A DNA stretch of 64,000 bases, from the NCBI RefSeq assembly GCF_001713355.1, contig NZ_CP016448.1:372001-436000 (forward strand), read 5' to 3'. How positions within the stretch are numbered: position 1 is the stretch's first letter; every line of letters begins with the position of its first letter. The DNA is from Methyloversatilis sp. RAC08. Its GTDB lineage: Bacteria; Pseudomonadota; Gammaproteobacteria; Burkholderiales; Rhodocyclaceae. Position numbers and translations under genes: made by a program. Under the pieces are notes generated by a model. The model was not told where the DNA came from. It ran no database searches and worked only from the letters and a program-made list of their open reading frames with translations. This document shows positions 1-64,000 of the stretch, piece after piece.

Positions 1-285
1 ACCGTCGACGACGAAAGGGTGCGTCTGCTGACCGCGCTGACGCGCACGCTGTGCCCGGACGCCGGCGATATCGATGCCGCACAGGCGTGGGCCGGACTGC
101 GCCCGTGTACGCCGGGCAATGTGCCGCTGATAGGGCGCAGCCGCATACCGGGGCTCTGGTACAACACCGGCCACGGCTCGCTCGGCTGGACGCTGGCCTG
201 CGGCTCGGCCCGCCTGCTCGCCGATCTCGTCGACGGCGGCAGCTCGGACATCGAATTCCCCCACCTGACCGGCAAGCGTCACTGA
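1..285 (+). CDS. dadA: D-amino-acid dehydrogenase small subunit, C-terminal fragment
   Basis: The 5' end lies outside the window; about 94 C-terminal residues remain. The fragment contains WAGLRPCTPGNVPLIG and NTGHGSLGWTLACGSARLL. These match the C-terminal FAD-contacting segment of DadA-type enzymes of the DAO superfamily, where the second motif is nearly invariant as NTGHGxLGWTxACGSGRxL. The known role of the family is oxidative deamination of D-amino acids to 2-oxo acids, with electrons passed to the quinone pool. It ends 28 bp before the next gene on the same strand. A related glycine-oxidase-like enzyme cannot be fully excluded from the fragment. Confidence 0.85.
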   Translation, partial: TVDDERVRLLTALTRTLCPDAGDIDAAQAWAGLRPCTPGNVPLIGRSRIPGLWYNTGHGSLGWTLACGSARLLADLVDGGSSDIEFPHLTGKRH

Positions 286-313
286 CGCGCCGGCGCCCGA
301 GCGGACATTTCCC

Positions 314-1300
314 ATGCGCGCAGCCTTCTACGACCAGACCGGCCCTGCCCATCAGGTGCTGCAGGTGGCAGAGTTGCCCGAGCCGGTCCCGGCGGCGGGC
401 GAACTGCGGGTCAGGCTGCAGTGGTCGGGCATAAACCCGTCGGATGTCAAGGCGCGCGCCGGTCTGCGGGCCGGCGGCATGCCCTTCCCCCGCATCGTTC
501 CGCACAGCGACGGCATGGGCATCGTGGATGCGGTCGGGCCGGGTGTCAGTGCCGCGCGCCTCGGCGAACGGGTCTGGCTGTGGAACGCGGCCTGGGGTCG
601 TGCCTGCGGTACTGCAGCGCAATTCATCACGCTGCCGCAGGCGCAGGCGGTCACCCTGGCTGACCCGATCAGCGGCGAAGCCGGTGCCTGTCTGGGCATT
701 CCGGCGACCACCGCGCTGCACGCACTGCTGACGCTCGGCGGCGTGGCAGGCAAATCGGTTCTCGTGGCGGGCGGTGCGGGCGCGGTCGGTCACTACGCCG
801 TGCAGTTCGCAAAGCTGCTCGGCGCGCGGCAGGTCATCGCGACCGTCAGCAGCGCGGCCAAGGCCGGGCTTGCCCGCGACGCCGGTGCCGACCGGGTCAT
901 CGACTACCGCACCGAAGACGTCGCCGCGCAGGTGGCCGACGCAACCGGCGGCCGCGGTGTCGACCGCAGCGTCGAAGTCGACGTGGCCGCCAACGCCGTC
1001 ATGGACATCGGACTGGTGCGCCCGGGCGGCGAATGGATCGTCTATGGCAGTGGAACGCCGCAGTTCGCGCTGCCGTTTTTCGCACTGGCGGCGCGCAATA
1101 TCACGCTGCGCGTGATCCTCGTCTACACGCTGGACGAAGCCGAACGCCGCGCGGTGATCGACACCCTGACCCGGCTGCTGGCGACCGGCCGCGTGATCCA
1201 CCACATCGCCGAACGCCTGCCTCTGGCGCAGATCGCCGACGCGCACGCCCGGATCGAACAGGGCCAGGTGGTCGGCAACATCGTGCTGGCACTCGACTGA
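314..1300 (+). CDS. NADPH:quinone oxidoreductase-type (zinc-independent MDR) dehydrogenase
   Basis: A complete 328-residue medium-chain dehydrogenase/reductase, the usual length for quinone oxidoreductases. The N-terminal GroES-like domain carries the family pattern SGINPSDVKARAG near residues 38-50. The Rossmann domain has the nucleotide-binding loop AGGAGAVGHYAVQFAK at residues 152-167, as in QOR. The Cys/His ligands of zinc alcohol dehydrogenases are not evident, so a zinc-independent NADPH-linked quinone or enone reductase is most likely. The substrate cannot be told from sequence. It follows dadA by 28 bp and may be co-transcribed with it. Confidence 0.85.
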   Translation: MRAAFYDQTGPAHQVLQVAELPEPVPAAGELRVRLQWSGINPSDVKARAGLRAGGMPFPRIVPHSDGMGIVDAVGPGVSAARLGERVWLWNAAWGRACGTAAQFITLPQAQAVTLADPISGEAGACLGIPATTALHALLTLGGVAGKSVLVAGGAGAVGHYAVQFAKLLGARQVIATVSSAAKAGLARDAGADRVIDYRTEDVAAQVADATGGRGVDRSVEVDVAANAVMDIGLVRPGGEWIVYGSGTPQFALPFFALAARNITLRVILVYTLDEAERRAVIDTLTRLLATGRVIHHIAERLPLAQIADAHARIEQGQVVGNIVLALD

Positions 1301-1453
1301 GCTTCGGGCATCCGGGTGCGCAGCCGTGCGCACATTGGATGTACGATGGTGCTGCGTTGCCGTGCGCGTTGGCGGGCCCGCGACGGCAGCGCGACCCGGC
1401 ATGCAGACGGACATCCGCGTCGCCTCACTCTGGAGCCCCCGGGAGGACGGAAC

Positions 1454-2089
1454 ATGACTTCGAATGTGACGCCGGGTGTGACGTCGAATCTGACGTCAAT
1501 ACGCCGATACGGCTTCGCGATGATTGTGGCCGCGGGTTGCCAGACAGCATCGGCCGGCGAAGCGGGTCAGACACCGTGCGACCTCGTCGACACCGCTGAT
1601 CTCGCCGAAATGGGCTTCGGCATCGAGCGCCGTCCTGCCACCGACGTGCTCGATCTCTACAAGGGACAGGCCGATGCGCCGGTCGATACCCACACCGAAA
1701 TCTGCACTTTCCTCGCCGGGCGCAGCGGTGACCGCATGGGTCTGCAGCTGACGATAGAAACCTTTGGCGAGCGGGTGACACCGGCACAGCTCAGCGCCTG
1801 GACGGCCCTGATCATGAAGGACGACCCGGCTTACTATTCATCAACCCGGGTCGGCGACGCCTACTGCGAAACCGGCGAATTCGACCTCATCGACGAGCGC
1901 ACGGAAGCGCGCGAAGGCACGCAGCACTTCGTGTCCTGCGACGCACTCGAGCCCTTCGGCAACCATCGCGTCAATCTGTACTTCCAGGCGCCTGAATTCA
2001 AGGCGCTGCTGCCGAGCCTGGAAGAGGTGAAGGCGCTGCTCGACAAGGCGACCGGCAAGGTCAGGACACGCGGCGCGATCAGCATCTGA
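1454..2089 (+). CDS. Hypothetical exported protein
   Basis: A 211-residue protein of unrecognised function. I chose the ATG at 1454 because GGGAGG sits 8-12 bases upstream; in-frame starts further upstream lack this. The N-terminus has a short hydrophobic stretch (FAMIVAAGCQTASA) that resembles a weak signal or lipoprotein-like peptide. After it come acidic and aromatic segments with cysteines (for example PCDLVD, EICTFLAG, YCETGEFDL and FVSCDALEP) that could form disulfides in the periplasm. There is no recognisable catalytic motif. It ends just before a strong hairpin shared with the convergent BON gene. Confidence 0.6.
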   Translation: MTSNVTPGVTSNLTSIRRYGFAMIVAAGCQTASAGEAGQTPCDLVDTADLAEMGFGIERRPATDVLDLYKGQADAPVDTHTEICTFLAGRSGDRMGLQLTIETFGERVTPAQLSAWTALIMKDDPAYYSSTRVGDAYCETGEFDLIDERTEAREGTQHFVSCDALEPFGNHRVNLYFQAPEFKALLPSLEEVKALLDKATGKVRTRGAISI

Positions 2090-2110
2090 CGTTTCGTACC
2101 GCGCACGTGA

Positions 2111-2145
2111 CGAGGCCCCTGCGCACGATGTGCGCAAGGGCCTCG
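2111..2145. terminator. Strong hairpin between convergent genes
   Basis: CGAGGCCC at 2111-2118 pairs with GGGCCTCG at 2138-2145, and GCGCAC at 2121-2126 pairs with GTGCGC at 2130-2135 around a GAT loop. The hairpin sits in the 77-bp gap between two convergent genes. That placement suggests a bidirectional terminator, although no long T-run follows on either strand. Confidence 0.55.
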
Positions 2146-2166
2146 GGTGCTGCGGACGGCTGCGCC

Positions 2167-2481
2167 TTACTTCAGGCGCATGTCGTTCTTGACCGACTTG
2201 ACGCCACCCACGGCGCGCGTCACTTCGATCGCTTTCGTGATGTCCGCGGCCGAACTGACGAAGCCGCTGAGCTGAACGACACCCTTGAAGGTTTCGACGT
2301 TGATCTCGGCGACCTTCAGTGTCGCTTCGTTCAGGATGGCCGCTTTCACCTTCGTGGTGATGACGCTGTCGTCAACATACTCGCCAGTACCTTCCTGCTT
2401 GGAGGTGGCAGCGCAGCCCACGGCGCCGGCAAGGGCAACGGCCAGAAAGGCGGCCGACAGATATCGTTTGATGTCATGCAT
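2167..2481 (-). CDS. BON-domain lipoprotein (OsmY-like)
   Basis: A 104-residue protein. The start at 2481 is supported by AAAGGAG 8 bases upstream. The N-terminus is a lipoprotein signal ending in the lipobox AVGC, so the mature protein would be a lipid-anchored envelope protein. The rest is a single BON domain, visible as DDSVITTKVKAAILNE, then VNVETFKGVVQLSGFVS-like strands and VGGVKSVKNDMRLK at the end. BON domains in OsmY-type proteins bind membranes and protect the envelope under osmotic stress. It is the first of several stress-type envelope genes in the next 30 kb. Confidence 0.85.
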   Translation of the reverse strand: MHDIKRYLSAAFLAVALAGAVGCAATSKQEGTGEYVDDSVITTKVKAAILNEATLKVAEINVETFKGVVQLSGFVSSAADITKAIEVTRAVGGVKSVKNDMRLK

Positions 2482-2677
2482 GGAAAACTCCTTTGAAAAC
2501 GGCTTTACGAGCGCCTGACGTCGCTCGGCAGGACGTCGCACGCAGGCGTTCGATGAACGGCACGAGCGCTTGGCCACCCTGTCTGTCAGGAAATGTCCGG
2601 CCATGCAGCATCGCTGGCCGGAACGTTCACAGCATGCGCTCGCCATAGTTGTACGTCGGTGCGCTGGCGTACAGAAA

Positions 2678-3127
2678 TCACGGCATCAGCGCCATCTCGG
2701 CGGGCAGGCGTTCCAGCTGTTCCGCCTCGATGCAGCGGCACAAGGTTTCCGACGTCCGGGGCATGCCCGGCAGCGCCGACGCAGCGTCGACGCCGGCCCG
2801 GCACATCAGCCACACCCGCACATCCGGCCTCATCTGGCGGACAAGGTCCAGCATGTCGACGCCGGCGCCCTCACACAGACGGCCGCCGAGCAGCACCGCC
2901 TCGATCTCGGCCCGGCCAAGACGCTGCAGCGCATCGGGCAATGTGGCCGCCCATTCGACGCGCAGGCGCGAGGTGGCCAGCGCCGTCAGCGCAAGCCGTA
3001 TCCGGCCTGCTCGCGCAGGGTCGGGTTCAAGCAGCAGGATCGTTCGCGGCACCCGCTGTCCGATGCTGTCGCCTGACAGACACAGACCGCCGTCAGGCGT
3101 CTCGACGACGGTACGGTCCGGAATCAC
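2678..3127 (-). CDS. Pseudo-receiver (response-regulator-like) protein
   Basis: A 149-residue protein starting with GTG at 3127; the GTGA overlaps the stop of the upstream small ORF, suggesting translational coupling. Residues 28-120 resemble a CheY-like receiver: RTILLLEPDPARAG supplies the beta1 acidic pocket, and EIEAVLLGGRL is the beta3 segment. The usual phosphoacceptor aspartate of beta3 is replaced by glycine (about residue 81), so phosphotransfer is unlikely. No output domain is attached. It is the last gene of an apparent csbD, zinc-ribbon, pseudo-receiver operon. A role as a protein-protein adaptor is inference. Confidence 0.6.
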   Translation of the reverse strand: MIPDRTVVETPDGGLCLSGDSIGQRVPRTILLLEPDPARAGRIRLALTALATSRLRVEWAATLPDALQRLGRAEIEAVLLGGRLCEGAGVDMLDLVRQMRPDVRVWLMCRAGVDAASALPGMPRTSETLCRCIEAEQLERLPAEMALMP

Positions 3128-3318
3128 TTGCCCGGCGTCGCCGAGTGATCGGCGCCCGGCCGTTCAACCGCTGCGATCCGCAGATTGCCCTCCCAGACAC
3201 AATGAATCGATTCGCAGCGAAAGCGCTGTATCGATACGAAGCGACTGATCAGGCGGTCGACGAACCGCCGTCTGATGCGGCAGATCGCTGACGCGCAGCG
3301 CGGGCAGACACGCTTCAA
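3124..3318 (-). CDS. Small zinc-ribbon-like protein
   Basis: A 64-residue ORF with a likely TTG start at 3318. It has CPRC at residues 5-8 and a second pair, C35 and C40, with basic and aromatic residues between them (RIRRRFVDRLIS, QRFRC). This resembles small zinc-ribbon proteins found in proteobacteria, although the second pair is spaced four residues apart rather than two. Its start overlaps the csbD stop (TTGA) and its stop overlaps the start of the next gene (GTGA). Both arrangements argue that it is really translated. The molecular role is unknown. Confidence 0.5.
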   Translation of the reverse strand: MKRVCPRCASAICRIRRRFVDRLISRFVSIQRFRCESIHCVWEGNLRIAAVERPGADHSATPGK

Positions 3319-3545
3319 GGCAGCCTGTCGGGCGTTCGGGTGCTGTCTTCGTTCAGCTTCTCGAACTGTTCGATCTGCTGTTCCGCTTCGTCCTTCGTGA
3401 TGCCGTACGCTTCCTGAATCCGGCCCGCCAGTTCGATGCGCTTGCCTGCAATCACGTCGAGCTGATCATCGGTCAGCTTGCCCCATTGCGACTTGACCTT
3501 GCCCTTGAATTGCTTCCAGTTGCCTTCGGCGATATCCCAGTTCAT
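3315..3545 (-). CDS. CsbD family stress protein
   Basis: A 76-residue small acidic protein. It begins MNWDIAEGNWKQFKGKVK and contains QWGKLTDDQLDVIAGKR, the signature of CsbD-like proteins. CsbD in Bacillus is a sigma-B-dependent general stress protein, and homologues in proteobacteria are strongly stress-induced; the biochemical role is unknown. AAAGGACATGAA precedes the start. It heads a coupled set with the zinc-ribbon and pseudo-receiver ORFs downstream. Confidence 0.93.
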   Translation of the reverse strand: MNWDIAEGNWKQFKGKVKSQWGKLTDDQLDVIAGKRIELAGRIQEAYGITKDEAEQQIEQFEKLNEDSTRTPDRLP

Positions 3546-3624
3546 TTCATGTCCTTTCGTTCTTCATTTACACCTTGAACGCCGCAGGCAAGCCGCCTGC
3601 ACGCGTTCTGCGTGACGACGACCT

Positions 3625-3957
3625 TCAGCGGCGGCGCATCAGCAGCGCCACCAGCAGCCCGGCCGCAGCGGCCACGCCGATTGCCTTCCACGGGTTTTCG
3701 CTGACATAGACCCGCGTGTTGTCGGCTGCGCGGGACACCTTGTCCGACACCGCATGCGCCGCGCGATCGAGACCGGCACGGGCATCGGACAGACGCGTTT
3801 CGATCTTCGTACGCGCCGCAGAAATTTCGCTCGCCGTGCTGTCGATCACCTGCTTGACCAGGGCGTCGGCGTCGCTGACCACTGCCTTCACATCACTCAC
3901 CAGCACATCCTTCTTGCCCTGGATGCCTGCGTCACCACCGTTGAAATCCGTATTCAT
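3625..3957 (-). CDS. DUF883 (ElaB/YqjD-type) membrane-anchored protein
   Basis: A 110-residue protein with an N-terminal amphipathic, coiled-coil-prone region (residues 15-75). It ends in the DUF883 tail: YVSENPWKAIGVAAAAGLLV followed by a short hydrophobic stretch and RRR. In E. coli, YqjD and ElaB of this family bind ribosomes and anchor to the inner membrane by this C-terminal helix, in stationary phase. GGAGACAAG precedes the start. It is flanked by other stress-type genes on the same strand. Confidence 0.9.
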   Translation of the reverse strand: MNTDFNGGDAGIQGKKDVLVSDVKAVVSDADALVKQVIDSTASEISAARTKIETRLSDARAGLDRAAHAVSDKVSRAADNTRVYVSENPWKAIGVAAAAGLLVALLMRRR

Positions 3958-4213
3958 CTTGTCTCCTTTGGAAAAGCGCAGTCAGCGGGCGGGCACAGCC
4001 CGGACACCCGCCAGCGCGTTGAAGATCGGTTGGAACCGCCGGCTGCCGACCACCCTGCCGGCAAGGTTCGACCCGCAATGACAAGTGTGTGCCGCACGGC
4101 AAGCCGTGTCTGTTCGGCAGCGAACGCAGCGCGGAAGCATCGCTCTCCGGCGGGCGGCGGCGAGTGCATCACCGGTACGTGCGCGCTGCAGGCGTCCGTC
4201 CTGCAACGCCGGA

Positions 4214-4441
4214 CTACTTCCCGTCGCTGCGGGTCGCATCCTTGATGCTGTCGCCGGCTTCTTCCATCTTGTCGCCCGCCTTCTCCGCCGCATCACCGAT
4301 CGCGTTCGACGTATTGCCGACGGCGGCATCCAGCTTCTTGCCGGCGGTTTCGGCCGGGCCTTCCTTCTGGCAACCCGACAACACGGCAAGGAACAGACCG
4401 GCAACCATCACGGCACCCAGCTTTTGTGCATTCTTGTTCAT
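4214..4441 (-). CDS. Small lipoprotein
   Basis: A 75-residue protein with a signal peptide ending in the lipobox LSGC at about residues 20-23. The mature part (KEGPAETAGKKLDAAVGN onward) is short, charged and alanine-rich. It looks helical, with repeated AGxKxxxA-type heptads similar to small envelope proteins of the YqjD or late-embryogenesis-like kind. GGAGTGTCTG lies just before the start. No enzymatic motif is present. The neighbourhood suggests an envelope stress role. Confidence 0.75.
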   Translation of the reverse strand: MNKNAQKLGAVMVAGLFLAVLSGCQKEGPAETAGKKLDAAVGNTSNAIGDAAEKAGDKMEEAGDSIKDATRSDGK

Positions 4442-4546
4442 CAGACACTCCGTCGTTCAACTGCATGCGTGACAGGGAGGCATGCAGCGTGACCGCTTCC
4501 GGTCACGCCGCATGTCTCCCTGGATTGGGCCGAAGCAATGGCCCGC

Positions 4547-4762
4547 TTACTTCTTGATTTCGCGTCCGATCAGGCCACCGACGGCGGCGCCGCCGACCGT
4601 GCCCACGGCGCTGCCGCCGGTCAGTACCGCACCGCCAACCGCACCCGCACCCGCACCAATGGCGGTGTTGCGATCACGCGCCGACATGCCCGAGCAGGCG
4701 CTCAGACCGACGAGCAGTGCAGCACTGATGGCAATCGTTGCAATATTCGATTTCGTATTCAT
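4547..4762 (-). CDS. Glycine-zipper lipoprotein (OsmB-like)
   Basis: A 71-residue protein with a lipobox LSAC at about residues 20-23. It is followed by a glycine-zipper segment (AIGAGAGAVGGAVLTGG, then GTVGGAAVGGLIGREIKK). This is the pattern of OsmB/YmgG-type lipoproteins, whose glycine zippers insert into membranes. The family is commonly osmotically induced. It lies in a run of minus-strand stress-type genes, each with its own short leader. Confidence 0.85.
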   Translation of the reverse strand: MNTKSNIATIAISAALLVGLSACSGMSARDRNTAIGAGAGAVGGAVLTGGSAVGTVGGAAVGGLIGREIKK

Positions 4763-4825
4763 GATGTGACCTCGTATCCGGGTATCGCGGCCGGCTGGCC
4801 GCGAGGTGCTGCCTGCGCGACCGAC

Positions 4826-5437
4826 TTATTTGCCGGCGCGCATCTTCGCCGCGTCGATGCAGCGATCCTTTGCGTCGCCCGCCAGGCTGTCGCATTTTTC
4901 CTGCTCGACGTCATAGCGGGCGTCGACCTTTTCTTCCTTCGCTTCCTTGCGCGTTTCGGCGTTCTGCTCAGCCGCTTTGCTGCGCGCGTCACTCGTCTTT
5001 TCGCCGGCTGCGGTATTGCTTTCCGACATCTTCAGCTGCGCCGTCGCATCGGCCTTGGCGGTCGTCCGTGCGGCCTTGGCTTCCTCGACGCAGACATCCT
5101 TCGGGTTGCCGGCGAGGTCGTCGCAACGTTCCTTCGCTGCCATGTAGACCGCATCGGCACGCGCCACGCGAACGTTGTAGTTCGCCGTTTCGGACGGCGC
5201 ACGTTTCGCTTCCAGATTGGCCTTGGCGATCTTTTCGGCCCCCTTTGCTTCTGCCTCGCAGATGTCCTCGGCATTGCCGGACAGCGAATCGCAGGCCTTC
5301 TCGGCTGCCTTGTAGTCAGACGTGATCTGCGCCCTGGCTGCCTTGTGATCGGCCTTGGTCATCGATTCGGCGATGGCGCCGGTGCTGAAGGCAAGGCCGA
5401 TGGCAAGCGCCAGTGCGTGGGTTCGGAGTGTGTTCAT
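4826..5437 (-). CDS. Exported protein with three paired-cysteine repeats
   Basis: A 203-residue protein. The start at 5437 has GAGG 8-11 bases upstream. A signal peptide ends near AIA (about residue 23). The mature part is highly charged and probably a long helix. It contains three copies of a short cysteine motif: ACDSLSGNAEDIC, RCDDLAGNPKDVC and KCDSLAGDAKDRC, with eight residues between the cysteines of each pair. Alanine/lysine-rich spacers (about 50 and 73 residues) separate the copies. The arrangement suggests helical hairpins closed by disulfides in the periplasm. I do not recognise a named family; such proteins are sometimes mislabelled TolA-like because of composition. Confidence 0.7.
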   Translation of the reverse strand: MNTLRTHALALAIGLAFSTGAIAESMTKADHKAARAQITSDYKAAEKACDSLSGNAEDICEAEAKGAEKIAKANLEAKRAPSETANYNVRVARADAVYMAAKERCDDLAGNPKDVCVEEAKAARTTAKADATAQLKMSESNTAAGEKTSDARSKAAEQNAETRKEAKEEKVDARYDVEQEKCDSLAGDAKDRCIDAAKMRAGK

Positions 5438-5707
5438 GGGTGTCCTCATATCGTGATCTGCCGTCGCGTCGCAGGCGCGGCCGAAGCGGCCACTGCATGG
5501 ACGGACCCGGACCTGTGCGTCCCGGCAACTGCAAGGTACGCAGCCAAACCGATGCTGTCTGTCTGCTGACACACAAAAGCTATGTGCGTCACCGAGCAGA
5601 CGTTTGTCACTCGAGGCCTCGCAATGAAGGCTGCATTTGCGGACCGGCTGCGCCAGCCAGGCGCAGCGGGCGCGCTTCCGGCCACCCGACCTTGAGAACG
5701 GACACCC

Positions 5708-6973
5708 ATGATCCCCGACAGCCGGGCCCTGATCTTCACTCTGGCAGCTGTCAGCTTCCTTCTCGTGAATCTGGAACTGCCCGCCGACAGCCGGCTGACG
5801 CTCGGCGCGTTCAGTCTGGGCAGCGGGGTCACCGCACTCTCGCTGATGGCCGCTGCAGCGGTACTCGGCGCACGCTGGCAATGGGTCGAAACCGCTTTCG
5901 GTGGCCTTGACCGCGCATATCGAACACATAAATGGCTGGGTATCTGGGCACTCGTGTTCGCGTCGGCTCACCTCATGTTCAAGGCCGACGGCGACGGCTG
6001 GACCAAGGCGGCCATGTTCGCACTCGACCCGGCCGTCGCAAGACTGGCCCGACAGTCCGGTTTCGTCGCCCTGATGCTGCTGGTTCTGCTGGCACTGAAC
6101 CGGAACATTCCCTACAGCGTCTGGCGCTGGTGGCACAAGCTGGCCGGGCCGGCACTGCTGGTGGTGGTGTTTCACGCCCTCAGCATCAAGTCGCCGATTG
6201 CCCTGGTCAGCCCGGCAGGTGTCTGGCTGGCGGCGCTGTGCGGTCTGGGCCTGGCCGCTGCGGTCTACAAACTTCTTCTGTATCCGCTGATGTCGCGTCA
6301 CGCGGCGTATGAAATCGTGGCCGTCGAGCACGGCCCCTCGGCTGTGCACCTCGACCTGCGCCCGCTGGGGCAACCGATCCGGTTCGAGGCCGGGCAGTTC
6401 GCCTTCCTGTCGCTCAGCGAGGATGGACTGCGCGAACCGCATCCCTTCACCATCGCCTCGGGTAGCCGGCAGGACGGCAGGATCCAGTTCGTCATCCGGG
6501 CTCTGGGTGACTACACGCAGCGACTGGTCTCGCGTGCAAGGACCGGCATGCACGCAGACCTGTATGCGCCATTCGGGCGTTTCGAGCGCCTGCCCGACTC
6601 GCGCTGCGAAATCTGGATTGGCGGCGGCGTCGGCATCTCACCCTTCGTCGCGTGGCTGACCGATGCCGGTGCCAGAGATTTCGACCGGGTCAGCCTGTTC
6701 TACTTCTGCAGTCCCGGCCGCGACTTCCCGGACATCGACAGCTTGCGCGGACAGGCCGATGCACGCGGTGCGGCGTTCTTTCCGATCAAGGGGGGCGGCG
6801 CCGACCCGGCGTTCGGCCATGCGCTCGATGCGCTCGTGTTCGCGAACCCGCCAGCGACGATCGACATCAGTTTCTGCGGTCCGAAAGCCTTGTTGCAGGC
6901 GGTTCGCACCCGGATGAAGGAAAGCGGCATCCCGGCCGGCAACATCCGCTACGAAATCTTCGAGTTCAGATGA
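5708..6973 (+). CDS. Ferric-reductase-like transmembrane oxidoreductase
   Basis: A 421-residue membrane flavoprotein. Residues 1-200 form about six hydrophobic segments. Histidines expected to bind heme lie in YRTHKWLGIW, FASAHLMF, WRWWHKLAG and VVVFHALS, as in ferric-reductase-like transmembrane domains. The cytosolic half has an FAD-binding beta-barrel with HPFTIASG and an NAD(P)-binding module with GGGVGISPF. The likely function is transfer of electrons from NAD(P)H across the membrane to an external acceptor; the acceptor is unknown. Its last 25 bases overlap the convergent esterase gene. Confidence 0.85.
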   Translation: MIPDSRALIFTLAAVSFLLVNLELPADSRLTLGAFSLGSGVTALSLMAAAAVLGARWQWVETAFGGLDRAYRTHKWLGIWALVFASAHLMFKADGDGWTKAAMFALDPAVARLARQSGFVALMLLVLLALNRNIPYSVWRWWHKLAGPALLVVVFHALSIKSPIALVSPAGVWLAALCGLGLAAAVYKLLLYPLMSRHAAYEIVAVEHGPSAVHLDLRPLGQPIRFEAGQFAFLSLSEDGLREPHPFTIASGSRQDGRIQFVIRALGDYTQRLVSRARTGMHADLYAPFGRFERLPDSRCEIWIGGGVGISPFVAWLTDAGARDFDRVSLFYFCSPGRDFPDIDSLRGQADARGAAFFPIKGGGADPAFGHALDALVFANPPATIDISFCGPKALLQAVRTRMKESGIPAGNIRYEIFEFR

Positions 6974-8247
6974 TGCTGCAGAAAAAAACGCATCATCTGT
7001 CTCGATGCATCCGGTCCGGTCGCATCGGTATGGGGCTGCGTCCCGTCTCCGCCGGTCCATGCATGGCCGGCGCCGTGAATGATCCAGCGCTCGCACCGGC
7101 TCGCGCCTGACGCGCCGAACGCGGCGGAACGGGTGTAGCCGCGCTGCCCTTCGCCCGCAGGCGTGGCCTCGGACGATGCATGCCCGCTCGGCGCATCAGC
7201 GCCCGACGGATCCGATGCGGCATACAGCGCATCGGCGTTCGACGGATGCACGGTGGTGTCCGCGTCGCCGTGGAACACGATGCACGGCAGACGGACGGCA
7301 CCGTGCTCGGTCGGCGACAGCACGTCCGGCGGCAGCGCATCGGGCCCCGACGCCATCACGCGCATCGCCGACACGGCGTCGTGCGCACGTCCGGCTGCAA
7401 TGCCTGAATGCACGCCGAGTGCGGCAAAAAGGCCCGGATAGTCGCGCGCAAGCACCGCCGCCATGGCACCGCCGGCCGACATGCCGGCGATGTACACGCG
7501 CGCCGGATCGATATCCTGATCCTGCATCACCCGGCGTATGAGGCGGGCGATCAGGGCCGCGTCACCCGCGCTGTTCGACACGTCCTGCAGGACGTACCAG
7601 TTCCAGCAGCGCAGCGCATTCGCACCCATCGACTGTTCCGGGTACAGCACGACAACGCCCGAATCCTCGGCCACCTCGTTCATGCGCGTGCCGGCGGCGA
7701 ATTCGGCGGCGCCCTGATTGCAGCCATGCAGCATGACCAGCAGCGGTGCGGGGCCGGCGGTACGGAACGCAGGTTCGTACACCATGTAATGACAGTCGAC
7801 GCCTTCGACCGGGCGTCCGGCCCTGAATGGGCCGATCAGCCGCCCGACCCGCCGGCCGTCCGGCGCTGTGAGGTCGCCGAAGCCTTCAGCCACCGCTGAA
7901 TCCGGTCGCGCAGGCGCCAGACGGTGGAGATCGTCTGCCGTGCGCACGGCGGCGATCCTGACCATTCTCATCATCGCGCTGCCCAGCCTTGCCAGCCGCG
8001 CGTGCTGGCGTTGCCAGAAGGCTTGCCAGCCCGTTGCTGGCTGGTGCGACCTTCGCCCTGCCCCGCCCGCATGAGCCGGCGCCGCGTTGCCCGCCATCGG
8101 CGGGACGCGACGCGCGATGCGCCGGCCGAGCAGGTCGAGCTTGCGCTCGTAGGCATCATCATCCGGATCGCATGATGCGAGTTCGTCCAGCAGGCGCCGG
8201 ATGACCCGTCGTCGCCGGGTGTGTTCGATCTGTGGGCTTGTTTGCAT
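6949..8247 (-). CDS. PHB depolymerase-family esterase
   Basis: A 432-residue protein. I chose the ATG at 8247, which has GGGGA upstream; the in-frame reading further upstream is low-complexity. After a basic N-terminal region of about 150 residues comes an alpha/beta-hydrolase of the PHB depolymerase/feruloyl esterase type. It has the oxyanion segment VMLHGCNQ, the nucleophile elbow AGMSAGG, the acid in FHGDADTTVHP and the histidine in HGAGHAWTGG. No clear signal peptide is present, so an intracellular or poorly exported esterase is likely. The 3' end overlaps the convergent reductase gene. Confidence 0.85.
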   Translation of the reverse strand: MQTSPQIEHTRRRRVIRRLLDELASCDPDDDAYERKLDLLGRRIARRVPPMAGNAAPAHAGGAGRRSHQPATGWQAFWQRQHARLARLGSAMMRMVRIAAVRTADDLHRLAPARPDSAVAEGFGDLTAPDGRRVGRLIGPFRAGRPVEGVDCHYMVYEPAFRTAGPAPLLVMLHGCNQGAAEFAAGTRMNEVAEDSGVVVLYPEQSMGANALRCWNWYVLQDVSNSAGDAALIARLIRRVMQDQDIDPARVYIAGMSAGGAMAAVLARDYPGLFAALGVHSGIAAGRAHDAVSAMRVMASGPDALPPDVLSPTEHGAVRLPCIVFHGDADTTVHPSNADALYAASDPSGADAPSGHASSEATPAGEGQRGYTRSAAFGASGASRCERWIIHGAGHAWTGGDGTQPHTDATGPDASRQMMRFFLQHHLNSKIS

Positions 8248-8520
8248 GACGGTCCCCGGGGCAGCGCAAGCGTGACCCCGCTCCGACGGATGGCCGGAAC
8301 GCAGGCGTGCGGCGCCAGTGCAGCCGGAATCTGCGCGGCAGGCGGGATGCCGTCTGTGCGCTGCCGTACTGCGTCGGCCCGGCGCACCGGTGCGCACCGG
8401 CACGGATGTGCGCAAACAGACAGACGGCAGATCCGCCAGCGCTCAGGCTGCACGCAAAGCTTCACCACCACTGTCCGCCACCCGGCCGCAGTCGATGGAC
8501 ACATTGCCCAGGGAAACACC

Positions 8521-8940
8521 ATGACCATGCACACCCCGCACAGCCGCCTCGCACCTTCACTGCCAGCGCCCGCCCGCACGACCTTGCCCCTGCTGGCACT
8601 GGCCCTGTCCGCCCTGCTGCTCGGCGCCTGCGCCTCCACGCCGCCCCCGGTGGAAAAGATGGCCGTTGCCGAAGCGGCTGTCGAACGCGCCAGCAGCGCC
8701 GGCACCCGGGAAAACGCGCCGGCTGAACTGCAGATCGCCATCGGCAAGCTCACCCGTGCCCGTCAGGCGGTCGCCAACAAGGATTACGAACGCGCCGGCC
8801 AGCTCGCCGAACAGGCCGAACTCGATGCCCATGTTGCCGAAGCGCATGCCCAGTCGGTGCGCTCGCAGCGCAGCGCCACCGAGTCGCAGAACGCCGCCCG
8901 CGTGCTGCAGGAAGAAATCAACCGCAAGATCGTTCGCTGA
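8521..8940 (+). CDS. DUF4398 lipoprotein
   Basis: A 139-residue lipoprotein; the lipobox LLGAC lies near residue 38 after a long signal peptide. The mature part is a helical region with KMAVAEAAVERASSAG, APAELQIAIGKLTRARQAV and YERAGQLAEQAELDAHVAEA, the DUF4398 pattern. These proteins commonly sit directly upstream of an OmpA-domain lipoprotein carrying a similar N-terminal region, as here (30-bp gap). An ATG at 8527 is an alternative start. Confidence 0.8.
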   Translation: MTMHTPHSRLAPSLPAPARTTLPLLALALSALLLGACASTPPPVEKMAVAEAAVERASSAGTRENAPAELQIAIGKLTRARQAVANKDYERAGQLAEQAELDAHVAEAHAQSVRSQRSATESQNAARVLQEEINRKIVR

Positions 8941-8970
8941 CCCGAGCGGTCAGCGCATCAGGAGCCCCAT

Positions 8971-9891
8971 ATGACATCGAACACCAAGATCCGCACGCTG
9001 TGCATCGCCCTGTTCGGCGCCTCGCTGGCAGCCTGCAGCAGCGTGCCGGAGCGCAACAGCGCACTCGACCAGTCACGCGAGCGCGTCGTCGCCGCACGCA
9101 GCGATCCGCAGGTCAGCGCGCTGGCGGCAGATGAACTGCGCGACGCCGAAGCGTCCGTCAGCCGGGCCGAGCAGGCCTGGACGGCGGGCACGCGCAAGGA
9201 CACCGTCGATCACCTCGCCTACCTGGCCGATCAGCGCACCCTGATTGCCCGCGAAACCGCCACGGGACGCGCGGCGCAGGCCGTGACCGCAGGGGCCGCC
9301 GCCGAGCGCGACCGCATGCGGCTGGCCGAACGGACGGCCGAGGCGGACAACACGCGCCGCCAGCTGATCGCCTCCGAGCAACGCAACCAGGTCAAGAGTA
9401 CCCAGCTTGCCGAAGCCGAATCGTCCGCCCTGCGCGATCAGGCCAGCATGGAACAAAGCCGGTCACGCGTCGAAACGCTGGAAGCCGAACTGACGGCGTT
9501 GAACGCGAAGCAGACCGATCGCGGCATGGTCGTCACGCTGGGTGGGGTGCTGTTCTACAGCGGCAAGTCGGATCTGCTGTCCAGCGGATCGGCCGACATG
9601 ATCCGGCTGGCTGACTTCTTCAAGCGCAATCCTCAGCGCAGCGCCACGATCGAGGGCTATACCGACAGCGTAGGCTCGGCCGCAAGCAACCTTTCGCTGT
9701 CCGGGCGCCGCGCGAATGCGGTCATGGCCGAACTGGTCAAGCTCGGTGTGGCGTCCGATCGGCTGAGCACGCGCGCGTTCGGCGAAGAGCAGCCGGTGGC
9801 CGGCAACGACACGGCTGCCGGCCGCCAGATGAACCGGCGCGTGGACATCGTTTTCGGCCCGCCGCCGAGTGGCGTGTCGAGCAGTCAATAA
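8971..9891 (+). CDS. OmpA-family peptidoglycan-associated lipoprotein
   Basis: A 306-residue protein with lipobox LAAC at about residue 22 and AGGAGCCCC before the start. Residues 30-180 form a DUF4398-like coiled coil. Residues 190-300 are an OmpA C-terminal domain with GGVLFYSGKSDLLSSG, IEGYTDSVGSAASNLSLSGR and the closing NRRVDIVF. This domain binds peptidoglycan diaminopimelate through conserved Asp and Arg residues, anchoring the outer membrane to the wall. It probably forms an operon with the preceding DUF4398 lipoprotein. Confidence 0.9.
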   Translation: MTSNTKIRTLCIALFGASLAACSSVPERNSALDQSRERVVAARSDPQVSALAADELRDAEASVSRAEQAWTAGTRKDTVDHLAYLADQRTLIARETATGRAAQAVTAGAAAERDRMRLAERTAEADNTRRQLIASEQRNQVKSTQLAEAESSALRDQASMEQSRSRVETLEAELTALNAKQTDRGMVVTLGGVLFYSGKSDLLSSGSADMIRLADFFKRNPQRSATIEGYTDSVGSAASNLSLSGRRANAVMAELVKLGVASDRLSTRAFGEEQPVAGNDTAAGRQMNRRVDIVFGPPPSGVSSSQ

Positions 9892-9920
9892 GCTGGCGAT
9901 GGTACGCACGGGCGCCGGTC

Positions 9921-9938
9921 GGCTGCCGCAAGGCAGCC
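9921..9938 (+). terminator. Candidate terminator hairpin after the OmpA gene
   Basis: GGCTGCC and GGCAGCC form a perfect 7-bp stem around a GCAA tetraloop, 29 bp after the OmpA-domain gene. No U-run follows, so termination is inferred from position and stem stability only. Confidence 0.45.
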
Positions 9939-10033
9939 AACTTGCGAGCGCCCATGCCGAAAGCCGGACTGATGCCCCGTCGCGAGGCGTAAAATCAGCG
10001 CACAGCCGCGAGCCAACCACCACCGGACCATCG

Positions 10034-10468
10034 ATGCAAAGCGATTCAGGAGACGTCCGGACTGCGGGATCTCATCAGGCGGATGCCGCCGACCCGACGC
10101 GTCCGTCCTCTTCGCAGCTCGATGCGACGGTGGCTACATGGCAGACGCTGCACGCAAGTCTTTCCCCCATCATCGGCCAGCGCGGTGTTGCCGCGCTCAT
10201 CAGGCGCAGCCTTTACCTGACGCGTGATGCCCATCCCTGGCTGTCTCCGGTCTGCGACACCGCAGCCGGACAGGATCTGCTGGCTCCGCTGAGCAGTGCA
10301 TTGCTGCTGCAGACCGAGCCGGAAGCCATCGCAGCCCACGGCGCACTGCTTGGCAACTTCCGTGATCTGCTTGCCACACTCATCGGCGAATCACTGACCG
10401 AGAGGTTGCTGCGACCCGCACTCGACCACACTTCCAGCGGCCCCACCGCACAGGACATCACGCCATGA
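10034..10468 (+). CDS. Hypothetical protein coupled to kaiC-like gene
   Basis: A 144-residue helical protein of unrecognised family. Residues 40-135 contain WQTLHASLSPIIGQRGVAAL, an Arg-rich turn (IRRSLYLTRDAHPWL) and FRDLLATLIGESLTERLLRP near the end. The stop overlaps the start of the KaiC-like gene (ATGA), so translation is probably coupled and the products may act together. No cofactor or catalytic motif is visible. It may be a small partner or regulator of the ATPase; this is inference from position. Confidence 0.65.
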   Translation: MQSDSGDVRTAGSHQADAADPTRPSSSQLDATVATWQTLHASLSPIIGQRGVAALIRRSLYLTRDAHPWLSPVCDTAAGQDLLAPLSSALLLQTEPEAIAAHGALLGNFRDLLATLIGESLTERLLRPALDHTSSGPTAQDITP

Positions 10469-11958
10469 CCACCGGCAAAGCAAGCATCAATCGCCTGAAG
10501 ACAGGTGTTCCAGGGCTGGACGAAGTGCTCGGCGGCGGGCTGCCGGAGTTCTCCTGCAATCTGATCGCCGGCCCACCGGGCTGCGGCAAGACCACGCTGG
10601 CGCACCAGATCATGTTCGCACTGGCCACGCCCGAGCGGCCGGCGATCTATTTCACCGTGCTGGGCGAGCCGCCGCTGAAGATGCTGCGCTATCAGCAGCA
10701 ATTCGATTTTTTCGAACTGGACAAGCTGAACCGCTCGATCCGCTTCGTGAACCTGGCCGACGACGTCGCCTGCGGCAATCTCGACAAGGTACTCGACCAC
10801 ATCGTGGCCGAGGTCGAAGCGCGCGGACCGGGGCTGGTGTTCGTCGATTCCTTCCGCTCGGTCATCCTGGCAAGCCAGAATGACGGCACATCGTTCATCA
10901 CGCTGCAGCACTTCATCCAGAACCTCGGCGTATTGATGACGAGCTGGCAGGCCACCACCTTCCTGATCGGCGAGTACTTCTCCGACTGCGATCCGAATCC
11001 GATCTTCACCGTCGCGGACGGACTGATCTGGCTGCGCCAGAGCGTCGAGCGCAACTCGATGGTGCGCAAGATGGAGGTCATGAAGATGCGCGGTCAGCCC
11101 TCGCTGCCCGGCCTGCACACATTCCGCATCAACAGCAGCGGCATCCATGTGTTCGCGCCGCCCCAGCTGACGAGCGCGCTGCGCGTCGACCGCACGGCGG
11201 CCGGTGCCGCGCGGGTGGGCCTGGGCGTGCCGGGTCTCGATGAAATGATGGGCGGCGGCCTGCCGCGCGGCTTTTCGCTGCTGGTCGCCGGACCCTCCGG
11301 TTCCGGCAAGAGCATTCTGGCTGCGGCCTTTCTGGCCGAAGGCGCGCGCCATGGCGAAACATCGGTCATTGCCGCCTTCGAACAACGGGCGCGGCTGACG
11401 CACGGCTCCGTGCTCGCCCCGCTGATCAAGTCGGGCCGCATCGGCGTGGTCGACAGCAGCGCGCCCGGTGTGTCGGTGGATGAAATCGCCCGCCTGCTGA
11501 TCACCGAAATCGAGCGGCTGCAGGCGACCCGTGTGGTCATCGATTCGCTGTCCGGGTTCGAACTGGCGCTGGCACCGACCTTCCGCGCCGATTTCCGCGA
11601 ATCGCTGTCGCGCCTGGTGTCGGCGCTGGCCGCCACCGGTGTCACCGTGCTGATGACGTCGGAACTGGAAGACCGCTACAGCGACCTGCGCTTCAGCCCG
11701 TATGGCTCGGCCTTCCTGACCGATGCCATCATCGTGCAGCGCTATGTCGAAATGGACAGTCAGCTCAAGCGTGTGATGGCGGTGGTGAAGGTGCGCGGCA
11801 GCGCGCACTCGAACGAGCTGCGTCAGTTCACCATCGTCGATGAAGGCATCTGCATCGGCGAGCGGATCAACGGTCACGAAGGCCTGCTGGGTGGTCAGCC
11901 GGCGCGGCAGAACTCGGGCAATTCCGCCGGATCGGCAGCACAGGCAGCGCCAACCTGA
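10465..11958 (+). CDS. KaiC-like double RecA-domain ATPase
   Basis: A 497-residue protein with two RecA/KaiC domains in tandem, close to cyanobacterial KaiC length (about 520). Domain 1 has LDEVLGGGLPEFSCN and Walker A GPPGCGKTT near residue 34. Domain 2 has LDEMMGGGLPRGFS and Walker A GPSGSGKS near residue 275. Where cyanobacterial KaiC carries its Ser/Thr autophosphorylation pair just before TDTII, this protein reads SAFLTDAII, so the phosphosites are absent. In domain 2 the paired catalytic glutamates read EQ. The gene is flanked by a coupled small ORF and a GGDEF/kinase-like protein, so a signalling ATPase role is likely; no kaiA or kaiB is present. Confidence 0.9.
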   Translation: MTTGKASINRLKTGVPGLDEVLGGGLPEFSCNLIAGPPGCGKTTLAHQIMFALATPERPAIYFTVLGEPPLKMLRYQQQFDFFELDKLNRSIRFVNLADDVACGNLDKVLDHIVAEVEARGPGLVFVDSFRSVILASQNDGTSFITLQHFIQNLGVLMTSWQATTFLIGEYFSDCDPNPIFTVADGLIWLRQSVERNSMVRKMEVMKMRGQPSLPGLHTFRINSSGIHVFAPPQLTSALRVDRTAAGAARVGLGVPGLDEMMGGGLPRGFSLLVAGPSGSGKSILAAAFLAEGARHGETSVIAAFEQRARLTHGSVLAPLIKSGRIGVVDSSAPGVSVDEIARLLITEIERLQATRVVIDSLSGFELALAPTFRADFRESLSRLVSALAATGVTVLMTSELEDRYSDLRFSPYGSAFLTDAIIVQRYVEMDSQLKRVMAVVKVRGSAHSNELRQFTIVDEGICIGERINGHEGLLGGQPARQNSGNSAGSAAQAAPT

Positions 11959-11983
11959 CTCGCCACGGCGCGCTCGGGTCATC

Positions 11984-13615
11984 ATGAACAACCTGCCACC
12001 GGACGACGAGTTGCCCGGCGCTTCAGCCGGTGCGACCGCCGCGCAGTTCGAGGCCCATACCCGCGCGCTGAAAGCGGAACTGACGCGCCTGCAGCGCGAA
12101 CTCGACGACCTGAAGCATGGCTTCAATGCGACGCAGGCCGCCGACCTGCTCGAAGCGAACGAAAACCTCGTGCTTGCCGCACTGCAGGCGGAGGCGATTG
12201 CCGAAAGTGCCACGCTGACGCTGGACGAACTGGCACGCAACAGCCAACGCGATCCGCTCACCGGCACGCCCAACCGCGGTCTGATGAACGACCGTCTGGA
12301 CAGCGCGATCACGCTGGCCCGGCGGCGCGGCACGCATATCGCGGTGCTGTTCGTCGACCTCGACTACTTCAAGCCGATCAACGACACGCTGGGGCATCCG
12401 GTCGGCGATGCCGTGCTGTGTCAGGTCGCGCGCCGTCTGGAGAGCGTGGTGCGCGACTCCGACACCGTCAGCCGCTACGGTGGCGACGAATTCCTGGTAC
12501 TGCTGGCAGAAGTGAACCAGGCGTCCGATGCCGCCCAGATCGCCGCCAAGATGCTGGCGTCGCTGGGCGAGCCCTGCCATGTCGGAGACCTCTTGCTGCG
12601 CCTGTCGGCCAGCATCGGCATTTCACTGTTTCCGCAAGATGGTGAAGACGTCGCCACCTTGATCGACCGCGCCGACGTCGCCATGTATCGCGCCAAGCGT
12701 GAAGGCGGTGGCTGCTTCGACTTTCACCGCGAAGACATCGCGCGCGCAGTCGGGCTGGAGGCGCGCGTCGGTCCCGTTCAGCCGCTGCCGATATCGCATC
12801 GCGAATTCGTGCTGGCCGAGCGTGAAATGCATGTGCGCAACCTGCGCGAAGCGAACGAGAATCTGACGCTTGCGCTGCTGGCCGCACAGGCGCTCGACGA
12901 ACAGGCCGACCAGATGCGCTCGCAGCAGATCCGCTTTCTGGCCATGGTGGCCGAAAATCTGCGCAAGCCGCTGCAGCCGATCCGTACGGCGGCAGAGATG
13001 CTCAGCCGCGCACCGAACGACGAAGCACTGCGCGCCCGGCTGCCGGCCATCATCAAGCGGCAGGTCCGCCGCATGTCGCGACTGGTCGATGACCTGGTCG
13101 CGGCCGGCCCGCCCGGCGCCGCCGATGTCATGTGCGAACTGCGCCGGATCGATCTGATGGCGGTACTGGGTGAAGCGTCCGACCAGGCACGCCGCGCGCT
13201 CGATGGCCGGCGCCAGCGCCTGGTAACGTCGTGGCCGGCCGATCTGCCGCCGGTGCGCGGTCAAGCGGTACGTCTGATCGGCATCATCGCCCGGCTGCTC
13301 GAGAATGCGTCCAGTCATTCGGCCGACGGCAGCGAAATCCGCCTTTCAGTCGATATCGTCGATGGATGGGCGCACATCACGGTGTCGGACGACGGCGCAG
13401 GCATCGCAGCCGACGCGCTGCCCGCGATCTTTGCGGCCGCTGCATCGAGCGTGCCATCGGCGCGACGCAGCGGCATGGCCTTGCACAGGCTGCGCGATCT
13501 GGTCGAGGCGCAGGGTGGCAGCCTGTGCGCCAGCAGCGCAGGACCCGGTCTTGGCAGCCGGTTCTCGATCAGCCTGCCGCAGGACGCGCAGGTGGTCGAC
13601 GAGGCGAACGGATGA
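11984..13615 (+). CDS. GGDEF protein with degenerate histidine-kinase-like C-terminus
   Basis: A 543-residue protein starting 25 bp after the KaiC-like gene. The N-terminus is a coiled coil. Residues 85-240 form a complete GGDEF domain, with VDLDYFKPINDTLGH, the active-site RYGGDEF at about 165-171 and an upstream RDSD that fits the inhibitory RxxD site. Active diguanylate cyclase activity is therefore expected. Residues 290-530 resemble a histidine kinase. The H-box reads FLAMVAENLRKPL where family members have H followed by E, so the phosphoacceptor histidine is missing. The ATPase part keeps an N-box (ENASSHS) and a DDGAGI G1 box. It may use ATP binding as a sensor input for c-di-GMP synthesis. 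Confidence 0.85.
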   Translation: MNNLPPDDELPGASAGATAAQFEAHTRALKAELTRLQRELDDLKHGFNATQAADLLEANENLVLAALQAEAIAESATLTLDELARNSQRDPLTGTPNRGLMNDRLDSAITLARRRGTHIAVLFVDLDYFKPINDTLGHPVGDAVLCQVARRLESVVRDSDTVSRYGGDEFLVLLAEVNQASDAAQIAAKMLASLGEPCHVGDLLLRLSASIGISLFPQDGEDVATLIDRADVAMYRAKREGGGCFDFHREDIARAVGLEARVGPVQPLPISHREFVLAEREMHVRNLREANENLTLALLAAQALDEQADQMRSQQIRFLAMVAENLRKPLQPIRTAAEMLSRAPNDEALRARLPAIIKRQVRRMSRLVDDLVAAGPPGAADVMCELRRIDLMAVLGEASDQARRALDGRRQRLVTSWPADLPPVRGQAVRLIGIIARLLENASSHSADGSEIRLSVDIVDGWAHITVSDDGAGIAADALPAIFAAAASSVPSARRSGMALHRLRDLVEAQGGSLCASSAGPGLGSRFSISLPQDAQVVDEANG

Positions 13616-13621
13616 ATGCGG

Positions 13622-14515
13622 TCAGTGCGCGGGCGTTGCGGCCGACCCGGTCGCGCGCGGCGGTGCCGCCGGTATGACTTCCACGGCCAGCGCAGCGCCC
13701 AGCAGGAATATCTGGCTCGAGCCGTAGAACCAGATCAGCAGCGCAGCGAAAGAGCCTGCCGCACCGAGCGCCGATTCGGTCGCCGTGGTCGCGATGTACA
13801 GCCCGATGGCGTAGCGACCCAGCATGAACAGCATGGCAGCGAAGCAGGCGCCCACGGCCGCATGCAGCCAGGGCATGCGATGGTCCGGCAGCCAGCGCAG
13901 CAGGGTGGCGAACAGCAGCGCGATCACGCCGAACGAAAACACCGCTTCGACCACCAGCACCACCGGCAGCAATACCGGCCAGATGTTGGTCACGTGATGC
14001 ATCGCGACCAGCACCGCCGTCTGCGCGACCAGTGCCACGGCGAGCAGAAAGCCGCCGCCGAGCACGATGCCCAGCGCGAGCAGCCTCACCTGCAGCAGCC
14101 GGAGCCAGGAAAAAGGCACCACAGGTTCGCCCAGCATGGCCTGCAGCGCGGCGCGCAGTTCGATGAATACACCGGTCGCACCGATCAGCGTGCCGCCCAG
14201 CGCCAGCCAGGGCCCCAGCGAGCCGTTGCCGTCACCGCTCGACCGTTCACTGGCACGCTGCAGCAGGTCGGACACGGTACCCGCTTCGCGCGGACCGATC
14301 AGCCCGGACAGCGCATCGATCAGCGCCACCTGCGCACTTTCATCGCCGAGCACCCAGAACATGACGCGCGTCACCACGACGATCAGCGGCGCTATCGCGA
14401 ACGCTGCGTAGAAAGCCACCGCCGCACCGTAGGTCATGCCGCGCGCGTCGTCATAGCGGCGCAGGGTGGCCAGCGCGATCCGCCATACCTCGGCCAGGCC
14501 GCGCGGGCACTTCAT
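13622..14515 (-). CDS. YihY/BrkB-family membrane protein
   Basis: A 297-residue inner-membrane protein. It opens with MTYGAAVAFYAAFAIAPLI, the first-helix signature of the YihY/BrkB (formerly RNase BN) family. About six membrane segments follow and the protein ends in FYGSSQIFLLGAALAVE, also typical. Family function is uncertain. Its start overlaps the stop of the cyclic glucan synthase gene (ATGA), indicating translational coupling. It may assist export or membrane handling of that product, but this is inference from position. Confidence 0.85.
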   Translation of the reverse strand: MKCPRGLAEVWRIALATLRRYDDARGMTYGAAVAFYAAFAIAPLIVVVTRVMFWVLGDESAQVALIDALSGLIGPREAGTVSDLLQRASERSSGDGNGSLGPWLALGGTLIGATGVFIELRAALQAMLGEPVVPFSWLRLLQVRLLALGIVLGGGFLLAVALVAQTAVLVAMHHVTNIWPVLLPVVLVVEAVFSFGVIALLFATLLRWLPDHRMPWLHAAVGACFAAMLFMLGRYAIGLYIATTATESALGAAGSFAALLIWFYGSSQIFLLGAALAVEVIPAAPPRATGSAATPAH

Positions 14516-17500
14516 GCCGTGACCGCCTGCACCGGCGACCGGGCCGCCGAAGCCAAACTTGCCGCAGCGATCACCAGATGGCGGCTGTGCTCGCCGGCAG
14601 TCGCCAGATCCAGCCATTCGCCGACCGCCAGCGGCAGCAGGCCGGCCGCGCGCGCGCCGGCGATATCCGCCAGTGCACCGGCCGCACACACGGTGATGTC
14701 ATGCCGGCGACCCGCGCGCCGCACGGTGAGCGTCACCTTCGGCCAGTGGCCGGGCAGACGGGGTACGACGCACAGGCTTCCCTGACGCACCCGCAGGCCG
14801 CACATCGATTCGATCGCGGCGTGGTGCATCCAGGCGGCCGAGCCGGTGTACCAGCTCCAGCCGCCGCGTCCGGCATACGGCGGCTGGGTGTAGATGTCGC
14901 CCGCCATCACGTAGGGCTCGAGTCCGTAGGCGGCGCTCCGCGCCTCGTTGTCCGCCCGGTGCGCCGGGCTGAGCCCGGTGAAGGTTCGCCATGCGGCATC
15001 GACATCTCCCAGTTCGGCCTGCGCCATCAGTGCCCATACCGCGGCATGCGCATACTGCCCGCCATTCTCGCGCACGCCGGGCGGATAGGCCTGGATGTAG
15101 CCGGCATCCGGCCGGGCATGCTGCAACGGCGGATCGAGCAGGCGCACCAGACCGTTCGTCTCATCCGTCAGCAGGCGGCCGACCGATGCCATCGACGCCT
15201 GCTGCTGCGCCGGTGTGGCGACGCCGGACAGCACGCCCCAGGCCTGCGCGATGAGATCTATTCGGCATTCTTCGTTGCGGCGCGAGCCCAATGGCGTGCC
15301 GTCGTCGAAGAAGGCGCGCACGAACCATTCGCCGTCCCACGCCGCGCCGCGCAGCGCATCGCGCCAGCCGGCGGCAGCCAGCTGCCAGCGTTCGGCACGG
15401 CCGGTTTCGCCCTCGGCGTGCGCGAGCACGCTGAAGCGGGCCACCACCTGACACAGGAACCAGCCCAGCCAGACCGACTCGCCACGCCCTTCATGGCCGA
15501 CCCGGTTCATGCCGTCATTCCAGTCGCAGGTGCCGATCAGCGGCAACCCGTGCGTGCCGACCGCAAGACTGCAGTCGATGGCCCGTGCGCAGTGTTCGTA
15601 CAGCGACACCGGCTGCGTGCCGATGCGCGGCACGTAGTAGGCGTCCTCCGCGCCTTCGGGTATCGGGTCGCCTTCGAGGAAGGGCACCAGCTCGTCGAAC
15701 ACCTCGACGTCGCCCGTGACCTCGATGTAGCGGGCCGCGGCGAACGGCAGCCACAGGCGGTCGTCGGAACAGCGGGTACGCACGCCGGCGCCGGTCGGCG
15801 CATGCCACCAGTGCTGCACGTCGCCTTCGGCGAACTGGCGCGATGCCGACAGCAGCAGCTGGGCGCGCAGCAGCGCCGGCGCGGCGACGCACAGTGCCAT
15901 CGCATCCTGCAGCTGGTCGCGAAAGCCGAACGCGCCACCGGCCTGGTAGAAGCCGGCGCGCGCCCACAGACGGCAGGCCACCGTCTGGTAGGGCAGCCAG
16001 CGATTCACCATCACATCGAACAGCGGGTCGGGACTGCTCACCGTCACCGCGTCGAGCAGGCTGTTCCACCGGGCACGCACCGCCTGTTCGCGCTGCACGG
16101 CACCCTGCTCCGCCGCAGTGCGCGCCAGCATGCCCGCGGCACGCGGCGATTCGCCGTGTCCGAGCAGGAAGACATGCGTGGACGACTCGCCCGGCGCCAG
16201 ATTGACCGTCACCGACAGCGCGGCGCACGGATCGACGCCGATGGCGTCCTGCGCACCCAGCCGATCCGGCATGACCGGCCGGCCGTCCGGGCCGAACAGT
16301 TCGCGCCGGTCGCAGGTCCAGTCCGCCAGCGTGGCGACGCCCGGCCTGCCATCGGCGCCCTCGCGCTGGAGCACGACAAAGGCGGTGCTGTTGCCGAAGC
16401 CGGCATGGCCATCGCACTGGGTCGCCAGAAGTGCATCGATCTGGCGCGCCGAGGCGTCCGGTAACGCCAGCCGCGCGAACGCCGTGCGCACCGACTGGCG
16501 GTCGCTGCGCAGCGCACCGATCACCCACTCGAACACGCCGATCAACCGCAATGACTGCGCACGCGCGCCGCGGTTGGCGAGCACGATGCGCACCTGCTTG
16601 ACCGATGCGTCCGGGTCGACGCACCAGGTCGCCTGCACGTCGATGTCGCCGCGCCGGTGACGCAGCGTCGTCAGGCCCTGCCCGTGTTCGATGCGATAGG
16701 GCACGTCGGCGGCAGCGGCACCGGCGCCGACGCTCCAGAGGTCGCCGCTGCGCAGGTCCTGCAGATGAAAGGTTTCGCCGCCCGCATCGCCGACCGGGTC
16801 GTTCGACCAGCCGGTGAGCTGGTTCAGCCGGCTGTTGCCGGCCCAGGTGTAACCGGTGCCGACTTCCGACACCTGGCTGCCGAAATCCGGATTGGCGAGC
16901 ACATTGATCCACGGCCGCAGCGTGCGGTGCGCATCGGTCACGGTGAAGCGGAAATCGCCGCTTCCAGCATCGAACACACCCTTCGGCGGCAGACCGACGG
17001 CACCCTGACGCGCCGCCGGCAGCGCGGTCGCCGGCTGTTCGGCGCGCGCGTCGAGCGCGCTGTCATGCCAGTCCACCAGATCCTGCACGTGATGCGACAG
17101 CGGCCGGCCATCGGCATGCAGACTGGCCCTGGCCAGCGCGGCCAGCGCAGCCCGCTCGGCGGGCGACAGCTCGTCGGCGTACATCAGATACAGGCCGCAG
17201 GCGCGTGCCGGCGCAGTCGCGACGACCTCGGCCGCGTAACGCTCGCGCAGCGCGGCCAGCTCGGCCTGCAAGGGCATCAGGTAAGAGTGGGCCTCGCCGT
17301 TGAGCACCACCAGATCGCAGGTCAGGCCGCCCCATGACCACCAGCGCAGCGCCTGAAACAGCGAGCGCAGCATGCGCACACCCTGCACCGCGCTGGCGTG
17401 CACCACGATGATCGGCCGGTCACCCGACATGCCGAGCCGCCACAACGTGCGTCGGTCATGCAGTGCGCCGCCCGCCGGCGCTTCGAGCGGTGCCGGACGC

Positions 17501-20500
17501 GACATCAGCAGTACCAGTGTCGTCGTCAGCAACTGGATGGCGGCGCGATCGTCGGCATTGACCCGCATCTCGCGCAGCCGGATGCTCGCAAACGTGCCGG
17601 ACATCAGCGACGAGCGTTCGACCATGGCGTCCTGCCGGTACCGCTCGACCAGTGCCTGCAGCGTGTCATGCGCATCCGCTGCCGCCGTGCCGACGGTGAG
17701 TGACGCCATGCCGTGCGCCGGCAGGCTCAGGCGCATCGACAGCGACGCCAGCGGATCGAGGCCGGTCACGCAGTCCTGTTGCGGTCCGGGCTGTGTGGCA
17801 GACGGATCCGCCGCCGCGCCGTAATCCGCGCGCGGCTGTGCGGCGTCGCGATGACGACCGAGCCAGCGCGCGCGATCGGTCTGCACGCAAACCGACTTCA
17901 GGTGCGGGTCGGCATGCGCGATGAAATGCACCGCGTGCAGCCCGGCTTCGGTCGACAGCCGCGGCTTGCGCGAAAAGTAGGCGGCACGGCTGGCGCCATC
18001 CCAGCTCGCCTGAACGAACAGCTTGGCAAAGGCCGGATGCATTTCATCGGCGCGCGCTTCGGACAGCGACACCTCGAACATCGACATCAGTTCGACCTCC
18101 ATCGGCTCCGACGAGGTGTTCCACAGCTCGATGCGGCGCAGCTCGACGTCGTCTTCCGGACTGACCCACACGGTGCAGCGGGTGCGCAGGTCGGCCCACT
18201 GCGCGTCGAGACAGACGCGGTCGCTGTGGAAGGTGGCGCTGTAGTCGGCCAGCGGATCGGCCGCCGGATGCTGCGTGATCGACACCGGCGCGGCCTGCGG
18301 TGCTCGCCGGAGATAGAAGAAGGTGCCGTAGGCATCGCGCAGCGCGTCGTCGCGCCAGCGCGACACGTCGGCCGTGCCGAAGCGGCTCCAGCCGGCGCCG
18401 TTGGCACGCAGCGCGACCGAATAGCGACCGTTCGACAGCAGATGCGTCGGCTGTAGCGCCGAGGCCCCCGGTGTGAGCAGGCGGGTCACGCCGGGCAAGG
18501 TATCGCGCCGGTCGTTGCGCGTCGGCGCCGGCGGCGGCGCGAGCAGTCGCGACACTTCGCGCGGCACGCGCTCCTGCAAGAGCGAGGCGACGGCGTCGAT
18601 GCGCGGCTCGGCCATGCACCAGCGCCGGGGTGCGCCGTCGAGCAGCAGATTGGCGAGTGCAACGATGGTCATGCCCTGATGGTGAGCCATGAAGGTACTG
18701 ACCACCGTGTAGGCGCTGCCGCCGGTCTGGCGGTCGGCCACATAGTCCAGCGCCTCGGCGAAGCCCATGTCGCTGCGGGCATTCAGGCCTTCCATCCGGC
18801 GCAGGTTGTCGATGGCGGCTGCCGGTTCGAACATGGCCGCCAGCGCCGTCGCATAGGGCGCGACGACGATTTCGTCGGCCGGCGTGCGGCGCAGCGCAAG
18901 GCGCGGAACGCCCTGCGGAGAATACTGGTAGGCCAGCGTGTGGTCGCTCGCGGCATAGGCCGATTCGGACAGTCCCCACGGCACGCCGTGGGCGCGCCCG
19001 AACGCCCGGTGCTCGCGCACCGCCGCCTGCGCGGCACTGGCCAGCGCACTGCCCGGCAATTCGTCGAGCACCAGCGACGGCATCAGGTATTCGAACATCG
19101 ACCCCGACCACGAGCGCAGACCCGCTTCACTGCCGGTCGCGAAGAACGGTCGCCCGAGCGCCGCCCAGTGCTTCACCGGCACGTCGCCCTTGGCGATCGC
19201 CCACAGGCTGGCCAGCCGCGCCTCGGACGCGAGCAGGTCGTAATAGCTCTTGTCCAGCGTCTGTTCCTCGACCAGATAACCGATGTGGAACAGGCGTCGG
19301 CGTTCGTCGTACATGAAGGCGAATTCCGCTTCGAGCGCCAGCCGGCGGCACTGCGCCGCCAGCGCGACCAGGCGCAGCGGTGCGTTGCAGGCGCGGTCGG
19401 CGTCGTCTGCCGGTCGCACCGCCAGCGCATCGCAGGCGCCGGCCAGCGCGATCAGATGACCGCACAGATTGCCGCTGTCCACCACCGACACATAGGCCGG
19501 CGCCAGCGGCACCAAGCTTTGCGTGTCGTACCAGTTCAGGAAGTGGCCGCGGTGTCGCGGCAGCACGGCCAGCGTGGCCAGCGTGCGTTCGCAGCGGGTC
19601 AGCAGCTCGAGCGTGCTGATCCAGCCGAAACGCCGTGCGCAGGCGGTCGACAGCAGGTAGAGGCCGATATTGGTCGGCGAGGTGCGCTGCGCAACCATCG
19701 TGTAGGGCACGGTCTGCACATTGTCCGGCGGCAGATAGTTGCTGGCCGGACCGACATGGCGCTCGAACAGGCGCCAGGTATGGCGCGCCACATCCAGCAG
19801 GTAGGCGCGATCGCCGCCGGCCATCCGGTAACGATGGCGGTGCGCCGATGCGCGGCTGGCCAGCCCGATCCACAGCGGCGTGCCCGCCCACAGCGCGCAC
19901 ATCGAAAGGGCCAGCCATGGCGACGACGTACCGCGCCACCAGAGCAGCGCGCACACGCCCACCGCCAGCGCACTGACCGGCCAATGCACGCGCCACAGGC
20001 CGGTCAGGCTGTGCCGTGCAGCGGACTGCGCGTCGGCGGCGGTGGTCCATTGCAGCAGGCGCCTGCGGCTGATCGCCGTGCGCCACAGCGCGCGCACGAT
20101 GGCGTCGCACAGGTGCAGCGCATTGCGCAGCAGCAGCGCCAGATTCCACAGCATGCCGCCGAGCGCGCGACCGATGTCGACCAGCCCCTGATGATAGAAG
20201 TGGCGCAGCGCGAGGTCGTCACGCGCCGGCGCCATGCCGGCCAGTGCACCGAGCAGCGGGCCACCGCCGAACGCGGCAGCCATCAACGCGAGCACGCCCC
20301 ATGGCGACAGCAGATCGCTGCCCAGCGCGACCAGCAGCAGCACGACCGAGAACGGCGCCACCAGCGAACGGCGCAGGTTGTCGATCATCTTCCAGCGGTT
20401 GATGGCATTCAGGTCGAAGCGTCGCGCACGCCACAGCAGCGGCCACAGCTGCCAGTCGCCGCGCGTCCAGCGGTGCACGCGCGATGCCGCAACGTCGGCG

Positions 20501-22875
20501 TGCATCGGTGCGTCCTCGATCAGCGTGATGTCGCTGACACCGCCGCAGCGCGCAATCGAACCTTCGATCAGGTCGTGACTGAGCACCTGGCCTTCGGGCA
20601 GTCGCCCCGACAGCACGGCCTGCATCGCCTTGACGTGAAACAGCCCCTTGCCGGTGAACGTGCCTTCGTCGAACAGGTCCTGATACAGCTCGGAGGTTTC
20701 GGCGCTGTACGGATCGACACCGCAGCGCCCGGCGAACAGCGTGTGGAAGGGCGTGGCATGCAGCGGTGATGGCAGCGGCGTGACGATGCGCGGCTGCAGC
20801 ACCGCATAGCCGGCGATGACGCAGCCGCGCGCGGCATCGACCCGCGGCCGGTTCAGCGGATGCGCCGCGACACCGACCAGTTCGCGCAAGGCCCCCGGCG
20901 GCAGCAGGGTGTCGCTGTCGAGCGTGACGACAAAGGGGGTGTCGGGCGCCGGTTTCGAGCGCGGCCCAAGATCGACGAAGCCCGACAGCCCGCCCGCCAG
21001 CAGGTCGATCAGTTGTTCGAGCTTGCCGCGCTTGCGTTCCCAGCCCATCCAGCACTGTTCGGTATCCGACAAGCGCCGGTCGCGATGCAGCAGCAGGAAG
21101 CGGCGCTGGCGCGCGCCCTCATCGACGGCGTCGGGCGGATAGAGCGCTTCGAGCCGGTCGATCTCCGTGACGGCGGTCGCCAGCAGTGCGGCGTCCGACC
21201 CGATGTGCGCGCCCGCCGCATCGCTGAAATCGGTGAGCAGCGCGAACTGCGCATGCGGCTCGCGGTTCGCCAGATGATGGCGTTCGAGCTGGCGCGCCAG
21301 CGCACGTATCGCGGTGGCGGACGACAGCATGGCCGGAATCACGACCAGCACGCGCAGCGTAGGCGGAATGCCGGCGAGCAGCGCCAGCCGGGGCAGGCGG
21401 CGCGGCGGCACCCATTCGCTGATGAGCCGGTTGAGCACGGCGATCACCGCCTCGCTCGCCGGCAGCAGCGCCAGCAAGGCCAGCAGCGCCCACACCGGCG
21501 TCGTGACGGACGCTGCCACGGCGTGCTGCGTGAACGCCAGCGCAAGCAGCACACTGCCGACGCCCAGCAATGCGAGATAGACCGGCACTGCATACTGGTT
21601 GCGCAGGTCACCGAAGCCGGACAGCACGGCCGGACGCAGGCCGAGCGACCGGCGCATCGCACCCGTCCCCCCGCCGCGCAACCAGAAGCTCGGCGACTCG
21701 ATCGGTGCCGACGGGTCGAGCTGCGGGTCGCTGACCGGGACACGCATGTGCTCCAGCAGCCGCTCCGCCACCGCCAGTTCGCTGTGCCCGCTCGCGCGCG
21801 CCAGCCGCTCTATGGCATGCAGCGTGGCGTCCTGCGTGTCGTCGCGCTCGGCGCGGAAGGTCGATGAAGCCAGCATCAGCTGCATCAGCATGCTGGTCTG
21901 CGCAATCAGCGCACGCCAGTCGGCGTCGCCCAGCATGCGCAGGGAGCCGATGGCGTTGCTGACGCTCAGATTGTCGGCCGCCTCCTCGGCTTGCTGCCTG
22001 GCCTGCGCGCTGGCCGGATCGGGCAGCGCGCGCGCCAGCGCTTCGCGTACCGACTCCCGACCGCGCAGCCCGGCTGCCGAGCGCGACCCGGAATCGGAAT
22101 GCAGCCGCTGCATCACCTGCAGCGCAAACACGGTACCGACGCGGCGCGCCTGCATCAGGCCGAACATCGCGTCGGCATCGATCATGCGGGCATGGCCGCC
22201 CGCACGGCCGGTCGCTTCGCGTTCCAGTCCGTCGCACCACAGATTGGCCAGTTCGCGCGCCGCCTTGTCGGCCGCCATGCGCTCGGACAGACGGCGCAGA
22301 TTCTCGATCAGCACGACGCGCAGCGTGGTCGGCAGGGCCCACAGCTCGCCGAGGTTCAGTTCGCTCGTCTGCTGGTAGGCATTCAGGAATTCGATCAGCA
22401 GGTCATCGTTGAAGGCACTGTCGGTGTGCGCGACAAAGGCCCAGGCGACGCCATAGACGCGCGGCAGACCGGCCAGATGATCGCCGACCAGCACCGGCAG
22501 GTCGCGGAAGTAGCGCCGCGGCAGACCGTCATGTACCGCCTTGATCTGGGCGGCCACCAGATGGAAGTTGTCCAGCAGCCATTCCCCGGCCGGGCTGACG
22601 TGATGGCCGATGCGCTCCTGCAGGCCGATGTAGTGCTGCGCCTCGCGCAGCACCTTCATGTTGTCGTGCAGGCGCGGAAAGAACGCGGTCGAGCGCGGCG
22701 CCTTGAGCCGCGCAGTCTGCGCCTCGCCCAGGCTGCGGCCGTGCTGCCGGAAACGTTCGGCGCTGAACAGCTCGCCGCGGATCGGTGACTCGATCACGCC
22801 ACGCGACGGATCGATCAGGGCGAGCGCCTCGGCGCCGGCATCGGGAATCTGCCGGCGCAGTCGCGCCCGGCTCAT
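14512..22875 (-). CDS. ndvB: Cyclic beta-1,2-glucan synthase (NdvB/ChvB-like)
   Basis: About 2,787 residues from the ATG at 22875; the frame is open a further 165 bp but no good start is seen there. The length matches NdvB/ChvB (about 2,800). The middle is the GT84 glucosyltransferase with membrane segments, the acidic motif VTLDSDTLLPPG and the acceptor-site motif RVHRWTRGDWQLW. The C-terminal third is a GH94-type phosphorylase domain with GFRDQLQDA and the catalytic-acid motif GTCDWNDGMN, which sets ring size. It polymerises glucose from UDP-glucose into cyclic periplasmic glucans used in osmoadaptation and host interaction. A 65-residue membrane ORF lies upstream and yihY is coupled downstream. 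Confidence 0.93.
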   Translation of the reverse strand: MSRARLRRQIPDAGAEALALIDPSRGVIESPIRGELFSAERFRQHGRSLGEAQTARLKAPRSTAFFPRLHDNMKVLREAQHYIGLQERIGHHVSPAGEWLLDNFHLVAAQIKAVHDGLPRRYFRDLPVLVGDHLAGLPRVYGVAWAFVAHTDSAFNDDLLIEFLNAYQQTSELNLGELWALPTTLRVVLIENLRRLSERMAADKAARELANLWCDGLEREATGRAGGHARMIDADAMFGLMQARRVGTVFALQVMQRLHSDSGSRSAAGLRGRESVREALARALPDPASAQARQQAEEAADNLSVSNAIGSLRMLGDADWRALIAQTSMLMQLMLASSTFRAERDDTQDATLHAIERLARASGHSELAVAERLLEHMRVPVSDPQLDPSAPIESPSFWLRGGGTGAMRRSLGLRPAVLSGFGDLRNQYAVPVYLALLGVGSVLLALAFTQHAVAASVTTPVWALLALLALLPASEAVIAVLNRLISEWVPPRRLPRLALLAGIPPTLRVLVVIPAMLSSATAIRALARQLERHHLANREPHAQFALLTDFSDAAGAHIGSDAALLATAVTEIDRLEALYPPDAVDEGARQRRFLLLHRDRRLSDTEQCWMGWERKRGKLEQLIDLLAGGLSGFVDLGPRSKPAPDTPFVVTLDSDTLLPPGALRELVGVAAHPLNRPRVDAARGCVIAGYAVLQPRIVTPLPSPLHATPFHTLFAGRCGVDPYSAETSELYQDLFDEGTFTGKGLFHVKAMQAVLSGRLPEGQVLSHDLIEGSIARCGGVSDITLIEDAPMHADVAASRVHRWTRGDWQLWPLLWRARRFDLNAINRWKMIDNLRRSLVAPFSVVLLLVALGSDLLSPWGVLALMAAAFGGGPLLGALAGMAPARDDLALRHFYHQGLVDIGRALGGMLWNLALLLRNALHLCDAIVRALWRTAISRRRLLQWTTAADAQSAARHSLTGLWRVHWPVSALAVGVCALLWWRGTSSPWLALSMCALWAGTPLWIGLASRASAHRHRYRMAGGDRAYLLDVARHTWRLFERHVGPASNYLPPDNVQTVPYTMVAQRTSPTNIGLYLLSTACARRFGWISTLELLTRCERTLATLAVLPRHRGHFLNWYDTQSLVPLAPAYVSVVDSGNLCGHLIALAGACDALAVRPADDADRACNAPLRLVALAAQCRRLALEAEFAFMYDERRRLFHIGYLVEEQTLDKSYYDLLASEARLASLWAIAKGDVPVKHWAALGRPFFATGSEAGLRSWSGSMFEYLMPSLVLDELPGSALASAAQAAVREHRAFGRAHGVPWGLSESAYAASDHTLAYQYSPQGVPRLALRRTPADEIVVAPYATALAAMFEPAAAIDNLRRMEGLNARSDMGFAEALDYVADRQTGGSAYTVVSTFMAHHQGMTIVALANLLLDGAPRRWCMAEPRIDAVASLLQERVPREVSRLLAPPPAPTRNDRRDTLPGVTRLLTPGASALQPTHLLSNGRYSVALRANGAGWSRFGTADVSRWRDDALRDAYGTFFYLRRAPQAAPVSITQHPAADPLADYSATFHSDRVCLDAQWADLRTRCTVWVSPEDDVELRRIELWNTSSEPMEVELMSMFEVSLSEARADEMHPAFAKLFVQASWDGASRAAYFSRKPRLSTEAGLHAVHFIAHADPHLKSVCVQTDRARWLGRHRDAAQPRADYGAAADPSATQPGPQQDCVTGLDPLASLSMRLSLPAHGMASLTVGTAAADAHDTLQALVERYRQDAMVERSSLMSGTFASIRLREMRVNADDRAAIQLLTTTLVLLMSRPAPLEAPAGGALHDRRTLWRLGMSGDRPIIVVHASAVQGVRMLRSLFQALRWWSWGGLTCDLVVLNGEAHSYLMPLQAELAALRERYAAEVVATAPARACGLYLMYADELSPAERAALAALARASLHADGRPLSHHVQDLVDWHDSALDARAEQPATALPAARQGAVGLPPKGVFDAGSGDFRFTVTDAHRTLRPWINVLANPDFGSQVSEVGTGYTWAGNSRLNQLTGWSNDPVGDAGGETFHLQDLRSGDLWSVGAGAAAADVPYRIEHGQGLTTLRHRRGDIDVQATWCVDPDASVKQVRIVLANRGARAQSLRLIGVFEWVIGALRSDRQSVRTAFARLALPDASARQIDALLATQCDGHAGFGNSTAFVVLQREGADGRPGVATLADWTCDRRELFGPDGRPVMPDRLGAQDAIGVDPCAALSVTVNLAPGESSTHVFLLGHGESPRAAGMLARTAAEQGAVQREQAVRARWNSLLDAVTVSSPDPLFDVMVNRWLPYQTVACRLWARAGFYQAGGAFGFRDQLQDAMALCVAAPALLRAQLLLSASRQFAEGDVQHWWHAPTGAGVRTRCSDDRLWLPFAAARYIEVTGDVEVFDELVPFLEGDPIPEGAEDAYYVPRIGTQPVSLYEHCARAIDCSLAVGTHGLPLIGTCDWNDGMNRVGHEGRGESVWLGWFLCQVVARFSVLAHAEGETGRAERWQLAAAGWRDALRGAAWDGEWFVRAFFDDGTPLGSRRNEECRIDLIAQAWGVLSGVATPAQQQASMASVGRLLTDETNGLVRLLDPPLQHARPDAGYIQAYPPGVRENGGQYAHAAVWALMAQAELGDVDAAWRTFTGLSPAHRADNEARSAAYGLEPYVMAGDIYTQPPYAGRGGWSWYTGSAAWMHHAAIESMCGLRVRQGSLCVVPRLPGHWPKVTLTVRRAGRRHDITVCAAGALADIAGARAAGLLPLAVGEWLDLATAGEHSRHLVIAAASLASAARSPVQAVTA

Positions 22876-22907
22876 GTAGACATCGGCATTGAAACCCTGG
22901 GCCGGTC

Positions 22908-23105
22908 TTACAGCGACAGGCCGGCGAGCAGCAGCGCCGACATCACCAGAAGCAGACTGACAAAGCGCGGTGCCAGGAAGGCGTCGACCGCCTCGGCTGC
23001 GCAGCGCACGCGGTGCATCGGTCCGAGTGCCACTGCGCACTGGCTGAGGTGATCATTCAGACGGGTCGGGTCAGGGCTGACGGAATGGAGGGTGTGAGCA
23101 GGCAT
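22908..23105 (-). CDS. Small single-span membrane protein
   Basis: A 65-residue ORF with an excellent ribosome binding site (GGGAG 6-10 bases before the ATG at 23105). The first 45 residues are polar (MPAHTLHSVSPDPTRL and onward). The last 20 are a hydrophobic helix (FVSLLLVMSALLLAGLSL) ending at the C-terminus, so it is probably tail-anchored. It lies 32 bp upstream of the glucan synthase start and is likely in the same operon. No family is recognised. Confidence 0.6.
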   Translation of the reverse strand: MPAHTLHSVSPDPTRLNDHLSQCAVALGPMHRVRCAAEAVDAFLAPRFVSLLLVMSALLLAGLSL

Positions 23106-23199
23106 GTGATCTCCCTGGACATGAAGCGATATGAAGGTTCGACCGGGCGCAGCACTGAGGGCTGCGCGGTCGTCGTTGCCGCACGCGGCGGCCGGCGAC

Positions 23200-23604
23200 T
23201 CAGTCGCGCGGCTTTCCGGCCCGTCCGGCGACCGACAGCAAGAGCGTTGCCACGGCGCCCAGCGCAGCGGCGAACAGCAAGGATCTGACCGGCTTCTGGC
23301 GCACGTAGCCCAGCGTCGAATCGGTGGCCCGTACCGCCTGGTAGCGCAATCGCTGCGAGCCATCGCGCACCGCCGCGACACCGCGATACTTCATTTCGTC
23401 GGCGCGATGCGCCAGGCGATCGAATACCGGCGCTGCCTGCAGGCGAGCGCTGTCCACGCGGTCGGCCAGCTGGTCCAGCGTCTGGTGGGCGATCTGGTTC
23501 GACGAGCGGACCGCTTCGCCGGCGGTATGCGCGAGCGCATCGGCAAAGCTGTCCGCCGCAGCGCCGAAGCCTTCTTGACGGTCATTCCTGGTGCGATCGT
23601 TCAT
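23200..23604 (-). CDS. DUF883-like membrane-anchored protein
   Basis: A 134-residue protein. The N-terminal two thirds are helical and charged (AADSFADALAHTAGEAVR, HQTLDQLADRVDSARLQ). Near the C-terminus GYVRQKPVRSLLFAAALG leads into a hydrophobic helix, the same layout as DUF883 proteins. Start at 23604; the alternative in-frame upstream codons are not supported. It probably belongs to the stress-envelope group with the DUF883 gene at 3.6-4.0 kb, although the sequences differ. Confidence 0.7.
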   Translation of the reverse strand: MNDRTRNDRQEGFGAAADSFADALAHTAGEAVRSSNQIAHQTLDQLADRVDSARLQAAPVFDRLAHRADEMKYRGVAAVRDGSQRLRYQAVRATDSTLGYVRQKPVRSLLFAAALGAVATLLLSVAGRAGKPRD

Positions 23605-23653
23605 GGGATACCTGCTTTCTCTGATCAGGGGAGGCCAGCGGCCCGCGAACGCC

Positions 23654-23818
23654 TCATCCACGGCGGACAAGGCCGAACACGAAACTTGCAACGGCAAGCA
23701 CGATGAAGACGAAGAACAGGATTTTCGCGATGCCGGCCGCACTGGCGGCGATGCCGCCGAAGCCGAACAGCGCGGCGATCAGGGCGATGACGAAGAACAC
23801 GATGGCGTAATGCAGCAT
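23654..23818 (-). CDS. DUF1328 small membrane protein (YtjA-like)
   Basis: A 54-residue very hydrophobic protein ([20 protein letters not shown], then [20 protein letters not shown]) matching the DUF1328/YtjA family of two-helix membrane proteins. GGAGGG lies 7-12 bases upstream of the ATG. Homologues are widespread in proteobacterial stress gene clusters; function is unknown. Confidence 0.92.
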
Positions 23819-24175
23819 GACGGACCCTCCTCGATGACGATGCGCCCGGCCTCTGCCGGGATGCGGCGCGAAGCCGGGGAAGAAGCGGCTGCGAAGCTCA
23901 CCTTCCCGAGGACTCCCGCCGCGAGGCCTATTGGGCTCCCTGCCGCCCGTCGCGTCTGTGCGGTGGCGAACGTGGGCCGGGCCGGATGCCCCAGGGGCGG
24001 TTCGCATCCAACGTGCAAGGCCCCTAAGTGCTCCACCGCACCGACCGGCCGGATTGCTCGCCCCAGGATTGACCGACGTCGGGTCCCCCCGCCAGGGGCG
24101 CCCGGTCCGACGACCGGTTTTGCCCACCCGCGGGCTCTGCCCGCCCGCTGTCCCAGACCGTTTTCGAGGAACCCC
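23819..24175. other. Non-coding gap between divergent stress genes
   Basis: A 357-bp stretch between the divergent DUF1328 and ferritin-like genes. Apart from the two ribosome binding sites at its ends (GGAGGG on the minus side, GAGGAACCCC on the plus side) I see no convincing gene, repeat or clear promoter consensus. It must hold the promoters of both genes. Confidence 0.5.
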
Positions 24176-24715
24176 ATGAACACGGAATCACAGCTGTCAG
24201 ATGTTGTCGCCCTGCGTAAGCGCGCCCGCAAGCATGTCGAAGATGGCGCCGTCACCGCCGGCTACGACGCCGATCGCGTGCAAGTGCTCAAACTGCTGAA
24301 CGAGGCGCTCGCCACCGAACTGGTGTGCGTGCTGCGCTACCGGCGTCATCACTTCATGGCCAGCGGCATTCATTCGCAGTCGGTCGCCGGCGAGTTCCTG
24401 ACGCATTCGAAGGAAGAGCAGGGTCACGCGGACGAACTGGCCGCGCGCATCGTGCAACTGGGCGGTTCGCCCGATTTTTCGCCCGACACGCTGACCGCGC
24501 GCAGTCACGCCGAATACGTCGAAGGCGGCACGCTGGCCGAAATGATTCGCGAAAATCTGGTCGCCGAGCGCATCGCCATCGACAGCTATCGCGAATTCAT
24601 TCTCTATCTGGGCGAGCAGGACCCGACCACGCGTCGCATGCTCGAATCGATACTGGCCGTGGAAGAGCAGCATGCCGACGAACTGGCCGACCTGCTGCAG
24701 GGCGTGGCGGTGTAA
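24176..24715 (+). CDS. Ferritin-like (bacterioferritin-type) protein
   Basis: A 179-residue protein from the ATG at 24176, preceded by GAGGA. It is a four-helix bundle with the di-iron ligand pattern of bacterioferritin-like proteins: [17 protein letters not shown] in helix [17 protein letters not shown] in helix [17 protein letters not shown] in helix C and [13 protein letters not shown] in helix D. The family stores iron or detoxifies peroxide using a carboxylate-bridged di-iron centre. It is longer than Dps only at the N-terminus. It sits in the stress island, consistent with oxidative protection. A terminator-like hairpin follows. Confidence 0.88.
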
Positions 24716-24754
24716 GGGCCGATGCCCGCGACGCCCTGTACCTGGATGGACACG

Positions 24755-24783
24755 GGGCCGGGACAGGCAACCTGTCCCGGCCC
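24755..24783. terminator. Bidirectional terminator hairpin
   Basis: A perfect 13-bp stem (GGGCCGGGACAGG with CCTGTCCCGGCCC) around a CAA loop, placed between the convergent ferritin-like and PRC-barrel genes. Its position and stability suggest termination in both directions. Confidence 0.65.
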
Positions 24784-24809
24784 GCTTTGCAGCCGCGAGG
24801 CCGCTGCGT

Positions 24810-25301
24810 TCAGAGCTTCGAATCGACCGAATACGGGCGGGTACCGTAATAGTCGTGAATCTGCTGCGCCCACGACTGATCGGCCATGTCGGGCCAGCAA
24901 TCCTGATTGAAACCCGGCGCGCCCTCGAGGCGCTCCTTCGCAACGTCGAGCGTGAAGCGCTTGTTCTCGGTATCGAGCGTCAGCGCGCCCCACGGCACGG
25001 CGAACAGCTTGTCGCCGATGCCGAGAAATCCGCCGAACGACATCACGGCGCAACTGACCTTGCTGTTGCGCATGTCGAGCATGATTTCCTGGATGTCGCA
25101 GAGGGTCTTTTGAGACTGAATCGTGGTCCACGATTCAGTCTCAAAAGACCCTCAGTCTTCGCCGTCCTTGTTGAACACGTCGTTGCCCATCAGCGTGTCG
25201 GTCCCCATCAGGCCGGGCCCGGGGCCGTGGCGCATCAGCGGACCCGGCGTGGCGCCCTCGCCCTTGTACATGCCGTGCTTGTCCCTGTCCTGGTAGCTCA
25301 T
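24810..25301 (-). pseudogene. PRC-barrel protein interrupted by a 53-bp palindrome
   Basis: The ATG at 25301 has AGAGGAA 7 bases upstream and begins MSYQDRDKHGMYKGEG. The frame runs to GNDVFNKDGED and stops at a TGA (25152-25154). The same frame resumes after the palindrome as LCDIQEIMLDMRNSKV, then FGGFLGIGDKLFAVPWGAL, the PRC-barrel core. It ends at 24810 with QQIHDYYGTRP-type residues. In intact family members the GED and LGDIQEIMLDMR segments are contiguous, so 51 bp has been inserted between D and L. The insertion preserves frame but adds a stop. Removing it gives a normal protein of about 146 residues. The gene is either inactivated or the palindrome is a sequence artefact. Confidence 0.75.
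25101..25153. repeat. Perfect 53-bp palindrome inside the PRC-barrel gene
   Basis: Two 26-bp arms (25101-25126 and 25128-25153) are exact reverse complements around a single central T. The arm begins GAGGGTCTTTTGAGACTGAA. It is unrelated to the REP family elsewhere in the window and I see no second copy. There is no convincing target duplication; AAGAC occurs at the outer edge and again inside one arm. Confidence 0.9.
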
Positions 25302-25796
25302 GGTCATTTCCTCTGGTTGATCCTGCTGTGTTGCGTGGTAGAGCCCGGTAAAGGGCTCGTCTTTCGGGTCGCCATAGCCCGCCTTGATGCGGCGGATCAG
25401 CCGGCGCACCCTGATGCGGTGCCATCGCAGCCGGTCGGGGTCGAAATGCGGCACCTCCGCGTCGCGCGGCTGGGTGGCATGCAGGGCAACAAGCTGGCTC
25501 GGCTGCAAGGTCGGTACCTCCATCAGATCGGTCGCACCGAGGCGTGTGCCGGCGTCCGGGTCAGAAGCGATGCATTGCATGTTGCGCGGGTGGCCAAGCG
25601 GGGTCTGTGCGGTGTCGCACCTCCACAACGCGCAGCAAACAGGATGTCGCTATACTTTCATCGCACTTCGACGCCTCGACAGCATGCGGTTGACAACCGC
25701 AGCCCCTTTTGTGTCATCCGCGTACTACGGTTTGAACAGGCTTCATGAGCGATCTTGGTTGAGACGCGATCAGGGCCCACACAGGACACGCTGAAG
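25302..25796. other. Divergent intergenic region with small inverted repeat
   Basis: About 495 bp between the PRC-barrel gene and the divergent Crp/Fnr regulator. The minus-strand frame of the PRC gene stays open upstream to 25628 but shows no ribosome site of its own, so I do not call a gene. An inverted repeat TGCGGTT-GAC-AACCGCA at 25685-25701, followed by CCCCTTTT, is either an operator or a short terminator-like hairpin ahead of the regulator gene. Confidence 0.4.
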
Positions 25797-26525
25797 ATGC
25801 ACATGCAAGCTCCCGCTGATTTCGCCCGCAGCAACGAACTGCTCGCCGCACTGCCCGATGCCGAATGGGCACGCTGGCTTCCGAACCTCGAACCGGTCGA
25901 CATGCCGCTGGGCAGGGTGCTGTACGAATCGGGCACCCGCCTCAGCCATGTGTACTTTCCGGTCACGGCCATCGTGTCGCTGCTCTATGTCATGGAGAAC
26001 GGCGCCTCGGCCGAGATCGCCGTGGTGGGCAAGGAAGGCCTGGTCGGCGTGTCGCTGTTCATGGGCGGCGAATCGACCACCAGCCGGGCCGTGGTGCAGA
26101 GCGCCGGCAAGGGCTATCGGCTGAAGTCCAACCTGATGATGGTGGAATTCAACCGCGCCGGACCGGTGCTGCACCTGCTGCTGCGCTACACGCAGGCGCT
26201 GATCACGCAGATGGCCCAGACCGCCGTGTGCAACCGCCACCATTCGCTCGACCAGCAGCTGTGCCGCTGGCTGCTGCTGAGCCTCGACCGGCTGCCGACC
26301 AACGAACTGGTGATGACGCAGGAACTGATCGCCAACATGCTCGGCGTGCGCCGCGAAGGCGTGACCGAAGCGGCCGGCCGGCTGCAGGAATGCGGCCTGA
26401 TCAGCTACCGGCGTGGTCACATCACGGTGCTCGACCGCGCCGGGCTGGAACAGCGCACCTGCGAGTGCTACGCGGTCGTGAAAACCGAGTACGACCGGCT
26501 GCTGCCGGCCCTCAAGGCGACCTGA
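25797..26525 (+). CDS. Crp/Fnr-family transcriptional regulator
   Basis: A 242-residue protein with an N-terminal cNMP-type beta-barrel ([44 protein letters not shown]). A dimer helix and a C-terminal winged helix follow, with the recognition region [20 protein letters not shown]. No N-terminal Fe-S cysteines of the Fnr type are visible, so the effector is unknown. The start at 25797 is preferred, with a weak AGGA upstream; 25803 is possible. The gene is convergent with the phosphoketolase operon, and their 3' ends overlap by 14 bp. Control of neighbouring stress genes is inference. Confidence 0.88.
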
Positions 26526-28932
26526 GCGCAGCATCGGGCGACGCAGCGAGCCAGTGCCAGTTGCGTATGTCCGGCAGGTCTTCGCCCTGCTCGGCGATCC
26601 ACGCCTTGTGGGTGGCGATGCTGGCGCGATGCCTCGCCCTGGCGTCGTCCACCTGATCGGCCAGCCGCGGAATGCGGCAGATCGCATCGAGCGCGAGCTG
26701 GTAGCGGTCCATGTGGTTCAGCACCACCATGTCGAATGGCGTGGTGGTGGTGCCCTCTTCCTTGTAGCCGCGCACGTGCAGCTTGCCGTGATTGGTTCGC
26801 CGGTACGTCAGGCGGTGGATCAGCCACGGATAGCCATGGAAGGCGAACACGATGGGCGCATCACGCGTGAAAAGTGCATCGAATGCCGTATCGCTCAGGC
26901 CATGCGGGTGTTCGGACGCCGGCTGCAGCGCCATCAGATCGACCACATTGACGACGCGGATGCGGATGTCGGGCACGTACTCGCGCAGCAGCATCACCGC
27001 GGCGAGGGTTTCCAGCGTCGGCACGTCGCCGGCGCAGGCCATCACCACATCGGGCTCGCGCGCATCGTCGCCGTGCTCAGTGCCCGCCCAGTGCCAGATC
27101 CCGGCCCCGACGGCGCAGTGCAGCGCGGCCGCTTCGGCGTCGAGCCACTGCCATTCCGGCTGCTTGCCGGCAATCATCAGATTGACCTGGTTGCTGCTGC
27201 GCAGGCAGTGATCGGCGATCGACAGCAGGCAGTTCGCATCGGGTGCGAGGTAGATGCGCACGACGTCCGGGTTCTTGTTCGCGACGTGATCGATGAAGCC
27301 CGGATCCTGATGCGAAAAGCCGTTGTGGTCCTGCCGCCACACGTGCGACGTCAGCAGGTAGTTGAGGGACGAGATCGGCGCGCGCCACGGAATGTCGTTG
27401 CACACCTTGAGCCACTTGGCGTGCTGGTTGAACATCGAATCGATGATGTGGATGAACGCTTCGTAGCACGAGAACAGGCCATGGCGGCCGGTCAGCAGAT
27501 AGCCTTCCAGCCAGCCTTCGCACAGGTGTTCGCTCAGCACGTCCATCACCCGGCCATCGGCCGACAGGTCGACATCGACCGACTCGCACTCCGCCATCCA
27601 GGCCTTGCCGGTCACGTCGATCACCGCACCGAGGCGGTTCGACGCGGTTTCATCCGGTCCGAACACCCGGAAGTTGCGCGCCGGCAGATTCGCGCTCATC
27701 ACCTCGGCGAGAAAGCTGCCCAGCACGCTGGTCGCGCTGGCCTGGACCGCGCCGGGCGCAGCCAGTGCCACGGCGAAGTCGCGCCAGGGCGGTATGCGCA
27801 GCGGCACCCGCAGCAGGCCGCCGTTGGCATGCGGGTTCGCGCCCATGCGGCGCGCGCCGGATGGCGCAAGGCTGGCAATCTCGCGATGCAGCGTGCCGGC
27901 GTGATCGAACAGTTCTTCCGGCCGGTAGCTGCGCAGCCACTCTTCGAGCTGGCGCACGTGTTCCGGCTTGCTGAAATCGGTGATCGGCACCTGATGCGCG
28001 CGCCAGGTGCCTTCGGACGGCAGGCCATCAACCTCGGCCGGGCCGGTCCAGCCCTTGGGCGACTCGAACACCAGCATCGGCCAGCGGGGCCGCGGCGGCG
28101 GCACCGGGGCATCAACCGCGCGCGCGGCGGTCTGGATGGCACGGATGTCCGCCAGCATGGTGTCCAGCGTGTCGGCCAGCTGACCGTGCATCGTCATCGG
28201 GTCATCGCCCGACACGAAATGCGGCGCGTAGCCGTAGCCGCGCAGCAATTCGGTCAGTTCATCGCGGCCGATGCGCGCCAGTACCGCCGGATTGGCGATC
28301 TTGTAGCCATTCAGGTGCAGGATGGGCAGCACCGCGCCGTCGCGTGCCGGATTCAGGAATTTGTTGGAGTGCCAGCTGGCGGCCAGCGCGCCGGTCTCCG
28401 CCTCGCCATCGCCGATGACGCAGGCGACGATCAGCCCGGGATTGTCGAAGGCGGCGCCATAGGCGTGCGCCAGCGAATAACCCAGCTCGCCACCTTCGTG
28501 GATCGAGCCCGGCGTTTCCGGCGCGACATGGCTCGGAATGCCGCCCGGCCATGAGAACTGGCGGAACAGCGCCTGCATGCCGGCACGGTCCTGCGTGATC
28601 GCCGGCCAGATTTCGCCGTACGAGCCTTCCATATAGGTCGACGCGACCAGCGCCGGTCCGCCGTGCCCCGGACCGATGATGTTGATCAGGTCGAGGTCGT
28701 GCTCCTTGATCAGCCGGTTCAGGTGTACATAAAGAAAATTCAGCCCGGGCGTGGTGCCCCAGTGGCCGAGCAGGCGCGGCTTGATGTGTTCGCGCGTCAG
28801 CGGCATTTCGAGCAGCGGATTGGCGCGCAGATAGATCTGTCCGACCGACAGGTAGTTGGCGGCACGCCACCAGGCATGCATGCGGGCCAGCAGTGCGTCG
28901 CGCGGTGCGCGTTCCAGCAGGGCGGCGGTCAA
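26512..28932 (-). CDS. Phosphoketolase
   Basis: An 806-residue protein if translation begins at the TTG at 28932, whose TTGA overlaps the transaldolase stop; an ATG at 28881 would give a protein 17 residues shorter. The N-terminal motif [35 protein letters not shown] and [19 protein letters not shown] are signatures of XFP phosphoketolases. The ThDP-binding GDGEAETG segment is present. The enzyme cleaves xylulose-5-phosphate or fructose-6-phosphate with phosphate to acetyl phosphate plus an aldose phosphate. Coupling to transaldolase suggests a pentose-phosphate/phosphoketolase shunt. The 3' end overlaps the convergent Crp/Fnr gene by 14 bp. Confidence 0.93.
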
Positions 28933-30032
28933 GAGACGGCCACCCGGGGCATGAGGACGGGGCCGGGGCTGGCGCGACTGTCGATGCGCTTGAGCAGTTG
29001 CCGCCAGGCCTTGGCGAACGAGCCCACGCCATCGCGCTGAAGTCGGTCTGCGAGCAGTGCGACCTTCACGCCTGCGACGTCGATGCGCGCGATCACCGCA
29101 TCGCAGTCGCCGCCGTCGTCCGGCATGGCGGGCTGCGGCCGGCCATGATCGGCGAACGCGAGCAAGGTCGCTTCGGGCAAGGTGTTGATGCTGCCGGGCG
29201 CGATCAGCGCATCGACATACAGGGTGTCGGCTACGGCCGGATCCTTGCTGCCGGTGCTGGCCCACAGCAGGCGCTGTGGCAGGGCACCGCTCGCCACTGC
29301 AGCCTGCCAGCGCGGCGATGCCTGCGTATCGACATGGCTGCGCCAGACCTGGCGGGCGACGGCGATGCCGAGCCTGTTCTGCAGCGACACCGAAATCACG
29401 CTGTTGGCCGCCACATCCCAGCGGCTGACGAACAGCGATGCCACGGTGGCGATTTTCGGATCGAGCCCGGCCGCGATGCGCCGCTCGATGCCGCGCAGGC
29501 AGGCGTCGTTGGCGGCCAGATACTGCTCGCGCGAAAAGAGCAGCGTCACGTTGACCGGAATGCCGGCGAACACGGTCTGTTCGATGGCCGGCAAGCCTTC
29601 CGGCGTACCCGGAATCTTCACCAGCAGATTGGCGCACGCCGCGTCGGCATGGATCTGCCGCGCCGCGGCGACCGTTGCAGCACTGTCGGCAGCGAGCAGC
29701 GGCGACACCTCCATCGACACCCAGCCGTCGGCATGACCGCTGGCGTCGAAGCAGGGTTGCAACAGCGCCGCCGCGCGCCGGAGGTCGGCCAGCGCCAGCC
29801 CGGCAAACAGCGCTTCGCCGGACAGGCCGTCGCGCGCAGCGGCGCGGATGTCTTCGTCGTAGGCACTCCCCTCACCCAGCGCAGCGTCGAAAATGGCCGG
29901 ATTCGACGTCAGACCGGTGATGGCGTACTGCTCGATGTAGCGCGCCAGCCGGCCGTCATCGATCAGGCCGCGGCTGATGCTGTCCAGCCAGAGACTCTGG
30001 CCGGCGTCGCGCACGTGCTGTAGTGCCGTCAT
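28929..30032 (-). CDS. tal: Transaldolase
   Basis: A 367-residue protein; the ATG at 30032 has GGGGAG upstream. It contains [13 protein letters not shown] near the N-terminus, the Schiff-base lysine motif [24 protein letters not shown] and [12 protein letters not shown]. These fit the longer transaldolase subfamily found in many bacteria. It transfers a dihydroxyacetone unit between sugar phosphates in the non-oxidative pentose phosphate pathway. It is the upstream, translationally coupled partner of the phosphoketolase gene. Confidence 0.92.
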
Positions 30033-30138
30033 GCAGGCTCCCCCGTTGATCACTTCGGCCTGCCGGGCAAGGCTTCCCGACAGCACTCGTTCGGGCCAGC
30101 CTGCGCGGACTGCACTGGCTGGTCTGTGCGCTGACGCA

Positions 30139-30159
30139 CCCGCAGCGATGCGCTGCGGG
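30139..30159 (-). terminator. Hairpin downstream of the three-BON gene
   Basis: CCCGCAGCG and CGCTGCGGG form a perfect 9-bp stem with an ATG loop in the gap between the BON-domain gene and transaldolase. There is no U-run; it could attenuate rather than end transcription. Confidence 0.4.
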
Positions 30160-30176
30160 CGGCGGCTTCATGCGGC

Positions 30177-30845
30177 TCAGGCGGCGATGGTGATGTGGTC
30201 GACCACCTTGTTCACGCCGGCCGCGCTCCATGCGGCACGCCGCGCCAGTTCACGCTCCCCAGCGCTCGCAACCTGACCGGTCAGCGTGGCCTGCGACCCC
30301 TTCACGGCGACATCGACAGGCGTGGCGCCGGCACTCGCGCAACGCTTCAGTGCAGCGGCGATGTCCGACTGCACCGTGTCGTTGCACGAGCGCGGCGTGA
30401 GCACCAGATTGTTGCTGACGTCGGTCACGCCCTGCAGCCGGCTCACGGCAGCGTTGGCGGCATCGATCTGGTAGGCCCAGACCACATCGCCGTTGAGCGA
30501 CATCATGCCGTTGTCGACCTTGACCTTGATCGAACCCTTCGGCAGACCGGCCATCCAGTACAGCGCGATCTCGGCATTGCGGGCCACTTCGGTGTCGTCC
30601 CGACCTTCGCCCTTGGCCAGTTCGACCTTGATTTCGGACACCAGCGATGCGACGCCCGATACGCGCTGTGCGGCGCACCCGGCGTGCCACTTGTCGGCAA
30701 ACGTGGTCGTGTGGCCGCCCAGCGTCACGACGCCGTCCTTGACGCGCACGCTGACGTCATCCGCCTTGATCGACGGATCCCAGCTCAGTTCGGCCTGCAC
30801 GTCGGCCAGCAGTTGCGCATCGGTCTTCTTGTTGGCGTTCTTCAT
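30177..30845 (-). CDS. Protein with three BON domains
   Basis: A 222-residue cytoplasm-like or periplasmic protein without an obvious signal peptide. GGAAAG precedes the start at 30845. Three BON domains occur in tandem: residues 8-75 (VKDGVVTLGGHTTTFADKW), 80-145 (VDNGMMSLNGDVVWAYQ) and 155-220 (VKGSQATLTGQVASAGE). Each has the valine/glycine turn typical of the fold. The domain binds phospholipid surfaces in envelope-stress proteins. It precedes transaldolase by 144 bp on the same strand. Confidence 0.88.
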   Translation of the reverse strand: MKNANKKTDAQLLADVQAELSWDPSIKADDVSVRVKDGVVTLGGHTTTFADKWHAGCAAQRVSGVASLVSEIKVELAKGEGRDDTEVARNAEIALYWMAGLPKGSIKVKVDNGMMSLNGDVVWAYQIDAANAAVSRLQGVTDVSNNLVLTPRSCNDTVQSDIAAALKRCASAGATPVDVAVKGSQATLTGQVASAGERELARRAAWSAAGVNKVVDHITIAA

Positions 30846-31102
30846 GTTGTTGTCTTTCCTCGTTGTTCGAGCGAGGACTGTGGGCGTGCCGCGGACCGGT
30901 GTATGTACGGCGGCACGCATATCGGGCCGGCTCGTGTCACCACGGGCACTGTTCGCCAGCGCACGGAAACACGCCGTGGCACGCGTCATGCTTCGCCCCG
31001 GGTGGTGCTGTAAACAATGCGTTGCTCGCCATCCGCCGTGTTTCCCTCTTTCCGACAACCTCCCGGGTCGCGCACGCGACCCCACCCCGCGGAGCCCGCA
31101 CC

Positions 31103-31972
31103 ATGATCCGCATCGAACTGCAGATTGAACTGAACTACCAGATCGACTTCCAGGGCGCCGACTTCGTTTTCAACATCCATGTCGCGCAAACTGCCAGTCA
31201 GACCGTGTCGGGCGAAACCCTGACGCTGAGCCAGGCGGTCGAGCCGCACATCCACGCCGATCCGCTGACCGGCAACCGCTACATGCGGCTGCGCGCCGAA
31301 CCCGGGCCGCTCACCGTTTCATACCAGGCGACCGTCGATCTGGTGCATCACTGGGCCGACCCGGCACAACTGGCCGAAGTGCCGGTGCACCGCCTGCCGC
31401 CCGAAGTCATGGGCTACATCTACCCCAGCCGCTATTGCCAGTCCGACCGGCTGATCCGGCTGGCGACGCGCGAATTCGGCAGCATGTGGCAGGGCCACAG
31501 CCGCGTGCAGGCGATCCGCGACTGGGTGCTGAGCCACGTCGCCTTCACGTCGAACAGCTCGAATTCGAGCACGTCCGCGGTCGACACCGTGATCGAACGC
31601 GTCGGCATCTGCCGCGATTTCGCCCACCTGATGATCGCGCTGTGCCGCGCCATCAACATTCCGGCCCGCTTCGTGACCGGCACCGACTACGGCGCCGACC
31701 CGATACTCGGCCCGCCGGACTTCCATGCCTATGTCGAGGTGTATCTGGGCGACCGCTGGTACATCTTCGATCCGTCCGGCACCGCCATCCCGATGGGACT
31801 GGTGCGCCTGGGCACCGGCCGCGACGCCGCCGACGTCGCCTTCGCCACGATTTTCGGTGGCGTGCTGTCGCAAGCCCCGTTCATCCGCGCCACCGCAATC
31901 GACGATCCGTCGCGAAACATGATGCTGCCGCAGCACTGCAGCGAAGCACTGTCGACCGACGGCATCCGCTGA
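31103..31972 (+). CDS. Transglutaminase-like cysteine protease family protein
   Basis: A 289-residue protein. The N-terminal half is a beta-rich domain (MIRIELQIELNYQIDF onward). The core is a transglutaminase-like fold with the catalytic triad visible: Cys in RVGICRDFAHLMIALCRA, His in PDFHAYVEVYLG and Asp in WYIFDPSG. Bacterial members are often peptidases, or amidases of unknown substrate. No signal peptide is visible. It is divergent from the BON/transaldolase/phosphoketolase operon and followed by REP repeats. Confidence 0.88.
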   Translation: MIRIELQIELNYQIDFQGADFVFNIHVAQTASQTVSGETLTLSQAVEPHIHADPLTGNRYMRLRAEPGPLTVSYQATVDLVHHWADPAQLAEVPVHRLPPEVMGYIYPSRYCQSDRLIRLATREFGSMWQGHSRVQAIRDWVLSHVAFTSNSSNSSTSAVDTVIERVGICRDFAHLMIALCRAINIPARFVTGTDYGADPILGPPDFHAYVEVYLGDRWYIFDPSGTAIPMGLVRLGTGRDAADVAFATIFGGVLSQAPFIRATAIDDPSRNMMLPQHCSEALSTDGIR

Positions 31973-32044
31973 ACGCAGGCCGGGCCCCGCACCGCGATCC
32001 GGACATCGCCAGGGGCGTAGGCCGGCAAGCGCGCTGCTTACCTT

Positions 32045-32257
32045 TGTGGGAGCGGCGGCCTCGCCGCGATACTCACTTTGCAATGCGACCATCAAGGCAC
32101 TGATCGCGGCGGGGCCGCCGCTCCCACAGGGGTTGCTCCCTCAGGGCGTTGCTCTCTTTGTGGGAGCGGCGGCCTCGCCGCGATACTCACTCTGCAATGC
32201 GACCATCAAGGCACGATCGCGGCGGGGCCGCCGCTCCCACAGGCCGCCGCTCCCACA
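32045..32257. repeat. REP pairs (two copies plus a half-site)
   Basis: Two REP pairs (32045-32128 and 32159-32241) and a further half-site to about 32256. Each pair has TGTGGGAGCGGCGGCCTCGC at one end and its near inverse at the other. A roughly 35-bp spacer begins ACTCACTNTGCAATGCGACC in the first copies. Within each half-site GGCGGCCTCGCC forms its own small hairpin behind a GTGG foot, the layout of REPs processed by RAYT transposases. The array follows the transglutaminase gene and abuts the truncated usp gene. Confidence 0.9.
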
Positions 32258-32318
32258 GAGGCCGCTCATGCTGCGGCCTGTAACCGATCATTGCGGCGCT
32301 GCGCACCGATCGGCTTGA

Positions 32319-33113
32319 TCAGCGCAGCGGCGAGTGACTCCAGGCGCCCATCACCAGCAGGTCCATGGCCTCGTTCGCGGCGTACTGCGCAATCACCTGT
32401 TCCGGGTCGCCCGGAATGATGCGGCCGCTCGCGGTCAGGCCGCCGGCGCTCAGCGTGGCGCAAGCCTGGTCGATATCTTTCGGTGCCCCCGGACGCTCGG
32501 GACCGGACATCAGCACATGCACGTCAAGACCGCGCAACAGCGGACTGGCGGCCAGCATGTCGATGCCGCGCCGGGTGATGCCGCCGCCGTCGTAGGCCAC
32601 CAGCACCTTCTGCGGCGCACGGAACGCGTCGGTGACGGTGAGGATGGGCCGTGTCAGCGCACGCACCACACGTTCGACATTGCGGCCGAGGTCGCGCTGT
32701 GTGGTCGCTGCCGATTCACCGCGCCGGCCGATCACCAGCAGGCGAACGTCCTGCTGCTGTTCGACCAGTGTTTCCTCCAGTTCGCCATAACGCTGGCGGG
32801 TGTCGATGCAGCCGGCACCCGCACCGGCGGCACGCTCGCGCAGCCGGTTCAGGAACACGCGCCCCTGCTCGCGCGCGGCGCGGGCAAAGGCGGCGTCGTG
32901 TTCGCTCAGTTCGGTGAGCAACGCCTCCTGCGCGCCGACGCCGATACTGCCGCTGTGATCCTTGCCCGAGCCGCGCTCGGGGTGGCGGTCGATCACATGC
33001 AGGAATTCCAGCGGCGCGTCGAGCCGCTGTGCCGCCCACGCGGCGTAGTCGGCGACATGGTCGGCCCAGGGCGACTGGTCGACGCAGGCGAGCACCTTGT
33101 TGTCCATATTCAT
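32319..33113 (-). CDS. Tandem universal stress protein, C-terminally truncated
   Basis: A 264-residue protein of two UspA domains (1-150 and 155-264), starting at 33113 with GGGAGG upstream. The N-terminus (VLACVDQSPWADHVADYAAW) matches the Usp commonly partnered with SulP transporters. The sequence stops at LLVMGAWSHSPLR, where family members continue about 20-25 more residues through the GS/T of the ATP-binding motif and a final beta strand. The truncation falls about 60 bp from a REP array. Two bases separate this start from the sulP stop, so the two genes form an operon. Confidence 0.85.
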   Translation of the reverse strand: MNMDNKVLACVDQSPWADHVADYAAWAAQRLDAPLEFLHVIDRHPERGSGKDHSGSIGVGAQEALLTELSEHDAAFARAAREQGRVFLNRLRERAAGAGAGCIDTRQRYGELEETLVEQQQDVRLLVIGRRGESAATTQRDLGRNVERVVRALTRPILTVTDAFRAPQKVLVAYDGGGITRRGIDMLAASPLLRGLDVHVLMSGPERPGAPKDIDQACATLSAGGLTASGRIIPGDPEQVIAQYAANEAMDLLVMGAWSHSPLR

Positions 33114-33115
33114 GA

Positions 33116-34597
33116 TCAGTGACCTCCCATCAGCATGTCGGCGCCATCCTTGTCATGCACGGCGAACCGGTCCACCAGCGTGGCGCTGGCTTCGTTCATG
33201 CCGATCACCTCGACGTCGGTGCCTTCGCGACGGAACTTGATCACCACCTTGTCGAGCGCGCTGATCGCGGTGATGTCCCAGAAATGCGCGCGGCTGACGT
33301 CGATGCGCACGCGATCGATCACTTCGCGGTAGTCGAAGGCCGCAACGAAGCGGTCAGCCGAAGCGAAGAACACCTGGCCACTGATTAGATACGTACGTTC
33401 ACGACCTTCGTCGCCGGTCTGCGACGTGATGTGCAGGATGCGACCGACCTTGTGCGCGAAGAAGAAGCCCGACAGCAGCACGCCGACCAGCACGCCCTGC
33501 GCGAGGTCGTGCGTCAGCACGGTCATCACCGTAGTCGCGACCATCACCACACTAGAACTGGCCGGGTGCTCGCGCAGGTTGCGCAGCGAGCTCCAGCTGA
33601 AGGTGCCGATGGACACCATGATCATCACCGCCACCAGCGCCGCCATCGGGATGCGCGCCACCCAGTCGCCCGCGAACACCACCAGAATCAGCAGCACCAC
33701 ACCGGCGGTCAGCGCCGAAAGACGCCCGCGGCCGCCCGATTTCACGTTGATGACCGACTGGCCGATCATCGCGCATCCGGCCATGCCGCCGATGAAGCCG
33801 CTGGCGATATTGGCCACGCCCTGCCCCACGCATTCGCGGTTCTTGTTGCTGTTTGTGTCAGTCAGGTCATCGACGATGGACGCGGTCATCATCGATTCCA
33901 GCAGCCCGACCACGGCCAGCGTCAGCGCGTACGGGAAGATGATGCGCAGGGTGTCGAAATTCAGCGGCACGTCGGGCAGCAGGAACACCGGCAGGCTGTC
34001 CGGCAGCTCACCCATGTCGCCCACGGTGCGGATGTCCAGATCGAGCGCTATCGCCACCGCGGTCAGCACGACGATGGTGACCAGCGGTGACGGCACGGCC
34101 TTCGTGACGTAGGGGAACAGATAGATGATGCCCAGCCCGGCGGCCGTCATCGCATACACCTGCCAGCCGACGCCGGTCAGTTCCGGCAGTTGCGCCATGA
34201 AGATGAGAATGGCCAGCGCATTGACGAAGCCGGTGATGACCGAGCGCGACACGAAGCGCATCAGCGCCCCCAACCGGAACACGCCGGCCACGATCTGCAG
34301 CACACCCGTGAGCAATGTGGCCGCCAGCAGGTACTGAAGCCCGTGCTCCTTCACCAGCAACACCATGACCAGTGCCATAGCGCCGGTGGCCGCCGAAATC
34401 ATGCCCGGCCGACCGCCGACGAAGGCAATCACGGTGGCGATGCAGAAGGAGGCGTAGAGCCCGACCTTGGGATCGACGCCAGCAATAATGGAAAAGGCGA
34501 TCGCCTCGGGAATCAGTGCCAGCGCGACCACGAGGCCGGCCAGCAGATCGTTGCGCACATTGGACAACCAGTCCTGGCGCAGTGTTTTGAGCGACAT
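33116..34597 (-). CDS. SulP-family anion permease with STAS domain
   Basis: A 493-residue transporter from the ATG at 34597. The N-terminal region [20 protein letters not shown] is the SulP signature. Ten or more membrane segments follow, with [19 protein letters not shown] in the middle. Residues 390-490 form a STAS domain ([19 protein letters not shown]). The family imports sulfate, bicarbonate or dicarboxylates; members operonic with a Usp, as here, are often considered sulfate or bicarbonate permeases. Substrate is not assigned. Confidence 0.9.
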
Positions 34598-34902
34598 ATG
34601 AATCCTGAAGTTATTTGCGCTCCGCCTGCACGGGACGGGAGCACGCACCTGCCTGCGGCGGTGCGGCACGAATATCGAAGGGGGAGGAACGGACACGGCG
34701 CCCGCAATCAGGGCGCCGGCAGCAGCGCTGAAACGCTATGGCGGACCGGCGTGACGCAGGTCGGAGACAAGAAGTTCTTGTTGCATGGCAACATTGTAAC
34801 TGAGGTTCTCAGGTGTGCAGAACCAGCCGCAGGCCACCGCTACAACCGGGGGTCGCTCTCCGGCACATCGGCACATCGGCCGGCAAGCGCGCTGCTACTT
34901 TC
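34598..34902. other. Upstream region of sulP
   Basis: About 305 bp containing the leader and promoter of the minus-strand sulP gene, then sequence leading into the REP array. No gene or clear promoter consensus is seen. Confidence 0.4.
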
Positions 34903-35636
34903 TGTGGGAGCGGCGGCCTCGCCGCGATGCTCACGCTGCAATGCGACCATCAAGGCACTGATCGCGGCGGGGCCGCCGCTCCCACAGGCCGCTGCTCCCA
35001 CTGGGCGCTGCTCCCACAGAAGTCACTCCGATGCAGACCGCTCGCAAGACCCTCCCGCATATCGGCGCGTAGGCCGGCAAGCGCGCTGCTTTCTTTGTGG
35101 GAGCGGCGGCCTCGCCGCGATGCTCACGCTGCAATGCGACCATCAAGGCACGATCGCGGCGGGGCCGCCGCTCCCACAGGGGTTGCTCACTCAGGCCGCT
35201 GCTCCCACAGAAGTCCCTCCGATGCAGACCGCGCTCACGACCCTCCGGCATATCGGCGCGTAGGCCGGCAAGCGCGCTGCTTTCTTTGTGGGAGCGGCGG
35301 CCTCGCCGCGATGCTCACTCTGCAATGTGACCATCAAGGCACTGATCGCGGCGGGGCCGCCGCTCCCACAGGCCGCCGCTCCCACTGGGCGCTGCTCCCA
35401 CAGAAGTCACTCCGATGCAGACCGCTCGCACGACCCTCCGGCATATCGGCGCGTAGGCCGGCAAGCGCGCTGCTTTCTTTGTGGGAGCGGCGGCCTCGCC
35501 GCGATACTCACTTTGCAATGCGACCATCAAGGCACGATCGCGGCGGGGCCGCCGCTCCCACAGGCCGCCGCTCCCACAGGGGTCGCTCACACAGGGCGCT
35601 GCTCCCACAGGCCGCCATTCCCACAAAGGCCGATTC
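34903..35636. repeat. REP array in a tandem unit of about 190 bp
   Basis: Four REP pairs (34903-34986, 35096-35178, 35287-35370, 35480-35562) plus extra half-sites to about 35630. They are spaced 190-193 bp apart because the intervening sequence is also repeated: GAAGTCACTCCGATGCAGAC through GGCCGGCAAGCGCGCTGCTT recurs at about 35019, 35209 and 35402. A related GCGTAGGCCGGCAAGCGCGC precedes the copy at 32045. Long open frames across this array are by-products of the repeats. Confidence 0.9.
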
Positions 35637-35671
35637 CACAAGGTCGGGTGCTGCCGGTAAGCTGCGCCGCC

Positions 35672-36268
35672 ATGCCGAACACCCTTGCCGCCGCGGTTCA
35701 CAGCGAACTGCTCATCAAGAAGAGCCGCTTCATCGGTTGCGTCGAGCCGATGCGCGACCGCGCGGCGGCGCAGGCGCGGGTGATCGAGCTGTGGCGGCAG
35801 CATCCGGGGGCGACGCATGTGTGCTGGGCGCTGCTGGCGGGCGGACAGTCGGCGGCGGTCGATGACGGCGAACCCAGCGGCACGGCCGGGCGGCCGATGC
35901 TCGAAGTGCTGCGCCATCAGGATCTGGAAGGCGTGCTGGCGACCGTGGTGCGCTACTACGGTGGCATCAATCTCGGTGCTGGCGGTCTGGTGCGCGCCTA
36001 CACCGACGCGGTGGCGCAGGCGCTGCTTTCCGCGACCAAGGTGCCGCTGACCCGCCGCATCACGCTGCGCTGCACCCTGCCCTATGCGCTCGAAGGCACG
36101 GTGCGGCGCGAGATCGATGCGGCTGGCGCGACGCTGGGCACGGTGAGCCATGGCTCGCTGGTCGACATGCGCATCGAGCTGCCTGAGCCCGCCGCAGCGG
36201 CTTTCATGGCGCGCCTGAACGACGTCACGCAAGGCCGCATCGGCTGGATCCGCGACGACGCCGACTGA
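35672..36268 (+). CDS. yigZ: YigZ/IMPACT family protein
   Basis: A 198-residue protein, the usual length. It shows the UPF0029/IMPACT signatures KKSRFIG, DDGEPSGTAGRPML and VRYYGGINLGAGGLVRAY, followed by a C-terminal DUF1949-like domain. In E. coli YigZ is a conserved protein of uncertain role; the eukaryotic relative IMPACT is a translational regulator. It is convergent with the mutarotase gene, with 25 bp between the stops. Confidence 0.92.
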   Translation: MPNTLAAAVHSELLIKKSRFIGCVEPMRDRAAAQARVIELWRQHPGATHVCWALLAGGQSAAVDDGEPSGTAGRPMLEVLRHQDLEGVLATVVRYYGGINLGAGGLVRAYTDAVAQALLSATKVPLTRRITLRCTLPYALEGTVRREIDAAGATLGTVSHGSLVDMRIELPEPAAAAFMARLNDVTQGRIGWIRDDAD

Positions 36269-36293
36269 GCGTCCGCCCCGTGCAGCTTTTCCC

Positions 36294-37151
36294 TCAGGCG
36301 GAAACCAGCGTATGCAGGCCGCTCCACAGCGCGCCGGGCGCCAGTTCGAGCGGCTTCTCGGCCAGCGCCGGTTCGAGGCAAAGGAAATGGCGGAAGTCGC
36401 GATCCGGGACGTCGGGCAGCGCGCGGCACTTGTGTTCCCACGGGTTCCACACGACGAGGTCCGGAAAGCCGGTGCTCTGCAGACCGAGTGCGCGGCCGGG
36501 TTCGTTCAGCACGACGCTGTCGGGCGCGCCGACGTACACGCGGTCGATTTCGTCCTCGACCACCACCGCATCGAATTTGTCCTGCGTCGCCCGGTCACCT
36601 GCGGTCGCGTCCAGGTAGCGCTTGCCGCGCAGGCCTTCGACGCGGCAGTTCTCGACTTCGCCGACACGAAGATAAGTGTGCAGCGCGGCGGCGAACGCGA
36701 AGGGCGCATCCCCGGTGTTTTCGGCGCTCAGTTCGAGATCGAGCCGGTTGCCGCTCAGCATCACGGTCAGTTCGAGCAGGAAGGCATGCGGCCACAGTGC
36801 GCGCGTGGCGTCGTCGTCCTGCAGTGTCAGCGTCACGGTGACGAAATCGGCGGCCGCCCGCTGTTCGGTCACTTGCCACACCCGGGTGCGCGCGAAGCCG
36901 TGGCGCGGCCCGTCACCACGCGCCGCGAACTGCGGAAAGATGACCGGAATGCCGCCGCGGATCGCCGCCTGCCCGTCGAAGCGCGCATCGGGCGACAGAT
37001 AGAGCCGCTCCTTGCCGCCGGCCGGCACCCACGACAGGATGTGACCGCCGAACAGGCTGACGACGCAGCGCGCGCCGTCGGCTGCTTCGAGCGACAGCGC
37101 GGGCTGACCGTGGAATTCGGTGGGAAGGATGAGTCCGGTCTTGTCGGTCAT
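36294..37151 (-). CDS. D-hexose-6-phosphate mutarotase (YeaD-like)
   Basis: A 285-residue aldose-epimerase-fold protein. The segments LFGGHILSWVPAGGKERLYL, IRGGIPVIFPQFA, RHGFARTRVWQV and ALHTYLRVGEV are characteristic of glucose-6-phosphate 1-epimerases. The histidines of the HGFAR and HTYL motifs are the expected catalytic residues. It interconverts alpha and beta anomers of hexose 6-phosphates. It forms a minus-strand run with DUF1841 and ppsR. Confidence 0.88.
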   Translation of the reverse strand: MTDKTGLILPTEFHGQPALSLEAADGARCVVSLFGGHILSWVPAGGKERLYLSPDARFDGQAAIRGGIPVIFPQFAARGDGPRHGFARTRVWQVTEQRAAADFVTVTLTLQDDDATRALWPHAFLLELTVMLSGNRLDLELSAENTGDAPFAFAAALHTYLRVGEVENCRVEGLRGKRYLDATAGDRATQDKFDAVVVEDEIDRVYVGAPDSVVLNEPGRALGLQSTGFPDLVVWNPWEHKCRALPDVPDRDFRHFLCLEPALAEKPLELAPGALWSGLHTLVSA

Positions 37152-37171
37152 GGTGTCGTCAAAGTAAGAAT

Positions 37172-37603
37172 TCAGTCGTCGAGCCCGGCCCGCACGCAGG
37201 CCACATAGGCCGCGCCGTCGGGCGGCTGGCGGTCGCGCTGGGCGCGCCAGATGCTCTCGCCCAGACAGTCGAGCACCCGGTGCAGCGCCTCGTGTTCGTC
37301 ACCCATCTTCGCGCGCTGCGCCTCGAAGGCGGCGCGCAGCCCTGGCGGCTGGTCGATCGCCAGCTGTTCCTCGATCGCCAGATGCAGCGACAGGTGCAGG
37401 AAGGGGTTCGTCTCACCCAGCTCGGGCGGATATTCGCGCGTCAGCGCGCGTTCGCCCTGGTCGAGCAGCGCGTGGTACTCCGGATGGCGGCCGATCAGCG
37501 TCAGCGCGATGGTTTCCATCTGCGTCAGCGGCTGGCCGCTGTGGCGCTTGGCCCAGGTGTCGAGAAAGAACTGCCGGGCCTGGTCGCGGGTGGGATTGAA
37601 CAT
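37172..37603 (-). CDS. DUF1841 family protein
   Basis: A 143-residue protein from the ATG at 37603. It shows the DUF1841 pattern MFNPTRDQARQFFLDTWAK, GRHPEYHALL and ETNPFLHLSLHLAIEEQL. The family is restricted to beta- and gammaproteobacteria and its function is unknown. A conserved His/Glu cluster (HLSLHLAIEEQ) could bind metal, as in DinB-like helical proteins; that is inference. Confidence 0.88.
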   Translation of the reverse strand: MFNPTRDQARQFFLDTWAKRHSGQPLTQMETIALTLIGRHPEYHALLDQGERALTREYPPELGETNPFLHLSLHLAIEEQLAIDQPPGLRAAFEAQRAKMGDEHEALHRVLDCLGESIWRAQRDRQPPDGAAYVACVRAGLDD

Positions 37604-37669
37604 GGGGCGGCGCGGGATCGTGCGGGGCGGCCATTGCACCACAAAGCACCGCAAAGCAACACCAAGGCG

Positions 37670-38482
37670 TCAGCTGTCGTCCTCGACATGCACCGCCTGC
37701 AGCACCACGGCGGCAATCTCCTCGATCGACTTGTGCGTCGATTCCAGCCAGCGTATGCCTTCCATGCGCATCAGCTTCTGCGCCGCATCGACTTCGTAGC
37801 GGCAGTTGGACAGCGAGGCGTACTGGCTGCCGCGCCGGCGCTCTTCGCGGATCTGCGACAGACGCTCGGGCGCGATCGTCAGGCCGAACAGCTTGCTGCG
37901 GTGCTTCACCAGTTCGGTCGGCAGCTTGCCGCGCTCGAAATCTTCCGGAATCAGCGGGTAATTGGCGACCTTCACGCCGAACTGCATCGCCATGTACAGG
38001 CTGGTCGGCGTCTTGCCCGAGCGCGACACGCCGACCAGGATCACGTCGGCCTTTTCCAGCTCCTTGTGCGACATGCCATCATCGTGCGCCAGCGAAAAAT
38101 TGATCGCCTCGATGCGGTTCTGGTAATCGGCGCTCTCTTCCAGCCCCTTCTGCCGGCCGACGTTGTGATTGGCGGCCTGCCCCAGTTCATCTTCAAGCGG
38201 CCCGACGAAGTGCTCGAACAGATCGAGGAACAGCGCGTCGGCCTGTCGCACGGTGCGCGCCACCTCGGCATTGACGATGGACGTGACCACGATGGGCCGC
38301 ACGCCGTCACGCATCTGCGACTCGGTGATGCGTTCGACACAGTCGAGCGCGTTGTCGACCGAATCGACGAAGGGCACGCGGGTGTGCCGGAACTTCACGC
38401 CCTCGAACTGCGAAAGCAGGCTGCGGCCGAGCGTTTCGGCGGTGATGCCGGTGCTGTCGGAAATGAAGAAGACGGTTCTCAT
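37670..38482 (-). CDS. ppsR: PEP synthetase regulatory protein (kinase/pyrophosphorylase)
   Basis: A 270-residue DUF299 protein starting at 38482. It carries [20 protein letters not shown] at the N-terminus and the P-loop [15 protein letters not shown] near residue 150. PpsR phosphorylates PEP synthase with ADP, and removes the phosphate with Pi, to switch the enzyme off and on. It is divergent from ppsA across a 171-bp shared promoter region, the usual arrangement. Confidence 0.95.
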
Positions 38483-38653
38483 GATGTGTTCTGATCCAGT
38501 TCGGTGCGCAAACCGCACAGTCGGCGCAAAATTTTCCGCAGTGCACCACCGACATTAACTAAAATACCGCGTTTCCGCGCACCCATCCGGTGCATCGGAA
38601 GACTGCACGGTCGCCGCAACAAGCGATCGCCCCTTGTTCAAGAGAGGATACCC

Positions 38654-41023
<2,370 letters not shown>

Positions 41024-41111
41024 GCACCGCAGCACCTTCACGCGCGACGAGCGGCGCTGCTTGGTCGGTGGGCATCACGACGCTGGGCGCTCGGGCTGAG
41101 GTGATTGCGAC

Positions 41112-41434
41112 GCTGGACGCTCTGGCTGTGGCTATCGCGATGCTGGACGCTCCAGCTGTGGCTATCGCGATGCTGGACGCTCCAGCTGTGGGAGCGGCGG
41201 CCCCGCCGCGATACGCACTTTGCACGGCGATGGTCGCGGCACGATCGCGGCGAGGCCGCCGCTCCCACAGGCCGCCGCTCCCACAAGAAGCTCGCGGCTC
41301 GCCAGCCGCACCGGCGCTGCTTCCGTCAGGATCGATGCAACAGGCGATCGCTCCAGAAGTTCTGCCTGCGAGATTCCCGATGCAGGATGCTCCAGCTGTG
41401 GCTATCGCGATGCTGGACGCTCCAGCTGTGGGAG
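41112..41434. repeat. Tandem 30-mers and REP unit, left of the IS
   Basis: Near-identical 30-bp units reading CTGGACGCTCCAGCTGTGGC then TATCGCGATG recur from 41112 to 41186 (the first copy diverged) and again at 41391-41430. Between them lies a REP pair (41187-41269) plus a half-site and a unique-looking stretch (AAGAAGCTCGCGGCTCGCCA onward). This roughly 240-bp composite recurs to the right of the IS. The last bases, TGTGGGAG at 41427-41434, are the first part of a REP whose remainder resumes at 42635. Confidence 0.85.
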
Positions 41435-41437
41435 ATT

Positions 41438-42403
41438 CTATGTCTGAGCACAAGTGTTTTTGTGCTCCCTGGGTTGGTATTGCGAGCCGGTTTTCATGAG
41501 AGAGAACGCAACGCGAGCGATCTTTCTCGCGAGTGCGACGAGGGCCTGAGTGCAGGAGAATCCGCGAGCGATGCAGGCCTGATAGAAGGGTTTCCAGGTG
41601 GCTGAGCGGCTGGCTGCCATGGCGGCGTTGTGCAGGAGTCGGCGCACCTCCGGGTCGCCCTTTTTGCTCAGGGTGCCGCGGGCGTTCTGGTTTCCCGATT
41701 GGCGCACGCACACATCGAGCCCGAGATAGGCGATGAAGGCGTCTGCGCTTTTGAAGGCGCCCCGATGGAAGGTCGCGCACAAGGCGGCGGCGCTCAGCGG
41801 ACCGACGCCTTCGATACCCTGGCAGCGGCGGTGATCGTCGATCCAGTCGCTGGCTTTGAGCTTTTCCACGATCTGGGCCTGAATCTGCTGGGCGAGCCGG
41901 TCGGCCTTGGCCAGCAAGGCGCGCACCTCGCGCTTGAAGCCGGGCAGATCGAACAGGCTCTGGCGCAAGATGACGGCGGTCCGGACCAGGGTGGCGCGAC
42001 GACGCAGCAGTTGCTGCACGCGTTGCGTGGCCTCGGGCGGCAGCGTGTAGGGGCGCAGGTGCGAGCCCTCTTTGGCGACGTAGCGGGCGATGAGCCGGGC
42101 GTCGATCGGGTCGGTCTTGGCCCGCACGCTGGTGGCGCCGCGGTAGCGCGAGAGGCGGTAGCCGTCGATCAGGTAGAGCGGGTGCCCGGCCTTGATCACG
42201 GCGTCGCGCAGCGCGAGGTGGTAGGTGCCGGTGGCCTCGCAGCCGATGTGCAGCGGGCCGCTGGGCAAGGTGCGCAGCCAGGCCCGGATGGCTAGAGGGG
42301 TGTTGTCGATGCGCTGCACCGGGCCGTGCTCGCCCAGTGCGATATCGAGGCTGGCTTTGGATACGTCGATGCCGATGTGAATCGGCGAAGGCTGACTTGT
42401 CAT
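41438..42403 (-). CDS. IS110-family transposase (DEDD recombinase)
   Basis: A 321-residue enzyme starting at 42403. The N-terminal RuvC-like DEDD domain shows HIGIDVSKASLDIAL, CEATGTYHLAL and TDPIDARLIARYVAKEG. The C-terminal Transposase_20 domain has GIEGVGPLSAAALCATF and the serine-containing region RGTLSKKGDPEVRRLL. Length and motif order are complete, so it is probably active. Family members recombine DNA guided by a bridge RNA transcribed from the element's own non-coding end. The stop codon lies three bases inside the element's right end. Confidence 0.93.
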   Translation of the reverse strand: MTSQPSPIHIGIDVSKASLDIALGEHGPVQRIDNTPLAIRAWLRTLPSGPLHIGCEATGTYHLALRDAVIKAGHPLYLIDGYRLSRYRGATSVRAKTDPIDARLIARYVAKEGSHLRPYTLPPEATQRVQQLLRRRATLVRTAVILRQSLFDLPGFKREVRALLAKADRLAQQIQAQIVEKLKASDWIDDHRRCQGIEGVGPLSAAALCATFHRGAFKSADAFIAYLGLDVCVRQSGNQNARGTLSKKGDPEVRRLLHNAAMAASRSATWKPFYQACIARGFSCTQALVALARKIARVAFSLMKTGSQYQPREHKNTCAQT

Positions 42404-42432
42404 GAACAGGCGCTCCCGACTAAGGTTTAGGG

Positions 42433-42600
42433 ACTTGTCGGGACTCACCAGGCAATCGCTTGCAGGATATGGTCGATCAGGGCCGGCGAGGGCCGCGTCG
42501 ATGGATTCCTCATGGGTGCTCGATGGTGAGGGGCGGGACGATATCTCCCACGGTCTGTGCAAAAGCCAGAAGCGGCGTTAGTCCCTCCACCCCGACAAGT
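42433..42600 (-). ncRNA. Candidate IS110 bridge RNA
   Basis: The 229 bp upstream of the transposase ATG carries no gene. In transposase orientation ACTTGTCGGG (42600-42591) is perfectly complementary to CCCGACAAGT (42442-42433), giving a closing stem. Inside it, CGCCGCT (42577-42571) equals the left half of the target plus CT core, and GTGGGAG (42551-42545) is the reverse complement of core plus right half. A TCTG/CAGA stem lies between the two guides. This is the arrangement of the target-binding loop of IS621 bridge RNA. A second loop with weaker matches to the joined IS ends (GAATC at 42508-42504, CAAG at 42462-42459) could be the donor loop. RNA ends are not defined. Confidence 0.7.
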
Positions 42601-42634
42601 TCTCACTACAACTTGCCGAGACAGAACATACAAG

Positions 42635-43021
42635 CGGCGGCCTCGCCGCGATACGCACTTTGCACGGCGATGGTCGCGGCACGATCGCGGCGAGGCCGCC
42701 GCTCCCACAGGCCGCCGCTCCCACAAGAAGCTCGCGGCTCGCCAGCCGCACCGGCGCTGCTTCCGTCAGGATCGATGCAACAGGCGATCGCTCCAGAAGT
42801 TCTGCCTGCGGGATTCCCGATGCAGGATGCTCCGGCTGTGGCTATCGCGATGCTAGACGCTCCAGCTTTGGCTATCGCGATGCTGGACGCTCCAGCTGTG
42901 GGAGCGGCGGCACCGCCGCGATACGCACTATGCACGGCGATGGTCGCGGCACGATCGCGGCGAGGCCGCCGCTCCCACAGGCCGCTGCTCCCATAAGAAG
43001 CTCGCGGCTCGCCAGCCGCAT
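42635..43021. repeat. REP composite repeat, right of the IS
   Basis: This is the remainder of the split REP (to 42709), a half-site, and the same stretch as left of the IS (AAGAAGCTCGCGGCTCGCCA through CTGCCTGCGGGATTCCCGAT). Degenerate 30-mers (42835-42896), a further REP pair (42897-42979) and the start of a third composite unit up to about 43021 follow. The three units form a tandem array that predates the IS insertion, because the IS interrupts unit 2. The array ends about 75 bp before the RAYT gene. Confidence 0.85.
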
Positions 43022-43095
43022 TGCTCACAGATCCAGCGAACGCTTCCCGCGATCTTTTTACCCGTTATGGGTAAATGCGGTCTATTCTCTTTTTC

Positions 43096-43539
43096 ATGAA
43101 TGAGCTGCCCGCATCGCGACGACTCCGGACGGGCCGGATATCGATTCCGGGCCAGGTTTATCTGGTCACGACCGTGACGCGCGAACGCGAGCCAGTGTTT
43201 GGAGATCTGTCCGCGGCACGCCGGGTGATCTGCTCTCTGATGAATTCGGACGCGCGTGGCCATGCCACAACACTGGCGTTCGTACTGATGCCGGATCACC
43301 TGCACTGGATGCTGCAGCTCGGCCCTACCTTCAACCTGAGCCGCGTCGTTCAGCAGATGAAGTCATTCAGCGCCCACGCCGCCGGCGCGGCGCTGTGGCA
43401 ACCGGGATTCCACGACCACGCGCTGCGCCGCGACGAAGACCTCGCCGCGGCTGCGCGCTACCTGGTCGCCAATCCGCTACGCGCGGGTCTTGTGCGGCAT
43501 GTCGGCGACTACCCCCACTGGGACGCAGTGTGGCTTTGA
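43096..43539 (+). CDS. REP-associated tyrosine transposase (RAYT, Y1/HUH)
   Basis: A 147-residue protein from the ATG at 43096. It is a Y1 transposase of the IS200/IS605-like TnpA_REP type, with the metal-binding HUH motif in VLMPDHLHWMLQL and the catalytic tyrosine in AAARYLVANPLRAGLV. RAYTs are single-copy, domesticated transposases that cleave and mobilise REP hairpins carrying a GTGG/GTAG-type foot. REP pairs flank it on both sides (42897-42979 and, inverted, 43669-43751), the classic layout. It probably generated the REP family seen across the window. Confidence 0.9.
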   Translation: MNELPASRRLRTGRISIPGQVYLVTTVTREREPVFGDLSAARRVICSLMNSDARGHATTLAFVLMPDHLHWMLQLGPTFNLSRVVQQMKSFSAHAAGAALWQPGFHDHALRRDEDLAAAARYLVANPLRAGLVRHVGDYPHWDAVWL

Positions 43540-43610
43540 TGAAGTCGCTGCCCGATCGCGCGCGCAAGCCGCGCTGGCGGGAGGTACGCACTGTGGAAAG
43601 GAGCGGCGCA

Positions 43611-43751
43611 CTGTGGGAGGGTTGCTCCTCTGTGGGAGGGTTGCTCCTCTGTGGGAGGGTTGCTCCCCTGTGGGAGCGGCGGCCTCGCCGCGATCGTGCC
43701 GCGATGGCCGCAGTGCAGAGTGAGTATCGCGGCGAGGCCGCCGCTCCCACA
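43611..43751. repeat. 19-bp tandem repeat and REP pair downstream of RAYT
   Basis: Three copies of CTGTGGGAGGGTTGCTCCT (43611, 43630, 43649) run into a REP pair at 43669-43751. The spacer of that pair (CGCAGTGCAGAGTGAGTAT) shows it is inverted relative to the pairs at 32 and 35 kb. The minisatellite unit starts with the REP foot TGTGGGAG. Confidence 0.85.
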
Positions 43752-43837
43752 AGGGGCCGCCGCTCCACCAGGATCACCACCGCTCACACAAGAAACATGC
43801 ACCGCCCCCTAACCAGCTGATCGAAAACCTGCAGACG

Positions 43838-43869
43838 AAAAAAAAGCGCACTTTGCAGTGCGCTTTTTT
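43838..43869. terminator. Bidirectional intrinsic terminator
   Basis: Eight As, then GCGCACT-TTGC-AGTGCGC, then six Ts: a classical intrinsic terminator readable on both strands. It lies 43 bp beyond the stop of the cold-shock gene and serves that gene on the minus strand. Confidence 0.9.
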
Positions 43870-43911
43870 CATCGGAGACCGCCTTGCGGCGGTGTCACGC
43901 TGCCTGAAGAA

Positions 43912-44115
43912 TCAGAGCGGCTTGATTTCCGAGGCTTGCAGACCCTTCGGGCCGCGGGTCACTTCGAAGGAAACCTTCTGGTTTTCCTGGAGCGACTTGA
44001 AGCCGTTGCCTTGAATGGCGGAGAAGTGCGCGAACAGGTCTTCACCACCGTCGTCCGGCGAAATAAAACCAAAACCCTTGGCGTCGTTGAACCACTTAAC
44101 AGTACCAGTTGCCAT
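43912..44115 (-). CDS. cspA: Cold-shock protein
   Basis: A 67-residue single CSD-domain protein. It has [20 protein letters not shown] (RNP1) and [10 protein letters not shown] (RNP2), with the normal family length. GGAAT precedes the ATG at 44115. It binds single-stranded nucleic acid and acts as an RNA chaperone. A good intrinsic terminator follows, and a long, relatively AT-rich upstream region precedes it, as usual for csp genes with long leaders. Confidence 0.96.
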
Positions 44116-44745
44116 TTTCAATTCCTTTGAATACAGATTTAAACAGGCCATCACGTTGTGCAATGACCGTAGTGCAGGGAAACCTCAAGGGGAATATGGC
44201 AAGCGGAGTACTGACTTGAAAATCGAGAACCGACGCACAACACGTTCATGCTTGAAATCACCTACAGACGTGCTTATACGGGATTTAACGAAGCGATGCA
44301 AATGCTATTTCAACAGCCATCCGCAGGACGGGGTCCGCCGCGGGGCGATGTCCGTCGCGGCATGCGGCGGGATACGCCTTGCGCCCGCAAGATTACCGCT
44401 CGGAAGCGCCTCGACGAAACATGCCGATGAACTTTAAATCAGCCGGAAAAGCTTGCCAGGCCAACGTTTACATCAACAACGCGTGCAGACGCGTCGATCG
44501 CCGAAGCGTCTCGCACCGGGCTCGCGTCGAGGTGGCACGCTACGCAAACGCCACGTAGTCCGCGTCCGACACGCCACCACCGCCGCACCCGAAGAATTTT
44601 CGCCTGACTTGAGCCCTTGCGCACCCCGGCGATCGACATTTGGCGCAATGCGGAGCACTGCATGACGGCTGCCCACGCCAACCACCGGCTCAGATGTATT
44701 CAGGCGCTGCCGGTAGCGCGCGGCTGGACGACGCGCATCGACGAC
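44116..44745. other. 630-bp region without a supported gene
   Basis: This gap lies between the cold-shock gene and the BaiN/YhiN-type gene. The part next to cspA is AT-richer and probably holds its promoter and long 5' leader. Short open frames on both strands lack ribosome sites and recognisable products. No repeats were seen. Confidence 0.4.
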
Positions 44746-45936
44746 TCAGGCGGCCTGCCCCGCGCACCAGCCGGACGACCAGGCCCACTGGAAGTTGTAG
44801 CCACCGAGCCAGCCGGTCACGTCCACCACCTCACCGATAAAGAACAGCCCGGGCACGGCACGGGCGGCCATCGTCTTCTGGTCGAGGCCGCGCGTATCCA
44901 CACCGCCCAGCGTCACCTCCGCCTTGTTGTAGCCCAGCGTGCCGGCAGGCTGTATCGGCCAGCCCTTCAGGCGCCGCGCAATGTCGCCGAGCGCGGCACG
45001 CGGCAACTCGACCAGCGCGGCGTTCCAGCTGCCCGCGCCTTCGACGTCCACCCACTGCTGCGCAAAGCGCTTCGGCAGATGATCGGCCAGCAAGGCAGCC
45101 AGCGTATGCCTGCCGGCGCGCGCGCCGTGCAGCCAGCCTTCCGCGTCGTGCACCTCGGGCAGCAGATCGATGACGACCGGCTCGCGCGCACCGGCCTGCT
45201 GCCAGTAACTGGACGCCTGCAGAATCGCCGGGCCCGACAGGCCGCGATGCGTGAGCAAGGTCTGTTCGCGGAACGCCGGACCATGGCACGACGCCACCGA
45301 ATCGAAGGACGCGCCCGACAGTTCGCCGAAGCGCGCCAGCCACGCCGGGTCAAGCGCCAGCGGCACCAGCGCCGGCTTCGGCGGCACCACGGCCAGCCCG
45401 AATTGTTCGGCCAGCCGGTAACCGAAGGGTGTGGCGCCTATCTTCGGCACCGTCAGTCCGCCGGTCGCCACCACCAGCGAGGCACACTCGCGCGGACCGA
45501 CGTCGGTGTCGACGCGAAACCCCGTATCGGTGCGGGTCACAGCCGTCACCGCCGACGGCATCTGCCAGCGCACGCCCGCCACGTCGCACTCGGCCTTCAG
45601 CATGTCGATGATCTGCATCGACGAATCGTCGCAGAACAGCTGGCCCAGCGTCTTTTCGTGGTACGCGATGCCGTGGCGCTCGACCAGTGCGATGAAATGC
45701 TGCGGCGTGTAGCGCGACAGCGCCGAGCGGCAGAAATGCGGGTTCTGCGACAGGAAGCTCGCCGGCGTGAGATCGCGGTTGGTGAAATTGCAGCGCCCGC
45801 CGCCCGAAATGCGGATCTTCTCGGCCAGCTTCGCCGCGTGATCGATCAGCAACACCGAGCGTCCGCGCGTGCCGGCCGTGGCGGCACACATCATGCCCGC
45901 CGCGCCGGCACCGATCACGATCACGTCAAACTTCAT
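44746..45936 (-). CDS. HI0933/YhiN-family FAD-dependent oxidoreductase
   Basis: A 396-residue flavoprotein from the ATG at 45936; a TTG 9 bases upstream is also possible. It has the dinucleotide-binding VIVIGAGAAGMMCAATAG and the family signature EKIRISGGGRCNFTNRD. Near the C-terminus GLFFIGEVVDVTGWLGGYNF, another hallmark, completes the FAD site. E. coli YhiN and clostridial BaiN belong here; substrates are largely unknown. Confidence 0.93.
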   Translation of the reverse strand: MKFDVIVIGAGAAGMMCAATAGTRGRSVLLIDHAAKLAEKIRISGGGRCNFTNRDLTPASFLSQNPHFCRSALSRYTPQHFIALVERHGIAYHEKTLGQLFCDDSSMQIIDMLKAECDVAGVRWQMPSAVTAVTRTDTGFRVDTDVGPRECASLVVATGGLTVPKIGATPFGYRLAEQFGLAVVPPKPALVPLALDPAWLARFGELSGASFDSVASCHGPAFREQTLLTHRGLSGPAILQASSYWQQAGAREPVVIDLLPEVHDAEGWLHGARAGRHTLAALLADHLPKRFAQQWVDVEGAGSWNAALVELPRAALGDIARRLKGWPIQPAGTLGYNKAEVTLGGVDTRGLDQKTMAARAVPGLFFIGEVVDVTGWLGGYNFQWAWSSGWCAGQAA

Positions 45937-46024
45937 GGGAATCAATCAGGCCTGGATCATCTGGCCGGCGAGTGTAGCGCGGGTGCGCGCACCGACCGAT
46001 CCGTGCAGGGCTCGCCGGTGTGCG

Positions 46025-46372
46025 TTACCGCGCCGGGTACACGCGGATTTCGTCGCCCAGATCGAACATCAGCACCAGGCGCGACGTGGGGTACGAGACC
46101 TCCGCGTTCTGGGCATCGGTCCAGTTGGAGAAGGTGACGGCGGTCTCGGGCGAATCCAGCCAGTGATTGTCAGCCCGCTCGTGCGGTGTCAAGGCGCGGC
46201 AGAGGTATCTGAGGCTGATGCGGCATTCAAGCCCGAAGCCCATGAACGTCGCATCGGGCGGGAGATCGAGCAAGCGCTTCAGCATATCGACGGACGACGT
46301 CAAAGACGGCTGCGGCGATCTCTCTGCAGTTGCTTCCGCACCACCTTTTCCACCGCCGTATCGCTGCTTCAT
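46025..46372 (-). CDS. Hypothetical protein
   Basis: A 115-residue protein from the ATG at 46372, supported by GGGAG 8-12 bases upstream. It is a soluble mixed alpha/beta sequence (SSVDMLKRLLDLPPDATFMG, LTPHERADNHWLDSPETAV, YPTSRLVLMFDLGDEIRVY) without recognised domains or membrane segments. It lies between the BaiN/YhiN-type gene and a REP region and seems to be transcribed alone. Confidence 0.55.
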   Translation of the reverse strand: MKQRYGGGKGGAEATAERSPQPSLTSSVDMLKRLLDLPPDATFMGFGLECRISLRYLCRALTPHERADNHWLDSPETAVTFSNWTDAQNAEVSYPTSRLVLMFDLGDEIRVYPAR

Positions 46373-46536
46373 GACCGAACTCCCTGTCATAAAAACATCA
46401 TGTTAGCAGGCGAAACCCACCCCGGGATAGCCTCACGGCATATGAGCACCCGCCCCGTCGGCCGAACAAGAATCCAGCCATGAAACATCGCTCCGGCCCC
46501 GTCGGCTGCAGCGGCGTTTTGAGGAGGAGCAGTGGC

Positions 46537-46680
46537 CTGTGGGAGCTTCCTCTGTGGGAGCTTCCTCTGTGGGAGCTTCCTCTGTGGGAGCTTCCTCTGT
46601 GGGAGCGGCGGCCTCGCCGCGATGGGCACTTTGCACTGCGATGGTCGCGGCACGATCGCGGCGAGGCCGCCGCTCCCACA
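46537..46680. repeat. 15-bp tandem repeat leading into a REP pair
   Basis: Four exact copies of CTGTGGGAGCTTCCT (46537-46596) run in register into a REP pair (46598-46680, spacer GGGCACTTTGCACTGCGATG). The repeat unit begins with the REP foot. Confidence 0.9.
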
Positions 46681-46885
46681 GGGGCCGCCCCCAGGTCACA
46701 CTGGGTCACTTCTCCCACAGGGGGGGGTGCGCCCCGAGGGGCTTGATTCCACTGGGGTAGCTGCGCAGTGCGCGCAGTCCATGGCAGGCGTGAATCACGC
46801 CAACCGGCCCCCACGATCTACGGCGATGTGGCATCCACACGGTTTGTATCGACACACAGCATCCCGCCACGATCCGCGCGATTTT

Positions 46886-47082
46886 CGTGGGAGCGCGGCG
46901 GACTGTGGGAGCGGCGGACTGTGGGAGCGGCGGACTGTGGGAGCGGCGGACTGTGGGAGCGGCGGACTGTGGGAGCGGCGGACTGTGGGAGCGGCGGACT
47001 GTGGGAGCGGCGGCCTCGCCGCGATGGGCACTTTGCACTGCGATGGTCGCGGTACGATCGCGGCGAGGCCGCCGCTCCCACA
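46886..47082. repeat. 16-bp tandem repeat leading into a REP pair
   Basis: Seven exact copies of GACTGTGGGAGCGGCG (from 46901 to 47012), preceded by a degenerate copy at 46886. They merge into a REP pair at 47000-47082 that shares the spacer of the 46598 copy. A 47-bp stretch after both pairs (GGCCGCCCCCAGGTCACACT onward) is also duplicated. Confidence 0.9.
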
Positions 47083-47142
47083 GAGGCCGCCCCCAGGTCA
47101 CACTGGGTCACTTCTCCCACAGGGGCCGCCCCCGCAGCCTTG

Positions 47143-47694
47143 TCAGAGGTCGGCGAACACCTCGCACTCGGCAAGCGGCTTGCCGGCGATGTCCTTGGGG
47201 GACAGCAGGGGCGAGCCTTGCAGCGGCCATTCGACGCCGACTGTCGGGTCGTTCCAGGCGAGGCTGCGCTCGTACTCGGGCGCGTAGTAATCGGTGGTCT
47301 TGTACAGGAAGTCTGCCGATTCGCTCAGCACGTAGAAACCGTGCGCGAAGCCGGCGGGTACCCAGAACTGGCGATGGTTTTCGCCGCTCAGTTCCACGCC
47401 GTACCATTTGCCGAAGGTGGGCGAGCTGCGGCGCAGATCGACGGCCACGTCGAACACCGCGCCCTGCACCACCCGCACCAGCTTGCCCTGCGGCTGATTG
47501 ACCTGGTAATGCAGACCGCGCAGCACGCCTTTGCCGCTGCGCGAATGGTTGTCCTGCACGAATGGCACATCGAGCCCGGTCGCCTCGCGGAACGCCCGCG
47601 CGTTGAAGCTTTCCATGAAGAAGCCTCGCGCGTCGCCGAACACCTTGGGCTCGAGCACCAGCAGGCCGGCGATACCGGTTTCGACCACCTTCAT
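47143..47694 (-). CDS. rfbC: dTDP-4-dehydrorhamnose 3,5-epimerase
   Basis: A 183-residue cupin. FGDARGFFMESF, QDNHSRSGKGVLRGLHYQ and VPAGFAHGFYVLSE are RmlC signatures, including the catalytic histidine in GLHYQ. It epimerises C3 and C5 of dTDP-4-keto-6-deoxyglucose. Its start overlaps the rfbA stop by 1 bp within ATGA, and it is the last gene of rfbBDAC. Confidence 0.96.
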   Translation of the reverse strand: MKVVETGIAGLLVLEPKVFGDARGFFMESFNARAFREATGLDVPFVQDNHSRSGKGVLRGLHYQVNQPQGKLVRVVQGAVFDVAVDLRRSSPTFGKWYGVELSGENHRQFWVPAGFAHGFYVLSESADFLYKTTDYYAPEYERSLAWNDPTVGVEWPLQGSPLLSPKDIAGKPLAECEVFADL

Positions 47695-48575
47695 CAGAAC
47701 ACCCTCTCGTCGATGATGCGCAGCAGATACTGCCCGTAGCCGCTCTTGGCCAGCGGCGCGGCGATGCGCCGCAACTGCTCGTCGCCGATCCAGCCCTGCC
47801 GCCAGGCAATCTCTTCCGGGCAGGAAATCTTCAGGCCCTGACGCTTTTCCAGCGTCTGGATGAATTGCGCCGCGTCGATCAGCGAATCGTGCGTGCCGGT
47901 ATCCAGCCACGCATGACCGCGGCCCATCACTTGCACGTCGAGCGCACCGCGTTCGAGATACACGCGGTTCAGGTCGGTGATTTCAAGCTCGCCGCGCGGC
48001 GACGGCTTCAACGCCTTCGCGATCTCCACCACCTGCTGGTCGTAGAAGTACAGGCCGGTGACCGCATAACGGCTGCGCGGCTTGGCGGGCTTTTCTTCCA
48101 GGCTGATCGCATGCCCGTCAGCGTCGAATTCGACCACGCCATAGCGTTCCGGGTCGGTCACCGGATAGGCGAACACGGTGGCGCCCGCGGTGCGCGCACT
48201 GGCCGCCTTCAGGTCGTCGGCAAACTCGTGGCCGTAGAACAGGTTGTCGCCCAGCACCAGGGCCGACGGCGCATCGCCGACGAAGTCTTCACCGATGATG
48301 AAGGCCTGCGCCAGACCGTCCGGGCTGGGCTGCACCGCGTACTCGATGTTCATGCCCCAGTTCGAACCGTTGCCCAGCAGCTGCTCGAAGCGCGGCGTGT
48401 CCTGCGGCGTCGAAATGATGAGCACGTCGCGAATGCCGGCCAGCATCAGCGTGCTGAGCGGGTAGTAGATCATCGGCTTGTCGTACACCGGCATCAGTTG
48501 CTTCGATACCGCGATGGTGACCGGATGCAGACGGGTGCCGGATCCGCCGGCCAGTACGATGCCTTTTCGTGTCAT
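47694..48575 (-). CDS. rfbA: Glucose-1-phosphate thymidylyltransferase
   Basis: A 293-residue enzyme of usual length. It has the nucleotide-binding [16 protein letters not shown], then [20 protein letters not shown] and [20 protein letters not shown]. It makes dTDP-glucose from dTTP and glucose-1-phosphate, the first step toward dTDP-L-rhamnose for lipopolysaccharide or exopolysaccharide. It lies 51 bp after rfbD and overlaps rfbC. Confidence 0.97.
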
Positions 48576-48626
48576 GCGATGTCCTTGCGTGTCATGGTGT
48601 GCGCCCGAATCCGTTCCGGATGTCGT

Positions 48627-49520
48627 TCAGAGAATCTCGGCCAGCATGCGATCGACGCCCAGCTGCCAGTGCGGCAGCACCAGCCCGAACGTGTCGTGCA
48701 GCTTGCGTGTGTCCAGCCGTGAATTGAGTGGTCGTGCGGCCGGTGTCGGGTAGTCGGACGTGGGGATGGGCAGCACGGCGTCTGCGCCCACCTTGATGTC
48801 GTGCCCGGCCGCCCGCGCGGTCTCGATCACGTGCATCGCGTAGCCGTGCCACGACGTTTCGCCCGCGGCGACACAGTGATACAACCCGGCAAGCTGCGGG
48901 TTGTGGCGCAGCGCGCGTGCGGTGTGCGCGGTGATGTCGGCCAGCAGCTCGGCACCGGTCGGCGCGCCGAACTGGTCACTGATCACCGTCAGCCGGTCGC
49001 GTTCCCTGGCAAGCCTGAGCATGGTCTTCGCGAAGTTGCCGCCGCGCGCCGCATACACCCAGCTGGTGCGCAGGATGAGATGGTGCGCACCCGAGGCCGC
49101 GATGAGCTGTTCGCCTTCGAGCTTGGTGCGGCCGTACACACTGAGCGGATTCGTCTGCGCGGTTTCGTCGCGCGGCGCGTCTCCGCTGCCATCGAACACG
49201 TAATCGGTCGAGTAATGGATCAGGTGCGCGCCCAGTGCGGCCGCTTCGGCGGCGATGCGTCCGGGCGTGGTGGCGTTGAGCATGCGGGCCAGTTCGGGTT
49301 CGCTTTCGGCCTTGTCCACCGCGGTGTGCGCGGCGGCATTCACGATCAGGGCGGGCGCCACCTTGCGCACCGTGGCCGCCACCGCGTCCGGCTGGCTGAA
49401 GTCACCCGACAGCTCGCCCGAATTGTCGAAATCGAGCGCGATCACATTGCCCAGCGGCGCCAGCGCGCGCTGCAATTCCCAGCCGACCTGACCACCCTTG
49501 CCGAACAGAAGAATCTTCAT
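48627..49520 (-). CDS. rfbD: dTDP-4-dehydrorhamnose reductase
   Basis: A 297-residue short-chain dehydrogenase. It has [14 protein letters not shown] at the N-terminus, [10 protein letters not shown] and the catalytic [10 protein letters not shown]. It performs the final NAD(P)H-dependent reduction to dTDP-L-rhamnose. Its start overlaps the rfbB stop (ATGA), indicating coupled translation. Confidence 0.96.
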
Positions 49521-50587
49521 GTGCCCTGCTCCGCGCCGTACTGCTGAGTGACCCAGTCGCGGTAGCCGCCAGTCAGAACGTTATGCACCCAGGGCTGGTT
49601 GTCGAGATACCAGCGCACCGTCTTGCGGATGCCGGTATCGAAGGTTTCCGCCGGCCGCCAGCCCAGTTCGCGCTCGATCTTGCGCGCGTCGATGGCGTAG
49701 CGCCGGTCGTGGCCCGGACGGTCCTTCACATAGCTGATCAGGCGCGCATACGGGCCGGCCGCGTCCGGCTGAAACTCGTCGAGCAGCGCGCACACGGTTG
49801 TCACGATGTCGATGTTCGGCTTCTCGTTCCAGCCGCCGATGTTGTAGGTCTCGCCCAGCCGGCCGCGCGCCAGCACTTCGCGGATCGCCGAGCAGTGGTC
49901 CTTCACGTACAGCCAGTCGCGCACCTGCTGCCCGTCGCCGTACACCGGCAGCGGCTTGCCGGCCAGCGCATTGACGATGATCAGCGGGATGAGCTTTTCC
50001 GGAAAGTGGAACGGGCCGTAATTGTTCGAGCAGTTGGTGGTCACCACCGGCAGGCCGTAAGTGTGGTGCCAGGCGCGCACCAGGTGGTCGCTCGCCGCCT
50101 TGCTCGCCGAATACGGGCTGTTCGGCTCGTAGGCATGGGTTTCGGTGAAGGGCGCGTCGGTCGGCCCGAGCGAGCCATACACCTCGTCGGTGCTGACATG
50201 GTGAAAGCGGAACGCCGCCTTCTCGTCACCGTCCAGCGCGCCCCAGTATCCGCGCGCCGCTTCGAGCAGCGTGAAGGTGCCGTTGACATTCGTCTGCATG
50301 AAGGCGCCCGGGCCGTGAATCGAACGATCAACGTGCGACTCGGCCGCGAAATGCACGATGGCACGCGGGCGGTGCGCCAGCAGCAGCCGGTCGATCAGGT
50401 CACGATCGCAGATGTCGCCCTGCACGAAGATGTGGCGCGGGTCGCCGTCGAGCGACGCCAGGTTCTGCCGGTTGCCGGCATAGGTCAGCGCATCAAGATT
50501 GACGACCGGCTCGTCCGATCCGCCCAGCCAGTCAAGAACGAAGTTGCTGCCGATGAAGCCGGCACCGCCGGTGACAAGTAAGGTCAT
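49517..50587 (-). CDS. rfbB: dTDP-glucose 4,6-dehydratase
   Basis: A 356-residue enzyme from the ATG at 50587. [16 protein letters not shown] binds NAD, and [12 protein letters not shown] plus the catalytic [15 protein letters not shown] are diagnostic. [15 protein letters not shown] near the end is also typical. It converts dTDP-glucose to the 4-keto-6-deoxy sugar. It is the first gene of the rhamnose operon rfbBDAC, preceded by a repeat-rich gap that must contain its promoter. Confidence 0.97.
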
Positions 50588-50730
50588 GGTCGATTCCACA
50601 CAATATTGCAGTGCAGGATATCGCACCAGATTGAGCGTTCGATGACAACCCTGCGCGATTGGGTGACAAACCCCTCAGACCGCGCGATTTTCTGCGGCCT
50701 GCACCGCAGGCGAGCTGCCAGGGGTTGAGC

Positions 50731-50815
50731 AGTGAGCTGCGGGGTTTTGGGCAGTGAGCTGCGGGGTTTTGGGCACTGAGCTGCGGGGTTTTGGGCAGTG
50801 AGCGGCGGGGTTTTT
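50731..50815. repeat. 22-bp tandem repeat
   Basis: Four copies of a 22-bp unit reading CAGTGAGCTGCGGGGTTTTG then GG (50731, 50753, 50775, 50797; the third and fourth diverged) run directly into a REP pair. It lies upstream of rfbB on the non-coding side. Confidence 0.85.
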
Positions 50816-50970
50816 TGTGGGAGCGGCGGCCTCGCCGCGATGAGTGCCACGACCATCGCATTGCAGAGCGCGTATCGCGGCGAGGCCGCCGCTCCCACAA
50901 GGGGGCGCCACTCCCATAGGGGCGGGAGCCCCCCACAAGGGGGCGCCACTCCCACAGGGGCGGGAGCCCC
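50816..50970. repeat. REP pair and flanking GC-rich direct repeat
   Basis: A REP pair at 50816-50899 whose spacer (GAGTGCCACGACCATCGCAT) differs from other copies. It is followed by two copies of a 38-bp unit starting ACAAGGGGGCGCCACTCCCA (about 50897 and 50935) that contains further CTCCCACA half-sites. The remaining 100 bp before the cysNC stop holds degenerate half-sites and no gene. Confidence 0.8.
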
Positions 50971-51068
50971 CGCAAGGGGAAGCTCCCACAGACGGCCGCT
51001 CATGCAGGGGAAGCTCCACCAGGGGAGCATCCCCGCAGGCCTCCGCGCCTGGATTACATCGCTGAAAC

Positions 51069-52994
51069 TCAGTCGGCCGCGCCGATCTCGCCGACCAGGA
51101 TGCCTCGCTCGCGCAGGTGCTGCATGATGATGTCCACCGTTGCCTGGATGTCCTGCGTGCTGGTATCCACGCGGATCTCGGCGTGCTCGGGCGCTTCGTA
51201 GGGCGAATCGATGCCGGTGAAATTCTTGATCTCGCCGCGTCTCGCCTTTTTGTACAGCCCCTTCGGATCGCGCTCTTCGGCCACGGCGATCGGCGTATCG
51301 ACGAAGACTTCGATGAACTCACCCTCTTCCATCAGACCGCGCGCCATGCGGCGTTCGGACCGGAACGGTGAAATGAAGGCGGTCAGGACGAGCAGGCCGG
51401 CGTCGACCATCAGCTTCGACACTTCGGCCACGCGGCGGATGTTTTCCACGCGATCGGCTTCGGTGAAACCGAGGTCCTTGTTCAGCCCGTGGCGCACGTT
51501 GTCGCCGTCCAGCAGATAGGTGTGGCGGCCCAGCGCATGCAGGCGCTTTTCGACCTGGTTCGCCAGCGTCGATTTGCCGGCCCCCGACAGGCCGGTGAAC
51601 CACAGCACGCAGGGGCGCTGGCCTTTCATCGCACCGCGCGACGTCTTGTCCACATCCACGTGCTGCATGTGGATGTTGTGCGAACGGCGCAGCGCGAAGC
51701 TCAGCATGCCGGCACCGATGGTGGCGTTGCTGATGCGGTCGATCAGGATGAAGCCGCCGGTTTCACGCACCCGCTCGTACGGGTCGAACGCGATCGGCCG
51801 GTCGACGCTGAGCTTGCACACCGCGATCTCGTTCAGCGCGAGCTGCTTCGCTGCGAGATGTTCCAGGGTATTGACGTTCACCTTGTGCTTGATGTCGGTG
51901 ACCGTGACGGTGACCGTGCGCGCACCGATCTTCATCAGATAGGCGCGGCCGGGCATCAGCGGTTCGTCCTGCATCCAGACGAGGGTCGCCTCGAACTGGT
52001 CGGCCACTTCGGCCGGTGAGTCGAGCGTCGAAATGACGTCGCCACGCGAAATGTCGACTTCGTCGTCCAGCACCAGCGTGATCGACTGGCCGGCGATCGC
52101 GCGCGGCAGGTCGCCGTCGGCGGTGACGATGCGCTTGACCGTGCTGGTTCGCCCCGACGGCTGAACCCGGATGGCCGCACCCGGCGTGATGCTGCCGCCG
52201 GCGATCGTACCGGCGAAGCCGCGAAAATCGAGATTGGGCCGGTTGACCCACTGCACAGGCAGCCGGAACGGGCTTTTCAGGCGCCGCTTCTGATCCACCT
52301 CCACGGTTTCGAGATAGCCCATCAGCGTCGAGCCGTGATACCAGGGCATGGCATCGCTGGGCGTCGTGATGTTGTCGCCCTTGAGCGCCGACATCGGAAT
52401 CGCGACGATGTCCTCCAGCCCGAGCTGGGCGGCGAAGGCGCGGTAGTCGTCGACGATGCGGCGGAACGTGGCTTCCGAGTAGCCGACCAGATCCATCTTG
52501 TTGATGGCGACCACCACGCGCTTGATGCCGATCAGCGACACCAGGAAGCTGTGCCGGCGCGTCTGCGTCTGCACGCCGTAGCGCGCATCGACCAGGATGA
52601 TCGCCAGGTCGGCGGTCGATGCACCGGTCACCATGTTGCGCGTGTACTGCTCATGACCCGGCGTGTCGGCGACGATGAACTTGCGCCGGTCGGTCGAGAA
52701 GAAGCGGTAGGCGACGTCGATCGTGATGCCCTGCTCGCGCTCGGCCGACAGACCGTCGACCAGCAGCGCGAAGTCGAGATCGCCGCCCTGCGTGCCGACC
52801 TTCTTCGAGTCGGCTTCGAGCGCGGCCAACTGGTCTTCGAACAGCATTTTCGATTCGTACAGCAGGCGGCCGATCAGCGTGCTCTTGCCGTCATCGACGC
52901 TGCCGCAGGTGATGAAGCGCAGCAGGCTCTTGTGCTCGTGCTGCTTCAGGTAGGCGCCGATGTCTTCGGCTATCAGATCGGAAACGTTTGACAT
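51069..52994 (-). CDS. cysNC: Bifunctional sulfate adenylyltransferase subunit 1 / APS kinase
   Basis: A 641-residue fusion. The N-terminal 430 residues are CysN, an EF-Tu-like GTPase with [36 protein letters not shown] and INKMDL. The C-terminal 190 residues are CysC with the P-loop [19 protein letters not shown]. CysN with CysD makes APS from sulfate and ATP using GTP hydrolysis, and CysC phosphorylates APS to PAPS. It follows cysD by 82 bp. The fused form is common in many proteobacteria. Confidence 0.96.
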
Positions 52995-53076
52995 CAGAAG
53001 GCCTCCTGCCGGGCCGCCCCAAATGAGGCCTCAGCCCCCTTGGGGGGCAACGAACGAATATGAGTGTGGGGGCGCA

Positions 53077-54006
53077 TCAGAAGTAGCCCTCCTGCTTTTT
53101 CTTTTCCATCGAACCGGTGGAATCGTGGTCGATCACGCGGCCCTGCCGTTCCGAAGTCGTCGTCAGCAGCATTTCCTGGATGATGTCGGTCAGCGTGGTG
53201 GCGGTCGATTCGACGGCGCCGGTCAGCGGGTAGCAACCCAGCGTACGGAAGCGCACGCTTTTCATCTGCGGCACCTCGCCCGGGCGCAGCGGCATGCGCT
53301 CGTCGTCCACCATGATCAAGGTGCCGTCGCGCTCCACCACTGGTCGCGGCGCCGAGTAATAGAGCGGCACGATCGGGATGTTCTGCAGATAGATGTATTG
53401 CCAGATGTCGAGCTCGGTCCAGTTCGAGATCGGGAACACGCGGATCGACTCGCCCTTGTGCTTGCGCGTGTTGTACAGACTCCACAGCTCCGGCCGCTGG
53501 CTTTTCGGGTCCCAGCGGTGCTGCGCACTGCGGAAGGAAAAGATGCGTTCCTTGGCGCGCGACTTCTCTTCGTCGCGGCGGGCACCGCCGAACGCCACGT
53601 CGAAGCCGTACTTGTCCAGCGCCTGCTTCAGCCCCTCGGTCTTCATGACGTCGGTGTGGATGGCCGAACCGTGCGTGAACGGGTTGATGCCCTTGGCCAG
53701 CCCCTCCTGATTCACATGCACGAGCAGATCCATGCCCAGCTTTTTCGCCATCTCATCGCGGAATTCGTACATCGCCCTGAATTTCCACGTGGTATCGACG
53801 TGCAACAGCGGAAACGGCGGCACCGCCGGATAGAAGGCCTTCATCGCGAGGTGCAGCATGACTGCGCTGTCCTTGCCGACCGAATAGAGCATGACCGGGT
53901 TTTCAGCCTCCGCCACCACCTCGCGCATGATGTGGATGCTCTCGGCTTCCAGCCGCTGCAGATGAGTGAGGGTGTCCGGATCGACGAGTTCGGGAGTGGT
54001 CTGCAT
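53077..54006 (-). CDS. cysD: Sulfate adenylyltransferase subunit 2
   Basis: A 309-residue enzyme from the ATG at 54006. It has the PP-loop [52 protein letters not shown] and the typical C-terminus [10 protein letters not shown]. With CysN it adenylates sulfate. The ATG lacks a strong ribosome site. The same frame stays open for another 870 bp upstream into a helix-turn-helix coding stretch, so the enzyme may also be made as a 599-residue fusion. Confidence 0.94.
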
Positions 54007-54876
54007 GAGGGTTCTCGAAGAGTTTGCAGAAAAAGTGGCGGGCGCCGCCGACTGCGTGGCGCGACGCGAAGGGGCCGACCGGCGTGAGGATGCAGCCGGC
54101 ACCGCAGAGTCGTTGCCGGAGCGGCGACTGGGGCGCACCGCCAGCGTGGTCGCCGTCGCGCTCACGCCGGGTGACTGGTCGCGCATCCAGGTGCTCAAGA
54201 TGCCGCCCGGCTCGAGTGACACGCCGCTGACCAGCAGATACATCGGCGCCGCAGTCATCGTTGCCAGCCTTGACCACAGGTTGGTCCAGTCATCGGCTCG
54301 CGGCGCGTGCGGGCAGAGCATCCAATACAACTGCCCGCGCCGCCCGCGCACAAAGAGAAGCCATTGCCCGCTTGAAGGCACCGTGGTCGGGCGCCACGCC
54401 ATGGCACCGGTCCACCAGGGCTCACCACCGGACACGGCCGGGCTCTGTTCGCGCAACGTCGCCTCGCCGTCCCGGTCGAATTCCGGCTGCACACCCCAGT
54501 CGATGCGATAGCGCGCGAGACTGCGTCGGGGCGGCACGGCAATCTTCTGTTGTTCGAACCATGCGGCAACGGCTTCGTCACTCCACAGCCCGAACGGCAG
54601 CCCGAGCGCATCGGGCAGATTTTCGAATGCGCGGGCGAGCCGCTGTTCGGTCGCGCTGTCGAGCTTGCGCCCGCTGCCCGAAACCCGGCCTCGGCGCTTC
54701 ACCAGCACCGCCTCCCACCCGCCCGCCAGATACGCCTTGTGCGCGGCAATCACCGTCGGCGCGCTCAGCTCGACCGCGCTCGACACCGCCGCCACCGTCA
54801 TGCCCGACAGGCGCAGTTTCACCGCCTGACGGCGGCGTTCGTTGAGGATGTCGGCAGACAGGTTTCGAGCGTCCAT
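54007..54876 (-). CDS. Winged-HTH ORF in frame with and fused to cysD
   Basis: An open frame from the ATG at 54876 that has no stop before cysD. Residues 1-125 look like a transposase-type or regulator-type winged helix ([54 protein letters not shown]). Residues 130-240 form a compact tryptophan-rich domain ([20 protein letters not shown]). A Ser/Ala/Arg-rich linker of about 50 residues then joins the CysD start. It could be a sulfur regulator fused to CysD, or a separate regulator that lost its stop codon. It is divergent from cysQ. Confidence 0.55.
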
Positions 54877-54996
54877 TATTCACAGACAGGTGTGGCAGGC
54901 GTCATGTAGAGTAAAACCATTCAGTGCGCAAACAGTGTGAATTAATTATTTAATGACCAGGTTTGTTGCCATCAGCCCCCTCATCTGGAAGCGCTC
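54877..54996. promoter_or_regulatory. Divergent cys promoter region
   Basis: A 120-bp gap between the HTH-cysD frame and cysQ, containing the most AT-rich patch in the neighbourhood (ATTAATTATTTAAT at 54941-54954). Its location between divergent sulfur genes suggests shared promoters and possibly a regulator site; no CysB consensus could be confirmed. Confidence 0.4.
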
Positions 54997-55773
54997 ATGA
55001 GAACCACCGCCGACCTCAAGGCACTGCACGCAGCACTGCTCGACATCGTCCGCGACGCCGGGCAATGCGTGATGGACGTCTATGCGACGGATTTCGAAGT
55101 CACTGATAAATCAGACAACTCTCCGGTCACCCTCGCAGACCGCAAGGCCGACGACCTCATCGTGGCACGGCTGAAGGCGCTGACGCCCGACGTGTTCATC
55201 GTGTCGGAAGAATCGACGGAAGCAGGCCAGCGCCCTGCCGACGGCGCATCGTTCTGGCTTGTTGATCCGCTCGATGGCACTAAAGAGTTCATCAACCGCA
55301 ACGGCGAATTCACCGTGAATGTCGCCTTGATCGAGAACGGCCAGCCGGTGCTGGGCGTGGTTCAGGCGCCGGCTCAGGGCCGCATGTTCTCCGGCGTTTC
55401 AGGCGTTGGCGCCTGGGTGGACGACGCGGCGGGTGTACGTGAAATCCGTTGCCGCGCCACGCCTGAAGCCGGCCTGACCGTGGTCGCGAGCCGCTCGCAC
55501 GGTGACGCGGCGGCACTCGATGCCTATCTTGCGGGCCGCAAGGTCGCCGAGCTGCGCAACGCCGGTTCGTCACTGAAGATCTGCCTGATTGCCGCCGGCG
55601 AAGCCGATGTCTATCCGCGTCTCGGACGCACGATGGAATGGGACATCGCCGCAGGCCACGCCGTGCTGATCGCTGCCGGCGGGCACATCGAGCAGATCGA
55701 TGGCTCGGCGTTCACCTACGGCAAGCCGGATTTCGCGAATCCGCATTTCGCAGCCTGGGGGCTTGGCGGCTGA
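54997..55773 (+). CDS. cysQ: 3'(2'),5'-bisphosphate nucleotidase
   Basis: A 258-residue inositol-monophosphatase-fold enzyme. It shows the metal-binding motif WLVDPLDGTKEFINRNGEFT, EESTEAGQRP upstream of it, and GRTMEWDIAAGHAVLIAAGG near the C-terminus. It hydrolyses PAP (and PAPS) to AMP (and APS), removing the by-product of sulfate reduction, which fits its position divergent from cysD/cysNC. It is followed 10 bp later by the permease gene. Confidence 0.94.
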   Translation: MRTTADLKALHAALLDIVRDAGQCVMDVYATDFEVTDKSDNSPVTLADRKADDLIVARLKALTPDVFIVSEESTEAGQRPADGASFWLVDPLDGTKEFINRNGEFTVNVALIENGQPVLGVVQAPAQGRMFSGVSGVGAWVDDAAGVREIRCRATPEAGLTVVASRSHGDAAALDAYLAGRKVAELRNAGSSLKICLIAAGEADVYPRLGRTMEWDIAAGHAVLIAAGGHIEQIDGSAFTYGKPDFANPHFAAWGLGG

Positions 55774-55783
55774 GCCGCATGCG

Positions 55784-57514
55784 ATGACTGCCTGGATTGT
55801 TCTGTCGTCCATCGCGCTGCTGCTGATCCTGCTGGTGCACGGGCGCATTGCACCGGCACCGCTGTTCGCAGGCCTCGCAAGCTGTTACTACCTGTTCGGC
55901 CTGCTCGACCAGAAGGCATGGCTTGCCAGCTACACCAACCCGGCGCTGGCCATGCTGGTCATGCTGCTGCTGGTGTCACTGGTCATCGAACGCTCTCCGA
56001 TACTCGAACGGGTGTCGGACAAGCTGCTGCGCGGCTCGCCCGTCGGCGCGGTCATGCGTTTCACCTCGATCACCGCGCTGTTTTCGGCGTTCCTGAACAA
56101 CACCGCCGTCGTCGGTGCGCTGCTCGGCGTGGTCACCAAGCAGCGCCATCACCCGGCATCGCTGCTGCTGATTCCGCTGTCGTTTGCCGCGATTGCCGGG
56201 GGCGTCACCACTCTGGTCGGCACTTCGACCAACCTGGTGGTGAGTTCGCTGATGGTGAATGCGGGCATGTCGCCGCTCGGCATGTTCGATCCCGCATGGG
56301 TGGGCGTACCGGTTGCGCTCGTATGCATCGTCGTACTCGCGTTCAGCGTGCGGCTGCTGCCGCGCCATTCGGCCAACAGCCGCGAAGCGCAGCAGGCGTA
56401 TTTTCTCGAAGCGCGGGTCGAGCACACCTCGTCGCTGATCGGCCGCAGCATCGAACAGAACAGCCTGCGCAATCTCGAAGGGCTGTTCCTGCTCGAAATC
56501 ATGCGTGACGGCCGGCTGATTTCCCCGGTCGCGCCGGCTGAAGTGATCGAAGTGGGCGACGTGCTCATCTTCACCGGCGAGATCGACAAGATGAGCGCGC
56601 TGCAACGTTTCGACGGGTTGCAGGTGTTCGGTGTCGAAGCCGACGCGCTGCTGCGGTCCAACCTGCTCGAAGTGGTCGTGTCCAGCCAGTCCGAACTGGC
56701 CAACAAAACCCTGCGCGAGGTCGACTTCCGCACCATGTTCGATGCGGGCGTGGTCGGCATACGCCGCGGTGAAAAGCGGCTCACCGGTCAGCTCGGCCGG
56801 GTGCCGCTGCACGTCGGCGACAGCCTGCTGCTCGCGGTCGGCCCCGATTTCGCGAATCACCGCAACATCGACCGCAACTTCCACCTGGTGGGCGGCACCG
56901 TGCGGCCGCGCCTCACACCGATGCAGAGCCGGCTCACGCTGACCGCCTTCGCGGCAGTGATTGCGCTTTCGGGTCTCGAAATCCTGCCGCTGTTCACCGG
57001 CCTGCTGCTGTTGCTGGCGGGCCTCGTGCTGAGCGGGCTGCTCACCCTCGCGGAAATGCGGCGGCGCTTCCCGTTCGACCTGGTGCTCACCATCGGTTCA
57101 TCGCTGGCGATCGCCCAGGTGCTCGACAGCAGCGGCGCCGCCGAATTGATGACCGGTGCGCTGCGCATGCTGTACGACGGTCACGGCGTGATCGGCGCCT
57201 TCATCGGCATCTATCTGCTGACGGTGATCCTGACCGAGCTGGTCACCAACAACGCAGCCGCCGCGCTGGCCTTCCCCATCGCGCTGTCGACGGCACGCGC
57301 CTTCGACGCCGACCCGATGCCCTTCATCATGGCCGTCATGTACGGAGCCAGCGCCGGCTTCCTGATTCCGTTCGGCTACCAGACCCATCTGATGGTGTAC
57401 TCACCCGGCCGCTACCGCATGCTCGACTTCGTACGCGTCGGTCTGCCGGTTTCGATCGCCTATGGCGCCACCGTCCTGCTGCTTGTACCGGTGTTTTTTC
57501 CGTTCGCGCGCTGA
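55784..57514 (+). CDS. SLC13-family permease with two RCK_C domains
   Basis: A 576-residue transporter from the ATG at 55784. About ten membrane segments are split by a central cytosolic region with two RCK_C (TrkA-C) domains at about residues 205-280 and 290-365 (VIEVGDVLIFTGEIDKM, VPLHVGDSLLLAVGPDF). The N-terminal half has FLNNTAVVGALLGVVTK, and AGGVTTLVGTSTNLVVSSLM matches the family's duplicated signature. Placed directly after cysQ, it is probably a sulfate importer of the SAC1-like type; that substrate is inference. Confidence 0.85.
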   Translation: MTAWIVLSSIALLLILLVHGRIAPAPLFAGLASCYYLFGLLDQKAWLASYTNPALAMLVMLLLVSLVIERSPILERVSDKLLRGSPVGAVMRFTSITALFSAFLNNTAVVGALLGVVTKQRHHPASLLLIPLSFAAIAGGVTTLVGTSTNLVVSSLMVNAGMSPLGMFDPAWVGVPVALVCIVVLAFSVRLLPRHSANSREAQQAYFLEARVEHTSSLIGRSIEQNSLRNLEGLFLLEIMRDGRLISPVAPAEVIEVGDVLIFTGEIDKMSALQRFDGLQVFGVEADALLRSNLLEVVVSSQSELANKTLREVDFRTMFDAGVVGIRRGEKRLTGQLGRVPLHVGDSLLLAVGPDFANHRNIDRNFHLVGGTVRPRLTPMQSRLTLTAFAAVIALSGLEILPLFTGLLLLLAGLVLSGLLTLAEMRRRFPFDLVLTIGSSLAIAQVLDSSGAAELMTGALRMLYDGHGVIGAFIGIYLLTVILTELVTNNAAAALAFPIALSTARAFDADPMPFIMAVMYGASAGFLIPFGYQTHLMVYSPGRYRMLDFVRVGLPVSIAYGATVLLLVPVFFPFAR

Positions 57515-57538
57515 AGCGGAGGATGAAAGGCCGCGCCG

Positions 57539-58765
57539 TCAGGCGATGATGTCTACCTCGTGTCCCGAGTAGCCCGAAAGCACTGACCCCACTCCCGATG
57601 CACCCATGAAACGACTCAACACGTTCGCGTAAACAGACCTGAAATCGACTGTATGCCTCAGGGCACGGGCGTCTACCAGCTGATCGGTTCCGAGTCCGGG
57701 CCAACCGCTCCCCAGATGCAGTCCGCCTCGCACGTTCGGCCCCATCGCCAGCCACGCAGACGCGTCGCCATGATCGGTACCGAGGCTGCCGTTCTCGGCC
57801 GCAGTACGACCGAACTCGGTCGCTGTAAGTACCGTCACACGCGACGCAGTGCCGCCCAGATCCTGGAAGAAGGCGCCTATGGTCGACGAGAAATCGGTCA
57901 GCAACCGACCCATACGGCCCGACGCATCGTTTCCCTGATTGCTGTGCGTATCCCATCCTCCGCAATCGACCGTAATGATTTCGAGGCCTGACCTTGCCTT
58001 GATGAGCGCTGCGGCTTGCCGCATCTGCCTTCCGAAAACGCTGGACGGATAGATTGCCCCGCCCCCGGCGGCGGCCTGACCTATCGAGCGCAAGGACTCC
58101 AACTCGGGCACGAGATTCGAGCCAACTGTCTTCAAGGCGCTTCCGTTCGGATTCCGGCTTTCTGCTGGCCACGCATAGGTCTCCTGGATCAGATTGGAAA
58201 GCAGCGTCTGATCGGTAGCAGCCGATGCGAGATTCAGCCCGGATATGTCCTGATACGCAGACGCGGGAGATGGAAGGCCCATCAGGCTCAAAGGCGGCTT
58301 CACACCGAAACTCAGCGCGCGTGATGAATCGCCGGCACCGAACGCCTGAATGTATCTCGCCAGCCAACCATTGACGACTGCGGGGGTCGTGGCAGATTCA
58401 ATGACGTCCTGGCCTGAGAAATGCGAACGCGACGAGTTCGAATAGTGAACAGCAGGCAGGACTGCAACCCACCCTTCCTGATACAGACGCCACAGGTCAG
58501 TCATCGCAGAGTGAAAGCCGAAGAACCCATCGAGGTCCAATGCTGCGCTACTGCCCCCCGTAGCGGGTGCGGGCACGGCAATCGTCGGACGGAGCGCGTA
58601 ATAGCTGTCGTCACCATGCGGAACAACGACATTCAAGCCATCCCATCCACCGCGCATGAAAACAAGGACCAGCACCCTGTCGCTCGCGGCATGCGCAAGC
58701 GGCATTCCGCTTCCGCAAGCGATGGCCCCAAGACCCAGGGCACGAAGAAATTCACGTCGTTTCAT
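57539..58765 (-). CDS. DUF1501 Tat-exported protein
   Basis: A 408-residue protein from the ATG at 58765, with AGGGA upstream. It starts MKRREFLRALGLGAIACGSG, a twin-arginine signal. The body has VLVFMRGGWDGLNVVVPHGD, VDCGGWDTHSNQG, TATEFGRTAAENGSLGTDHG and similar metal-site motifs. These place DUF1501 in the alkaline-phosphatase/sulfatase superfamily. It is nearly always encoded next to a DUF1800 gene, as here (34 bp downstream of it). The substrate is unknown. Confidence 0.93.
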   Translation of the reverse strand: MKRREFLRALGLGAIACGSGMPLAHAASDRVLVLVFMRGGWDGLNVVVPHGDDSYYALRPTIAVPAPATGGSSAALDLDGFFGFHSAMTDLWRLYQEGWVAVLPAVHYSNSSRSHFSGQDVIESATTPAVVNGWLARYIQAFGAGDSSRALSFGVKPPLSLMGLPSPASAYQDISGLNLASAATDQTLLSNLIQETYAWPAESRNPNGSALKTVGSNLVPELESLRSIGQAAAGGGAIYPSSVFGRQMRQAAALIKARSGLEIITVDCGGWDTHSNQGNDASGRMGRLLTDFSSTIGAFFQDLGGTASRVTVLTATEFGRTAAENGSLGTDHGDASAWLAMGPNVRGGLHLGSGWPGLGTDQLVDARALRHTVDFRSVYANVLSRFMGASGVGSVLSGYSGHEVDIIA

Positions 58766-58799
58766 TGCATCGTCCCTGAGGAAATAGATTCGATTGGCG

Positions 58800-61700
58800 T
58801 CATTGGTACTGATAATCAGGAAGCAGCAGCAGCGCCTTGGCAAGACGCCGCAGGCGGACCTCGCGATCCGGGGCGCTCGGAAGCCAGGGGTAAAGCCCCC
58901 CCTCCGTCAAGATGTTCATTGCGACATCCATGTGGCGTTTCACGAAAGTCGGGCCCAGCAGGCGTTCCAGCAACCTGCCGCACACGCCTTCCGCAGTATC
59001 GAATCCCTCGTCGTTCATCAGGCCCGAAAGGTTGAACTGGACCTGCGCCCCGGCAGGCGCGTAAGCCAGCAGTCGATCGGCAAAACGCGCGCGTGAATGC
59101 AGCATGCTGCTGCTGAGCCATGCGGATCCGAGATCGCTGTAACCAGTCGGCACGGGATTGAGGAACAGGGGCATTCCCTGACGCTGCAGTTCGATCGGGA
59201 TGTCGTCTCCGACATTTTCGCCGCCAAGTTGCCGGACCGAACCGAGTACGAACTCCAGAGGCGTCTTCAGCTTCGCCCGCACATGGCTGTCCCCTCGAAA
59301 CGCCGAGGAAGAAAGAATCACCATCAGCACCTGTCTGATCTGATCCGGCGCGTTCTGCTGACTGATGAACGTCTGCGCGCAGCTCGTCACGAGAGCATCG
59401 ACAGGCACATCCGACACAAAGTACGTCACCAGCTTCCTGCAGATGAAGCGTGCAGTCGAGGGATGTGACGCCACGATGTCCAGGACTCTCTCGCCATCCG
59501 CCTGTCCGCCTCCGGCAGGGATCACTACTCCGAGAACGTTCTTGGCTCCGACATCGTGGCCCGCTGCATCGAAAGCGAACTGGCCATCGACCACCGTCCA
59601 GCCAGTCATCGCGCGGGCCACTTCCGCCACATCGCGCTCGGTGTATCCGCCATCGACGCCCATCGTGTGCAATTCCATGAGTTCTCTGGCGTAGTTCTCA
59701 TTGGGGCGCCCCATCCGATTGTGCCGACCATCCAGCGTGTAGAGCATCGCAGGACTTTTGGCACTCGCAGCAAGCAGATCACGGAATCGACCCACAGCCA
59801 ATGTCCGGAAAGCATTGTTCTCGTTCTGCTCGAACAGACTGTTGTGATGCGAATTGAAGAGGGTATTGAAGTGGTTGTCCCAGAACCAGGTCATCACTTC
59901 CCGCAAGGCACGATCACTGTATGCAGCCTGCCTTAGGGCACCGGTCGCGATATTGACGCTGCTGCCGAAGCTCTCTGCTCTCGATACCCAGCCATCATCA
60001 GCCACTTCATCTGGAACAAGTTGCGCGGAAAGCCAGGCATCGACACCCATGCCGCCAGGACTTGCAGCCAGATAGGCGTCCGGTGAAGGGCCGAACGAGG
60101 TTCGCTGCAGGACATGCCAGACGCGGCTGAACGTGGCCACCGGGGTCAGGGACAAGGTCTGACTGCTTTCGTTGCCTCCGCCATCACGTGCGACGAGCGC
60201 AACGGAGACACCGCCAGCCAGTAGGGCTTCGGGGGCAACCACCACACTCCAGCGGCCCGTGCGCTGCGCCACCTCAACCAACTTGGACACACCGACCATG
60301 CCGCCGCCACTCACTTCAGCAGTCAGTTCGACACCGAGCGTGTCGTCAATGACCGCTCCGCTGACCACGAACCCCCCAGTCGGAACCTGAGTTCCGCTCT
60401 GCCGTGAGTTGACCCTGATTGTCGGTGGCGTGACGTCTTTGATGAGCGCGAGCGACAAGGTCGCTGTCGCCTCATTCCAAGACTTGTCTACCGCAGTCAT
60501 CGCGATAGTCACGGTTCCTGGCGAACTGACCGGAAGCGCACCCGTTTCAACAAACCACGTCTTGCTCGATGGACGCCAAGTAGCCGACTTGTCTATCGTC
60601 GCGCCGGATGGGAGGGAAAGCTTGAGTCGGACTTCCCGAATCGACACGTTGTCATCGGCTACACCACTGATGCGGAATCCGTTGAAGGCAATGCGCGAAT
60701 CGGTCACCGGATCCATGATCTCGATACTCGGTAGCGTACGGTCCAGATCTTCGTCTTCGCCCTGAATCATCGCGAAACGATACGCGCCCCGTGACGCCAG
60801 CACATCGCTGAAATGATCCTGCCCGTCGGCGAATGGATTGGTGGCACGCATCACATATTCGCGCCCCTGTCCCAAACCCTCGAAATCGAAACGTATCAAG
60901 CCAGTACCATCGGAAATGCCCTGTTTCGCAACCTTCAGCGCGCCATCCGGCAATTTCTCGAATGCAATAACGGTGACCGACGACAGCACGGTACCCCTTG
61001 CACCATCGATGAGAGTGACCGGAACCGAACCCACGCGGAAGCCATAGCCACGTGGTTCAGTCAGCAGATCACTTTCGACCCACACGCCAAAGGGCTGAGT
61101 CTTGAGGACATAGTTTCGCCCGCTGCCAAGACCGTCGAGATCGAAGCTGGCGCCGCCCTGGGCATCTGTCAGACGCTTGGCCCGCCAGACGTCGCCCCCA
61201 GCAGTCCTTTCGTAAGCGTGAAGCTCGACGTTCGCGACGCCAGCCTCGGTCATGTGATCGATAAGCTTGACCGTGAGCGCCCCTTGAGCGAGCTTGAACT
61301 GATAACTCCCAGCGGCGCTGTAGGTCGCACTTGTCTTGGTCGCGCCATCGAGCGGACTGACCGCCCTGAGTGCGAATTTCCGGCTGCCGAGCCGATCGGG
61401 GTCCAGACGCACCCGTCCTTCACCGTCCGTCCGGAACGCCCCTTCTCCCTTGAAGCTTCCGTCTGCCAGCACCTCCTGCAGCGACACATCCTTCCAAGCA
61501 AGCGGCAGCCCGTTACGGGCGTCGATCAACTGAACCTGCAGCGCCCCGACCTTGATCACCTTCGATCCGGCCGATGAGATCTCTGCGCTCTGAACGGCCT
61601 GCAGATACGGCTTTGTCGTCAAGACGTAACGGCGGCCCTCGGCAAGGCCATCGAGATCGAATTTCACCTCGCCAGCGGTATCCGTAGTTCGCGTCAGGCG

Positions 61701-64000
61701 AAGGACTTGAGTAGCGCCTGTCTTTTCCCAAACCTCAACATTCTTGCCGGAAATCGCTGCTCCACTGACCGAATCCTGAACGCGCACAACCACCGAATCG
61801 TTACCGAGTACAAAGCGATACGGCCCCTTGCCACGATAGATGTCGCTGATTTTTTCGCGACCATCCGTCGGGCTGGTTGCCGTCAAGACATAAGGCACCG
61901 TTCCAACGTTGGGTGGGTCGAGCTTCGCCCAGCCCTGAGCATCAGTGCGTCCTGCCATCACCCATACATGCGCACCGTCCGGCGACCAGCGTTTGAGCGT
62001 CACCGCCTGATCCGCGCGTCCTTGCCCGGTCTGTCCATCGATTACCTGGACCTGCAGTGCGCCCACCCGGAAACCGAGACCGCGCGGTTCCGTGATCAGT
62101 TCGCTTTCGACCCAGGCGCCGAAGGGTTGCGTCTTGACTACATAGTTGCGTCCTTCACCGAGCCCATCGAGATCGAAACTAGCCGTGCCTTCGCCTTCGG
62201 TCGCGCGCTTGACACGCCAGACATCACCCGCAGGAGTCCGCTCAAACACATTCAGTTCGACATTCGGCATGCCCGCATCGGTTACGTGATTGATCAGTTT
62301 GACCGTGAGCGCACTCGCAGCCAGCCTGAACTGATGGCTTCCCACAGCGCTGTAGGTTTGACTGGTCTTCGTCGTCCCGTCTATCGGACTTGTGGTGCGA
62401 AGGACATATCTGCGACTGCCCAGCCCTTCCGGATTCAGCCGGACGCGCCCCTCCACGTCAGCGGAGAACGTACCTGCCGACCTGAGGGCGCCATCGCTCA
62501 CTACCTCAAGCAGTGACACCGATCGCAGCGAAAGGCCTTTGCCACTCCTTGCGTCGATCAACTGCACCTGCAGGGTGCCGGCATTCAGCAGTTGCGCTCC
62601 GGCAGCATTGATCACTGCGCTCTGAACCGTCTGAAGATAGGGCTGCGTCCTCAGAAAATACTTACGGCCTGACGCAAGGCCATCCACATCAAAGCTGGCC
62701 TGACCTGATTCACTGGTCGTACGCTTCAGCCGGAGGACTGGTGCGTTGTCTGTCACTTCCCAAATCTCGACAAGCTTCCCTGCAATGCCCGCACCGGTCA
62801 CCGCATCGCGAAGTTGCGCAACGATCGGTGCATTGCCCATCACGAATCGATGCGGGCCCTTGCTCCGATAGACATCGCTGATCTTCTCCACGCCATCGGT
62901 GGGGCTGGTCGCTGTAAAGACATAGGGCACGGTTCCGACATTGGGTGGGTCGAGCTTGATCCAGCCCGACGCGTCGGTCTTGCCCCCCATGACCCAGGTG
63001 TGGGCGCCGTCGGGCGACCATTTCTTGAGGCCGACCTGCTGCCCCGCCCTGCCCTGCCCGGTCACGCCGTCCACCACCTGTGCCTGCAGTGTCCCGACCC
63101 GAAAGCCGAAATTTCGCGGCGCCGTGAGCAACTCGCTCTCGACCCAGAAGCCGAAGGGTTGCACCTTCAGAACATAGTTGCGACCGCCGCCTAGCCCGTC
63201 AAGATCGAAGCTGGCATTTCCCTGAGCGTCGGTCGTTTTTTTTGCGCGCCATGTATCGCCAGTGGCAGAACGCTCGTAGGCGTGCAATTCGAGCCCTGCA
63301 AGCCCCGCGTCGGTTACATGATCGATAAGGCGCACGGTAACGGCACCCTGAGCGACCATGAATCGATAGCTGCCGGGGGAACTGTAGGCTTCGCTCGTCT
63401 TGCTGACGCCGTCAACCGGGCTCACCGCGCGAATCGCATAACTGCGGCTACCGAAACCGGCAGGATCCAGCCTTACCCGTCCTTCGCCGTCGGTGCGGAA
63501 GACACCTGCACCCTGATGGCTTCCGTCCGGCAAACGCTCCTGCAGCGATACGTCCTTCCAGGCAAAGGGCAAATTGTTTCGTGCATCAACCACCTGAACC
63601 TGCAAGGCGCCTGCAACGAGCTTTTTCACCCCGGCGGACGCGATTTCCGCTTGCACCTGCTGAAGATAGGGTTGGGACTTGGCGACATAGCGCCGACCGG
63701 ACAGAAGCCCATCGAGATCAAGCCTTACATGGCCGCTGCCGTCGGTCGTGCGCCTGATGACGAATTCGGACGTCGATCGATCCCATACCTCAACTACTTT
63801 TCCTGTCAGCGCCGAACCGCTGAGCGAATCCGCCATTTCAATCACGACCGGATCATTGCCAAGCACAAACCTGTGCGGCCCTTTGGTCAAAAGGATCTCG
63901 CTGACCTTTTCATAGCCAACCGTCGGACTGGTCGCCGTTACGATGTAGCGCTCCGTACCCACACCTGGCGGATCAATCTTCACCCAGCCCTGCGCATCGC
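58800..64000 (-). CDS. Giant DUF1800 protein with tandem beta-sandwich supermodules (5' end outside window)
   Basis: At least 1,733 residues; the N-terminus is missing. The C-terminal 450 residues are DUF1800 (WHVLQRTSFGPSPDAYLA, TWFWDNHFNTLFNSHHNSLF, NRMGRPNENYARELMELHTM, AEVARAMTGWTVVDGQF). Before it come about three Ig-like domains (DVTPPTIRVNSRQSGTQVP). The rest is a tandem array of roughly 85-residue beta-rich repeats arranged in a four-part supermodule of about 343 residues. The supermodule recurs almost three times. The first repeat of each contains DPPNVGTVPYV and the fourth SFDLDGLGxGRNYVxKTQPF-type sequence. The protein is presumably exported; no enzymatic role is assigned. Confidence 0.88.
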   Translation of the reverse strand, partial: DAQGWVKIDPPGVGTERYIVTATSPTVGYEKVSEILLTKGPHRFVLGNDPVVIEMADSLSGSALTGKVVEVWDRSTSEFVIRRTTDGSGHVRLDLDGLLSGRRYVAKSQPYLQQVQAEIASAGVKKLVAGALQVQVVDARNNLPFAWKDVSLQERLPDGSHQGAGVFRTDGEGRVRLDPAGFGSRSYAIRAVSPVDGVSKTSEAYSSPGSYRFMVAQGAVTVRLIDHVTDAGLAGLELHAYERSATGDTWRAKKTTDAQGNASFDLDGLGGGRNYVLKVQPFGFWVESELLTAPRNFGFRVGTLQAQVVDGVTGQGRAGQQVGLKKWSPDGAHTWVMGGKTDASGWIKLDPPNVGTVPYVFTATSPTDGVEKISDVYRSKGPHRFVMGNAPIVAQLRDAVTGAGIAGKLVEIWEVTDNAPVLRLKRTTSESGQASFDVDGLASGRKYFLRTQPYLQTVQSAVINAAGAQLLNAGTLQVQLIDARSGKGLSLRSVSLLEVVSDGALRSAGTFSADVEGRVRLNPEGLGSRRYVLRTTSPIDGTTKTSQTYSAVGSHQFRLAASALTVKLINHVTDAGMPNVELNVFERTPAGDVWRVKRATEGEGTASFDLDGLGEGRNYVVKTQPFGAWVESELITEPRGLGFRVGALQVQVIDGQTGQGRADQAVTLKRWSPDGAHVWVMAGRTDAQGWAKLDPPNVGTVPYVLTATSPTDGREKISDIYRGKGPYRFVLGNDSVVVRVQDSVSGAAISGKNVEVWEKTGATQVLRLTRTTDTAGEVKFDLDGLAEGRRYVLTTKPYLQAVQSAEISSAGSKVIKVGALQVQLIDARNGLPLAWKDVSLQEVLADGSFKGEGAFRTDGEGRVRLDPDRLGSRKFALRAVSPLDGATKTSATYSAAGSYQFKLAQGALTVKLIDHMTEAGVANVELHAYERTAGGDVWRAKRLTDAQGGASFDLDGLGSGRNYVLKTQPFGVWVESDLLTEPRGYGFRVGSVPVTLIDGARGTVLSSVTVIAFEKLPDGALKVAKQGISDGTGLIRFDFEGLGQGREYVMRATNPFADGQDHFSDVLASRGAYRFAMIQGEDEDLDRTLPSIEIMDPVTDSRIAFNGFRISGVADDNVSIREVRLKLSLPSGATIDKSATWRPSSKTWFVETGALPVSSPGTVTIAMTAVDKSWNEATATLSLALIKDVTPPTIRVNSRQSGTQVPTGGFVVSGAVIDDTLGVELTAEVSGGGMVGVSKLVEVAQRTGRWSVVVAPEALLAGGVSVALVARDGGGNESSQTLSLTPVATFSRVWHVLQRTSFGPSPDAYLAASPGGMGVDAWLSAQLVPDEVADDGWVSRAESFGSSVNIATGALRQAAYSDRALREVMTWFWDNHFNTLFNSHHNSLFEQNENNAFRTLAVGRFRDLLAASAKSPAMLYTLDGRHNRMGRPNENYARELMELHTMGVDGGYTERDVAEVARAMTGWTVVDGQFAFDAAGHDVGAKNVLGVVIPAGGGQADGERVLDIVASHPSTARFICRKLVTYFVSDVPVDALVTSCAQTFISQQNAPDQIRQVLMVILSSSAFRGDSHVRAKLKTPLEFVLGSVRQLGGENVGDDIPIELQRQGMPLFLNPVPTGYSDLGSAWLSSSMLHSRARFADRLLAYAPAGAQVQFNLSGLMNDEGFDTAEGVCGRLLERLLGPTFVKRHMDVAMNILTEGGLYPWLPSAPDREVRLRRLAKALLLLPDYQYQ
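61060..64000 (-). repeat. Coding tandem repeat of about 1,030 bp (343-residue supermodule)
   Basis: The segment coding for KLDPPNVGTVPYV recurs at about 61,910 and 62,945 (and as KIDPPGVGTERYI at about 63,970), a period of 1,020-1,035 bp. Each period codes four different but related repeats: A with WSPDGAHxWVMxGxTDA, B with GKxVEIWExT, C with LGSRRYVLRTTSPIDG and D with GRNYVxKTQPFGxWVESEL. The copies are diverged at the DNA level, so this is an old duplication kept as protein. Confidence 0.85.

What the first reader, a model, noticed from the sequence alone, without database searches (positions are those of the whole stretch)
42404..42634. Readable bridge RNA target loop of an IS110 element that programs REP insertion
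Seen: in transposase orientation the non-coding 5' end of the IS contains CGCCGCT (42577-42571) and GTGGGAG (42551-42545). The reconstructed target, GGCCGCCG-CT-CCCACAG, is a REP half-site. The first element is identical to the 7 nt ending in the core and the second is the reverse complement of the 7 nt beginning with the core. A perfect 10-bp long-range stem (42600-42591 with 42442-42433) encloses both guides and a second candidate loop. Known: IS110/IS621 elements use a bridge RNA with left and right target guides and a CT core. Inference: this is a natural bridge recombinase addressed to this genome's own REP family, so each REP is a potential landing site.
Basis: partly seen in the sequence, partly recalled or inferred. 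Interest (0 to 1): 0.82.

Follow-up and report, generated by a model that had tools for sequence, protein, structure and literature searches.

The report
Bridge RNA element aimed at REPs
A small jumping gene in a Methyloversatilis bacterium appears to carry its own guide RNA that sends it to one exact spot in a short repeat scattered across the genome; it looks like a new case of a mechanism already known from other bacteria.

Summary
Window 41435-42632 is a 1198-bp IS110-group element flanked by CT cores. Its leader contains both claimed guides and the 10-bp long-range complement. The host genome holds ten copies (nine full, one internally deleted). All 10 lie between ...CGCCGCT and CTCCCACAG, the 12-bp site that the two guides spell. 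That 12-mer occurs intact 277 times (reversed control: 5). Nine copies break a REP; the tenth has a non-REP left half inside a REP-bearing region and still matches both guides.

Across 36 elements and 11 guide types, the left-guide slot matches its own target at 5.05 of 7 positions, against 3.35 when swapped (0 of 100,000 permutations). The right guide changes with the target too (GTAGGAG at CTCCTAC in two relatives; CGACGAG at CTCATCG, 6 of 7, in one). An unguided consensus fold recovers a target loop, a donor loop and the long-range stem, with compensatory changes. L093 and L092 fit poorly; L054, not scored, also fails.

REP-targeting by bridge-RNA IS110 elements is published (IS621; ISPpu10 inspected), so this is a new member of a known kind. 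Extras are guide drift between near-identical recombinases in one genome, and a possible alternative pairing near the transposase start. No RNA or activity was tested.

The parts
41435..42632 (-). IS110-group insertion sequence, 1198 bp (TGTATG...TAGAAT in transposase orientation)
   Evidence: ends fixed by 9 full copies with differing outer flanks, 6 of them 100% identical over 1198 bp
41438..42403 (-). IS110 recombinase (321 aa): DEDD + Transposase_20 domains; stop codon TAG lies inside the donor half-site CATAGAAT
   Evidence: Pfam PF01548 E 9.8e-20 and PF02371 E 1.3e-19; NCBIfam NF033542 'IS110 family RNA-guided transposase' 192 bits vs cut-off 140; profile hits IS621 and ISCro4 structures
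42404..42632 (-). left-end non-coding leader: predicted bridge RNA (covarying fold over 42600-42433)
42633..42634 (-). CT core, left copy
   Evidence: CT on both sides in 9 of 9 full copies and in 36 of 36 elements (in the latter the ends were located by motifs that include this CT)
41433..41434 (-). CT core, right copy
42571..42577 (-). left target guide CGCCGCT (includes core CT)
   Evidence: identical to left target in 10 of 10 copies; covaries with target in relatives
42545..42551 (-). right target guide GTGGGAG
   Evidence: reverse complement of CTCCCAC; GTAGGAG at CTCCTAC in L089 and L094, CGACGAG at CTCATCG in L095
42543..42544 (-). possible handshake guide AU, complementary to donor AT next to the core
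   Evidence: position as described for IS621 (PMC11208158, passages); read from sequence, not tested
42554..42570 (-). inner hairpin of the target loop (TCTGGC..GCACAGA)
   Evidence: 4 of 7 pairs with changes on both sides
42581..42585 (-). target-loop closing stem, 5' arm GGGAC (continues upstream)
   Evidence: helices 2-3, 97.8-100% of cells paired but nearly invariant, no pair changed on both sides
42535..42539 (-). target-loop closing stem, 3' arm GTCCC
42503..42509 (-). left donor guide GGAATCC (donor AGAATCT: 5 of 7 identical, one G:T wobble, one mismatch at the core T)
   Evidence: GAATCT exact in 5 of 15 aligned elements (counted)
42459..42472 (-). right donor guide CCATATCCTGCAAG: CAAG pairs CTTG of the donor, CATA could pair TATG discontiguously
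   Evidence: CAAGC invariant in 15 of 15; invariant, so no covariation test possible
42591..42600 (-). long-range stem, 5' arm ACTTGTCGGG (can also pair with CGGCAAGT just upstream as the 5' hairpin)
42433..42442 (-). long-range stem, 3' arm CCCGACAAGT
   Evidence: 91.6% of cells paired, 4 of 10 pairs with changes on both sides, 11 such cells vs 3.1 shuffled

Best explanation
This is an IS110-group (IS621-type) insertion sequence. Its left end encodes a bridge RNA with a target loop (LTG CGCCGCT, RTG GTGGGAG) and a donor loop. Shown by sequence comparison: the element, its CT-bounded ends, ten copies at one exact 12-bp site, left guides that follow the target in most relatives, and a covarying two-loop RNA. 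Inferred from IS621: the element excises as a circle, the joined ends form a promoter that transcribes the leader, the RNA binds the recombinase, and the two loops bring the circle junction (GAAT-CT-TGTA) and a CGCCG-CT-CCCAC site together for strand exchange at CT. The target is the head and stem of this genome's REP family (GTGGGAGCGGCGGCC), which gives the element hundreds of exact landing sites.
For: Protein: IS110 families above cut-off; D13, E56, D98, D101 and S236 invariant in an alignment of 10 recombinases; hits to IS621 and ISCro4. Sites: 10 of 10 copies at CGCCGCT|CTCCCACAG; the base just outside the left match is C, G or T. 277 intact 12-mers vs 5 for the reversed control. Covariation: own-target match 5.05 of 7 vs 3.35, 0 of 100,000 permutations; 12 of 100,000 if the two relatives whose slot I anchored by eye (L092, L095) are dropped, 0 if L095 is put at its aligned columns. 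A blind scan of 286 leader columns x 22 target positions over 25 distinct loop-target pairs picks the LTG slot, 0 of 200 permutations. The RTG changes with the target in L089, L094 and L095. Same genome, near-identical recombinases: in G182, L065 and L074 (guide AGCTCG) sit at AAGCTCG while L070 (guide AGTCCG, recombinase 313 of 321 identical to L065) sits at AAGGCCG. RNA: 31 pairs, 93.2% of cells paired, 52 cells changed on both sides vs 17.5 in shuffles and 3-7 when slid. Junction: TTG 17 bp before TATGTT/TATGGT in 20 of 23 distinct circle junctions (counted from the listing).
Against: No RNA or transposition data. L093 matches 0 of 7 and L092 3 of 7 at the LTG slot; L054, not scored, has a left flank that does not fit its guide. 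The complementary-strand (RTG) blind scan is not significant: its best diagonal is elsewhere and 5 of 200 permutations reach it; the right target is CTCCCAC in 32 of 36 elements. The number of standard pair types in the RNA fold is no higher than in shuffles (347 of 500). The window's LDG mismatches at the core. The permutation test ignores kinship. The junction -35 scores only 3 of 6 in 18 of 23, and 42% of shuffles give 3 or more.
Confidence: 0.92

Rival explanations
1. REP specificity is set by the recombinase protein itself (or by REP hairpin structure), and the matching leader segments are coincidental or captured REP sequence.
For: Nine of 10 copies are in a REP and the tenth is in a REP-bearing region. 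REP-specific insertion is reported for IS families outside IS110, such as ISPsy8 of the IS3 family (PMC1525189; that these lack guide RNAs is recalled). The host's REP type and the element's lineage are confounded.
Against: Recombinases 313 of 321 identical in one genome sit at different REP subtypes; of the two guide bases that differ, one follows the target and one does not. The 41%-identical relative L095 has both guides changed to match a site that is rare in its genome. The match sits in one homologous slot of a covarying loop in relatives 41-61% identical.
Confidence: 0.05
2. The leader structure serves mainly to regulate transposase translation (a folded 5'-UTR that hides the ribosome-binding site, as reported for ISPpu9), with no guide function.
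For: ISPpu9 has a 244-nt 5'-UTR that folds over the RBS and an antisense sRNA (PMC8450116, abstract and passages). Here the SD GGGAG is unpaired with probability only 0.05 in the predicted ensemble.
Against: Does not explain why loop segments equal the insertion site and change with it. Both roles may coexist.
Confidence: 0.02
3. The ten copies descend from duplication of REP-bearing segments rather than from separate insertions.
For: Six copies are 100% identical, and REP sequence flanks nine on the left.
Against: Outer flanks differ between copies, and the base next to the 7-nt left match varies (C, G, T). In G070, eight copies likewise have differing outer flanks.
Confidence: 0.01

Closest known systems
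IS621 (E. coli, IS110 group)
   Same: DEDD/Ser recombinase, left-end bridge RNA with target then donor loop, LTG/RTG around a CT core, REP as natural target, promoter across the circle junction (PMC11208160 sections 6, 7, 12 and passages; PMC11208158 section 7 and passages)
   Different: Different REP sequence. A covarying basal stem closes both loops here; the IS621 passages I read describe a 5' stem-loop, a TBL, a linker and a DBL. In several relatives the LTG does not pair with the core dinucleotide.
ISPpu10 and ISPpu9 (Pseudomonas putida, IS110 family)
   Same: All copies (7/7 each) at one point in a REP with a 2-bp repeat (PMC1525189 passages). ISPpu10 is one of six elements whose predicted bridge RNA, target and donor are shown in PMC11208160 (legend of Extended Data Fig. 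10, passage only; figure not seen). ISPpu9 has a long structured tnp 5'-UTR (PMC8450116 passages).
   Different: Different host. I did not compare sequence with ISPpu9/10 themselves; the nearest Pseudomonas relatives found (P. entomophila) are 45-60% identical. I did not look for an Ssr9-like second RNA or an Asr9-like antisense RNA.
ISPa11 (P. aeruginosa, IS1111 group)
   Same: RNA-guided insertion into REPs (seekRNA, PMC11187229 passages)
   Different: IS1111 group: RNA downstream of tnp; here the predicted RNA is upstream.

Membership tests
IS110 family, IS110 group (IS621-type bridge recombinases) | DEDD_Tnp_IS110 + Transposase_20 recombinase with DEDD and catalytic serine | tested here: met
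   residue correspondence to IS621 by order and spacing only
IS110 family, IS110 group (IS621-type bridge recombinases) | long non-coding left end, short right end | tested here: met
   229 nt left; 3 nt beyond the stop codon right
IS110 family, IS110 group (IS621-type bridge recombinases) | CT-type core dinucleotide shared by target and donor | tested here: met
   9 of 9 full own copies; 36 of 36 elements, where ends were located by motifs that include CT
IS110 family, IS110 group (IS621-type bridge recombinases) | RNA fold with target loop then donor loop | tested here: met
   (comparative prediction)
IS110 family, IS110 group (IS621-type bridge recombinases) | LTG complementary to the bottom target strand, covarying with the target | tested here: met
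   misses in L093 and L092
IS110 family, IS110 group (IS621-type bridge recombinases) | RTG complementary to the top target strand, covarying with the target | tested here: inconclusive
   complementary in all (34 of 36 exact; L085 and L095 6 of 7), but the right target varies in only 4 of 36 and the blind scan was not significant
IS110 family, IS110 group (IS621-type bridge recombinases) | donor loop guides complementary to own ends | tested here: inconclusive
   LDG 5 of 7 plus a wobble; RDG CAAG contiguous, rest discontiguous; donor ends invariant, so no covariation
IS110 family, IS110 group (IS621-type bridge recombinases) | promoter formed across the circle junction | tested here: inconclusive
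   TTG-17-TATG in 20 of 23 junctions but low consensus score
IS110 family, IS110 group (IS621-type bridge recombinases) | RNA made, bound by recombinase, required for recombination | not testable with these tools
   needs small-RNA-seq and a recombination assay
IS1111 group | RNA in the right end | tested here: not met
   right end has 3 nt beyond the stop codon
IS1111 group | sub-terminal inverted repeats of 7-17 bp | not tested
   feature from PMC11208160 section 12; not searched for

The most novel reading that the evidence does not exclude
In this lineage the bridge RNA doubles as a switch. The segment ACTTGTCGGG can pair either with the 5' hairpin arm (bridge-RNA-like 5' stem-loop) or with CCCGACAAGT just before the transposase start (long-range stem closing both loops). 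The choice could couple guide-RNA folding to exposure of the ribosome-binding site, so that one RNA serves as guide or as messenger. Alongside this, guides drift one or two bases at a time and follow the host's REP subfamilies, including their GTGG/GTAG heads, so the element is an RNA-guided parasite co-evolving with REPs.
Probability: 0.2. Interest if true: 0.6.

Novelty: new member of a known kind. Interest (0 to 1): 0.42.

Why it matters
It is a clean natural test of bridge-RNA targeting. Several copies per genome, hundreds of empty exact sites and near-identical recombinases with different guides make guide re-targeting by point mutation visible. It is a candidate 12-bp-addressed recombinase with a GC-rich target from a methylotroph, and it sits beside a RAYT gene, so two REP-dependent systems meet at one locus. 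The mechanism itself is already published.

Tried and rejected
Single-sequence folding as evidence for the structure: z -1.0 and no long-range stem in the minimum-energy fold, so only the comparative result is used. Rfam found nothing at gathering threshold. tblastn of the recombinase in the plasmid collection found nothing at 1e-50. Order (399 genomes), phylum (398) and two family searches added only L096, in which neither end motif was found.

Pattern SNNNNCGCTCCCAC was a poor choice: S excludes the A-initial REP variants, so it was followed by RAGNNCGCTCCCAC. There 22 of the roughly 100 places listed for G182 (214 in all) read AAGCTCG, and 16 of the roughly 50 listed for G226 (139 in all), counted by eye. 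The three AGCTCG-guided copies all sit at AAGCTCG, which is suggestive but few.

The alternative-pairing switch: the 5' hairpin and the long-range stem each pair better with their own partner than with swapped ones (5 and 1 of 20,000 permutations over 11 of 15 leaders). But the 5' hairpin has weak covariation on the alignment (3 of 7 pairs; 31 of 500 shuffles reach that) and is absent in L098. The long-range stem has probability 0.02 in the window's own leader and 0.5 or more in 5 of 11. Forcing it raises SD exposure by more than 0.25 in 4 of 11 leaders, and lowers it in L095. It is kept as the novel reading only.

Guide anchors: the slot of L092 and L095 was anchored by eye, after seeing the targets, and for L095 it is one base off the alignment columns. 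One search repeats the test without them (9 types, 34 elements: own 5.07, swapped 3.71, 12 of 100,000) and with L095 at its aligned columns (own 4.78, 0 of 100,000). The RTG strings searched were also chosen after seeing the targets; the alignment places them in one set of columns without using targets. Two predicted pairs inside the guides, (67,103) and (68,102), were dropped from the consensus.

Left out of the 36-element table: L054 and L055 (no right end; L055's guide GATCCGCT sits at GGGCCGCT, L054's flank does not match), L056-L060 (right end only, 5 of 5 CTCCCAC), L087 (no pair of end motifs at the right distance), L096, L099, L100, L102 and L104 (neither end motif), L097 (right end only), L101, L103 and L105-L109 (ends not scanned), L037-L042, L047 and L048 (short leader matches, not used), L012-L030 (REP matches only), and loci that repeat a place already used (L010, L011, L031, L032-L036, L043-L046, L049, L050, L052, L053, L061, L067, L071, L075, L078, L080, L082, L084, L086).

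The L006 flank translation was done in the wrong orientation and is void; redid it. The -10 column is shifted by one base, so its spacer '16' is 17 to TATGTT.

Full report
What is there. The window lies at 372001-436000 of a single-contig 3.94-Mb genome; the nearest named relative of the element is in Methyloversatilis sp. XJ19-49 (94%). Window 41435-42632 is an insertion sequence read on the minus strand. Its recombinase (41438-42403) matches DEDD_Tnp_IS110 and Transposase_20, scores above NCBI's cut-off for 'IS110 family RNA-guided transposase', and a profile of ten recombinases finds the solved IS621 and ISCro4 recombinases. D13, E56, D98, D101 and S236 are invariant in that alignment; equating them with IS621 D11/E60/D102/D105/S241 is by order and spacing (PMC11208158, passages).

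The claimed sequence features are real. CGCCGCT, GTGGGAG and the 10-bp complement are at the stated coordinates. In 20,000 dinucleotide shuffles the ordered pair of 7-mers within 60 nt appears 6 times.

Copies in the same genome. Nine complete copies, six of them 100% identical and three about 96% identical, plus one internally deleted copy, were found. All 10 have CGCCGCT immediately left and CTCCCACAG immediately right of the element. The base left of the 7-nt match is C, G or T, so shared sequence on the left ends where the guide match ends. A REP stem stands within 40 nt on the left in nine; in L006 it does not, although REP pieces end 80 and 133 nt further left and a clpB-like coding frame lies to the right (reading mine). 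The full 12-mer occurs 277 times intact, against 5 for the reversed control, so about ten of some 287 exact sites are occupied. Whether the sites are intergenic was not tested.

Guides follow targets. Elements were collected by recombinase or leader similarity and their ends located by conserved terminal motifs, giving 36 elements with both flanks. Left guides form 11 types. Examples: G070 GCGCCGC at GCGCCGCT (8 of 8 scored copies); G182 and G226 AGCTCG at AAGCTCG (3 of 3); L094 CAAGTCGCT at CAAGACGCT; L095 TCCCTGGCA at TCCCTGGCT; L098 AGGCTCGAT at AGGCTCGCT. Own-target matches average 5.05 of 7 outside the core against 3.35 when types are swapped; none of 100,000 permutations reaches it. Dropping the two slots that I anchored by eye leaves 5.07 against 3.71, reached by 12 of 100,000; putting L095 at its aligned columns gives 4.78, reached by none. 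A blind scan over the leader alignment, on 25 distinct loop-target pairs, picks the same slot (0 of 200 permutations); the complementary-strand scan is not significant (5 of 200) and does not pick the right guide. Against: L093 matches 0 of 7, L092 3 of 7, and L054 (not in the set because it has no right end) does not match. The right target is CTCCCAC in 32 of 36, with GTGGGAG opposite it; it is CTCCTAC with GTAGGAG in L089 and L094, and CTCATCG with CGACGAG (6 of 7) in L095; L085 has CTCCTAC opposite GTGGGAG, one G:T wobble. The L095 site is rare in its genome: one exact and five one-mismatch matches.

The clearest single contrast is within genome G182. L065 and L070 have recombinases identical at 313 of 321 residues and leaders that differ at 11 of 235 positions, two of them inside the left guide. 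They sit at AAGCTCG and AAGGCCG respectively. One of the two guide changes fits the new site and the other does not.

RNA fold. RNAalifold on an unguided alignment of 15 leaders gives the long-range stem, a target-loop stem with an inner hairpin between the two guides, and a donor-loop stem with an inner hairpin. I dropped two predicted pairs inside the guides before testing. The remaining 31 pairs have 93.2% of cells paired (82.4% shuffled; 31-45% slid), 16 pairs with a change on both sides (8.9 shuffled) and 52 such cells (17.5 shuffled; 3-7 slid); the count of pair types is not above shuffles. The long-range stem alone has 4 of 10 pairs with changes on both sides, which 49 of 500 shuffles reach, and 11 such cells, which none reaches. 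A competing 5' hairpin uses the same segment; it pairs well with its own partner but its covariation is weak.

Mechanism. By homology with IS621, a circle is excised, the joined ends carry a promoter (TTG 17 bp upstream of TATG in 20 of 23 junctions, though with poor consensus scores), the leader RNA binds the recombinase, the target loop reads CGCCGCT/CTCCCAC, the donor loop reads GAATCT/CTTG, and strands exchange at CT. These steps are inferred; none was observed here.

What is known. A bridge RNA with REP targets is published for IS621, and ISPpu10 is one of six elements whose predicted RNA, target and donor were inspected (PMC11208160: sections 6, 7 and 12 and passages). ISPpu9 and ISPpu10 are fixed REP occupants (PMC1525189, first of six parts and passages). 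ISPa11 uses a seekRNA for REPs (PMC11187229, passages). One paper search held the word Methyloversatilis (381 papers with two of three terms, 20 listed, only PMC2680597 with all three); searched bridge RNA, IS110, REP, covariation, ISPpu9 and Asr9 terms and their listings showed no report of this element or of a guide/translation switch. Listings only, partly capped, and no preprints are held, so absence from print is not shown. The element is a new member of a known kind.

Scores. Interest 0.42: well documented and instructive, but expected by specialists.

Noticed in passing
43075-43539 (+): REP-associated tyrosine transposase (RAYT; NCBIfam NF047646, 136 bits vs cut-off 80) in the REP cluster directly beside the element. 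The right target guide GTGGGAG equals the REP head that starts with GTGG (that RAYTs recognise such a motif is recalled).
   Followed up: partly
41253-41285, 42693-42725, 42963-42993: The guide-matched unit itself occurs as 16-bp tandem repeats (AGGCCGCCGCTCCCAC); copies L004, L008, L009 and L088 have a second CGCCGCT unit just left of the insertion.
   Followed up: partly
41180-41434 and 42635-42900: REP-containing sequence of about 200 bp is repeated on both sides of the element, with 30-bp tandem repeats, as if the insertion landed in a duplicated REP array.
   Followed up: no
41435-41442 (-): The recombinase stop codon TAG lies inside the donor half-site CATAGAAT, so the right donor arm is coding; the G070, G118 and G182 relatives end the same way as far as read.
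   Followed up: partly
42404-42445 (-): Before the start codon TCCCGAC...GTCGGGA can form a hairpin over the SD GGGAG, using the same arm as the long-range stem.
   Followed up: partly
L093, L092, L054: Relatives whose left flank does not match the guide slot; possible rearranged flanks, shifted guide or off-target insertion.
   Followed up: no
L006 left flank: About 80 nt of non-REP sequence separates a broken REP from the insertion; either a guide-only target or a later rearrangement.
   Followed up: no
L098 (IMGVR_UViG_2917843420_000002): A relative of the element (45%) on a contig classed as viral, with a 7 of 7 left-guide match and no 5' hairpin.
   Followed up: no
window:41438-42403 (-): Weak matches of the recombinase C-terminal half to TIGR-Tas proteins (PDB TasH E 7e-6; NF052498 26 bits vs cut-off 100), as expected from the published link between the families.
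   Followed up: no
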